A stretch of 42,912 bases of DNA from assembly GCA_944392145.1 (NCBI GenBank), contig CALXVS010000012.1:1-42912 (forward strand). Reading direction: 5' to 3'. Source of the DNA: an uncultured Alphaproteobacteria bacterium. Its GTDB lineage: Bacteria; Pseudomonadota; Alphaproteobacteria; CAAHEQ01; UBA3637. The stretch's first letter is position 1. The number at the start of each line of letters is the position of its first letter. The translations under genes were made by a program, and so were the position numbers. A model generated the notes under the pieces. That model was not told the origin of the DNA and did no database searches. It worked only from the letters and a program-made list of their open reading frames with translations. This document shows, in pieces, positions 1 to 42,912 of this stretch.

Positions 1-16
1 AAATCTATAAATACTT

Positions 17-220
17 TCAATCACTTATAAAATAAATAATACTTACACTTATTTTTTTTATTATCTGGGTTGATGACCATACGTGGGGTGTCTCTGTCAG
101 AGACGATTTATCGCTATTTGTGACATACCGCTGTCCGGCATGCTTGGCATTGCGCGCATCCGCTGTCTCTGATACCGCTTTCCCTAAAACACCCTTTTTG
201 AAAAATCCCTTAAAATGCAT
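17..220 (-). pseudogene. Truncated prepilin leader (cassette remnant)
   Basis: This reads as 67 residues starting MHFKGFFKKGVLGKAVSETA. The first 31 codons match the leader of the prepilin gene at 42494 almost exactly, and the ribosome-binding site AAGGAGACAGCAT is the same. After residue 31 the two diverge. This copy runs through unrelated low-complexity sequence to a stop and never reaches a hydrophobic prepilin helix or a GRSMIE cleavage motif. I read it as a prepilin gene that lost its body by deletion or recombination, or as a donor/silent leader cassette. It lies within 20 bases of the window edge, so a distant continuation cannot be excluded. A short independent peptide gene is a less likely alternative. 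Confidence 0.55.
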
Positions 221-430
221 ATGCTGTCTCCTTTTATAAAAATACCGCCTTTTGTCTTAAATAAAGGATCCTTTTTTTAGACACATTTTAAAAGAAAAAA
301 ATACCCCATTCCAAAATAGATGTTTTTTATTCAATTACAATAACTTATTTTTTTATTGACACACTTCCTAAAGTATGTTAATTTAATCCAAAAGAGCGTT
401 ACATTCTAACGATCCTTTTTTTCAGACAGT
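122..430. repeat. Inverted repeat, copy 1 (partner at 42284-42590)
   Basis: About 305 bases here are the near-perfect reverse complement of 42284-42590, with only a few single-base differences. The shared block covers the upstream element, ribosome-binding site and first 31 codons of a prepilin gene. The two arms face each other at opposite ends of the window, about 42 kb apart. Confidence 0.9.
266..430 (-). promoter_or_regulatory. Conserved prepilin upstream element, copy 1
   Basis: This 160-base block is shared with 27526-27690 and 42284-42448, each time just upstream of a prepilin-type gene. It is bounded by two direct repeats of the form GATCCTTTTTTTAGACA. On the + strand, pointing away from the prepilin, there is a good sigma70-like promoter: TTGACA, a 17-base spacer and TAATTT, with an extended-minus-10 TG. 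It is followed within about 15 bases by the hairpin CGTTA-CATTC-TAACG and a run of T. No equally good promoter pointing towards the prepilin was seen. Confidence 0.55.
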
Positions 431-545
431 ATATTTTTAAAATTAACTTATTAATATTTTTAAATAATTTACTATAAACACAGTAAAAATATATTAACGT
501 TTTACCGGATTCAACAACGTTTGTCCCCCTGAATATATAAGGAAA

Positions 546-570
546 GAAAAAGGACTGTTTCCCCTTTTTC
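546..570 (-). terminator. Terminator downstream of uvrB
   Basis: Stem AAAAAGG (547-553) pairs with CCTTTTT (563-569), 27-50 bases past the uvrB stop. Read on the minus strand the stem ends in a T-rich tract. The rest of 431-596 is AT-rich with nothing else recognised. Confidence 0.55.
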
Positions 571-596
571 AAAAACAAGAGATAAAAAACCGGATA

Positions 597-2606
597 TTAT
601 TTTAGTTGTGCTTTTTCAAGAGCCCGAATGCGATCCCGCAATTCACTTGCTTTTTCAAAATTCAATGCGTCAGCTTCTTTCAACATTTGCCGCCGTAGTC
701 GCTCTATTTCACCCGCGATATCACCTGTTTGAATCGTTTCCAATACCGGTGCAATCGGGGCATCAATATCACCAAATTCAGTCAACAAATCGGCAACCTC
801 TTTTTTAACCGTTTTCGGCACAATACCATGCGCCGCATTAAAAGCTTCCTGTTTCGCGCGCCGGCGACGCGTTTCATCAACGGCAGCCTGAATAGAGCCG
901 GTCATCCGGTCGGCATATAAAATTACCCGCCCGCCTGCGTTGCGTGCTGCCCGACCGATTGTTTGAATCAATGAAGTTTCAGACCGTAAAAATCCCTCTT
1001 TATCTGCATCTAAAATCGCGACAAGCGCCACTTCGGGAATATCCAACCCTTCCCGCAACAAGTTGATTCCCACCAATACATCAAATGCCCCTAACCGTAA
1101 ATCACGGATAATTTGAATGCGTTCCAACGTATCAATGTCCGAATGCATATAGCGGGCCTTTAAGCCGTTTTCATTCAAATAATCGGTCAAATCTTCGGCC
1201 ATTTTTTTGGTCAGTGTCGTTGCCAACACCCGCCCGCCGGCTTTGGCAACCGCAACACATTCACTCATTAAATCTTCCACCTGAGTCGCAACAGGACGAA
1301 TAAGACATTCGGGGTCCAACAACCCCGTCGGGCGAATGATTTGTTCAGTAAAGACACCCTTGGTTTCACTCAATTCAAAGGGCCCCGGTGTTGCCGATAC
1401 AAAAATTGTGCGCGGCCGCATCACATCCCATTCTTCAAACGTTAGCGGCCGATTATCCATACAGCTGGGCAACCGAAAGCCGTATTCCGATAAAACCGAT
1501 TTTCGGGCATAATCGCCGCGATACATGGCACGCAGCTGCGGCACGGTCACATGACTTTCATCCACAAACAACAGGGCATCTTTCGGTAAATATTCAAACA
1601 GGGTCGGGGGGGCTTCACCGGGACGCCGACCGGTTAAATGCCGCGAATAGTTTTCAATCCCCTTACACGAACCTGTTGCTTCCAACATTTCCAAATCATA
1701 CCGCGTGCGCGACGCCAACCGCTGGGCTTCCAACAATTGATTATGGGTTTCAAAAAAATGCAGCCGTTCTTTCAGTTCTTCTTTAATACTGCGAATCGCT
1801 TGCGATAACGCCGGCCGCGGCGTTACATAGTGACTGGCCGGAAAGATAACAATATCATTCAGGGCCATTTTCCGTTGCCCCGTCAACGGATCAAATTCAA
1901 AAATAGATTCAATCTCATCCCCAAAAAAAGAAACACGCCAAGCTAAATCCTCATAATGCGACGGGAAAATATCCAACAAATCCCCGTTTTGACGAAAACA
2001 ACCGCGCTCAAAGGCTAAATCGTTCCGTTTGTATTGTAATTCAACCAACTTTCGTGTGACTTCTTTTAAATCAACCGTCGTGCCCGTTTTTAACGAAAAC
2101 GCCATAGATGAATACGATTCGGCATCCCCTAATCCATAAATACAGGACACCGACGAAACGACAATCACATCGCGCCGTTCCAACAAATGCCGCGTTGCCG
2201 CATGCCGCAAACGGTCTATTTGTTCGTTGATAGCTGAATCTTTTTCAATATAGGTATCGGTTTTGGGAATATAGGCCTCGGGTTGATAATAATCATAATA
2301 AGACACAAAATATTCCACCGCGTTTTCGGGAAAAAAAGCCTTCATTTCTCCATAAAGCTGCGCTGCCAAGGTTTTATTATGCGCCAAAATCAATGCCGGC
2401 CGCCGCAAGGTGTTAATCACATGCGCCATGGTAAAGGTTTTGCCCGAACCGGTAATGCCCAGCAAAACCTGATTCTTTTCTTGTTTTTTAAGGCCGGCAA
2501 CCAACTCGGCAATTGCCTGCGGCTGATCGCCCGCCGGATCAAACGGGGCTTTTAAGTGAAAGTCCGCCTCCCCCCCAAGGTCGGGCCGCTGATACATCGG
2601 AATCAT
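597..2606 (-). CDS. uvrB: UvrABC excinuclease subunit B
   Basis: UvrB is the DNA-damage-verifying helicase-like subunit of nucleotide excision repair. It takes damaged DNA from UvrA and recruits UvrC. The 669-residue length is normal for the family. Visible landmarks are the Walker A GITGSGKT at residues 50-57, the DNA-inserting beta-hairpin region with [12 protein letters not shown] near residue 103, helicase motifs such as DESHV and IGRAARN, and a C-terminal UVR (UvrC-binding) helix pair at about residues 630-665. The start overlaps the stop of the upstream membrane protein by 4 bases, so the two are translationally coupled, which is an unusual partner for uvrB. A terminator-like hairpin follows. 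Confidence 0.97.
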
Positions 2607-3808
2607 GCACGCTTTGTCCGCTTCTTCGGCATTTTTTGCCGTGTTTTTGCAGGGGCTTTAGGGGCCTTTCGGGCTGCCGATGTCGGCTTGTTCGCCGGGG
2701 ACTTCTTTTTTAAAACAACCGATTTGACCGCACCCTTGGATGCCCTTTGTTTGAGTGGCAAACGCCCCGCCTCTTGCACCAAGGCCCGCACCCCGTTTTT
2801 CATATCCGAAAACAAATCGCGCAACCGCACTTTCGGCGCACCCCAATCGGCCAATCGGCGATATAAATCAACACACATAATCCCCAAACAAACCGTGTAA
2901 ACCAATACGCCCGTTTGAAAAGAGGTTACGGCAAACACAATACCGATCGCGCCAAACAACAAACTGCGCATCATGATAAAGCGCGACAGCTTGGGATCAT
3001 TCGGATACGCCTGCATGGCTTGTTCGGTTAAAAAGGAATCCGAAAGCATCGCCAACCGGCGCGCGGTTATGGCCGTAAATAATACAACAAAAACCACTTC
3101 AAACACGTAATACCCTGCTGTCACAAAACCAGCCCCAGTCAGCCCGTAAACCGTCAAAACCATCAATAAAAAGCCCCATAAAAAGCCGACAATTCCAAAA
3201 ATACATCGGGCCGGCCCGTGAATACCGACAAAAACATTAAGTGGCACGGCTAAAATCCATAAAAACGCCGCGGCAGCAACCGTCCAGGAAGGTATTTTAT
3301 GAAAAAACGCCCCCATTACCGTCATTAACAAGAGAAAACCGGCCGTCGCGTTCACGTTAAAACCCGGTATCCGGTCAAGCCAGACAAACATACCGATAAA
3401 CACGGTTGCAACCACCGCCATAAATGCATGCACCACAACCGGCGACACAGAACCCAAAAAACTGTCCGGCGGTACCGTAATTCCCCATGCGGCCGCAAAA
3501 CTTAAACCAAACAAAACCAATGCCCGTGTTTTTATCGGCAACTCACGCATCTGCACAATTCCCCATGCACCGGCGCAAACAACGGCCGTTAAAACCGTTC
3601 CCAAAGGCGCTTGCCACCAAACGGTCGGAATAATTAAAGCCCCACCCCACAATACAAGCGGCAGAGCCATTGTCGCCGATAAAACAACCGATACATTTCC
3701 TGTTTGGATCGCAGTTTTAGCGTGTGTCAAATGAAAAACAACCCGATATCCCACCATACTGATCAGGAAAAGGCCCCCCAAAACCGCAAAAAACATCACA
3801 AATGACAT
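2603..3808 (-). CDS. Polytopic membrane protein with basic tail
   Basis: I do not recognise the family. The 401 residues show about ten hydrophobic segments over residues 1-310. A soluble tail of roughly 70 residues follows, rich in Lys, Ala and Pro and ending PKKRTKRA; it is probably cytoplasmic and could bind nucleic acid or acidic lipid. No catalytic motif was identified. A WecA/MraY-like transferase was considered, but no DDxxD-type motif is seen. The ribosome-binding site AAGGAG lies upstream of the start. The gene sits between infA and uvrB and overlaps uvrB by 4 bases. Confidence 0.75.
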
Positions 3809-3881
3809 TATGTCTCACTCCTTTTCCTTTAAAAAACAAAAAATCGGTCTTTGGGTGGACATTCCCCCCAAAAAAACTTTT

Positions 3882-4103
3882 TTAAGCTTTATGCCGAAAA
3901 GCAATACGCCCTTTGGTCAAATCATACGGGGTCATTTCAATTTCCACTTTATCCCCCACCATAACCCGAATGCGAAACTTGCGCATTTTACCTGATGTAT
4001 GCGCCAAAATTTCATGACCGTTTTCCAACTTAACCCGAAACGTCGCATTGGGCAACGCTTCAACAACGGTGCCGGTGAACTGTAAAACTTCTTCTTTTGC
4101 CAT
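3882..4103 (-). CDS. infA: Translation initiation factor IF-1
   Basis: IF-1 is a small OB-fold protein that occupies the ribosomal A site during initiation. The 73 residues match the family length and show the typical [19 protein letters not shown] start and the conserved [12 protein letters not shown] and [10 protein letters not shown] segments. A ribosome-binding site (AAGGAG) precedes the ATG. The gene is divergent from ettA and likely heads the infA-membrane protein-uvrB transcription unit, with a 73-base gap to the next gene. Confidence 0.97.
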
Positions 4104-4186
4104 AAATTCTCCTTATTATTTCAAGCGAAAGTTTGGGGGATTATACCCCTTTTTTCAACCGGTTGCAACAAAAATCCGACATGGGA

Positions 4187-4215
4187 TTGACTTTTATCTG
4201 CCTTTTTGATACGAT
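4187..4215 (+). promoter_or_regulatory. Probable sigma70 promoter of ettA
   Basis: TTGACT at 4187-4192 and TACGAT at 4210-4215 are separated by 17 bases. They lie about 40 bases upstream of the ettA start, which has its own AAGGATG ribosome-binding site. Confidence 0.6.
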
Positions 4216-4256
4216 AAAGGGCATTGTTTTTTTATTTTTGAATAAAGGATGACACG

Positions 4257-5930
4257 ATGGCTTCATATCAATATATATATGTCATGAAAGATTTATGCAA
4301 AACCTTTCCCGGTGGAAAAGAGGTATTAAAACACATTTGGCTGTCCTTTTTTCCGGGCGCAAAAATCGGTGTCATCGGCCCCAACGGAGCGGGTAAATCA
4401 ACCCTTTTAAAAATCATGGCGGGCTTGGATTCGGACTTTTCGGGCGAAGCGTGGGCGGCTGACGGTGTTAAAGTCGGCTATTTACCGCAAGAACCGCAGC
4501 TGGATCCCCAAAAAAACGTGTTGGAAAATATTATGGAGGCAGTCGCCGAAACCCGCGATTTAATGAAAGCCTATGAAGACGTCAATATGCAATTTGCCGA
4601 TCCTGAAGCCGATATGGATGCGTTAATCGCGCGTCAGGCGGAATTGCAAGAAAAAATTGATGCCATGGGCGGCTGGGAATTGGAACGCACACTTGAAATC
4701 GCCATGGATGCTTTGCGCTGTCCGCCGGGGGATGCTGACGTCACAAAACTGTCGGGCGGCGAAAAACGGCGGGTGGCGTTGTGCCGGTTGCTGTTGAGTA
4801 AACCCGACATGTTGTTGTTGGATGAACCGACCAACCATTTGGATGCCGAATCGGTAGCGTGGCTACAAACGTTTTTAAGTAATTATGAGGGCACTGTCGT
4901 CATGATCACACACGACCGTTACTTTTTGGACAACGTGACCGGGTGGATTTTGGAAATGGATCGCGGTGAAGGAATTCCGTATGAGGGAAACTATACCTCG
5001 TGGCTGGAACAAAAGCAAAAACGCCTTGAACAAGAACAAAATGCCGAAAGCAACCGTCAAAAAACTTTAGCCCGCGAATTGGAATGGGTGCGCCAATCCC
5101 CAAAAGCGCGTCAGGCAAAATCTAAAGCCCGCATCACCGCATATGAGGAATTGTTAAAACAATCGGTTGAAAAAGTGCCCGATGTCGCACAAATTGTTAT
5201 TCCGGCCGGTCCCCGTTTGGGTCAGGTGGTGTTGGAAGCCCACAACTTAAAAAAAGCGTTCGGTGACAAATTGTTATTTCACAATTTAACGTTTAACCTG
5301 CCCGCCGGCGGTATTGTGGGAGTTATCGGCCCCAACGGTGCGGGGAAATCAACATTGTTGAAAATCATCACGGGAGAAGAGCAACCCGATTCGGGCACAT
5401 TCCGATTGGGCGAAACCGTTAAACTGGGCTTTGTCAATCAATCACGCGATGCGTTGGATGACACCAAAACGGTGTGGCAGGAAATTTCCGACGGCAAAGA
5501 CATGTTGACCCTTGGCAAACGCGAGGTTCCCTCACGCGCCTATGTATCTTTGTTCAACTTTAAAGGCCCTAATCAACAAAAAAAGGTCGGCCAACTGTCG
5601 GGGGGCGAACGCAATCGCGTTCATTTAGCCAAAATGCTGAAATCCGGTGCTAACGTTTTATTATTGGATGAACCGACCAACGATTTGGATATGGAAACCT
5701 TGCTGGCGTTGGAAGAAGCCTTGATGGACTTTCCGGGATGCGCGGTCATCACGTCACACGACCGCCGTTTTTTAGATCACTTGGCCACCCACATTTTGGC
5801 GTTTGAAGGTGATTCCGAAGTCGTGTTTTTTGAAGGGAATTATGAAGAATACGAACGCGATTACCATCGTCGCAAAGGCACCGATGCCGATCATCCGAAA
5901 CGATTAAAATTTAAACCGATTGAACGGTAA
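4257..5930 (+). CDS. ettA: Energy-dependent translational throttle protein EttA
   Basis: EttA is an ABC-F ATPase without membrane domains that binds the ribosomal E site and gates entry into elongation according to cellular ATP. Two ABC cassettes are present. The first has Walker A GPNGAGKS at residues 41-48 and signature LSGGEKRR. The second has GPNGAGKS near residue 358 and signature LSGGERNR. Both have LLLDEPTN Walker B motifs. The linker between them is highly charged, and an arm-type insertion lies in cassette 1, as expected for EttA. The length of 557 residues matches the family (about 555). It is monocistronic or followed by the small ORF at 5990. Confidence 0.95.
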
Positions 5931-5989
5931 GCAGTCCTCCCTGTTCACCGTTCTTGGATGTTATCTTTTTTTCAAGAAAAGGATTTTTG

Positions 5990-6199
5990 GTGTCTTATCA
6001 ATTTCGCTGTATTTTAATCATTACTGTTTTGAGCCTGCTTGCCGTCATCGGGATAATTGCAATTGCATCAATTCATATTTTATCAGGCACGGAACAGCTT
6101 AATTTAATTAAAAACGGGGAAACAATCACAGCGTATCAGATATACACAACAACCTGCTATGTCGGTTTAAAATTAAAAATATCGGCTTTAATTGCTTAA
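5990..6199 (+). CDS. Small membrane ORF upstream of the GT6 gene
   Basis: A 69-codon ORF starts at a GTG preceded by AAAAGGA. It has one strong transmembrane helix at residues 8-30 (core VLSLLAVIGIIAIASI) followed by about 35 polar residues. No family is recognised. It lies 37 bases before the glycosyltransferase ORF in another reading frame. It may be an independent small membrane protein. It may also be the detached membrane anchor of the enzyme, since vertebrate GT6 enzymes are type II membrane proteins. The region is AT-rich compared with ettA and parE. Confidence 0.4.
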   Translation: MSYQFRCILIITVLSLLAVIGIIAIASIHILSGTEQLNLIKNGETITAYQIYTTTCYVGLKLKISALIA

Positions 6200-6236
6200 A
6201 TGTTTTTAACAAAACAAAAACACCCTTTGCAACAAA

Positions 6237-7040
6237 ATGCCGCAAAACCATAATGGGGGGGGTATTTGTGCATATTTTTTAACAGATAAAAAAAACACAT
6301 ACCGTTTGGTGCAAGAATCGCAAATATCCTATACATCCCCCAAAAAAATTGCAGTTTTATACATCTCAACAGGACGCTACATTTGTTTTTGGAATGATTT
6401 TTATACATCTGCCGAAAAACATTTTTTACCACGGCACAAAAAAACTTATTTTTTATTCACGGATCATGATGATTTATCCGTTCCTGACAACGTTGTTAAA
6501 ATTCATCAGGAACAATTGCCTCGGCCTCATATAACTCTTAAACGGTATCATTTTTTTAGCGCAATAGAATCTCTTTTAAAAAAATTTGACTATATTTATT
6601 TTGTAAACGGAAACACAATCATTACACAAGATATTAACGAAGAAATTTTTCCGAACAACACACAAAAAATCATGGTCACACTTCATCCGGGATTTTATCG
6701 CGCCAATCCACGCCATGTAACATATGACCGTAATCCAAAATCCCGTGCCTTTATCCCATTGAATCAGGGAACATATTACGTTATGGGTGGCGTTAACGGT
6801 GGCACCGCTGCGGGATTTTTAGAAATGTCAAAAAAACTGAAAGCCGAAACAGATATTGATCTGAACAATGGCATTATACCGCGCTGGCATGACGAAAGCC
6901 TGTTAAACCGATATGTGGAAACACAAATACAAAATGGCAAAACACCCCTTATTTTGTTGCCTGTTTACGGTATTCCGCAATCGGGCTTTTCAAATATGAA
7001 TGAATTTCGCCCCCCTGGGAAAAATAAAGATATTGGATAA
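6237..7040 (+). CDS. GT6-family (ABO blood-group type) glycosyltransferase
   Basis: The protein resembles family GT6, which contains the human A and B transferases and bacterial relatives that add alpha-1,3 Gal or GalNAc. Matching landmarks are KKIAVLYISTGRYICFWNDF near residue 36, HPGFY at 150-154, YVMGGVNGGT at 181-190, and WHDES followed by LNRY from 217, which holds the catalytic Glu region. The metal-binding DXD of the animal enzymes is replaced by NGN at 124-126, the NXN form known from bacterial GT6. The likely role is capping a surface glycan such as LPS; the acceptor cannot be predicted. No ribosome-binding site precedes the ATG at 6237, so the true start is uncertain. Codons 6-9 contain a G8 tract. 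Low GC and an isolated position suggest horizontal acquisition. Confidence 0.85.
   Translation: MPQNHNGGGICAYFLTDKKNTYRLVQESQISYTSPKKIAVLYISTGRYICFWNDFYTSAEKHFLPRHKKTYFLFTDHDDLSVPDNVVKIHQEQLPRPHITLKRYHFFSAIESLLKKFDYIYFVNGNTIITQDINEEIFPNNTQKIMVTLHPGFYRANPRHVTYDRNPKSRAFIPLNQGTYYVMGGVNGGTAAGFLEMSKKLKAETDIDLNNGIIPRWHDESLLNRYVETQIQNGKTPLILLPVYGIPQSGFSNMNEFRPPGKNKDIG
6255..6262 (+). repeat. Poly-G tract (G8) at the 5' end of the GT6 ORF
   Basis: Eight consecutive G residues lie 18 bases after the ATG at 6237 in an otherwise AT-rich stretch. Gain or loss of one G would shift the reading frame ahead of the conserved domain. Confidence 0.7.
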
Positions 7041-7091
7041 GTCAAATTACGGTGGGGCTGCGTATCTAAGAGGGAAGTAATCAACAAAGAT

Positions 7092-7919
7092 CTATCGTGC
7101 CGACAACCATTCCAACACCGCATCCGTAAATCCGTGCCGTTTTAAATCGGTATGTGTGGCCGTTTCCGACGAAAAAAACATTTTAGGGTCTTTGGCGGTT
7201 TGGAATAAGGTCATCCCCAATTCATACGGCACCGTCGTATCCCGTTTCCCGTGGGCAATAAACAACCGTGTGTTCACATCCGAAATATAACGAATGGACG
7301 GATAAGAATCCCGCATCAGCCATTTAACCGGCAATAAATTTTTGACCCGAACGGCCGCCACATCGGTCAATGTGGTAAACGGGGCCTCTAAAATCACGGC
7401 ATCAAATGGCTCTTCCTGCCCCAACGTATATGCCGTAAATGTCGCCAAATATGTCCCCAATGAATATCCGTAAATAATGATATCTTTATTTTGGTATCCC
7501 AACCTTTTTAAATACGCCATGCCGGCCAGCGCATCTTGTTCAAACGTTTTTTGTCCCAACCGCCCCCGAAGACCGCCAAATCCCTGATATTCAATCATAA
7601 AAACGCCGTATCCGGCCGATACAAACGGTTCCACCCACGGAATAAAACACCCGATATTGCACGAATTACCGTGTAAAAACACCACCATCTTTTTTTGCTT
7701 GCCCGGTTTAACAAGCCATGCATAACTATGTCCGCCGGCCGGATTATCATAGGAAACTTCCTCAATCGCGGGTACATCACGCTGCGCATAGGCTAAATCG
7801 GCCGGCTGTGTATAGGGGTGGTATAATAATTTATCTTGAATCAGCCATGCCCCCGCGCACACCCCGATATACAGGCCGATTAAAATTCCCGCCAACGATT
7901 TCACATGTGTTGTTTTCAT
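7092..7919 (-). CDS. Membrane-anchored alpha/beta hydrolase (ABHD17/BEM46-like)
   Basis: This is a serine hydrolase of 275 residues. It has an N-terminal hydrophobic segment at about residues 9-29 (signal anchor), which places the catalytic domain in the periplasm. The oxyanion region HGNSCNIG, the nucleophile elbow GYSLG, the acid-bearing HGKRDTTVP and a late His in THTDL form a plausible Ser-Asp-His triad. The family includes esterases, thioesterases and peptidases of the S33-like type, so the substrate cannot be assigned. It is convergent with the GT6 gene (51-base gap) and divergent from parE. Confidence 0.85.
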   Translation of the reverse strand: MKTTHVKSLAGILIGLYIGVCAGAWLIQDKLLYHPYTQPADLAYAQRDVPAIEEVSYDNPAGGHSYAWLVKPGKQKKMVVFLHGNSCNIGCFIPWVEPFVSAGYGVFMIEYQGFGGLRGRLGQKTFEQDALAGMAYLKRLGYQNKDIIIYGYSLGTYLATFTAYTLGQEEPFDAVILEAPFTTLTDVAAVRVKNLLPVKWLMRDSYPSIRYISDVNTRLFIAHGKRDTTVPYELGMTLFQTAKDPKMFFSSETATHTDLKRHGFTDAVLEWLSAR

Positions 7920-8060
7920 TTTGTGTTTGTCCTTTATCGGTTTGTTATATTCTTTTTTACGGCGTTTTTCAAGTCTGAAGCCGTGTTAAGAGACATTTTT
8001 TTGTCTGTTTGATGCATTTTCGGCTTGATTTTTTCAGGTGTTTTCTGATAAACTGCCCTT

Positions 8061-10049
8061 ATGTCAGATTTATTTAACGCAACACCCGTCAAAACCGGTT
8101 ATTCGGCCAAAGACATTGAAGTTTTGGAAGGATTGGATCCCGTCCGCAAACGGCCGGGTATGTATATCGGAGGTATTGACGAAAAAGCTTATCATCATTT
8201 GGTGGCCGAAATCATTGATAACGCAATGGATGAGGCGGTCGCCGGTTACGCCACAAACATTGAAGTTTCTTTAAATGCCAACGGTTACGTAACGGTTAAG
8301 GATAACGGTCGCGGCATTCCCGTTGACCCGCATCCCAAATATCCCGATAAATCGGCGTTGGAAGTCATTACCACCACGTTACATTCGGGCGGTAAATTCG
8401 GTGGCGGAGCCTATAATGTTTCGGGCGGATTACATGGCGTCGGTTTGTCGGCCGTTAATGCTCTGTCCGCGCATTTGATTATTGAAGTCGCCAAAGACAA
8501 AAAACTGTATCGTCAAGAATACCGCCGGGGAAAGCCTTTAGCACCCGTTACATGTTTAGGACCGGTCAGCAATCGGCGCGGCACGGCCGTTACCTTTATT
8601 CCCGATACCGAAATTTTCGGGGAAAGTGTGCGGTTCAAACCGGCCACCTTATTCCGCATGGCCCGGACAAAGGCCTTTTTGTTCCGCGGGGTAGAAATTC
8701 GGTGGTCCTGCGATGCGTCCTTAATAACGGGGGACGATAAAACGCCACTTGAACAGGTATTAAAATACCCCAACGGTGTGGCGGATTATTTGGACTATTT
8801 GGTTAAAGACAGATCTATGGTGACAGCTAAACCGTTTGCGGGACGGGTTGAATTTCCTGATAATCAAGGAGCCGTAGAATGGGCTATATGCTGGCCGGAT
8901 GATTTGGGGGACGGCTTTTCCTATTCTTACTGCAACACGGTTGTCACACCGTTGGGCGGCACCCACGAAACAGGGTTTCGGGCAGGGCTGACAAAATCTT
9001 TACGTGCCTATGCCGAAATGAGCGGTAACAAACGGGCCGCCGATATGACGGCAGATGATATTTTAAACACGGCCGGCGTCATGCTGTCCGTTTTTATCAA
9101 AGACCCCCAATTTCAAGGACAAACCAAAGAAAAACTAACCACGGCTGGTACGGCACGCTTGGTTGAAAATGCGGTCAAAGATCCGTTTGATCACTGGCTC
9201 AGCCGTGATGTCAAATCGGCAGCGGCGTTAATTGATTTTATTGTTGATCGGATTGAAGAACGTAAACGGCGTAAAAAAACACTTGAAACCGCCCGTGCCA
9301 GCGCAACGAAAAAACTGCGCCTGCCCGGAAAGTTAGCGGATTGTTCACATAATAAAACCTTGGGAACCGAATTGTTTTTGGTGGAGGGCGATTCGGCCGG
9401 CGGGTCGGCCAAGCAGGCGCGCCGCCGGGAAACGCAGGCAATTTTACCCTTGCGCGGTAAAATTTTAAACGTCATCAGCGCCTCACATGATAAAATTTTA
9501 GCGAATGAGGAAATCAACGATATTACCGAGGCTTTGGGATGCGGCCGGCGTGATAAGTATAAAGAGGAAGCCTTAAGATATGAAAAAGTCATTGTCATGA
9601 CCGATGCCGATGTGGACGGGGCACATATCGCCTCTTTGCTCATGTCTTTCTTTTATCAGGAAATGCCCAAATTGATTGAAAACGGTCACCTGTTTCTGGC
9701 CTTGCCGCCGTTGTATCGCTTAACGCAAGGGGGAAAATCGGTCTATGCCGCGGATGACGAAGAAAAAGACCGCTTACTGAAAACCGTTTTTAAAAATGCC
9801 AAAAACGTAGATATATCCCGGTTTAAAGGGTTGGGAGAAATGCCGCCGTCTCAGTTGCGTGAAACCACAATGGACCCCGATAAACGGACTCTTTTACGGG
9901 TTATGATTCCCAAAAAAGCGAATGAAGAAGAAATTGAAGAAGCGACTTATACCGCCGATATCGTGTCCCGATTGATGGGGAATAAGCCTGAATTTCGGTT
10001 TCAATTTATTCAGGAACACGCCAAATTCGTTGAGAATTTAGATATTTAA
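8061..10049 (+). CDS. parE: DNA topoisomerase IV subunit B
   Basis: ParE is the ATPase subunit of topoisomerase IV, which decatenates sister chromosomes together with ParC. The 662 residues contain the GHKL ATPase motifs EIIDNAMDEA, DNGRGIPV and GGLHGVGLSAVNALS in the first 140 residues. The transducer domain follows, then the TOPRIM motifs EGDSAGGSAKQARRR and DADVDGAHI. ParE rather than GyrB is favoured by the shorter length and by the entry DIEVLEGLDPVRKRPGMYIG. The partner parC is not in the window. A kinase-like gene follows 15 bases downstream. Confidence 0.94.
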   Translation: MSDLFNATPVKTGYSAKDIEVLEGLDPVRKRPGMYIGGIDEKAYHHLVAEIIDNAMDEAVAGYATNIEVSLNANGYVTVKDNGRGIPVDPHPKYPDKSALEVITTTLHSGGKFGGGAYNVSGGLHGVGLSAVNALSAHLIIEVAKDKKLYRQEYRRGKPLAPVTCLGPVSNRRGTAVTFIPDTEIFGESVRFKPATLFRMARTKAFLFRGVEIRWSCDASLITGDDKTPLEQVLKYPNGVADYLDYLVKDRSMVTAKPFAGRVEFPDNQGAVEWAICWPDDLGDGFSYSYCNTVVTPLGGTHETGFRAGLTKSLRAYAEMSGNKRAADMTADDILNTAGVMLSVFIKDPQFQGQTKEKLTTAGTARLVENAVKDPFDHWLSRDVKSAAALIDFIVDRIEERKRRKKTLETARASATKKLRLPGKLADCSHNKTLGTELFLVEGDSAGGSAKQARRRETQAILPLRGKILNVISASHDKILANEEINDITEALGCGRRDKYKEEALRYEKVIVMTDADVDGAHIASLLMSFFYQEMPKLIENGHLFLALPPLYRLTQGGKSVYAADDEEKDRLLKTVFKNAKNVDISRFKGLGEMPPSQLRETTMDPDKRTLLRVMIPKKANEEEIEEATYTADIVSRLMGNKPEFRFQFIQEHAKFVENLDI

Positions 10050-10064
10050 AGAAAGGGGAAACCG

Positions 10065-10628
10065 ATGTCCTTTCAACTGATTACCATTTCAGGCATGTTG
10101 GGCAGCGGTAAATCAACCATTGCCAAAATGTTGGCAAAAAAACTGAACTATGCCTATTTTTCCACCGGTGACGTGCAGCGGGAATTAGCTCTTAAATACG
10201 GCATCACCATCACTGAATTAAATCAATTGGCTTTAAGTGATCCGTCCATTGACCGTCAAATTGATAAGGTTTTTCAAACAAAATCCTATGCCAACAAAGA
10301 TTATATCGTTGATTCACGCTTGGCTTTTTTCTTTTTGCCCGAATCCCTTAAAATCAAATTGGACGTTGATACAAACGTGGCCGGCCAACGCATTTTTGAA
10401 GACCACGAACGCATCGGCGAATCGCCTTATCAAACGGTGGATCAAGCAATTGATACATTAAAAAAGCGTCGCTCGTTGGAACGCGAACGCTTTAAACGGG
10501 TCTATGGCGTTGACATTGACAACCCCGAAAATTTTGATTTCATCCTTGATACAACATACCTGTCACCGGATCAGGTCTGTGATACAATCATTCAACACTT
10601 TGGCTTAACACCCGCTAATCGTTTATAA
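10065..10628 (+). CDS. Cytidylate-kinase-like P-loop protein
   Basis: This 187-residue P-loop kinase has the Walker A GMLGSGKS at residues 10-17, then FSTGDVQREL (NMP-binding like) and a lid-like region with RRSLERERFKRVYGVDIDN. This layout resembles the short archaeal-type (d)CMP kinases, which phosphorylate CMP/dCMP. A different small-molecule kinase is possible. The ribosome-binding site GAAAGGGG precedes the ATG, 15 bases after parE, so it is probably cotranscribed with it. Its 3' end overlaps the convergent symporter gene by 14 bases. Confidence 0.75.
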   Translation: MSFQLITISGMLGSGKSTIAKMLAKKLNYAYFSTGDVQRELALKYGITITELNQLALSDPSIDRQIDKVFQTKSYANKDYIVDSRLAFFFLPESLKIKLDVDTNVAGQRIFEDHERIGESPYQTVDQAIDTLKKRRSLERERFKRVYGVDIDNPENFDFILDTTYLSPDQVCDTIIQHFGLTPANRL

Positions 10629-12018
10629 ACGTCCACAAGGCTGTCAGTAATAAAACCATCATAACCAACGGTGCCGTAAAACGCAGCGTAAAACGAATAT
10701 AGCGTTTAAACGTATGATTCAGCGGCTGCCCCCGATTTTCAAGCGAGCGAATGAGTCGTGTGGAAATCACAAATCCCATAAACAAACTGGTAATCAACGC
10801 CATTAGCGGCATTAAAATCATCCCCGTCAATGCATCCAATAATGTGAATAAATCTTTTTTAAGGCCGGGAAGTGTCATCACTCCCGTGAACGAGGCTAAA
10901 ATAACACTTGTCCCCAACGTATTTAACAGGCCGATTGTCATGCTGGCCGCCGTTCGGGTTAAACGCGTTTTATCTATAAGTAAGGACACCAACGGCTCAT
11001 AAATAGACACCAATGACGTCAATGCCGCAAAAAACAACAGCACACAAAATAAAAAGAACCAAAAAGCCCCACCCCACATTTGAGCGAAAATCATCGGCAA
11101 CGTGATAAAGCTTAATGTCGGGCCTGATGCCGGCTCGGCCTGAAAAGCGAAAACGGCCGGAATCACAATCAATCCGGCACACAGGGATACAAAAATATCC
11201 AATCCGACAATCCATCCGGCCGAACGAATAATGTCCGTTTTAGGAGATAAATACGACCCATAAATATAAATCACGCCGATGCCGATAGACAATGAATAAA
11301 CCGACTGCCCCAAGGCTGCCAAAAAGATATCGGCAAACACCTTAAAATCAAAACCGGCCTCTGTCCATCCCAATCGCCCCCAGTCAGGCGTGAAAAAGAA
11401 AGTCATTCCTTGAAAGGCCCCCGGCAGCATCAAAATACGCCCCAACAAAAACAACAACAGTAAAAACAAAGCCGGCATTAAAATACGCGACAACCGTTCT
11501 ATGCCCCCTTTAACCCCACGGGCAATCACAAAAACCGTTATCAGAATACATAAAAATCCCCAAAACAGCTGCATACCGAAACTGTCTGTCACACGGGTAA
11601 AAAAATCACTGTCCAATGCAACTGGCCGTATGTGAAACAAAAGCCGTGCAGATTCAAAAACGTATAACAGAGTCCACCCGATCACTACCACATAAACACT
11701 GCTGACCAATACGCCGTTAAAAACAGCTAATCCACCGGTACACAGGCCCCACAGCCGATTCGGCTTTTTCCCGCTTTGACGCATGGTTTTATCAAACCCG
11801 TCCACAATATTCGTCGCGGCCAACCGCCCGAAAGCCAATTTGGCGGTTAATAAAAAATATCCCAATCCCAAGGCGCATATTAAATACAAGAGTAAAAAAC
11901 TGCCGCCTCCGTTTTGACCGACCAAATAAGGAAATCTCCAAATATTTCCCAATCCTACGGCGGAACCGGCCGTTGCCAAAATAAACCCGATATTGCCCGT
12001 CCAATGCGATCGTTTCAT
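10615..12018 (-). CDS. Sodium-dependent transporter, NSS family
   Basis: Neurotransmitter:sodium symporters (LeuT/MhsT type) take up amino acids or related amines with Na+. The helix 1 signature GSAVGLGNIWRFPYLVGQNG is clear at about residues 16-35. The 467 residues carry about 11-12 hydrophobic segments, as in the family. I chose the ATG at 12018 because the sequence GGAGG, spaced 7 bases before it, is a strong ribosome-binding site; the in-frame TTG four codons earlier would place that site inside the gene. The substrate is not predictable. The gene is convergent and slightly overlapping with the kinase gene. Confidence 0.92.
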   Translation of the reverse strand: MKRSHWTGNIGFILATAGSAVGLGNIWRFPYLVGQNGGGSFLLLYLICALGLGYFLLTAKLAFGRLAATNIVDGFDKTMRQSGKKPNRLWGLCTGGLAVFNGVLVSSVYVVVIGWTLLYVFESARLLFHIRPVALDSDFFTRVTDSFGMQLFWGFLCILITVFVIARGVKGGIERLSRILMPALFLLLLFLLGRILMLPGAFQGMTFFFTPDWGRLGWTEAGFDFKVFADIFLAALGQSVYSLSIGIGVIYIYGSYLSPKTDIIRSAGWIVGLDIFVSLCAGLIVIPAVFAFQAEPASGPTLSFITLPMIFAQMWGGAFWFFLFCVLLFFAALTSLVSIYEPLVSLLIDKTRLTRTAASMTIGLLNTLGTSVILASFTGVMTLPGLKKDLFTLLDALTGMILMPLMALITSLFMGFVISTRLIRSLENRGQPLNHTFKRYIRFTLRFTAPLVMMVLLLTALWTFIND

Positions 12019-12257
12019 TAAAACCTCCAAACCAAAATCAATGTCACTATAACAAGAAATCTTTTTTTTAACAAGGATGAATTTTACCGAAAACCATATT
12101 TTCCCTCTTTTTTATTTTATCAATCCATAATGAATAATATTCTGTTTTTTTTAACAAAAAAATTAAAATATTAAAAAATAATATTGCAGCATCCTTGTTC
12201 AAGGCACCCATTTTTCAAATTTTAAAAAAGATTGACAACATTAAAAAAAAGGGTGTT

Positions 12258-12784
12258 ATGTCCATTAAAAGCAAATTAAAAAAATAAGTGCCATTGGTGC
12301 TTTGGCTGTCGCGGGATTAGCATCAGCACTGGGGGCCGATGAAGATAAAAGTAAAATACCGACATCAGCTGCACCTGTTCATCATACGGAAAAACTGCTC
12401 TCCCAAACAACCATTTTCACTTTAAATGGAACAAAATATCTTGTTCCCAACCCTGGTGACACGCCCAACAGTTATCAAGAACGCTTAAAAACCGATGCGC
12501 AAAAACTTGATAAAAAAAATCAAGAATGGGCAAAAAAGAATCGGCGTGTTCCTAATACCACACCAGTTCGTTCCGTAGCTGATCTGTATAAAAAAGATTC
12601 GGGTGCTTACATTGATTTAGCTGTAGCGCAAATCTGCTTTTCAAAACGTTGTTCTGAAGAAGAAGCATTGCAATCTTTATTGCAAGACAAAAACAATCCC
12701 TGGGTGACGTTCGCAAAACAGGTTCAAAAAGAAAAAAACATTCAAAATGCAGTAACGCACACACAAACGGCGCAAGGCCGCTGA
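12258..12784 (+). CDS. Secreted protein of unknown function, frameshifted in its signal peptide
   Basis: From the ATG at 12258 (ribosome-binding site AAGGG) the frame gives MSIKSKLKK and then a stop. The +1 frame continues with a hydrophobic core and a LGA-DE cleavage site, then about 145 residues to 12784. One extra A in the A7 tract at 12278-12284 would join both parts into a textbook Sec signal peptide. The mature part (about residues 30-175) is hydrophilic and Lys/Gln-rich with two Cys (ICFSKRC), and no family is recognised. The frameshift may be a sequencing error, slippage-controlled expression, phase variation or true inactivation. The intergenic stretch 12019-12257 is AT-rich, with no clear promoter. 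Confidence 0.6.
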
Positions 12785-12789
12785 TTATT

Positions 12790-12818
12790 AAAAGCCGGTT
12801 TGAAACCGGCTTTTTTTT
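12790..12818. terminator. Strong bidirectional terminator
   Basis: A 12-base stem, AAAAGCCGGTTT with AAACCGGCTTTT, encloses a single-base loop and runs into T8 on the + strand and a T-rich tract on the - strand. It lies between the ends of the secreted-protein gene and the HAD gene and can serve both. Confidence 0.85.
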
Positions 12819-13446
12819 ATAATTCTGTCTTTAAAACCTGATAAACGGCCTTTAAATCCGAACAAAAGACATCATGCGGCCATTGTGACACACCGGCAGT
12901 ATTATGTACCAAAATCGCGCGGGCACCAATATTCCGGGCAAAAAACATATCTGATTCCCCATCCCCGATCATAATCAACCGTTTAAAATCATACCCCTTT
13001 AACAAGGTATCGGCAAAACTCTTATGCGGCTTGGAATCGTGTGCAGGCCCCGTCCCCTGAATACCGTTAAAAAACCGCTGCCAACCGATTCGCGTCACCT
13101 CTTTATCCAACAGGTCTTGCCGCTTATTACTGACAACGAACTGCAAAGCCCCCTGCTCTCTTACAAATTCAAGAACGTCAGCACTACCGGGAAACGGTGC
13201 GGCCTGATCGGCATAGGCGGCATACCGACTCAGATAAAAAACAAGGGCTTCTTCCATTTTATCGCCAAACGCCTGCCAATAGGCACCGCGATAGGTTCCC
13301 ATAATGCTACGTACCTGCTCCGGTGTTACCGATGGCAAATGATATTTGGCCGTTACATCACTTAATGCTTTTAAAATCACATCTTTCGTATTGATCAGGG
13401 TATTATCCCAATCCCACAAAACGGCTGTTTTAACTTGATTTAACAT
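12817..13446 (-). CDS. HAD-family phosphatase (phosphoglycolate-phosphatase-like)
   Basis: This HAD hydrolase of 209 residues has motif I DWDNT near residue 11 (the nucleophile Asp and acid Asp in DxDxT), motif II VVSNK and motif III/IV GDGESD near residue 162. A helical cap follows motif I, as in the Gph/phosphatase class. The substrate is unknown; 2-phosphoglycolate and nucleotide monophosphates are typical for relatives. Its ATG overlaps the TGA of the upstream gene (TGATG), indicating coupled translation. Confidence 0.85.
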   Translation of the reverse strand: MLNQVKTAVLWDWDNTLINTKDVILKALSDVTAKYHLPSVTPEQVRSIMGTYRGAYWQAFGDKMEEALVFYLSRYAAYADQAAPFPGSADVLEFVREQGALQFVVSNKRQDLLDKEVTRIGWQRFFNGIQGTGPAHDSKPHKSFADTLLKGYDFKRLIMIGDGESDMFFARNIGARAILVHNTAGVSQWPHDVFCSDLKAVYQVLKTEL

Positions 13447-14225
13447 CAGCGTTGATACTCCTGTTTTCGTCCCCGAAAGTGTTGCAACCGTATCATCTGT
13501 TGCTGCACTTCAAGGGCTTTTTGCTGCTGCAGTTGTTGTTGATAAGTTTTATCCTGACGGTCATAATCATATAAAAGTGCGCGCATGTTACGTAATAAAT
13601 CCCGATCCTGCGGCTGTTTTGCAAAACTGTCCAAAAACGATTCAACCTGACGGGCATTTTGCAACACGTTCTTTAACATTTCTTTTTCTGACGCATCCAT
13701 CACCAAAAATAAATTCATCAGCAAGGTTTGCGTTTCACGGGCAAACAACGGAAAATCCGCCGCCATTTGATCCAAAACGGCTTTAAATGCCTGCGCTTCC
13801 GGTGCACCCGTTAAATCGCTTTTTTCCCGCCACGATAATAATGTTTGATCCAACAACGCTTCGGGTGAGGGCTGTTTACCGGGGGCAAGCGCGATTTGCG
13901 CCCCTGTTTTCGCTATAAAATCAACAAATAACCGCCGATAAGTTTCCCCCATGTGTAAAAACGCTTCTTTCGTTTCGGGAAGAACAGCCCTTTTGTCACC
14001 GGTATAGGCGGAAATAAAGGCCAACCCTTCTTGAATCAAATCACGTTTCACCCCTAAACACCGGGCACAGCGTGCCGGTTGCCCGGTTAAAACGGCCCCC
14101 AAAAAGGTCTCATACTTATTGCAATAAAATGGCAATGTGTCGGGCAAAAACGTCCGCATTCCCAAAAAAGGACAGTCGTTCGGGCAATCAATCCTGTCGG
14201 GCGGCATCGGTGTAAATGAAGTCAT
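13446..14225 (-). CDS. Protein with N-terminal Cys cluster, unknown function
   Basis: I do not recognise this 259-residue protein. Residues 14-56 hold five cysteines (C14, C18, C35, C53, C56) in CxxxC and CxxC arrangement, which suggests a zinc or iron-sulfur site. The rest is predicted helical, and residues 205-259 are Gln-rich with coiled-coil character (YQQQLQQQKALEVQQQ). No signal peptide or membrane segment is present, so it is probably cytoplasmic. It lies 49 bases after mnmA and is translationally coupled to the HAD gene. Confidence 0.7.
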   Translation of the reverse strand: MTSFTPMPPDRIDCPNDCPFLGMRTFLPDTLPFYCNKYETFLGAVLTGQPARCARCLGVKRDLIQEGLAFISAYTGDKRAVLPETKEAFLHMGETYRRLFVDFIAKTGAQIALAPGKQPSPEALLDQTLLSWREKSDLTGAPEAQAFKAVLDQMAADFPLFARETQTLLMNLFLVMDASEKEMLKNVLQNARQVESFLDSFAKQPQDRDLLRNMRALLYDYDRQDKTYQQQLQQQKALEVQQQMIRLQHFRGRKQEYQR

Positions 14226-14274
14226 AGAAATATCATACGTTTTTTTACGACAAAATGCAATGTTTTCTCGCTTC

Positions 14275-15354
14275 TTACACGGTCAGCGGGGCAATAATCC
14301 CCCCGCCTAAAACAACATCATTTTCATAAAATACAACGGATTGTCCGCGTGAAACACTGCGCTGGGGCGTATCAAACAAAACCCGAATATCCCCGGATTC
14401 ACCCGCCGATTCAATAACGGCATCAACCAATCGCCCCGATGACCGGTATCGGGCCAACACACGTTTTTGCCCCTGAAGCGGCGCCGCATTCCAAACCGTC
14501 TGCCGCGCTAAACAACCGGTAACGGCCGTATGATCAGCCCCGCCGACCACAACCACATTTGCCTCCGGATCAAGATCTATCACAAACAACGGTTCCGTCC
14601 AACCGATTCCCAATCCTTTGCGTTGCCCGATTGTATAATTCCAAAATCCCTGATGTCTCCCTAAAACCTGCCCGTTCACATGCACAATTTTACCGACGCG
14701 CGGTGCCTGCTCTAACAAATCGGTGTAATCACCGGCATAAAAATCCTGACTGTCGGCCTTATCTGCCACAGTCAGTCCGCGTTCACGCGCCATTTGGCGC
14801 ACTTGTTCCTTGGTATACCCCCCTAACGGGAACAACGTGCGTGATAATTGGTCTTGATTTAAGCGATATAAAAAATAACTTTGGTCTTTTTTTAAATCAA
14901 CCCCGCGTTTCAGCACAAAGCGCCCCGTTTCCGCTGACCGCATTATTTGCGCATAATGTCCCGTTGCAAACAAATCAAACGTTGCTTGTTCGGCGCGGGC
15001 CTTATCCAACATCAAACCGAATTTCATTTCGGCATTACATTTAATACACGGATTCGGCGTTAAACCGCTTAAATAACTATCCTTAAAATATCTTAAAACA
15101 ATTTTTTTATATTCTTCCGAACAATCCAAGATACGACAGTCAATCCCTTCTTTGGCACACCAATCACGCACAACTTGAATATCCTGTTTTTCATCAGGAC
15201 CGTAACAGGCGTTCCCCGCAACCTTTAAATGCGGGATGTCGCGATTATAAATTTTCATGGTTAATCCGATCACACGATACCCGGCTTCTTTCAACAAAAG
15301 TGCCGTTAATGTTGAATCAACACCGCCCGATAAACCGACCGCAACCGTTTGCAT
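14275..15354 (-). CDS. mnmA: tRNA-specific 2-thiouridylase MnmA
   Basis: MnmA thiolates U34 of Lys, Glu and Gln tRNAs, activating the base with ATP. The PP-loop SGGVDST is at residues 9-15, tRNA- and ATP-site segments such as TGHYAQ follow, and the C-terminal beta-barrel begins around residue 260. The length of 359 is normal. C103 in NPCIKC fits the first catalytic cysteine (E. coli C102). The region of the second catalytic cysteine (E. coli C199, in the STGICFIG stretch) reads DSQDFYAGDY at 201-210 and has no Cys. The spacing to the upstream exchanger gene is 10 bases. Confidence 0.93.
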   Translation of the reverse strand: MQTVAVGLSGGVDSTLTALLLKEAGYRVIGLTMKIYNRDIPHLKVAGNACYGPDEKQDIQVVRDWCAKEGIDCRILDCSEEYKKIVLRYFKDSYLSGLTPNPCIKCNAEMKFGLMLDKARAEQATFDLFATGHYAQIMRSAETGRFVLKRGVDLKKDQSYFLYRLNQDQLSRTLFPLGGYTKEQVRQMARERGLTVADKADSQDFYAGDYTDLLEQAPRVGKIVHVNGQVLGRHQGFWNYTIGQRKGLGIGWTEPLFVIDLDPEANVVVVGGADHTAVTGCLARQTVWNAAPLQGQKRVLARYRSSGRLVDAVIESAGESGDIRVLFDTPQRSVSRGQSVVFYENDVVLGGGIIAPLTV

Positions 15355-15364
15355 ATTCTACCCC

Positions 15365-16297
15365 TTAAAACAAATACCACATATAAGCAGCGTATAACGC
15401 CAAAAACACTCCGCCGACAGGCCGCGTGAAGCCCCCTTTAAGGCCCGCTATAACAATCAACAACACCGTCACGGCACACATCAGGGCAATGTCAAAACGC
15501 ATCCCGTCTGATACCGATAACGGCACAATCAACGCCGTTACACCCAAAATAAACAAGGCATTATAAATGTTTGACCCCACCACGTTGCCAAAGGCCACAT
15601 CACTTTGCTTTTTAACAGCTGCCATCACAGACGTTGCCAATTCGGGTAACGAGGTTCCGACAGCCACAACACTTAATCCGATAACCGCTTCGGAAATTCC
15701 CCAGTCACGCGCCAAAATAATCGCATTATCCACCAACAATTTAGCCCCCAACAAGGTCAAAGCAATGCCGATTCCGGTTTTTATCAGGGATCTTACCGCA
15801 GATTCGCCCGACGGTTCCCTATTTAAGTCCGGCACTTCAGAATACTGTTGTTTTTTATCGCTGACATAACTGTAACCGACATAAAAAAACAATAATCCCG
15901 TTAAAACAACCCCCATGACAAAACCAATAGATCCGATAACCGCTGCCATAACCAAAGCCAATGCCGAAATACCCAAAAATACACCATCCCGCCGAAACGC
16001 TTGAGTTTCAACCCGAACGGGACGAATAACCGCCGCAGCCCCCAATACCAATAAAATATTGGCGATATTGGATCCAACAACATTGCCGACCGCGATTCCA
16101 TCTGATCCTTTAACGGCCGCAATCAAACTGGTTACCAATTCGGGAGTTGAGGTTCCGAACCCGACCAGCGTCAAGCCGATCAACAACGGCGATACCTTTA
16201 ATCGTCGTGCCAAACAAACCGCACCCGACACAAGCATATCACCGCCGAACGCCAACAAAGCCAATCCCAACACAAGCCATAAATAAACCATTTTCAA
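15365..16297 (-). CDS. Calcium/sodium antiporter (CaCA family, YrbG-like)
   Basis: This inner-membrane cation exchanger has 310 residues and about ten membrane segments. Two inverted alpha-repeats are visible, each with the family signature: GNVVGSNIANILLVLG near residue 72 and GNVVGSNIYNALFILG near residue 237, each preceded by a (G)TSxPEL motif. The usual role is export of Ca2+ in exchange for Na+ or H+; the exact ion is not proven. It is the first gene of the run leading into mnmA. Confidence 0.92.
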   Translation of the reverse strand: MKMVYLWLVLGLALLAFGGDMLVSGAVCLARRLKVSPLLIGLTLVGFGTSTPELVTSLIAAVKGSDGIAVGNVVGSNIANILLVLGAAAVIRPVRVETQAFRRDGVFLGISALALVMAAVIGSIGFVMGVVLTGLLFFYVGYSYVSDKKQQYSEVPDLNREPSGESAVRSLIKTGIGIALTLLGAKLLVDNAIILARDWGISEAVIGLSVVAVGTSLPELATSVMAAVKKQSDVAFGNVVGSNIYNALFILGVTALIVPLSVSDGMRFDIALMCAVTVLLIVIAGLKGGFTRPVGGVFLALYAAYMWYLF

Positions 16298-16423
16298 TTC
16301 CTTGACACATCATTAAAAAGAGCATTCAGTATACCCGACTTTTTTTTGCGACACAAGATAAAACAATCACTTTGTATTTATGCTCCACAAATTCCCTTTT
16401 ATTGATGAAAAGTCCGGACAACC

Positions 16424-16452
16424 TTTACTTTTTAATAAAAACGTGATACGTT
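16424..16452 (+). promoter_or_regulatory. Probable sigma70 promoter of cca
   Basis: TTTACT at 16424-16429 and TACGTT at 16447-16452 are 17 bases apart. The minus-10 box ends only 7 bases before the cca ATG, so the transcript would be almost leaderless. No ribosome-binding site is seen. Confidence 0.4.
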
Positions 16453-16459
16453 AAATCCT

Positions 16460-17653
16460 ATGAAAATTTATCAAGTCGGCGGCGCAGTGCGTGATTTTAT
16501 TTTGGGGAAATCTCCGAAAGACATTGATTATGTCGTCGTTGGGGCAAATCCGGCCGATATGATTGCCCTTGGTTTTAAACAGGTAGGACACCATTTCCCC
16601 GTTTTTTTACACCCCGAAACACATGCGGAATACGCCCTTGCCCGCCGCGAGGTTAAAACCGGTCCCGGACACGGTGATTTTTCATTTGTGTTCACACCCG
16701 ATATTACATTGGCCGAAGATATCCGTCGACGGGATTTCACCTGCAATGCTTTGGCTCGTGATACGGAAACGGGGGAAATTATTGATCTTGTCGACGGGAA
16801 ACAAGATATCCTGAACCATGTTTTAAGATGTGTTGATCCGAAACATTTTATTGAAGATCCGCTGCGTGTTTTACGTTTGTGCCGATTCGCCGCAACACTT
16901 TGTTTTTCAATAGAGCCGGAAACCGAAACATTGGCACAAACCATGGTGCGCCAAGGCATGCTGACCCATTTAACCGCCGAACGGATAAATGAAGAAATAG
17001 AAAAAGCATTAACGGGTCATTTTAACCTTTTTATCCAAGCTCTTGCCAATTGCCGCGCAGGGGCGGCCCTGTTTCCCGAAACGGCCGTTTTTTGGAATAA
17101 TCCGACCGCAGTTCAACACGCATGCCTTATTTTACAAAATATCCCGGATGCACCGGCACGTGTTAAATGGGGCGTTTTTTGCACACGGTTGGCACAAACC
17201 ACCGGCATGGCTACCGAAACATTTATTTCCTGCATCAACCGCCGATTGCGTATGACAAAAAAAAGACGCCTATTTACAGAACTGTGTCTTTCCGCGGCCC
17301 TTAAAATAGACGCCGCCAATGCCTTACCGACCGAAGACCTGATCCGATTGATTGACCGTATAGACGGAAAAACAGATGAACACCGATTAGACGATATCAT
17401 CGCCGTACGCCGCGCACTCCGTTTTACGGAAAAATCCGTTACCAATGAAACCCTTTTTGAAAAATCAGCAACTTTATGTCTGCAAGCAGCAAAATTTTTA
17501 AAAACCCTGCACCCGCGACACATGCCGTCGTTTGAAACACTTCCCCGTGACGGCCGACTTAAAACAGCCTTTATGACTTGGCGAATCGCCTGTCTAAAAC
17601 AATTTTTGTCTCAAGAAAACACATTCAAGGATAAAAGAGGCCCCCTTGCCTAG
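16460..17653 (+). CDS. cca: CCA tRNA nucleotidyltransferase
   Basis: This enzyme adds or repairs the 3'-CCA of tRNAs. The class II nucleotidyltransferase start YQVGGAVRDFILGKSPKDID is at residues 4-23, with the catalytic carboxylates in DIDY. It is followed by the RRRDFTCNAL motif near residue 90 and the DPLRVLRLCRFAA neck helix near 133. The length of 397 is close to that of the E. coli enzyme (412), but no HD phosphohydrolase motif was recognised. The stop codon lies in the loop of a 9-base hairpin (17641-17668). Confidence 0.93.
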   Translation: MKIYQVGGAVRDFILGKSPKDIDYVVVGANPADMIALGFKQVGHHFPVFLHPETHAEYALARREVKTGPGHGDFSFVFTPDITLAEDIRRRDFTCNALARDTETGEIIDLVDGKQDILNHVLRCVDPKHFIEDPLRVLRLCRFAATLCFSIEPETETLAQTMVRQGMLTHLTAERINEEIEKALTGHFNLFIQALANCRAGAALFPETAVFWNNPTAVQHACLILQNIPDAPARVKWGVFCTRLAQTTGMATETFISCINRRLRMTKKRRLFTELCLSAALKIDAANALPTEDLIRLIDRIDGKTDEHRLDDIIAVRRALRFTEKSVTNETLFEKSATLCLQAAKFLKTLHPRHMPSFETLPRDGRLKTAFMTWRIACLKQFLSQENTFKDKRGPLA

Positions 17654-17709
17654 TTATAAGCAAGGGGGATTTCACAAGAGGGCGAGTTGGATACCCCCCG
17701 ATCGTGAAA
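17641..17709 (+). other. Structured 3' end of the cca transcript
   Basis: CCCCCTTGC (17641-17649) pairs perfectly with GCAAGGGGG (17660-17668), with the cca stop codon in the loop. A second arm can form between TTTCAC near 17671 and GTGAAA near 17704, with a GGG/CCC stack inside. No T-run follows, so a simple intrinsic terminator is not obvious. Confidence 0.4.
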
Positions 17710-18283
17710 GGGGTTTGAACAGCAGACAGGTTTTATTGCCCCATATACAATTTATCCCAATGTTTTGTAATCGTATCTTTCTTCCCATTGTTTTTTATTA
17801 TTACAAAACACACTTATCTGAATATTTTCAAACAAGCATCCTCTCGTATATCCCTATGAAATAAATCCCATAATCGGATATATTCCATCTTTTAAAGTAA
17901 ATTACTCTAAATGTCAATCCTGTTTCTCTATTTTTTATAGACAAATTTTATAAAATGAAAACAAATGAACCGGAAACCCTTATAATACAAGCACTTTCAA
18001 GAACGCTAAAATTTTACGATTTCATCAGAAAAAGCACACCCGTGATATTATTTATCCCGATCTTGGATAATCTGTGTGTTGTGTTCCTCTTTAACGTTTC
18101 CTTTAAAATATTCTCTTTGAACGATTCTTAAGAACCTTCTTTATTACATTTGATATAAAAATAAGTATGCATCAAGACATTTAAAAAACTCATTTTTCAC
18201 TTTCTTTATCCGTTTATAAAGTATTTTTTCTTATTTTTTTCAAAAAAACACCTTAAAAAAGCAATTTTTTTCATTTTGTTGCT
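17710..18283. other. Long AT-rich intergenic region
   Basis: About 570 bases hold no convincing gene. Short ORFs here lack ribosome-binding sites and family-like sequence. The region is very AT-rich towards 18283, as expected for a regulated promoter region ahead of the operon that starts at 18348. Confidence 0.5.
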
Positions 18284-18311
18284 TTTACAAAACACATTTT
18301 TAGTGTATAGT
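18284..18311 (+). promoter_or_regulatory. Probable sigma70 promoter of the regulator-secretin operon
   Basis: TTTACA at 18284-18289 and TATAGT at 18306-18311 have a 16-base spacer and lie 37 bases upstream of the regulator ATG. The ribosome-binding site GGAGG is at 18335-18339. The first gene encodes a DNA-binding protein, so autoregulation here is plausible. Confidence 0.6.
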
Positions 18312-18347
18312 AGGAACATTGTCTTATTACACATGGAGGTTAAACCG

Positions 18348-19337
18348 ATGGAAGAAATCATTTTCCCGAATCAGATTCGTATGTTTCGCCGTGTGCGCGG
18401 CAAACCGATGAAGTCCTTGGCGGATGTTCTGGGCTTGTCTTTATCAGCTGTCAGTAAAATTGAAAAAGGGTATCGTCGCATTGACGAAGCACAATTGGCT
18501 AAAATATCGGCATTTTTAAATTGCCCGAAAGAGGCAATTTTTGTGACCGAAAACTCTTCACAGCCCGAGGTAGTCAAAGCCTGGAAACGCGAACAGGAGC
18601 GGCGCAAAAAAATCAATGCCGGCAGTGGGCTAAAAACCCTGGGAGCAGGGTTACGATACATTCGTGGAGAAAAGGACTTAACGCTGCAAGACGTAACCCG
18701 CGGTGCTAAATTAACACTCTCGGTTTACCATCGCATTGAAATGGGACAACGCGAGGTGGATGAAAAAACTTTTAAAAACATCGCACATGCCTTAGGATAT
18801 TCCGAATCGGATTTACAATTGCGCATTTACGAATTAGACATGTCGGGTGCTTTGGATGAATTAAAGCAGCAAGACGGCAAAACCGGTGTTTTTGCCCCTA
18901 AAGGTGGCTATAATGATCTACCGGTCAGTCGTTTTATGATGCGATCGGCCGATTCAAAAGAAATTAACGTGCCGATTTTTGGTATGCCTCAGGCAGATGG
19001 TTCCATTTTAATTGACCGGGATAACCCGATGGGTTCCCTTTTATGTCCGTCAACACTTGCTGATAAAAACGATTTGTATGCCGTGCGTTTAACAGGGAAC
19101 AATTTATCTCCTATCATACCCATGTATGCCGTTTTGGTTGTTTCACCTACAGAAAAAATGAAAAACGGAGATATTGCAATTCAACCGCTTAAAAACAATA
19201 CGGTGCGTGTTGTCAACGTATTTTTTGACAAAAACGGGGCAGCATCGGTTATAAGCACCCCTCAAGCCGCTGCAGAACCTTTAAACAAAACCGATGAAAA
19301 AAAACTGCAAAAGGTGGTTATGATCTCTTTGTTGTAA
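18348..19337 (+). CDS. Double-HTH regulator with S24/LexA-like C-terminal domain
   Basis: This is a 329-residue DNA-binding regulator. Two XRE-type helix-turn-helix domains lie at about residues 8-66 and 98-160. A LexA/CI-type (S24) fold follows at about 205-329. In the position of the catalytic Ser motif (usually GDSM) it has GNNLSP at 250-255, and no catalytic Lys is evident, so self-cleavage is unlikely; the domain may only dimerise or sense a ligand. I chose the ATG at 18348 (not an upstream in-frame start) because GGAGG lies 8 bases before it. It opens a five-gene same-strand run ending at 23897. Confidence 0.8.
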   Translation: MEEIIFPNQIRMFRRVRGKPMKSLADVLGLSLSAVSKIEKGYRRIDEAQLAKISAFLNCPKEAIFVTENSSQPEVVKAWKREQERRKKINAGSGLKTLGAGLRYIRGEKDLTLQDVTRGAKLTLSVYHRIEMGQREVDEKTFKNIAHALGYSESDLQLRIYELDMSGALDELKQQDGKTGVFAPKGGYNDLPVSRFMMRSADSKEINVPIFGMPQADGSILIDRDNPMGSLLCPSTLADKNDLYAVRLTGNNLSPIIPMYAVLVVSPTEKMKNGDIAIQPLKNNTVRVVNVFFDKNGAASVISTPQAAAEPLNKTDEKKLQKVVMISLL

Positions 19338-19358
19338 AACACGTAACGAAAGCTTTAA

Positions 19359-20093
19359 ATGATGATATCCGATCAACCGCCCTCACAGGCCAGACAATTG
19401 TACGATGCTTTTTTAAACAAGCGAGAAAACTCTCGCAATACGGCTGCACAAACTGCACAACAGCTTGTCAATTTGTTTCGGCATTTGCCCCATTTTGGTG
19501 ATGACTTTATTCAAGAGTTCAACAAACGCGTTTTATCCATGCCGGCAGATGTGCAAATGGCTCTATCAGATTTGGTCAGTGGACCGTCTGTGCGACAATA
19601 TGCCGAATATTTAAGAATGCATCAAATCAATGCACCGTCCCTTTCCTCAAATACCTCTGAATCTTTCGCAGAGACAGTCACAGAAGGTTGGCTCCCCGAT
19701 CCGGAAAACGACCTAACTCCGACAAAAAGCATTCAATCATCAAATAAATCGGCGCCAACCCCTGGAACAGCCGGTACGTTAGGGGCGGGAGGAACACAAC
19801 GTTTAAAGAAATTTATGCAGACGCTCATTAACATGCAGCATAATGAATCCATGAAACAGGCCGCTTTTTTACAAACGGCTTTACAACAGCTACAAGATGG
19901 CTTGTCAAGACAAATTTCCGAAGCATTAACCTCTCCTCATCAACCGGCCTCGTCCAAACATAACCGTAAGTTGGGAAACACTTATCCACGCGGATCGTTT
20001 TGCAAACGCGGCGATCACGAGCAAAAAACCTGGGTTCCAACACAAGGCGACATTGAAATCGTCAGCGATGACACTCAAGATCACACAGAATAA
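19359..20093 (+). CDS. Unknown soluble protein, second gene of the secretin operon
   Basis: No family is recognised for these 244 residues. The first 90 residues look helical and folded. Residues 90-150 are rich in Ser, Thr, Pro and Gly and probably disordered. Residues 150-190 form a helical, Gln/Met-rich segment that could be a coiled coil, and a basic-to-acidic tail follows. There is no signal peptide or membrane helix, so it is likely cytoplasmic. It lies 21 bases after the regulator and 9 bases before the next gene. Confidence 0.65.
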   Translation: MMISDQPPSQARQLYDAFLNKRENSRNTAAQTAQQLVNLFRHLPHFGDDFIQEFNKRVLSMPADVQMALSDLVSGPSVRQYAEYLRMHQINAPSLSSNTSESFAETVTEGWLPDPENDLTPTKSIQSSNKSAPTPGTAGTLGAGGTQRLKKFMQTLINMQHNESMKQAAFLQTALQQLQDGLSRQISEALTSPHQPASSKHNRKLGNTYPRGSFCKRGDHEQKTWVPTQGDIEIVSDDTQDHTE

Positions 20094-20102
20094 GGACAAC
20101 AC

Positions 20103-21968
20103 ATGAATAACATTGACCGTATTTTAACCACTTTAGACAGTTACACGGGTGACATGGATTCTTTAAATGCCACGACAACCGTTTTTGCCGAGGAATTAGG
20201 CCCCGACTGGACACAAAGTATTTATCAAACGTTGGGCGATATTCCGTTGGAACAACGCGAACGCTTAGATCATGCGTTCAATTATTACGCGGCTGTTACA
20301 GCCTGGAATGAAATTCAAAGTTATCTGACATCTACGTTACCGTTAAACCGATTGGAAATAATGGAACGTGTACCGGTGCTGCAACACTGGTTAAGCTTTT
20401 TCGGTGAAGCTGGTCAAAATGCCGTTATACAATTACAAGAAAAACTAAGTACTCCTCTTGAACCCCAAGAGCGGAATTTAATTAACGAAACGGCGCGTTG
20501 GGGGCGTCCCGAAAATGCTGCAGCAGCACAAAAATTCACTGAAACGGAAGCATTTGCCGACAATGCACCCGATAACACCGATTCGCGAGGACGAACACCA
20601 GCTGATCAAGATTCAATTGAAATCAATGACGAGATTAAAAATTCCTCTCAACCCGAATTAGCCGATACTGAAATAGCAATTGATTCTTCTGCCGAACCGA
20701 TACAGTCCGTATCGGAACAAGCTTTCCAAGCCGAATCGGTAAAAGCAGAAGAAAATCCGCTTTCACCCCGCGCGTTCGCTGAAGAAACAACAGAAAATAC
20801 ATCCCAAACCGATCCCGTGCGCGCTTTTACTGAAGCGATTTCATCCCTTTACCCGGACGAATCTGAAGCAAAAACCGCACCTGATATGCCGGCAGATCCC
20901 GTTGATACACCCGTCAGTGCCGATCAAATCAATTCGGCGGACATTGCCGATCCGGACGTTTTTGATGAAACTGCAACCGAAGCAACTCCTATTATTGAAC
21001 AGACACAAACCTCCCACTCACCGATTCGTCCCGAATCGCCCGCAATGCCAATGCGGCCACAAATCGTTCCGCAACCAGGCTTTTCAGATGAACCGGGCAC
21101 CACACCACAAGAAGAACAGATCTTCTTGTCTGAGGCAGAAAAAGTCCCGGCTTCCACCCCCACTTCCACGCTTCCCGAAACGGTCCCCCCAGAAACATCG
21201 GAACCGATTGAACCCGTTCCCAGTGCCGAAACATCCGCTCCTCGGGGATTTCCTCCTTTGTTGCAAGCACATGCAACGGACGGCTTTAATGAAAAGGACA
21301 ATCCTTTCCTAACAACAGAAGCCTCTTTTTCAAGTGAGGCAGAATGGCTGGTTGAGCGAACATTACGCCAAATCCGTTTGTTGCAAGAAATCCAATCTTG
21401 GTTGGGGGCACGATGCGTGCATTTGGGAAAAATTGAAATTTTTTCATACAAATACTATGGTTTTGTCGTTGATTTTTATCGTGTTTTACTGAAAGATATT
21501 CATAGTGTTTTATCCGATTCTTCATTGATGCCATTATTGGAAGCACATCGCCCCGGGGGCATTAAATACTTGCAGGATACACAACTGTATTTAGAACAAG
21601 AAATCCGTTCCGCCGAGGAAAATAGCGAATCGGATGTAACTCCCCTCATTGCCGACGATTTGGATATACAGTTATTCAAAAAAACATTAGGGGTCATTGA
21701 TCAAAGTGGAGAAAAAGAATACCTGGGACCAGCACCGGATGGTTTTGAGATGATTGAAGATCCCTATGAAGCCATGCAAAAACAAAAACAAGATCAGTAT
21801 AAACAGTTAGAAAAAACATTATCTGTAACAGAAAAATCATTGGCAGAACAAATTGAATCACCGCAAAATGCAAAAACCTCTTCACAAACGCCCGAAAATA
21901 GTGTACAAAGTAAAATGTCTTTTTCTTTCACGCGCAAAAAGCCCGGCGACGGAACGGGGCAACAGTAA
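20103..21968 (+). CDS. Large acidic protein of unknown function, third gene of the secretin operon
   Basis: The 621 residues fall into three parts. Residues 1-135 look helical and folded. Residues 135-395 are low-complexity and very rich in Glu, Asp, Pro, Ser, Thr and Ala. Residues 400-545 are again helical, with a Trp/Tyr-containing region around residue 430, followed by a charged Gln-rich coiled-coil tail. It has no signal peptide or membrane helix and no recognised family. The ribosome-binding site AAGGA is present. The architecture (folded ends joined by a long acidic linker) suggests a scaffold or cytoplasmic partner of the envelope proteins encoded next, but that is inference. Confidence 0.65.
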   Translation: MNNIDRILTTLDSYTGDMDSLNATTTVFAEELGPDWTQSIYQTLGDIPLEQRERLDHAFNYYAAVTAWNEIQSYLTSTLPLNRLEIMERVPVLQHWLSFFGEAGQNAVIQLQEKLSTPLEPQERNLINETARWGRPENAAAAQKFTETEAFADNAPDNTDSRGRTPADQDSIEINDEIKNSSQPELADTEIAIDSSAEPIQSVSEQAFQAESVKAEENPLSPRAFAEETTENTSQTDPVRAFTEAISSLYPDESEAKTAPDMPADPVDTPVSADQINSADIADPDVFDETATEATPIIEQTQTSHSPIRPESPAMPMRPQIVPQPGFSDEPGTTPQEEQIFLSEAEKVPASTPTSTLPETVPPETSEPIEPVPSAETSAPRGFPPLLQAHATDGFNEKDNPFLTTEASFSSEAEWLVERTLRQIRLLQEIQSWLGARCVHLGKIEIFSYKYYGFVVDFYRVLLKDIHSVLSDSSLMPLLEAHRPGGIKYLQDTQLYLEQEIRSAEENSESDVTPLIADDLDIQLFKKTLGVIDQSGEKEYLGPAPDGFEMIEDPYEAMQKQKQDQYKQLEKTLSVTEKSLAEQIESPQNAKTSSQTPENSVQSKMSFSFTRKKPGDGTGQQ

Positions 21969-21987
21969 CGGACACAAGGATATAAAC

Positions 21988-23181
21988 ATGACTCTTCAAA
22001 CTTATTTTTCGTCTTTTTTTAGTCGTTTGGCTGGCGGTGCTTTATGCCTTGCTGCCGTCACAGCGCAAGCACAAATCGTTTCTTCCACACCTATAGCCAC
22101 AACATCTTCAGCATCGTTTATCAATATTGAAGCCCCTTTTCGTTGTTCAGTAAAAGAGGTTGGCTCTATTGACATTTCAACAACCATTGCCTTAAAAAAC
22201 AATGATTTTAAACTGACCTATTTTGATGAAATGGATCCCCTGCCACGTTTTGAAGTCAACGGTTTTACGTTTGAATCTATGCCGTTAGATGAGGCGTTAC
22301 AAAATTTAGTGAACGAGGCAGAAATTGAAGTCTATGCCGAAGATATCGCCTATCCCGAACTAAGTGGCAAAGGTATTTTTGGCAAGCTATCATCAGTTGT
22401 CAAAGAACTGGCAACGGCTGGCGACGCCTTTGCCAAATATGATGCCGATCAAAAACGCCTGTATTTATCGCATCGGGGCCGTTTTGAATTAAAACTGCCC
22501 GACAATCGGGTGGTTATGTTTGCCGTTTTGGATGCTTTACGCGGGGCCGGCATTACAAGTGTCACCCCAAATTGGAAAGAACATACCATATTGATGATTC
22601 TGACACATGCCGAACAGCAAAAAGTGCAGGAATTGCTAGATTATATTTTAAAGGATGGTAATTTGTTATTGGCGGACGTTCAGGTATATCGCCTACATCC
22701 ATTGCATGCAGATGCTAACTGGCAATCCGTGGTCGCCAATTTCGGTGCAGGACGCATTCACACGGCTCAAGATGGTCTTGTCGGTAAAATGCTGACAATG
22801 GGTCATCAACAACGTTTTGAGCATTTGCGAGATTCATTATTGCCAAACTACGACCTTGATCTTATCAGTCAGGGAGTTGCAATTGTCCCTAACGGATGGA
22901 AAATGCGTTTTGATATTGGTAAATGTGCCTTTAAAAAACAAGATTTAAGTTCTCTGTCGGTTTTATTAAACACACGTATCAAATCGGCCGAATTCATTGA
23001 AACATCTGTTACAATTGACACAGCAAAAGGTGAAATTACAACATTCAACACAATTGATGCCATTGATAATGAATTAGCAATTATCGGGATACCAGCATTT
23101 CCGGTAGAAAATGGCTCATTTGAAGAAATGTTATTCACATTAAAATTACGTTTTATCCGCTTTACGAAAGAGGGAGAATAA
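21988..23181 (+). CDS. Secretin-like outer-membrane protein, type IVB pilus (PilN/BfpB) style
   Basis: The protein has 397 residues. Residues 1-28 form a Sec signal peptide ending TAQA. An N0/STN-like domain follows at about 75-165 (FTFESMPLDEALQNLV), with KYDADQKRLYLS and RFELKLP resembling the segment that follows N0 in type IVB pilus secretins. An N1-like alpha/beta unit lies at 170-220, and a C-terminal beta-rich part at 285-397 ends with an IPAFP turn and a KLRFIRF strand, similar in layout to a secretin core. The length is short for a full secretin (usually over 500), so it may not form a complete gate. The ATG at 21988 has an AAGGA site and fits the signal peptide; an earlier in-frame TTG lies inside the previous gene. 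Confidence 0.6.
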   Translation: MTLQTYFSSFFSRLAGGALCLAAVTAQAQIVSSTPIATTSSASFINIEAPFRCSVKEVGSIDISTTIALKNNDFKLTYFDEMDPLPRFEVNGFTFESMPLDEALQNLVNEAEIEVYAEDIAYPELSGKGIFGKLSSVVKELATAGDAFAKYDADQKRLYLSHRGRFELKLPDNRVVMFAVLDALRGAGITSVTPNWKEHTILMILTHAEQQKVQELLDYILKDGNLLLADVQVYRLHPLHADANWQSVVANFGAGRIHTAQDGLVGKMLTMGHQQRFEHLRDSLLPNYDLDLISQGVAIVPNGWKMRFDIGKCAFKKQDLSSLSVLLNTRIKSAEFIETSVTIDTAKGEITTFNTIDAIDNELAIIGIPAFPVENGSFEEMLFTLKLRFIRFTKEGE

Positions 23182-23186
23182 CACAT

Positions 23187-23897
23187 ATGACACAATTTAA
23201 AGCACCCCCCATCCCGGGGGGACAAGCACAACCGACAATGACGACACCTGTGCGACCGGCACCAAGACCAATACCCGCACAGCCACAACAACCGTCTTAT
23301 GCGCCGGAGGCTCCGACTTACCCGACCCAACCGGCAGGGTATGCTCCAACACCACAAGCATCAACTCAACCACAAACAACACCGTATCAACAACCGATTG
23401 CCTATCCGCCTGCGGATCAACCGGCACCCGGCACGATTCCAACGGGAATGGATGTCAATACATCCACAGAACCGGATGATGATATTTATGCCGATACCAT
23501 CGTGGCACGCGTTTCACCTAATTTATTAAAAACAAAAACGGTGTATGGGATTTTGGGGGGTATTTTGGTTGTTGGCATGATTTTAGGAGGCATGTTTTTC
23601 GGCGGCTCATCTTCAGGCAATGCTCCGCAAAACGCGGCGGCGGCTTTAGGTGTTATTTCAAATCCCGATATTAAAGAGCATCTGCGTCGTTGCGGTCAGG
23701 TAGACAAAGGGGAAGCCTGTATTTTATACATCATGAATCACAACCGTTATGATAAAATTGCTGAAGACTTCTTTGACGAGGCTGTTAAATTAATGGAAGT
23801 ACAACGCTATTCTATTTCAATGGTCAATCCTAAATATGCCAAAACACGTATCCCACCGGGGTATTTTGTTCAGCTAAAAATTCCGAATGTTCGTTAA
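23187..23897 (+). CDS. Proline-rich bitopic membrane protein
   Basis: The 236 residues divide into a Pro/Gln/Thr-rich N-terminal region (1-90), a short acidic stretch, one transmembrane helix at 119-139 (GILGGILVVGMILGGMFF) and a C-terminal domain of about 95 residues with two cysteines (C169, C178) likely to form a disulfide in the periplasm. The family is not recognised. The topology resembles inner-membrane connectors of secretion and pilus systems that meet the secretin in the periplasm (GspC-like in layout only). It starts 5 bases after the secretin-like gene and is followed by a strong terminator, so it is the last gene of the operon. Confidence 0.65.
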   Translation: MTQFKAPPIPGGQAQPTMTTPVRPAPRPIPAQPQQPSYAPEAPTYPTQPAGYAPTPQASTQPQTTPYQQPIAYPPADQPAPGTIPTGMDVNTSTEPDDDIYADTIVARVSPNLLKTKTVYGILGGILVVGMILGGMFFGGSSSGNAPQNAAAALGVISNPDIKEHLRRCGQVDKGEACILYIMNHNRYDKIAEDFFDEAVKLMEVQRYSISMVNPKYAKTRIPPGYFVQLKIPNVR

Positions 23898-23908
23898 AGG
23901 ATTTATTA

Positions 23909-23941
23909 TAAACGTCCGTTTTCTTGAAAGCGGGCGTTTTT
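23909..23941 (+). terminator. Terminator of the secretin operon
   Basis: A 14-base stem (AAACGTCCGTTTTC with GAAAGCGGGCGTTT, two G-T pairs) sits 12 bases after the stop and ends in a T-run. Confidence 0.85.
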
Positions 23942-23970
23942 AGATCGGTGTATGCTTAAGATTCGCCCCC

Positions 23971-25197
23971 GCGTCATCCTTACGAATGTGAGCATTCAGC
24001 AGTCTTGTTCCGCTTTTATTGACGTTGACGCATTGTAAAAATAAGGAATCATCGCCCTGGACCCTCGGGTCAAGCCCAAGGGTGACGACAGAGGGGGAAC
24101 CACCGTTCGCGACAACTTATCCCAACCCGCGACACAACCCTCGGCCGTCATCCTTGCGAATGCGAGCATTCAGGGGGGCATTGATACCGTTTTTTAGAAA
24201 CGAGAGACGTCCCCACACGCGAAAAAGCACACCGCCTGCGACGCCCCTCCGGCCGTCATCCTTGCGAATGCGAGGATCCAGGCAGCATGAATGCCGCTTT
24301 TAGAGACCTCAACGCCCCACAAAAATAAGGACTCTTTGCCCTGGATGCCCGATCAGGTCGGGCATGACGACGGTGGGGTGTCATGGACGGTGAAAGAACC
24401 CACCGCCCGCAACACCCCTCCGGCCGTCGTCCTTGCGAAAGCGAGCATCCAGGAAAACTGATTCCGCTTTTCTTACCCCTTGACACCACACATAAATAAG
24501 GACTCTTTGCCCTGGACCCTCGGGTCAAGCCCAAGGGTGACGATAGAGAGGAGTCCCGGACGCTGACACAACCCCAATCGTCATCCTTGCTCCCCCTCTC
24601 CGGCAGTCATGCTTGCGAAAGCGAGCATCCAGGAAAACTGATTCCGCTTTTCTTACCCCTTGACACCACACATAAATAAGGACTCTTTGCCCTGGACCCT
24701 CGGGTCAAGCCCAAGGGTGACGATAGAGGGGGAACCACCGTTCGCGACAACTTATCCCAACCCGCGACACAACCCTCGGCCGTCATCCTTGCGAACGCGA
24801 GGATCCAGGAACACTGATACCGCTTTTTGGGGACATCAACGCCCCACAAAAATAAGGACTCTTTGCCCTGGATGCCCGACGGGAAAGGGCATGACGACGG
24901 GAGGGACGTCACCGCCCACGAAAGAACCCACCACCGGCAACGCCTCTCCGGCCGTCATCCTTGCGAACGCGAGGATCCAGGAAACAACCAATACCGCTTT
25001 TATTGGCGTTGACGCTTCGCTAAAATAAGGACTCTTTGTCCTGGATGCCTGATCGGGGGCGGGCATGACGGGAGGAGGAAACGTCATGCTTGCGAAAGCG
25101 AGGATCCAGGCAACAACCAATTCCGCTTTTTTAGGGGCGTTGACACCCCGCCAAAATAAGGAATCATCGCCCTGGATGCCCGCATCCACGGATATAA
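23971..25197. repeat. Array of about nine dispersed palindromic repeats
   Basis: The unit is about 110-120 bases. It opens with the palindrome TCATCCTTGCGAANGCGAGG, then ATCCAGG, a variable part ending CCGCTTTT, the block AAAATAAGGACTCTTTGCCC, and a closing palindrome (for example GATGCCCG-ATCAGGT-CGGGCATGACG). CGTCA and TGACG form inverted ends. Units begin near 23973, 24137, 24255, 24425, 24579, 24607, 24780, 24954 and 25082; some are truncated. GC content is clearly higher than in the flanks. Short ORFs here (with SSLRMRG-like or AKARIQ-like peptides) are translations of the repeat and not genes. No transposase is present, so the units resemble REP/MITE-type non-autonomous elements. Confidence 0.85.
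24432..24728 (+). repeat. Recent 180-bp tandem duplication inside the repeat array
   Basis: Bases 24432-24548 and 24612-24728 are identical over 117 bases at an offset of 180. In addition 24091-24160 and 24726-24795 are identical over 70 bases, including the spacer between units. Spacer copying shows that segments were duplicated by recombination and not only by independent insertion. Confidence 0.85.
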
Positions 25198-25250
25198 CAA
25201 AGGGAGGGACAACACAGCCCCTCCCCTCGTTGGCTTTCTCCGGATTTAAC

Positions 25251-27479
25251 CTAAAAATCATTCCCGGTTTCGGTCAAACGGCAATTTCCGTTACTATCTA
25301 CCACACGCGTAGAACAATTGAAACAACTGGATACTTCTGATCCCTCTACACTTAAAGCTTCATCCCATTTACAAGGGTAACAGGATGATCCGTTCCAAAA
25401 CCGGTCACCACAACTGTTACAACTGTTTCGTTCACGTGAACCCGTTCCAATGTCAACGCCCCCTTGAATAGAGCATGAAGCACACTTTCCATCCGCGGTT
25501 TCAAATTGATCCGATGAACAATTTAAAGCACAATAACCATTACTTGTAACATGACGGTCCCCGCATACTGTGCATCCGGAACGTAAAGTTGTATCATCCC
25601 CTACCAAATATGCTGTGGGAGATGTGCAACTGTGGCAAGTTCCGCCGGCATCCCGATATTGACCAGTAGCACAGGCCTTGACACATTGCGTCCCCACCAC
25701 ATCACGCCCACAAGACAAACACCGATCCTTCAATGTATCGTCATCCGGATAAGTGGAAATATCCAAACTGCTGTTGTGATCACACTCCAAACAACTGCCA
25801 TATGCTGTCCGAATGCGATTGACAGGACAATTAGCTAACACGCAATAATTATTAGATTTTGTATATACGATCGAACGATTCCCGCATTCCTTACAAGAAT
25901 CATGTGCAAAGGCATATGTTGTTGCACTTTTACCAACAGCATAGCTTTGCCCATCATCACAAGAACGGCAAGTCCCACTCGAATCGCGATAACTTCCGTC
26001 ACCACACGCTTTATAGCAATATCCATCAATCACTTCCCTAACTTTTTTCCCATTCTTATTACACGCCAAACAAGCATCTATTAATGTTTGATCATTGCCA
26101 ATATAAATACGACCGGCATATGAGGAACAATTGTAACAATTCATACTGGAATCCCAAAATGTATTATTCGGGCAAGCTTTCAATGCACAGCGATTATTTG
26201 ATAATACCTGTCTTCCACAAGCGGCAGCCTCACAAACCGAAGCCTCGCTTTCATCAATTGTATATGATGTTGCTGTATTGCAAGGACGGCAATATCCGTT
26301 TTTATCTTTAAAATATCCTTCAGCACAGGCTTTAGCACGACAATAAATTGTTGAAGTCCCATAAACTTCGCGATTCTGACATTCCTTGCATAATGTTTTA
26401 GCTTCTTCCGTATTTGAAATAGTTACAATGGGATTCTCATCATCACATGCATAGCATTTATTATTTGATCCCATAAAATAAGATCCCTTGATTTCATCTG
26501 TATCACTGAGATTACTTCCACAATGAGTTTTCAACATACATGCGCCAACAAGATAAGCCCGATTTGAACATTTGCCACATTCTTCCTCTGTGACAGTCGT
26601 GATTCTAGCAGTTTTTGAGGCGCAGGGAACACAGGTGCCATTTGTTTGCATCATATATCCCGGATCACATTTTTTCACACATTTTTTTAAAACTGTATCA
26701 TAAATTCTGTTGCCACAAGCTTCACATACCTCACGTTGGCGATCTCCTAACAACACATCTACTGCATCTGGGGCTTCACCACACGAAACACAACCACCAT
26801 CCAATGCTTCAAACTCACCCTCTTCACAAATTGAATCTATACAAGCCCCCTCTTTTTCACTGTATATTTGTCCCGAGGGACAAAAACAAGAATTATCAAC
26901 CGAATCCAAATAAGTCCCTGTCGGACAGCGGCAGGCAAAAATACGATAATCCAAACTCGCATGCCGACCACATGTTGGTAATGCACCCAAGTCATTTTTA
27001 TACACAAATGCCATTGTCACACCAGCCATATCAACCGACGGCACACACAGATCAACATCACCAATATATTGTTCATCATTCACAAAAATAACAGGTGGAT
27101 ACTCATAATCACGTAAAATTTGCACACAAACCTCTTCCGGGATATCGTACACATCAATTTCAAAATAATGAGCATTATCCTTGGTAATATAACTGTCTGT
27201 TTCATATAACCCAATGATTTTATTTGGAAAAGAGGTTGTCAAATCTGTTTCGCGTGCCAACACATCACCGGTAGGCTCAATTTGTGCCGACACTTCAACC
27301 GCACGCATATTTAACTCATTGATAATTTCGTTTGTATGATATTTGTTTAAAGCCCAACGATATCCAGCAATACCTGCAATGCTTAATATCCCCATAATGG
27401 CTAATACACCCAACATTTCCACCATGGAGCGTCCATTTTCAGAACAAAATAAAGACCGAAAATTTCCCAATACACGCAT
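25251..27479 (-). CDS. Prepilin-like protein with long cysteine-repeat ectodomain
   Basis: The 742 residues begin with a type IV prepilin signal: a 16-residue leader ending in Gly, then RSMVEMLGVLAIMGILSI with Glu at +5. Prepilin peptidase should cleave after G16. Residues 40-190 form a pilin-like head. From about residue 190 to the end there are roughly nine cysteine-rich repeats of 50-60 residues with the pattern C-x-(D/G)G-x-C-x-x-C ... C-x-x-C-(G/N)(N/D)R, reminiscent of furin-like or growth-factor-receptor repeats. Such a protein would need extensive disulfide formation in the periplasm. It may be a large minor pilin or filament-tip adhesin. The start has AAGGAGACA before the ATG, the same site as at 42494. 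No assembly ATPase or platform protein is nearby. Confidence 0.8.
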   Translation of the reverse strand: MRVLGNFRSLFCSENGRSMVEMLGVLAIMGILSIAGIAGYRWALNKYHTNEIINELNMRAVEVSAQIEPTGDVLARETDLTTSFPNKIIGLYETDSYITKDNAHYFEIDVYDIPEEVCVQILRDYEYPPVIFVNDEQYIGDVDLCVPSVDMAGVTMAFVYKNDLGALPTCGRHASLDYRIFACRCPTGTYLDSVDNSCFCPSGQIYSEKEGACIDSICEEGEFEALDGGCVSCGEAPDAVDVLLGDRQREVCEACGNRIYDTVLKKCVKKCDPGYMMQTNGTCVPCASKTARITTVTEEECGKCSNRAYLVGACMLKTHCGSNLSDTDEIKGSYFMGSNNKCYACDDENPIVTISNTEEAKTLCKECQNREVYGTSTIYCRAKACAEGYFKDKNGYCRPCNTATSYTIDESEASVCEAAACGRQVLSNNRCALKACPNNTFWDSSMNCYNCSSYAGRIYIGNDQTLIDACLACNKNGKKVREVIDGYCYKACGDGSYRDSSGTCRSCDDGQSYAVGKSATTYAFAHDSCKECGNRSIVYTKSNNYCVLANCPVNRIRTAYGSCLECDHNSSLDISTYPDDDTLKDRCLSCGRDVVGTQCVKACATGQYRDAGGTCHSCTSPTAYLVGDDTTLRSGCTVCGDRHVTSNGYCALNCSSDQFETADGKCASCSIQGGVDIGTGSRERNSCNSCGDRFWNGSSCYPCKWDEALSVEGSEVSSCFNCSTRVVDSNGNCRLTETGNDF

Positions 27480-27525
27480 ACTTGTCTCCTTGAAATTAAA
27501 AATCTCGCCTTCCGCTTATAAAAAA

Positions 27526-27690
27526 GGATCGTTTTTTTTAGACATGTTTTAAAAGAAAAAATAACGTATCCTAAAATACATGTTTTTTATTTAATTACAA
27601 TGGATTGTTTTTCTATTGACACACTTTTTAAAACATGCTAATTTAACCCAAAAAGGCGTTACATTCTAACGATCCTTTTTTTTAGACATA
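27526..27690 (-). promoter_or_regulatory. Conserved prepilin upstream element, copy 3
   Basis: This is a diverged copy of the elements at 266-430 and 42284-42448, located upstream of the cysteine-rich prepilin gene. It keeps the flanking GATC(C/G)T8AGACA repeats, the outward TTGACA-17-TAATTT promoter with extended TG, and the hairpin CGTTA-CATTC-TAACG followed by T-run. Conservation of these parts while the rest drifts suggests that they are functional. Confidence 0.55.
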
Positions 27691-27756
27691 TTTTTATCTT
27701 TATAACCTTTTGAAAAAAATAATAAAAACTCACTTTTTACATGCTTTTATGACGTT

Positions 27757-27782
27757 AAAAAAAGACTTATTTTTTTATAAGT
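27757..27782 (-). terminator. Terminator of rpoZ-rsh
   Basis: On the minus strand, 35 bases past the rsh stop, ACTTAT and ATAAGT form a stem with an A6 loop followed by C and T7. Confidence 0.65.
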
Positions 27783-27816
27783 TAGTATCAAAAATTGATT
27801 GTAAAATTTAATAAAA

Positions 27817-29949
27817 TTAATTCTTAACCCGGTAAACGGAAGAAACAAATTTTAAAGATCTGAGTGCCTGTAACAATACATCTAATTGTTCGGCGCTTTT
27901 AATTTCCACGTCAATATAAACTTCACTCCACCCACCGACACGACTAACCGTATTCAGATTAGATACCTGAACCTGACATTGGGAAATAGCATTCATAATT
28001 TCTGTCAACGCATTATTTTTATCTTCAAATGTCACCTTTATCCGAACGGGTAAAGTCTTATCTTTCATCGCATCAGGATTCCAACTGATATCCAACCAAC
28101 GTTCCGGTTCCTCGCTCAATTGTGTTAATGTGGGGCAATCTTGTGTATGAATAGTAATCCCTTTGCCGGTTGTCACAATACCGACAATGGCATCCCCGGG
28201 AACCGGATGACAACATTTTCCAAAGTTAAACGCTACGTCATTACCGATACCAATAATTGGTGTGTGCCGCATTCCGGCGGTTGGATTTTTCTTTTTACTG
28301 AATAAAGAAATAGCTTTACGCAATGTCAGTTTGTTTTCGGGATAAACTTGCCGAAAAATATCTTTAAAAGGCAAAAGCCCTTCCCCAATAGTTGCCAACA
28401 AATCATCCGGTGTTTCTTGACGATAGGTGGACAACAAAGGTGTCAAATCTTTGGGACTCCAAACAATACCATCTTCTTTTGCGGCATTGTTAAATAGATC
28501 ACGAGCCAAAGCAATATAAGCTTGTTTTTTCTGAGCCCGTGCAAAACGGCGAATGCTGGCTTTAGCCTTGGCCGTTACGACAATACGCTCCCATTCGGCA
28601 GGCGGTGTTTGATTTTTGGCAGTTAAAATTTCTACCTGATCCCCGTTTTGTAACACACTGCGCAGCGGTTTCATTTTTCCATTGATTTTGGCACCGACAC
28701 ATGAATCACCGATACGGGAATGAATGGCATACGCAAAATCAATAGCCGTTGCTCCTTTGGGTAAGGTCATTAAATCCCCTTTGGGAGAAAAACAAAAAAT
28801 CTGGTCTTGATACAGGGCAATCTTTGTATGTTCCAAAAAATCATTTGAATCTGAAGAATGCTGCATTAAGTCCAATAAGTTTCTTAACCAACGATATTGA
28901 GATCCTTCCTTACTGGCACCTTGTTTATATTCCCAATGTGCAGCAATACCATATTCAGCAGCCTCATGCATTTCCCGTGTGCGAATTTGCACTTCAATCC
29001 GACGTCCTAACGGACCAATAACGCCGGTATGCAGCGATTTATATCCATTTTGTTTCGGCGTTGAAATATAATCTTTATATCGCCCCGGAATCATGGGGTA
29101 TTTTGTATGAATAGCCCCTAATGTCTGATAACATTCGGCGATTGTTCCGACAATAATACGAAAAGCCATAATATCAAAAATCTGTTCAAAAGGAATATTT
29201 TGTCGCTGCATTTTACGCCAAATGGAATAAGGTCGCTTTTCGCGCCCCTCAATTTCCCCTTGAATTTTATTTTCTTTTAAATCCTCTGATAAATGTGCAA
29301 TAACGGCAGCAACATCATTTTTCCCCTGTTCGGCTAAAAAGGATAACCGCGTAGCAATGGATTCATATGCTTCCGGATGTAATTCTTTAAAAGCATAATC
29401 CTCTAATTCATCTTTTAATTTCTGCATACCGATTCGCTCGGCCAAAGGAACATAAATTTCCATGGTCTCGCGGGCAATACGTTGTCGTTTTTCGGGCTTT
29501 TTACAAAAAGACAACGTACGCATGTTATGCAATCGGTCCGCCAGTTTAATGACAAGAACACGAATATCCTCGGAAATAGCCAGAACAAGTTTTTGCCAGT
29601 TTTCAGCTTGTTTGGTTGCCTCGGATTTTAATTGAACCTTGGATAACTTTGTCAAACCGCGAACCAAACGGGCAATATCTTCACCAAACAACTCTTTGAT
29701 ATCAGCATACGAAGCCGGCGTATCTTCAACTGTATCATGCAATAACGCGGTGATAATCACACTGCTGTCAAAACGGTATTCCGTTAAAATTTCGGCAACA
29801 CTGACAGGATGAGAAAAATATGGCTCTCCCGATTCACGCACTTGAGCACTATGCATTTTCATAGCAAATACATAAGCTCGGTTCAAAGCGTCTTCATCCG
29901 CCGAAGGATCATAGGACTTAACACGCTCTACCAGCTCGTATTGCCGCAT
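27817..29949 (-). CDS. rsh: Bifunctional (p)ppGpp synthetase/hydrolase (RelA/SpoT homologue)
   Basis: Rsh makes and degrades the alarmone (p)ppGpp. The 710 residues contain an HD hydrolase domain (HDTVEDTPAS at 71-80, intact His-Asp), so hydrolysis is expected. The synthetase domain lies at about 230-350 with REKRPYSIWRKM and the FDIMAFRIIV strand. A TGS domain is near 385-445 and a C-terminal ACT domain at about 635-710. A single bifunctional Rsh is the usual alphaproteobacterial arrangement. It follows rpoZ by 21 bases, the classic rpoZ-spoT/rsh order, and ends at a terminator. Confidence 0.96.
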   Translation of the reverse strand: MRQYELVERVKSYDPSADEDALNRAYVFAMKMHSAQVRESGEPYFSHPVSVAEILTEYRFDSSVIITALLHDTVEDTPASYADIKELFGEDIARLVRGLTKLSKVQLKSEATKQAENWQKLVLAISEDIRVLVIKLADRLHNMRTLSFCKKPEKRQRIARETMEIYVPLAERIGMQKLKDELEDYAFKELHPEAYESIATRLSFLAEQGKNDVAAVIAHLSEDLKENKIQGEIEGREKRPYSIWRKMQRQNIPFEQIFDIMAFRIIVGTIAECYQTLGAIHTKYPMIPGRYKDYISTPKQNGYKSLHTGVIGPLGRRIEVQIRTREMHEAAEYGIAAHWEYKQGASKEGSQYRWLRNLLDLMQHSSDSNDFLEHTKIALYQDQIFCFSPKGDLMTLPKGATAIDFAYAIHSRIGDSCVGAKINGKMKPLRSVLQNGDQVEILTAKNQTPPAEWERIVVTAKAKASIRRFARAQKKQAYIALARDLFNNAAKEDGIVWSPKDLTPLLSTYRQETPDDLLATIGEGLLPFKDIFRQVYPENKLTLRKAISLFSKKKNPTAGMRHTPIIGIGNDVAFNFGKCCHPVPGDAIVGIVTTGKGITIHTQDCPTLTQLSEEPERWLDISWNPDAMKDKTLPVRIKVTFEDKNNALTEIMNAISQCQVQVSNLNTVSRVGGWSEVYIDVEIKSAEQLDVLLQALRSLKFVSSVYRVKN

Positions 29950-29970
29950 GCGCTATCACTTTTTTAAAAT

Positions 29971-30336
29971 TTAAGCATTAACATCATCAACAACTTGAAA
30001 CGAATCGGACGTCCTGAATTCCGAGTGATCCGGAGTATAAAGCGTTTCACCCATAATTTCCGCTTCAACCTCTTTAATGTGATCGTTATCGGGACCGATT
30101 TCTTTCATAGTCGCATATTTTTGCATCCCCGCAATCAGGTTTTCACGGACCAGATTGGTATCAATAGTTCCTTCTTCAATTTCGCGCAAAGCAATAACCG
30201 TATTTTTATCGTTATCACGGGCAACCGTTTCCGGTGCACCGGCTCCCAGTGACTTAGCACGTCCCGCCGCGACAAGAACAAGATCAAACCGATTGGGAAT
30301 TTTAACGACACAATCTTCAACGGTAACTCTGGCCAT
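29971..30336 (-). CDS. rpoZ: RNA polymerase omega subunit
   Basis: Omega is the small RNA polymerase subunit that chaperones beta-prime and, in proteobacteria, contributes to a ppGpp site. The 121 residues start [20 protein letters not shown] and contain [11 protein letters not shown] and the [14 protein letters not shown]-type segment (here [12 protein letters not shown]), all typical. The tail beyond residue 75 is acidic and longer than in E. coli (91 residues), as is common in alphaproteobacteria. A ribosome-binding site (AAGGA) precedes the ATG. Confidence 0.95.
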
Positions 30337-30462
30337 GTGATATCCTTTCTTAATTATAATTTAAAATATTTGAAGATAACATACTCTTTTTTTCGTCAAA
30401 AATCAAGTGTTTTATTGATTCAAAAAGGGCAAAAGACATTTTACCTTTAAAAAAGAAAATTA

Positions 30463-30711
30463 TTATTTGATTTCCGTGTAATCAACATCAATAATGTTAT
30501 TATCTTTAAACTGACGGTTTTCCCGTTTAAAACGAGCCGCCATTTTCTTTTGAAAATCATATAAAAACAATTTGTTGCGAATATAACCGATTACCCCAAT
30601 GATCAGAAATAAAATAATCAACGGAATTGCAATATACCAAGCCACAAAAAGTAACAAGGCAAAAAATACCACCCCGATGCTTAAACTGAGAAAAGCCTGC
30701 AAAATACCCAC
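30463..30711 (-). CDS. Small membrane protein downstream of mutS
   Basis: This 82-residue protein starts at a GTG immediately after the mutS TAA, with GGAGG overlapping the mutS end as ribosome-binding site, so it is translationally coupled. Two hydrophobic segments (about residues 5-25 and 28-45) are followed by a basic cytoplasmic stretch and the acidic end NIIDVDYTEI. The family is not named with confidence; the terminal IDVDYTEI-like motif gives the impression of a conserved small envelope protein. Its function is unknown. Confidence 0.7.
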   Translation of the reverse strand: MGILQAFLSLSIGVVFFALLLFVAWYIAIPLIILFLIIGVIGYIRNKLFLYDFQKKMAARFKRENRQFKDNNIIDVDYTEIK

Positions 30712-33372
30712 TTACACCTCCATCATTGATTTTAGTTTATAAAGCTCATCTAACGCTTCACGCGGAGACATCAAATCAATATTCAGATTTTTTAACACTG
30801 CTTCCACGGCCGATTCTTTTTTATAGGTGGATTGGATAGCTGCCGAAAACAAGGGCAAATCATCAAAGAGAGGCTTTTGCGCTTGTTTTTTTTCTTCTAA
30901 TTGTTCCAAAACCTGCGTTGCCCGATCCAAAACGCATGAAGGCAATCCGGCTAATTTGGCTACATGAATACCATATGAACGATCAACAGCCCCTTCACCG
31001 ACCGTATGTAAAAAGACAACATCTCCCTGCCATTGTTTTACTTGCATTGTGTGAAGTGTTACACCATTTAATCGAGTGGCCAAGGCCGTTAACTCGTGAT
31101 AATGAGTGGCAAACAACCCACGGGATTTATTCACATCATGCAAATATTCTACAACCGCCCATGCCAAAGATAATCCGTCAAAAGTTGCTGTCCCTCGACC
31201 CACCTCATCCAAAATGACCAAAGAACGATTCGTAGCCCCATGTAAAATACCCGCGACTTCAATCATTTCAACCATAAATGTTGATCGGCCGCGTGCTAAA
31301 TCATCACTGGCACCCACACGAGAAAATAGTTTATCAACCAATCCGATTTTTACCCGTTCGGCGGGCACAAAAGAACCCATTTGAGCTAAAATAGCAATTA
31401 AGGCATTTTGACGCAAAAAAGTACTTTTACCGGCCATGTTCGGTCCGGTCAAAATCCATAAATTATTGTTTTCTTCACCTAAGGTGCAATCATTCGGCAT
31501 AAACTGTTGATGCGTTCGTGATAAGGACGCTTCCACCACCGGATGACGTCCTCCTTTGATTTCAAAATCAAAGCCGTCTGTTAAAGTAGGTCGTGTCCAT
31601 CGATTTAATACCGCGAATTCGGCCAAAGCAGCCGCAATATCAATATGCGCCAGTGCCAGGGCGGTATCAATAATAGATTTCATTTGAGAGATAATTCGGA
31701 CTCTTAACTGTTCATAAATTTCAAGTTCAAGTTGAAGCGCTTGTTCGTCAGAATGCGCGATTTTATCGGCCAATTCTGCCAATTCTTGTGTGATAAAGCG
31801 CACACTGTTTTTAACCGTATGACGGTGAACAAACCCCCATTCTTTCCGTTCTATTAACAAGGAAGCGGCTTTACTTGGCACTTCAACGTAATACCCCAAA
31901 ATGTTGTTAAAAGAAATTTTTAAATTAGGAATTCCTGTTAAAGAGGCATATTTTTTCTGTAAATCCAGAATAAAAATCTTTGATTGCTCCTTCAAGTTCA
32001 ATGCCGAACTCAAGGCATTACAGTAGCTGTGCCGAATAAATCCGCCGTCACGACTTAATAAGGGTGGTTTTTCAACCAGTGCCTTTTGTAGCAACTGCAC
32101 CAATTCGGTATGTTCGCCTAACAGTAACTGATCTTGTTTCAGCGAATCGGGAACCAGACCTGTTTGTGTCAATAACCGAAGTGTCGGAATACATTCCAAT
32201 CCGCGGGCGATAGCAACCATATCACGCGGGCCGCCACGTTCCAAAGCTAACCGTGACAACGATCGTTCAATATCTGGCACTTCTTTTAACAAGTTACGGA
32301 CTTCTTTACGGACATCTTCTTCCCGAATAAAATAATCCACCTTATCTAACCGTGCATCGATTTCCGCCCGATCCATTAACGGTGATGCTAACCAACTTGC
32401 CAACAACCGTGAGCCCGTATGTGTTAAAGTTAAATCTATTGTTTCAAGCAAACTTTGTGATTTTTTATCATCACTTAACGAGTAAATCAGTTCCAAATTA
32501 CGACGAGTCGCCGCATCAATTTCCATGAAACGGGATGATTGTTGCCGCTGAGGCGGCAAAAAAGCCGGAATTGATCCTTTTTGTGTCATCAACACATAGG
32601 ACAATAAAACACCGATCGCTATTATCTCTTGTTTTGAAAATTGATAAAAATAAGATGTCCCAACCGCTTTAAAGAAAGTTTCGGTTACTTGTTTGGCTGC
32701 AGCGAATTCAAACCGATTCGGTGGCAAAACCGTCAACGCTTTATGGAATTCGGATAAAACAGCGCTTGCCGTTACCGAAAGCGCCTCGGACACAATGATT
32801 TCCGACGCGTTCAGTTGCGCCAATAAAGCCGGTAACTGGCGTTCCGAAATCATTTGTGTTTTCATTTCACCGGTTGATACATCCCCCCAGCAAACGGCAT
32901 AGCCGTCGGGTGCCTCGGTTAAACAGGCAATAAAGTTATTTTTCTTGGCGTTCAACAAGGCATCTTCCGTTAACGTTCCGGGTGTTACAATCCGAATAAC
33001 ATCGCGCTTGACAACGGCTTTATATCCGCGTTTTTTTGCCTCCTCGGGCTTTTCCATTTGTTCGCAGATTGCGACTTTATATCCCGCACGGACCAATCGA
33101 GTTAAATAATTTTCATAAGCATGAAACGGCACACCGCACATCGGAATGTCTTCTCCCCGATGTTTACCGCGATAAGTCAAAACAATATTTAGCTCTTTAG
33201 AGGCTGTTTTGGCATCTTCAAAAAACAATTCATAAAAATCACCCATCCGATAAAACAGCAGACAATCCGCATACTTTTCTTTTGTTTCAAGATATTGCTT
33301 CATCATAGGTGTGACAATATTGTTTTGCTGTGCGTCAGGTTGTATATCCGGTTTATTTTGTTCTTGTTCCAT
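30712..33372 (-). CDS. mutS: DNA mismatch repair protein MutS
   Basis: MutS recognises mismatches and recruits MutL. The 886 residues include the mismatch-binding N-terminal domain with the Phe-x-Glu region GDFYELFFEDA near residue 45 and the GVPFHAYENYL segment. Connector, lever and clamp domains follow, then the ABC-type ATPase with Walker A GPNMAGKST near residue 642, Walker B VILDEVGRGT and the FATHYHEL motif. The C-terminal helix-turn-helix dimerisation region is present. It is divergent from the histidine kinase gene, with a 41-base gap. Confidence 0.97.
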   Translation of the reverse strand: MEQEQNKPDIQPDAQQNNIVTPMMKQYLETKEKYADCLLFYRMGDFYELFFEDAKTASKELNIVLTYRGKHRGEDIPMCGVPFHAYENYLTRLVRAGYKVAICEQMEKPEEAKKRGYKAVVKRDVIRIVTPGTLTEDALLNAKKNNFIACLTEAPDGYAVCWGDVSTGEMKTQMISERQLPALLAQLNASEIIVSEALSVTASAVLSEFHKALTVLPPNRFEFAAAKQVTETFFKAVGTSYFYQFSKQEIIAIGVLLSYVLMTQKGSIPAFLPPQRQQSSRFMEIDAATRRNLELIYSLSDDKKSQSLLETIDLTLTHTGSRLLASWLASPLMDRAEIDARLDKVDYFIREEDVRKEVRNLLKEVPDIERSLSRLALERGGPRDMVAIARGLECIPTLRLLTQTGLVPDSLKQDQLLLGEHTELVQLLQKALVEKPPLLSRDGGFIRHSYCNALSSALNLKEQSKIFILDLQKKYASLTGIPNLKISFNNILGYYVEVPSKAASLLIERKEWGFVHRHTVKNSVRFITQELAELADKIAHSDEQALQLELEIYEQLRVRIISQMKSIIDTALALAHIDIAAALAEFAVLNRWTRPTLTDGFDFEIKGGRHPVVEASLSRTHQQFMPNDCTLGEENNNLWILTGPNMAGKSTFLRQNALIAILAQMGSFVPAERVKIGLVDKLFSRVGASDDLARGRSTFMVEMIEVAGILHGATNRSLVILDEVGRGTATFDGLSLAWAVVEYLHDVNKSRGLFATHYHELTALATRLNGVTLHTMQVKQWQGDVVFLHTVGEGAVDRSYGIHVAKLAGLPSCVLDRATQVLEQLEEKKQAQKPLFDDLPLFSAAIQSTYKKESAVEAVLKNLNIDLMSPREALDELYKLKSMMEV

Positions 33373-33413
33373 TTTTACTTTCCTTTTTCATTTTTTCAAA
33401 GTATACTTGATTT

Positions 33414-34817
33414 ATGAAAAAAAAGAAAGTTTTAAAAACACATATTTATTCTTTTCGGTTTATCGCACGTATTTTTGTTTTGAATATTCCGACCCTGTTG
33501 GTCTTAAGTTTTTTATTGATTCAGGGGGAAATGTCGTTTCTGTCAGCGTTGGTGGTTTCTGTTTTTGCCACCGGTGTCGTCAGTATCGTTACCTTATTTG
33601 TCTTTAAGGAATTTGAAAACCTTGCGGCTTATTTAAAAAACTTGGCACAAGGCGGCGATCCTGAAGTTCCCCGCATTCGTCGAGGATTATTCAGTCCGTT
33701 TCGTCTGCTTGATTCGTTTTTAATTATTAAAAACCTGTGGTCAGAACAAACGCTATCAGATGCCAGTATTTTGGAAAACCTGCCTAACCCGCTTTTAATG
33801 ATTCGCCCGGACGGTAAAGTTGTTTGGACCAACCAAATCGGGCGTGATTTTTTTGGTGAAGCCCTTATCGGTCAAACGCTTGCCTCTTTTTTTAATGACA
33901 CTCTTTTTTCAAAAACGGTAACAGATGTGCTTGAGGACCGAACAACTGCCGAGTGGTTTGAACTCACCTATGGAGATGATGCGGTTCCTTATACGTTTCA
34001 GGTGCGCATTCACCGTTTGCCGGCCAAAACAAAGGACGGGGCCACTGCTGTCATCGTGATGCACGACATCACACCGTTTAAATTGTTTAAACAACAACAA
34101 TCCGATTTTTTTGCAAATGCATCACATGAATTAAAGACCCCTTTGTCTATTTTGTCGGGTGTTATTGAAACCTTGCAAGGCCCAGCCAAAAATGACGCGG
34201 TCGCACGCGACAAGTTCTTAACTATGATGAGTGAACAAACAACCCGTATGACCCATCTGGTTAAAGACCTGTTATTATTATCAAAATTACAAATGACTCC
34301 CGAAAAAAGCGTCACGGATATTATTTTAATTCCGGATTTGTTAAAAACGATTGTTGCAGATTTAAAAATCAAAGCCGATACACATCATAAAACATTATGT
34401 TTGGATATTGTGCACGATTTACCTCGTTTTATCGGAAACCAACAAGAATTGCGTCAGGCTTTCCAAAACCTGATTGATAATGCTTTAAAATACGGGGCTG
34501 AAACATCTTGTGTCACTGTTCGGGCCGAACTTGCCAACGGTTTTCCCAAAAAAACAAATAAAACAGGTATTACGGCATCACAAACCATTGCCATCAGTGT
34601 ACATAATGTTGGTAATCCCATCCCACCTAAAAAAATTCATCGCCTTTTTGAACGATTTTATCGCATTGATTCTTTAAAGAACAGACAAATTGAAGGAACG
34701 GGTCTCGGTCTTGGGATTGTGCAGCAAATCATTTTAAAACATGATGGAATGATTGATATCAAAAGCTCGGCAGAAAAAGGAACCACTTTTACGGTTTATC
34801 TGCCGCTTGAGTTTTAA
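33414..34817 (+). CDS. PhoR-like sensor histidine kinase
   Basis: This membrane sensor kinase has 467 residues. Two transmembrane helices at about 18-40 and 45-67 leave almost no periplasmic loop. A PAS domain follows at about 120-215 (LPNPLLMIRPDGKVVWTN), then a HisKA box SHELKTPLSIL near residue 237 and a HATPase domain with NLIDNALKYG and GTGLGLGIVQQI. The order resembles PhoR (phosphate sensor), but no phoB or pst gene is in the window, so it is an orphan here. The 3' end overlaps the convergent mazF by 4 bases. Confidence 0.85.
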   Translation: MKKKKVLKTHIYSFRFIARIFVLNIPTLLVLSFLLIQGEMSFLSALVVSVFATGVVSIVTLFVFKEFENLAAYLKNLAQGGDPEVPRIRRGLFSPFRLLDSFLIIKNLWSEQTLSDASILENLPNPLLMIRPDGKVVWTNQIGRDFFGEALIGQTLASFFNDTLFSKTVTDVLEDRTTAEWFELTYGDDAVPYTFQVRIHRLPAKTKDGATAVIVMHDITPFKLFKQQQSDFFANASHELKTPLSILSGVIETLQGPAKNDAVARDKFLTMMSEQTTRMTHLVKDLLLLSKLQMTPEKSVTDIILIPDLLKTIVADLKIKADTHHKTLCLDIVHDLPRFIGNQQELRQAFQNLIDNALKYGAETSCVTVRAELANGFPKKTNKTGITASQTIAISVHNVGNPIPPKKIHRLFERFYRIDSLKNRQIEGTGLGLGIVQQIILKHDGMIDIKSSAEKGTTFTVYLPLEF

Positions 34818-35122
34818 TCCCAAGCAAAATAGGCATGTAAAACATCTGCCACACGCCGGGCACCGCTTTGCGGTAGAGCACCCGCTTTTTGGCGCACATA
34901 TTCTTTTAAAACGGGTTGCATTAAATCAAGGGCAATTTGCCCTTTTTTACCCGCAAAATACACATCTATTCGGCAGGGGAAAACATATCTTGTGTTCGTA
35001 ACAGGAGCCACTAACACATGTGGCAATATTTCATTCAATTCATCAGGAGACACAATCACGGCCGGCTTTAAATTTCCACCGATTTCACAGATAACAACCT
35101 GAAATCGTTTTAAATATCCCAT
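34814..35122 (-). CDS. mazF: MazF/PemK-type toxin
   Basis: MazF toxins are ribosome-independent mRNA interferases. The 102 residues show the family pattern: RFQVVICEIGG start, KPAVIVSPDELN, VLVAPVTN, a basic strand with GKKGQIALDLMQPV, and a final helix VADVLHAYF. I chose ATG at 35122 (an in-frame ATG at 35128 is equally possible); both overlap the end of mazE, as is typical for coupled TA pairs. The longer frame to 35191 lies inside mazE. Activity is not demonstrable from sequence. Confidence 0.8.
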   Translation of the reverse strand: MGYLKRFQVVICEIGGNLKPAVIVSPDELNEILPHVLVAPVTNTRYVFPCRIDVYFAGKKGQIALDLMQPVLKEYVRQKAGALPQSGARRVADVLHAYFAWD

Positions 35123-35340
35123 TGCCATTCTTTTGCTCCCTTGAATGCATCCGGATTTGTTTTTAACACCTCGGATGCCGCTGAACGCCAACCTTGCCGA
35201 GACAGTTTCGGTTGTGATAAAACCACCGTTTTTTGATAAACTTCTAAATCCAGCTCGTCTTTAAAATCACATTCTAAAATAACGGGTTTAGGCAACCGAA
35301 TCCCCAACGAATTCCCTATCTTAATCAATTTAACGCGCAT
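35110..35340 (-). CDS. mazE: MazE/AbrB-type antitoxin
   Basis: The 76 residues begin with the swapped-hairpin DNA-binding motif VKLIKIGNSLGIRLPKPVI, typical of MazE/SpoVT-AbrB antitoxins. A short C-terminal tail rich in Trp and acidic residues follows (AKEWQWDI), of the kind that wraps around the toxin. It overlaps mazF downstream (13 bases) and the 3' end of the coiled-coil gene upstream (11 bases), so expression may depend partly on that gene. Confidence 0.8.
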   Translation of the reverse strand: MRVKLIKIGNSLGIRLPKPVILECDFKDELDLEVYQKTVVLSQPKLSRQGWRSAASEVLKTNPDAFKGAKEWQWDI

Positions 35341-36832
35341 CTTGTCCGCCTTTTTGCAACAAATCGGCTAACAACATATATAACCGTCCTGTATCTGACC
35401 CGACAACCGATGCCATTAATAATCCGTCTGTTTCATCCCGATCCAATGCTTTGGTCATTTTTTCAAAAGCGGCCATATAGTTTGTTACCGCTTGTTTAAA
35501 AGACGTATCGGCCAAATACCGTTCGCTGATTTTTCGTCTTTTTTTATCAGATAATTCATGTGTAATATAACGCATAAAAACGGCTTTGTCACCGGCATAA
35601 TATTTTTCCCACAATGTTTCTTGAATTTTGGGCGAAAACAATTGTGCCAGATCAACCGAATGTTTTTGCAACTCCCGCAAAATAAGGGATGCTTCTTTTA
35701 AAGAATCTGATTCAGCAAGTTTTGTGACAGGTTCCCTTTTCAAAACAACGGTATTTTGTTCTGCCTCTCGGGTCATGTTTTGCAATGTATCCCGTGTTTG
35801 AAGGGCTTGTGCCTGTAATTGACCGGCTTTTTCGGAAAAAGCCCGACCTGCTTCTTCTAAACGGTCAGCACCGGCAACAACCGCTTTAAACACGTTTTGT
35901 GTTTGTTGCATTAACCCGTTTTGCATCTCTTCAAGACGCGATAAACTACGTGTAACTTCTTCATCCAACATTTGACCATGTGCTTTAAAAACGGCTAAAA
36001 CTTTTTCCAAATTTGCGAATAAATGCGCGTTTTGCACTTTGGCTTCTTCATCAAACCGGGAAATTGTTTCCGTTACCCCTTTATTTTGATTAGCCAATAC
36101 AGCCGAAGCTTGGGTTATCCCTTCCGTGACCGTTTTTATATCATCACGCGCAGACACGGTATCCCCCAATATTTGACGCAAACTTTCCACCTGTTGCGTG
36201 ATATCCTGAAGCAATGCATTGACCGTATCTGCTGTTTTACGCGTTACCCGCTGCAAAATAACGGCTTGTTCCGAAAACAAATCGGCAGACTGCTGGGTTT
36301 GCTCATTGGCATGGCGTGTCACTTCGGTTAAGTTGCGCGTATGTTCGGCAATAATTTTTATGGATGTAATCGTTTGCGCATCCACCTGCGAAACAACCTG
36401 ACTTAAGTCTGTAACCCATTGTTTTAAATCATTCCGCACATTTTTTGTTTCTTCCGACAAAACCGTATAGACATCATGGAAATCGTCAATTTGCAACCGC
36501 AGTTCATCTGTCAAACGGCGCGTGTAATCCGGTGTGTCGGGGGAAGGATAAATCAGTTCATTCAAATACCCTTGAATTTTAACATTATCTCGCTGTGCTT
36601 GAAGAACACGGTCAATGTAACCACCGGCTAAAAAAAACAGGACAATTGGTGCAAAAAAAGATCCCATTAAAGTAATGAATTCAACCAAAGACAGGGTTGC
36701 CCGATCTTCCCACCACCCGGAAACACGAATATAATCAAAAATAAAATAAATCCAAAACCCGCTTAATATCAGGGCAAGAAGCAATCCTTTCCAAGCCAGA
36801 TTTTTGCCGGTTCCCCATACCCATTGTTCCAT
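35330..36832 (-). CDS. Membrane-anchored coiled-coil protein of unknown function
   Basis: The 500 residues have two transmembrane helices near the N terminus (about 13-35 and 48-70). A long helical region, about 80-370, follows; it is rich in Gln, Thr, Glu and Leu heptads and looks like the signalling coil of a chemoreceptor, but lacks the conserved hairpin tip. The C-terminal domain (380-500) is helical and globular. I do not recognise the family. ZorA- or MotA-like proteins were considered but no partner gene is present. Its 3' end overlaps mazE by 11 bases. A 101-base gap separates it from miaA. Confidence 0.65.
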   Translation of the reverse strand: MEQWVWGTGKNLAWKGLLLALILSGFWIYFIFDYIRVSGWWEDRATLSLVEFITLMGSFFAPIVLFFLAGGYIDRVLQAQRDNVKIQGYLNELIYPSPDTPDYTRRLTDELRLQIDDFHDVYTVLSEETKNVRNDLKQWVTDLSQVVSQVDAQTITSIKIIAEHTRNLTEVTRHANEQTQQSADLFSEQAVILQRVTRKTADTVNALLQDITQQVESLRQILGDTVSARDDIKTVTEGITQASAVLANQNKGVTETISRFDEEAKVQNAHLFANLEKVLAVFKAHGQMLDEEVTRSLSRLEEMQNGLMQQTQNVFKAVVAGADRLEEAGRAFSEKAGQLQAQALQTRDTLQNMTREAEQNTVVLKREPVTKLAESDSLKEASLILRELQKHSVDLAQLFSPKIQETLWEKYYAGDKAVFMRYITHELSDKKRRKISERYLADTSFKQAVTNYMAAFEKMTKALDRDETDGLLMASVVGSDTGRLYMLLADLLQKGGQDAR

Positions 36833-36933
36833 CTTTTTCTCCTTTATAAAGGCTTAATGCTTCATTTTATCAGACTTTTTCTTCAAAATCAATTATTCCC
36901 GTATTTTTATTTTCAAAAAAAGAAAACACTTCC

Positions 36934-37767
36934 TTAATCCAATTCAGAAGCGCTTTGTAAAACAGGTGCCTTTAAACGATGACGGAACCATGTTACTTGA
37001 CGTTTAGCATATTGGCGTGTTGCACGTTGTGCGTGTTCAATCATTTGACTGCGCGAAAGCTCTCCTGCATGATAAGCCATGATTTCCTTAACACCAATAG
37101 CTTTTAACACACCGCCGCTTGGGTTCAGTGCTTTTAATCGACGCACCTCCTCTTCGGCCCCTTTTTCCAACATCGTCAAAAACCGACAATCACATCGGTT
37201 ATATAAAACTTCTCGCGGCGGCATAATTAAAATCGGTTCAAAATCGGCCTCAACAAATGTCCGGCGCGGTTTATTTAAAAAAAACGATAACGGTTTGCCC
37301 GTAGATAATTGCACTTCCAATGCGCGGCGTAACCGCTGATCATCTGTGGCCGAGCAAGCCTGAACGCGCGCTTTAACCTCCTCAATCGGCATGGTACGCA
37401 CAAAAGACCGGATATCCGGATCTACCTCGGGAATATCACTCATCCCATGCATCAATGCATCCAAATACATGCCCGTTCCGCCAACCACGATACACTCATG
37501 ATACATGTTTATCATATCCGCAGCCTTTAAAACCCACTCCATCACGTTTCCGTGGCTCCATGCATCCGCATAACCGTAAAGTAAGTGTAAAATGCCTTCG
37601 GTTTCCGATTCATCCGGGCGTGCCGATAAAATCCGTAAATCGGCATAAATTTGCATTGAATCGGCATTGATAATAACACCATTTCTTTGATGTGCCAATT
37701 TTAATGCTGCCTCAGATTTACCACCTGCTGTCGGTCCGCCGATAATATATACTTTTTTATGTCTCAT
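36934..37767 (-). CDS. miaA: tRNA dimethylallyltransferase
   Basis: MiaA prenylates A37 of tRNAs that read UNN codons. The P-loop IGGPTAGGKSEAA is at residues 9-21, INADSMQIYADLRILSARP follows at 33-51, and VVGGTGMYLDALMHG near 96-110; all are diagnostic. The length of 277 is at the short end of the family (about 300). It is the last gene of a lemA-htpX-miaA run, 10 bases after htpX. Confidence 0.95.
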   Translation of the reverse strand: MRHKKVYIIGGPTAGGKSEAALKLAHQRNGVIINADSMQIYADLRILSARPDESETEGILHLLYGYADAWSHGNVMEWVLKAADMINMYHECIVVGGTGMYLDALMHGMSDIPEVDPDIRSFVRTMPIEEVKARVQACSATDDQRLRRALEVQLSTGKPLSFFLNKPRRTFVEADFEPILIMPPREVLYNRCDCRFLTMLEKGAEEEVRRLKALNPSGGVLKAIGVKEIMAYHAGELSRSQMIEHAQRATRQYAKRQVTWFRHRLKAPVLQSASELD

Positions 37768-37777
37768 TTATAAGCTT

Positions 37778-38773
37778 TCACTTTAAGCGAACCGTGTCGG
37801 GAATTGTGCCTTTAAATGTAACTTCCTGACCGGCCATATTTTGCAAACGCCGAATCCTCTCTTGAACCGGCGGATGTGTTTCTCCCAGACCTCCAAAGGC
37901 AGTAACCTCTTTTTGACGCGGATTATATATGCATACAGCCGCCATTTTAGGTGTATCATCCAAAGCTTCAACACGTGCATCCGTTTGAATTTTTTGAAGA
38001 GCCGCTGCCAAAGCTGTCGGATTGCGTGTAATTAACGCACCCGTTGCATCGGCGGCATATTCACGCGTTCGGAAAATAGCAAATTGAATTATCGGTGCAA
38101 TCAGCCAATTAAACACCAATAAGGCTAACCCCACAATAATCAGAACATACCCGGCCCCCTTTTCGTTTTTAGAAGAATCGCCGGCACGTACTCTGAAAAT
38201 CATATCTGCCAAAAAACCAAACACACCCAATCCCGTAATAATCATCATATTTAACAAAATGTCACGATTGCCAATATGCGCCATTTCATGGGCGATTACC
38301 CCCTCCAACTCAAGCGGTTCCAAGCGATCTACCAATCCTTGTGTAACAGCGACACTGGCTGTTTTAGGCGATCGGCCGGTCGCAAATGCATTCATAGATG
38401 TATCTTGAACCAAATAGACACGCGGTGTTGGTAATCCGGCTGCCAAAGCCACGTTTTCAACTGTCCGGCGAATGCGAAGATGTGCCGGATCCAAAGAATA
38501 AGAAATATCTTTGGCATCGGCAAACCCTAACATCATTTTATCCCCGAATGCCCAAGAAAAAAACATCCATCCCAACGCACAACCGAACATAATCGGAACC
38601 AAGCGCGATAAATATGCCATTGCACTTTTCAACATCATGGGATCTGACATAAAAAACAAAAACGTGAAACCGTAAATCAGGGTACACAGCACAGCCGGAA
38701 ACAACAAAATCAATAATCCGGTTTTAAGGTTGTTTTCAAAAATGTGGTCATAGACCGTTTTGGGAACGCGCAT
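37778..38773 (-). CDS. htpX: Membrane zinc protease HtpX (M48)
   Basis: HtpX is an inner-membrane metalloprotease that degrades damaged membrane proteins. In 331 residues there are two N-terminal transmembrane helices (about 20-42 and 52-75), the zinc motif HEMAHIGNRD near residue 164, two further hydrophobic segments around 175-230, and the downstream zinc-ligand Glu region REYAADATGA. It starts 12 bases after lemA; lemA-htpX pairs are common. Confidence 0.93.
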   Translation of the reverse strand: MRVPKTVYDHIFENNLKTGLLILLFPAVLCTLIYGFTFLFFMSDPMMLKSAMAYLSRLVPIMFGCALGWMFFSWAFGDKMMLGFADAKDISYSLDPAHLRIRRTVENVALAAGLPTPRVYLVQDTSMNAFATGRSPKTASVAVTQGLVDRLEPLELEGVIAHEMAHIGNRDILLNMMIITGLGVFGFLADMIFRVRAGDSSKNEKGAGYVLIIVGLALLVFNWLIAPIIQFAIFRTREYAADATGALITRNPTALAAALQKIQTDARVEALDDTPKMAAVCIYNPRQKEVTAFGGLGETHPPVQERIRRLQNMAGQEVTFKGTIPDTVRLK

Positions 38774-38785
38774 GTGCGCCTCCTT

Positions 38786-39340
38786 TTAAAACTGGACACG
38801 CGGTGCGGCGGAAACGGCAGCTCGTTCGGTTTCCTCCAACTCAAAAAAGCGTTCCGGTTCAAAATGAAAGAAACGTACCAATAAATTATTCGGGAACACT
38901 TGAATTCGTGTATTGTAAGACAGCACAGCCGTATTATAGAACTGACGCGCGGCCTGAATCTTTGTTTCCGTATCGGATAATTCACGTTGTAATTCAACAA
39001 AGCTGGCATCCGCCTTTAAATTCGGATAATTCTCGGATAGCGCAAAAATAGATTTTAAAGCACCCGTTAACATGTTTTCCGTTTGCTCTTTTTGCGGGGA
39101 TAAATCTTGGTTATGTATAGCCAAGTTTCGGGCGGCAATTACGGCTTCCAGCGTTTTACTTTCATGGGCCGCATATCCTTTGACCGTTTCAACCAGATTT
39201 GGAATCAAATCATAACGTCTTTTCAACTGTGTTTCAACGGTACTCCATGCCTCTCGTGTGCGTTGGCGTGCCGATATCAACGCATTGTAAATCAAAATAA
39301 CCCACAAAATAATCAGTCCCAGAATAATGCCGATAATCAT
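38786..39340 (-). CDS. lemA: LemA family protein
   Basis: This is a 184-residue membrane-anchored protein with one N-terminal transmembrane helix (residues 2-22) followed by a long helical bundle. The segment starting REAWSTVETQLKRRYDLIP at about 29 and NLVETVKGYAAHE is the family hallmark, as is FYNTAVLSYNTRIQVFPNN near residue 137. LemA proteins are of unclear biochemical role and often accompany HtpX-type proteases, as here. Confidence 0.92.
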   Translation of the reverse strand: MIIGIILGLIILWVILIYNALISARQRTREAWSTVETQLKRRYDLIPNLVETVKGYAAHESKTLEAVIAARNLAIHNQDLSPQKEQTENMLTGALKSIFALSENYPNLKADASFVELQRELSDTETKIQAARQFYNTAVLSYNTRIQVFPNNLLVRFFHFEPERFFELEETERAAVSAAPRVQF

Positions 39341-39357
39341 TTTTTACCCTTTCTTTC

Positions 39358-39386
39358 TTGACAAATGATTTAAAATCAGCTTATCA
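39358..39386 (+). promoter_or_regulatory. Probable sigma70 promoter of ppa
   Basis: A perfect TTGACA (39358-39363), a 17-base spacer and TTATCA (39381-39386) lie in the gap between divergent lemA and ppa, 43 bases before the ppa ATG. Confidence 0.65.
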
Positions 39387-39428
39387 TCCTTTTATTAAAA
39401 AGAAAAGCTTTTTTTGAAAGATTTGAAC

Positions 39429-39983
39429 ATGCACCCTTGGCATCAGATTGATTTATCCGAATCGTTTCCTGATATTGTTCCGGCGTTTATTGAAGTTCCT
39501 AAAGGATCTCAAATTAAATATGAACTGGATAAAGAAAGTGGTTTTATCCGCGTAGATCGCATTTTATTCAGTGCCGTTCACTATCCGGCCAATTACGGTT
39601 TTATCCCCAAAACGCTGAGTGAAGATGATGATCCATTAGATATTTTGGTTTTGGGGCAGGCGTCCGTTTATCCGGGATGCGTCATGCGAGCCCGTCCCAT
39701 TGGGGTTATCAAGATGATTGACGGTGGGCGTGCTGATGATAAAATTATCGCCGTGCATGAAGATGACCCGGAATTTAACGTGTATCATCATATTTCACAG
39801 CTGCCACCGCATATTCTAAAAACATTAGAACGTTTTTTCAAAGATTACAAAGTATTGGAACATAAGGAAGTGCAAATAGAACACTTTTTAGGTGAAGAAG
39901 AGGCAAAACCCCTTATCCGAACGGCACAAGCCGCATATGAAGCCAATAAACAAAACCTGGAGGGGTTCTTTGCTTGCCGTTGA
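39429..39983 (+). CDS. ppa: Inorganic pyrophosphatase
   Basis: Family I soluble pyrophosphatase hydrolyses PPi to drive biosynthesis. The 184 residues contain the E-x-x-KYE-like segment VPKGSQIKYELDKESG, the FSAVHYPANYGFIP strand, the active-site signature DDDPLDILVLG (three Asp) and KMIDGGRADDKIIAV with KDYKVLE later. I chose ATG at 39429; an in-frame TTG five codons earlier has no better ribosome-binding site. The next gene starts inside its end (10-base overlap). Confidence 0.95.
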   Translation: MHPWHQIDLSESFPDIVPAFIEVPKGSQIKYELDKESGFIRVDRILFSAVHYPANYGFIPKTLSEDDDPLDILVLGQASVYPGCVMRARPIGVIKMIDGGRADDKIIAVHEDDPEFNVYHHISQLPPHILKTLERFFKDYKVLEHKEVQIEHFLGEEEAKPLIRTAQAAYEANKQNLEGFFACR

Positions 39984-40834
39984 TTCCCCTTGATTCGGTT
40001 TTATCATCGGCACTTCAAGCCGATTCTTTTTTTTGCGATATGTTCGGAACCATTTGGAACGGGCAAAATTTTTATAAGACGGTTGCCCCTGTTTTTCGGG
40101 CTTTAAAAAAGCGCAATAAAAAAATTTACATTTTGTCAAATGCCACAGTACGCAGTTCCGTTTTTTTCAATAAAACGGCAGCATACGGCCTTGAAAAAGG
40201 ATGTGATTATGATGATTTCATCACATCGGGTGATGCACTGGCCAATCAGTTAGAGCATTCCTATTTTGAACAAATTACCAACCGTCCTGATTACCGTTTT
40301 TATGTTATCGGGCGCCCTAATCCGCTTTTGTTTCATACCATAGCTGCGCATCAAACACCTGTTATAGAGCAAGCTCATCTGATTTATATCAGCGGATTGG
40401 AAGTGGACGAAACCCCGCCCCTAACATTGGATCGGTTTTTACCTATTGCACGGCAGGCTTTAAAACAAGGGTTACCCGCTGTTTGTGCCAATCCGGATTA
40501 TGTTGCTTTTCATGGGACAGAAAAATATTTAACCGGCGGTTCATTGGCCAAATGGTATCAAGATCGGGGCGGTTGCGTCTATTGGACTGGTAAACCGTAT
40601 TCTTTTATTTTTGGTTATGCTTTTTCCCGGACAGGGGCAATACCGGAAACATCACTTATGATCGGGGATACTTTGCGCACCGATATTAAAGGAGGGCAAA
40701 ATGCCGGCATGAAAACGTTACTCATCACAAAGACCGGCGTTACAGCGCATGCTTTGGCTACTGGTCAGACTTTATCGGCCTTATGTGAACAAGAAAATGT
40801 TCAACCGGATTTTATTATTAATTCGTTTGCATAA
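39974..40834 (+). CDS. NagD-like HAD-superfamily hydrolase (IIA type)
   Basis: The 286 residues show HAD motif I as DMFGTIW near residue 22 (a DxxGT variant in which the second catalytic Asp is replaced by Phe-Gly), motif II ILSNAT, a large C2-type cap, and motif IV LMIGDTLRTDIKGGQNAGM near 230. This matches the alphaproteobacterial subgroup of NagD/Had-IIA proteins of unknown substrate. Translation probably begins at a TTG 10 bases after GGAGG, inside the end of ppa, so the two are coupled. Confidence 0.8.
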   Translation: MPLIPLDSVLSSALQADSFFCDMFGTIWNGQNFYKTVAPVFRALKKRNKKIYILSNATVRSSVFFNKTAAYGLEKGCDYDDFITSGDALANQLEHSYFEQITNRPDYRFYVIGRPNPLLFHTIAAHQTPVIEQAHLIYISGLEVDETPPLTLDRFLPIARQALKQGLPAVCANPDYVAFHGTEKYLTGGSLAKWYQDRGGCVYWTGKPYSFIFGYAFSRTGAIPETSLMIGDTLRTDIKGGQNAGMKTLLITKTGVTAHALATGQTLSALCEQENVQPDFIINSFA

Positions 40835-40854
40835 CTTTTAAAAAGGAGAATATT

Positions 40855-41253
40855 TTGTTTAAACTGCACCCGAATTTAACAACAAAAGAATATGTGACTG
40901 ATTTAAATCTTTGTCGCGTTTTAATGGAAAACAATCGTGAATTTCCATGGATTTTTCTTGTTCCAAAACGTGAAAACATCCATAATATGGCCGATTTGGC
41001 ATTTGAAGACCGTTTGACATTGATGCGGGAAATAGACGTATGTGAAAAAGCCATGATTCGCCTGTTCAAACCGGATCAAACCAATGTTGCCATGATTGGC
41101 AATGTGACACCGCAATTGCACGTTCATATTATCTGCCGTTTTCAAACAGATCCCTTTTGGCCCGATACGATTTGGGGCCGTCCGGGTGAAAAAATGACCC
41201 CGGCTGAAACAAACCGGCGAAAACTTTTGATTCAACAGGAGATTTTAAAATGA
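40855..41253 (+). CDS. HIT-domain protein
   Basis: Histidine-triad proteins are nucleotidyl hydrolases or transferases. The 132 residues carry the triad-like motif QLHVHIICR near residue 85, with the central nucleophile His in HVH, and the preceding N-terminal strand FPWIFLVPKR. Relatives in alphaproteobacteria are about 135 residues and include diadenosine-tetraphosphate hydrolase-like enzymes; the substrate is not known. The start is a TTG 7 bases after AAGGAG. It overlaps kdsB by 4 bases. Confidence 0.88.
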   Translation: MFKLHPNLTTKEYVTDLNLCRVLMENNREFPWIFLVPKRENIHNMADLAFEDRLTLMREIDVCEKAMIRLFKPDQTNVAMIGNVTPQLHVHIICRFQTDPFWPDTIWGRPGEKMTPAETNRRKLLIQQEILK

Positions 41254-42023
41254 GTAAAACTGCCGTTCTTATTCCCACCCGATTAAAGTCAACACGTCTG
41301 CCGAATAAACCGTTAGCCTTAATCAACGGTAAGCCGATGATTCAACATGTATATGAACATGCGGCTACCGTTCACCCGCAAGAAGATATTTATATTGCCT
41401 CGGGCGACCGTGAAATCATTGATGCCGCTGCTAAATTCGGGGCCAAATGCATTTTGACAGATCCGGCATTACCGTCGGGAACGGACCGAATCGCCGCAGC
41501 ACTTAAAGAAATAGATCCTGACGGAACAAAATATGATATTATCGTTAATTTTCAAGGAGACGGCATCAATGTTGATCCGGCACTCAATTTAAAACTGGTT
41601 GAACTCCTGAAAAAAACAGATGCCGACATGGTGACGGTCGGTATGCGTATTACCGATCCTGAGGCCATTCAAAACCCGAATTATGTTAAAATTGCCTTGG
41701 GATTAAAACCCGATGAGAATATGGGCCGAGCGCTCTACTTCTCACGCAGTGCTATTCCGTTTAATCGGGATGCCGTGCCGGCACTTAATTTTGCTTATTG
41801 GCATATTGGTATTTACGTTTATAAGGCTTCAGCCCTTCAAAAGTTCGTCTCCCTTCCCGTTGGCATTTTGGAAAATACCGAAAAGTTAGAACAATTACGC
41901 GCCCTTGAAAATGGGATGAGTATTTACGCAATGATTGTTCCGGATATCAAGTTGATTAAAGAGGCACCCGCTGATATCAACACGCCCGAGGAATTAGCCC
42001 TGGCACAAAAATATATGAAATAA
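41250..42023 (+). CDS. kdsB: 3-deoxy-manno-octulosonate cytidylyltransferase
   Basis: KdsB activates Kdo as CMP-Kdo for attachment to lipid A, the first step of LPS core synthesis, in the cytoplasm. The 257 residues start with the nucleotide-binding motif LIPTRLKSTRLPNKPL at 7-22. It is followed by LPSGTDRIAAAL near 77, NFQGDG near 99 and the catalytic-site region AYWHIGIYVYK near 181. The ATG overlaps the HIT gene stop (ATGA), and a strong terminator follows. It shows the organism makes Kdo-containing LPS. Confidence 0.95.
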   Translation: MSKTAVLIPTRLKSTRLPNKPLALINGKPMIQHVYEHAATVHPQEDIYIASGDREIIDAAAKFGAKCILTDPALPSGTDRIAAALKEIDPDGTKYDIIVNFQGDGINVDPALNLKLVELLKKTDADMVTVGMRITDPEAIQNPNYVKIALGLKPDENMGRALYFSRSAIPFNRDAVPALNFAYWHIGIYVYKASALQKFVSLPVGILENTEKLEQLRALENGMSIYAMIVPDIKLIKEAPADINTPEELALAQKYMK

Positions 42024-42047
42024 ATAAAGTACTCTCTTTCATCATAT

Positions 42048-42085
42048 AACCGGAGGAAAATAAAAATTTTCCTCCGGTTTTTTTA
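42048..42085 (+). terminator. Terminator of the ppa-kdsB operon
   Basis: A perfect 14-base stem (AACCGGAGGAAAAT with ATTTTCCTCCGGTT) with a short A-rich loop is followed by a T-run, 25 bases past the kdsB stop. Confidence 0.92.
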
Positions 42086-42099
42086 TATGTTATCGCGTT

Positions 42100-42143
42100 C
42101 TTAAAATCGTTCCCAAAAGGAACCATTTTGTAACGATTTTAAG
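42100..42143. other. Long perfect hairpin of unknown role
   Basis: CTTAAAATCGTT (42100-42111) pairs with AACGATTTTAAG (42132-42143), and the loop can extend the stem with CAAAA/TTTTG. It lies just after the kdsB terminator. The bases between it and 42284 are AT-rich with nothing else recognised. Confidence 0.6.
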
Positions 42144-42283
42144 GCGTTGTTTTTACATACCAAATCGGTGCGCGTTACAGGAAGAATAATACCTGAATGA
42201 CAATTATCGTTTATCTTTGATATGACAAAAAATCATCAACGATATTTTTTTCTTATAAAACAGGATAATAGAAACAAAAATAC

Positions 42284-42590
42284 ACTGTCTAAAAAAAAGG
42301 ATCGTTAGAATGTAACGCTCTTTTGGATTAAATTAACATACTTTAGGAAGTGTGTCAATAAAAAAATAAGTTATTGTAATTGAATAAAAAACATCTATTT
42401 TGGAATGGGGTATTTTTTTCTTTTAAAATGTGTCTAAAAAAAGGATCCTTTATTTAAGACAAAAGGCGGTATTTTTATAAAAGGAGACAGCATATGCATT
42501 TTAAGGGATTTTTCAAAAAGGGTGTTTTAGGGAAAGCGGTATCAGAGACAGCGGATGCGCGCAATGCCAAGCATGCCGGACAGCGGTGTG
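42284..42590. repeat. Inverted repeat, copy 2 (partner at 122-430)
   Basis: This is the near-perfect inverted partner of 122-430, including the conserved prepilin upstream element (42284-42448), the ribosome-binding site AAGGAGACAGCAT and the first 31 codons of the prepilin gene. On the minus strand it carries the same outward TTGACA-17-TAATTT promoter and the CGTTA/TAACG hairpin with T-run. Confidence 0.9.
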
Positions 42591-42912
42591 TCGTGGACGG
42601 GAACAAGTTGTCACAGACGCTGACGCAATCACAACCGTCCTCCTTGCGTATGCGAGGATCCGGGGCAAATAATACCGCTTCTTTTGTTGGGGATATCTTC
42701 CCCAACAAAAGAGCTTTATCACAGTGCAGATACGATTCGGCTTTAGGTCGTTCTATGATAGAGATGTTGGGGGTCTTGGCCATTATCGGCGTGTTAAGTA
42801 TTGCTGCCGTCGCCGGGTATCGTTTCGCCCTGTTAAAGTTCCGCGCCAATGAAGTCACCAACGAACTCAACATGCGCGCTATCAATGTGTCCGCCCAAAT
42901 GCTTAACACCGG
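42494..42912 (+). CDS. Prepilin-like protein, 3' end outside the window
   Basis: The frame is open from the ATG at 42494 to the window end (139 codons, no stop). The protein has a very long leader of 85 residues and then the type IV prepilin motif G^RSMIEMLGVLAIIGVL with Glu at +5 (residue 90), closely matching the motif of the protein at 25251-27479. NELNMRAI and VSAQ after the helix are also shared. A ribosome-binding site AAGGAG sits 8 bases upstream. Residues 1-31 equal the truncated copy at 17-220; residues of about 32-80 come from a repeat-like insertion. If the insertion is tolerated, the mature pilin is unaffected because the leader is removed. Confidence 0.75.
   Translation, partial: MHFKGFFKKGVLGKAVSETADARNAKHAGQRCVVDGNKLSQTLTQSQPSSLRMRGSGANNTASFVGDIFPNKRALSQCRYDSALGRSMIEMLGVLAIIGVLSIAAVAGYRFALLKFRANEVTNELNMRAINVSAQMLNT
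42590..42735 (+). repeat. Repeat-family insertion inside the prepilin leader
   Basis: Bases around 42640-42700 match the 24-25 kb repeat unit: TCCTTGCGTATGCGAGGATC, then AATACCGCTTCTTTT and a TTGGGGA/TCCCCAA palindrome. The preceding GACGCTGACGCAATCACAACC-like stretch matches the spacer next to a unit near 24555. The insertion keeps the reading frame. Confidence 0.65.

Follow-up and report, generated by a model that had tools for sequence, protein, structure and literature searches.

A GT6 glycosyltransferase gene, probably disrupted, from a family of gut Alphaproteobacteria with membrane-anchored and GT11-fused GT6 forms

Bacterial genes for GT6 glycosyltransferases are commonly cited as a case of sporadic gene transfer and of mimicry of the host. 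The vertebrate members of the family, which include the human ABO transferase (GTA/GTB) and bovine alpha-1,3-galactosyltransferase, are metal-dependent enzymes with a DXD motif, built from a short N-terminus, a membrane segment, a stem and a catalytic domain. The metal-independent enzyme BoGT6a of Bacteroides ovatus (PDB 4ayj/4cj8) carries NXN and has neither an N-terminal anchor nor a stem. Its residues Lys231 and Arg243 hold the donor diphosphate, and replacing Lys231 with alanine lowers kcat more than 200-fold (PMC3961637). GT6 cores are also found in cyanophages (P-SSM2, Bellamy), where the annotated genes are of core length (695-716 bases). In Escherichia coli O86, a GT11 enzyme (WbwK) and a GT6 enzyme (WbnI) build first the H and then the B antigen on a bacterial glycan (PMC4202792).

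Here we examine a GT6 gene in a window of 42,912 nucleotides, the whole stretch of DNA analysed, from the genome (1.45 Mb, 98 % complete) of an uncultured alphaproteobacterium. The gene occupies positions 5954-7080 and is, in our judgement, probably a disrupted gene of a GT6 alpha-1,3-galactosyl/N-acetylgalactosaminyltransferase. It belongs to a multi-copy, single-clade GT6 family in one order of gut Alphaproteobacteria that includes membrane-anchored forms and forms fused to GT11. This clade, above all its GT11 fusions, is of more interest than the window copy. The latter chiefly illustrates what a broken member looks like, and it would be wrong to annotate it as an active enzyme.

The catalytic core lies in an open frame of 267 amino acids on the forward strand (6237-7040), with residues 37-249 forming the GT6 domain. 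Pfam Glyco_transf_6 (PF03414) matches this frame at 99.8 bits (E 1.7e-28; cut-off 25) and was the only family returned by the Pfam scan, while NCBIfam Gltr_6 matches at 232.5 bits (E 4.3e-69), slightly below the cut-off of 250 for that model. When solved structures are ranked against the frame, BoGT6a (4ayj) comes first (E 1.6e-44) and the human ABO enzymes come next. An AlphaFold model built with 25 relatives has a pLDDT of 90 and a GT-A fold; it superposes on 4ayj_A with Z 32.5 and an rmsd of 1.2 Å over 223 residues at 37 % identity. A sequence-only reading of this DNA had assigned the frame to GT6, naming an NXN motif and four signature segments, and on each of these points it was right. 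The segments YISTGRY, HPGFY, MGGVNGG and WHDES/LNRY and the NGN motif are all present in the translation. In an alignment of 26 sequences, the HPGFY, GGxxGG and WHDES segments are conserved in the window GT6, MGGVNGG has V for the usual F, and the metal-site motif is NGN, so that Asn-X-Asn replaces Asp-X-Asp.

The window GT6 thus resembles BoGT6a in its fold, in NXN, HPGFY and WHDES, and in having Gly (that of MGG) at the position equivalent to residue 268. This Gly has been linked with the use of GalNAc in GTA (PMC4692239); the donor of the window GT6 cannot be read safely from it. Human GTA/GTB and the bovine galactosyltransferase share the GT-A fold and the catalytic motifs with the window GT6 at only 20-25 % identity (Z of about 30, also for the model on human GTA/GTB), and differ from it in having DXD and metal dependence where the window GT6 has NGN. 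The cyanophage enzymes share the GT6 core at 33-35 % identity.

While the frame 6237-7040 does contain a GT6 core, the true start of the gene is not 6237 and its true end is not 7040. Intact anchored relatives in other genomes of the bacterial family are encoded by open frames about 290-440 residues long. These begin with a short basic N-terminus and a hydrophobic segment; the stem and the core come next, and the tail ends in ...DK..YGG..LRG or a sequence like it. In the window all of these parts are present on the forward strand, in changing frames. A hydrophobic N-terminal segment, the membrane anchor, and the start of the stem lie at 5954-6190 in an open frame (5954-6199) that differs from that of the core; the anchor and stem of one relative (L004) align from 6053. 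The next stem segment, FNCLNVFNKTKT..., lies at 6187-6285 in a third frame and shares the identity FNCLNVF-HTKT with the stem of another relative (L007). The core reaches to about 7008, and the conserved tail GKIKILDKSNYGGAAYLRGK with its stop follows at 7018-7080, again outside the frame of the core.

The frame changes were located by frame-tolerant alignment of window positions 5931-7110 with four intact relatives of the same family. Scores with and without frame changes were 842/777, 872/835, 881/819 and 842/807. All four alignments agree on the last change, at 7008-7020, where a C6 run is found (7010-7015), and on the second, within 6224-6302, a stretch of the stem-to-core transition that contains a G8 run (6255-6262). 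For the first change, at 6170-6190, the evidence comes from a single alignment (L004) together with the reading frames of the parts. Thus at least two of the three changes fall at or near short homopolymer runs. Because the three changes put anchor, stem, core and tail out of register with one another, the sequence cannot yield a normal full-length enzyme.

The last frame change bears directly on catalysis. The tail carries a Lys (7039-7041) and an Arg (7069-7071) that are near-invariant in the family alignment and align with Lys231 and Arg243 of BoGT6a. Both fall outside the open frame, whose model aligns no further than residue 230 of BoGT6a; in this the window copy differs from BoGT6a, which has the two residues in frame. 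The C-terminal Lys is common to DXD and NXN enzymes (Lys359 in alpha3GT, Lys231 in BoGT6a), and since the frame of the window GT6 lacks it, the gene appears to be a disrupted rather than a working member. Since the frame stops just before the residues that hold the diphosphate, the protein as written should be almost inactive and have no useful activity. The genome itself may retain GT6 activity, as a second GT6 gene on another contig (L001) has a complete core and tail, with no anchor in frame.

Conserved parts in different frames are what a pseudogene would present. Relaxed constraint, a further mark of pseudogenes, was not seen: of 58 sites that are invariant in the family, the core departs at one, no more than most intact copies do. 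With a core so little eroded, the breakage must be recent or the gene not truly dead, and a clean core is equally expected of a phase-variable or of a wrongly assembled gene. This leaves three readings of the window GT6: a recent break, switching by slippage, or misassembly at the homopolymers.

If the gene were phase-variable, slippage in the G8 and C6 runs would toggle a functional anchored GT6 and the assembly would show the off state. The two runs do fall in two of the three frame-change zones, the core is uneroded, and the genome holds about 45 runs of at least eight G, with up to 13 G. Most of the long G runs looked at, however, are intergenic or in repeats and not inside surface genes, which disfavours a general contingency system and led us to drop phase variation as the first explanation. 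It would also take three independent changes, the zone at 6170-6190 has no long G or C run, and the four aligned intact relatives have ordinary stem sequence at the position of the G8 run. Poly-G counts across the class vary too widely to inform the question. We therefore regard phase variation as unlikely.

An error of sequencing or assembly, with technical indels at homopolymers in a gene that is intact in the organism, would also account for the clean core and for the position of the frame changes. It would be strange, however, for three errors to fall within 1.1 kb, and neighbours on the same contig that are of similar or greater length (the long uvrB, ettA and parE genes among them) are intact, which speaks against a generally poor assembly; we give this explanation little credence. 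It is very improbable that the 267-residue frame alone makes a functional soluble GT6 of the bacterial kind, in spite of its NGN, HPGFY and WHDES motifs and confident GT-A fold, as it lacks the tail Lys and Arg for the diphosphate, part of its first 35 residues is out of the frame of the stem, and a conserved anchor and tail adjoin it in other frames. Disruption of a once complete gene thus remains our preferred reading.

The distribution of GT6 in the bacterial family places this copy in context. We found GT6 in 17 of 43 family genomes, which make up the whole order as represented in the comparison set, with up to four copies per genome. In a sample of 385 genomes from the class, it was found in one of five family members (the source genome) and in none of 380 genomes outside the family; this last figure describes the sample and not an absence from the class, because a distinct GT6 branch is present in two gut alphaproteobacterial MAGs (L034, L036). 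A tree was built of 24 family sequences together with sequences from phages, Bacteroidota, Acinetobacter and humans. In it, all 24 form one clade (support 95/91; 94 % of bootstrap trees) apart from the others, including the cyanophage sequences, and the window GT6 is grouped with copies from a different genus of the family. The metal-site motif in the clade is mostly NAN or NGN, with NGT or NGD in several copies of genus g11. Two human faecal 'phage' contigs carry a GT6 at 42 % identity, outside the family clade and weakly placed, and a DNA-level search of phages gave no match.

The expectation of a sporadic, horizontally acquired gene accordingly holds at the level of the class and fails within the family, where GT6 is common, multi-copy and of a single clade and is thus an old resident. 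The GC content of the window GT6 (0.368) is indeed lower than that of ettA (0.482) and parE (0.479), as had been put forward in favour of acquisition. We reject low GC as a sign of recent acquisition, since all clade GT6 genes examined have a GC content of 0.29-0.37 and their flanks are often low too. GT6 probably entered the family by transfer, but long ago, and its genes were then duplicated and lost, and perhaps exchanged, within the family. The clade thereby displays both the birth and the death of GT6 genes inside one lineage.

Several members of the family join GT6 to other domains. One case, in G041 (L016/L098, contig C118), is an open frame of 566 residues with an N-terminal membrane segment, a GT11 domain (110 bits) and a GT6 domain (91 bits, both by Pfam). 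The same GT11-GT6 arrangement, likewise with an N-terminal membrane segment, is found in G042 (L100), where it stops at a contig edge, and in G021 (L097), where the GT6 part is broken. Perhaps degenerate forms of it exist in G020 and in the source genome (L099, contig C18, 527 residues); neither has a GT6 profile match, and both would be assigned by position and faint similarity. In G009 (L102), a frame of 876 residues has GT10 and GT11 above the Pfam cut-offs and a GT6-like end at 15 bits, below the cut-off, so that the third domain is a probable GT6 and the chain a probable GT10-GT11-GT6. Double GT6 proteins of 645-650 residues lie beside a gene that is ffh-like by sequence (L020, G022:C33; L027, G024:C59), and in G020 this site is occupied by two separate GT6 genes (L018/L022, contig C15). 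In the double proteins the metal-site motif reads D-X-N or has drifted (D-X-other). Overall, GT11 occurs in 14 of the 43 family genomes, 13 of them with GT6 (Fisher P 8e-7, uncorrected for kinship), and GT10 in 29. A model of the GT11-GT6 fusion was too poor for use (pLDDT 58). We found no account of anchored or GT11-fused GT6 forms in the open-licence papers searched. A module of 50-60 residues, DCGT...G..L.V.WE.Y..E.F, recurs at the C-terminal ends of four GT6 proteins (L001, L008, L014, L015) and in the stems of two others (L012, L028); it had no Pfam match in the three proteins scanned (L001, L012, L028).

Before its disruption, the window gene would have encoded a protein with a membrane segment at its N-terminus and, beyond a stem of about 70-100 residues, a GT-A catalytic domain that carried NXN and ended in a short cationic tail closing over the UDP-sugar. 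Intact clade members have the anchor and stem that BoGT6a lacks, and their layout is that of the vertebrate enzymes, a match that may be convergent. By analogy with BoGT6a and WbnI, they would transfer Gal or GalNAc from a UDP-sugar in a retaining, metal-independent reaction, most likely at the inner membrane, to a Gal or Fuc-alpha2-Gal terminus of a surface glycan, probably LPS. The genome contains galE, which fits a supply of UDP-Gal, and LPS is a plausible carrier because an ADP-heptose epimerase gene, a heptosyltransferase-like gene and, in the window itself, a gene that is kdsB-like by sequence (41208-42020) are present. The PF16363 matches of the source genome included no gmd, and no fucose salvage of the Fkp type (PF07959) turned up in the 43 family genomes; that these searches revealed no GDP-fucose route argues against a Fuc-Gal acceptor in the source genome.

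The side of the membrane is a second point that fits poorly. Among 21 copies whose N-terminus holds a hydrophobic segment, about 17 have more positive charge before the segment than after it, a bias that predicts a catalytic domain outside the cytoplasm. The catalytic domains may thus face the periplasm as those of Golgi enzymes face the lumen. UDP-sugars are not normally found outside the cytoplasm; either the family anchors are not simple signal-anchors, or this is something new.

The recurrent fusion to GT11, of the alpha-1,2-fucosyltransferase type, suggests that H-type and then A/B-type ends are built stepwise on one chain. WbwK and WbnI of E. coli O86, to which we liken the fusions by description, are two proteins, whereas GT11 and GT6 of the family can form one anchored chain. 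The architectures of the lineage suggest ABH/Lewis-like glycans. It is possible, though rather doubtful, that the family has evolved a blood-group-type set of its own, in which anchored GT6 (up to four copies), double GT6, GT11-GT6 and GT10-GT11-GT6-like chains build H-like and then A/B-like (and Lewis-like) ends by means of one anchored protein, the window copy being a recently broken or switched member. For the source bacterium, antigen mimicry is unproven, and the proposal that it caps a surface glycan with alpha-Gal or GalNAc draws no support from a window copy with three frame changes and without the Lys231/Arg243 equivalents. The clade does provide a concrete way to find out if genuine ABH antigens are produced by commensals, a matter that touches on natural anti-A/B and anti-Gal antibodies.

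Most genera of the family do not share a common gene order around ettA. In the one relative with a similar junction, the stretch between ettA and the hydrolase that is the counterpart of the window GT6 site (L152, G005:C10) holds a low-GC gene for a GT2-like glycosyltransferase and no GT6, and the site may take varied glycosyltransferase cargo. Runs of 8-13 G in the source genome lie mostly in intergenic DNA or in interspersed repeats (for example C18:15132-15144 and C45:3611-3623), and in some other genomes of the family (G006, G010) ten G in a row occur at hundreds of positions. On the reverse strand of the window, a GC-rich stretch (24259-25273; up to 0.57) of overlapping low-complexity open frames with SRAKSPYFCG-like peptides has the look of an interspersed repeat, and such peptides are also encoded on other contigs (L123, L125, L126).
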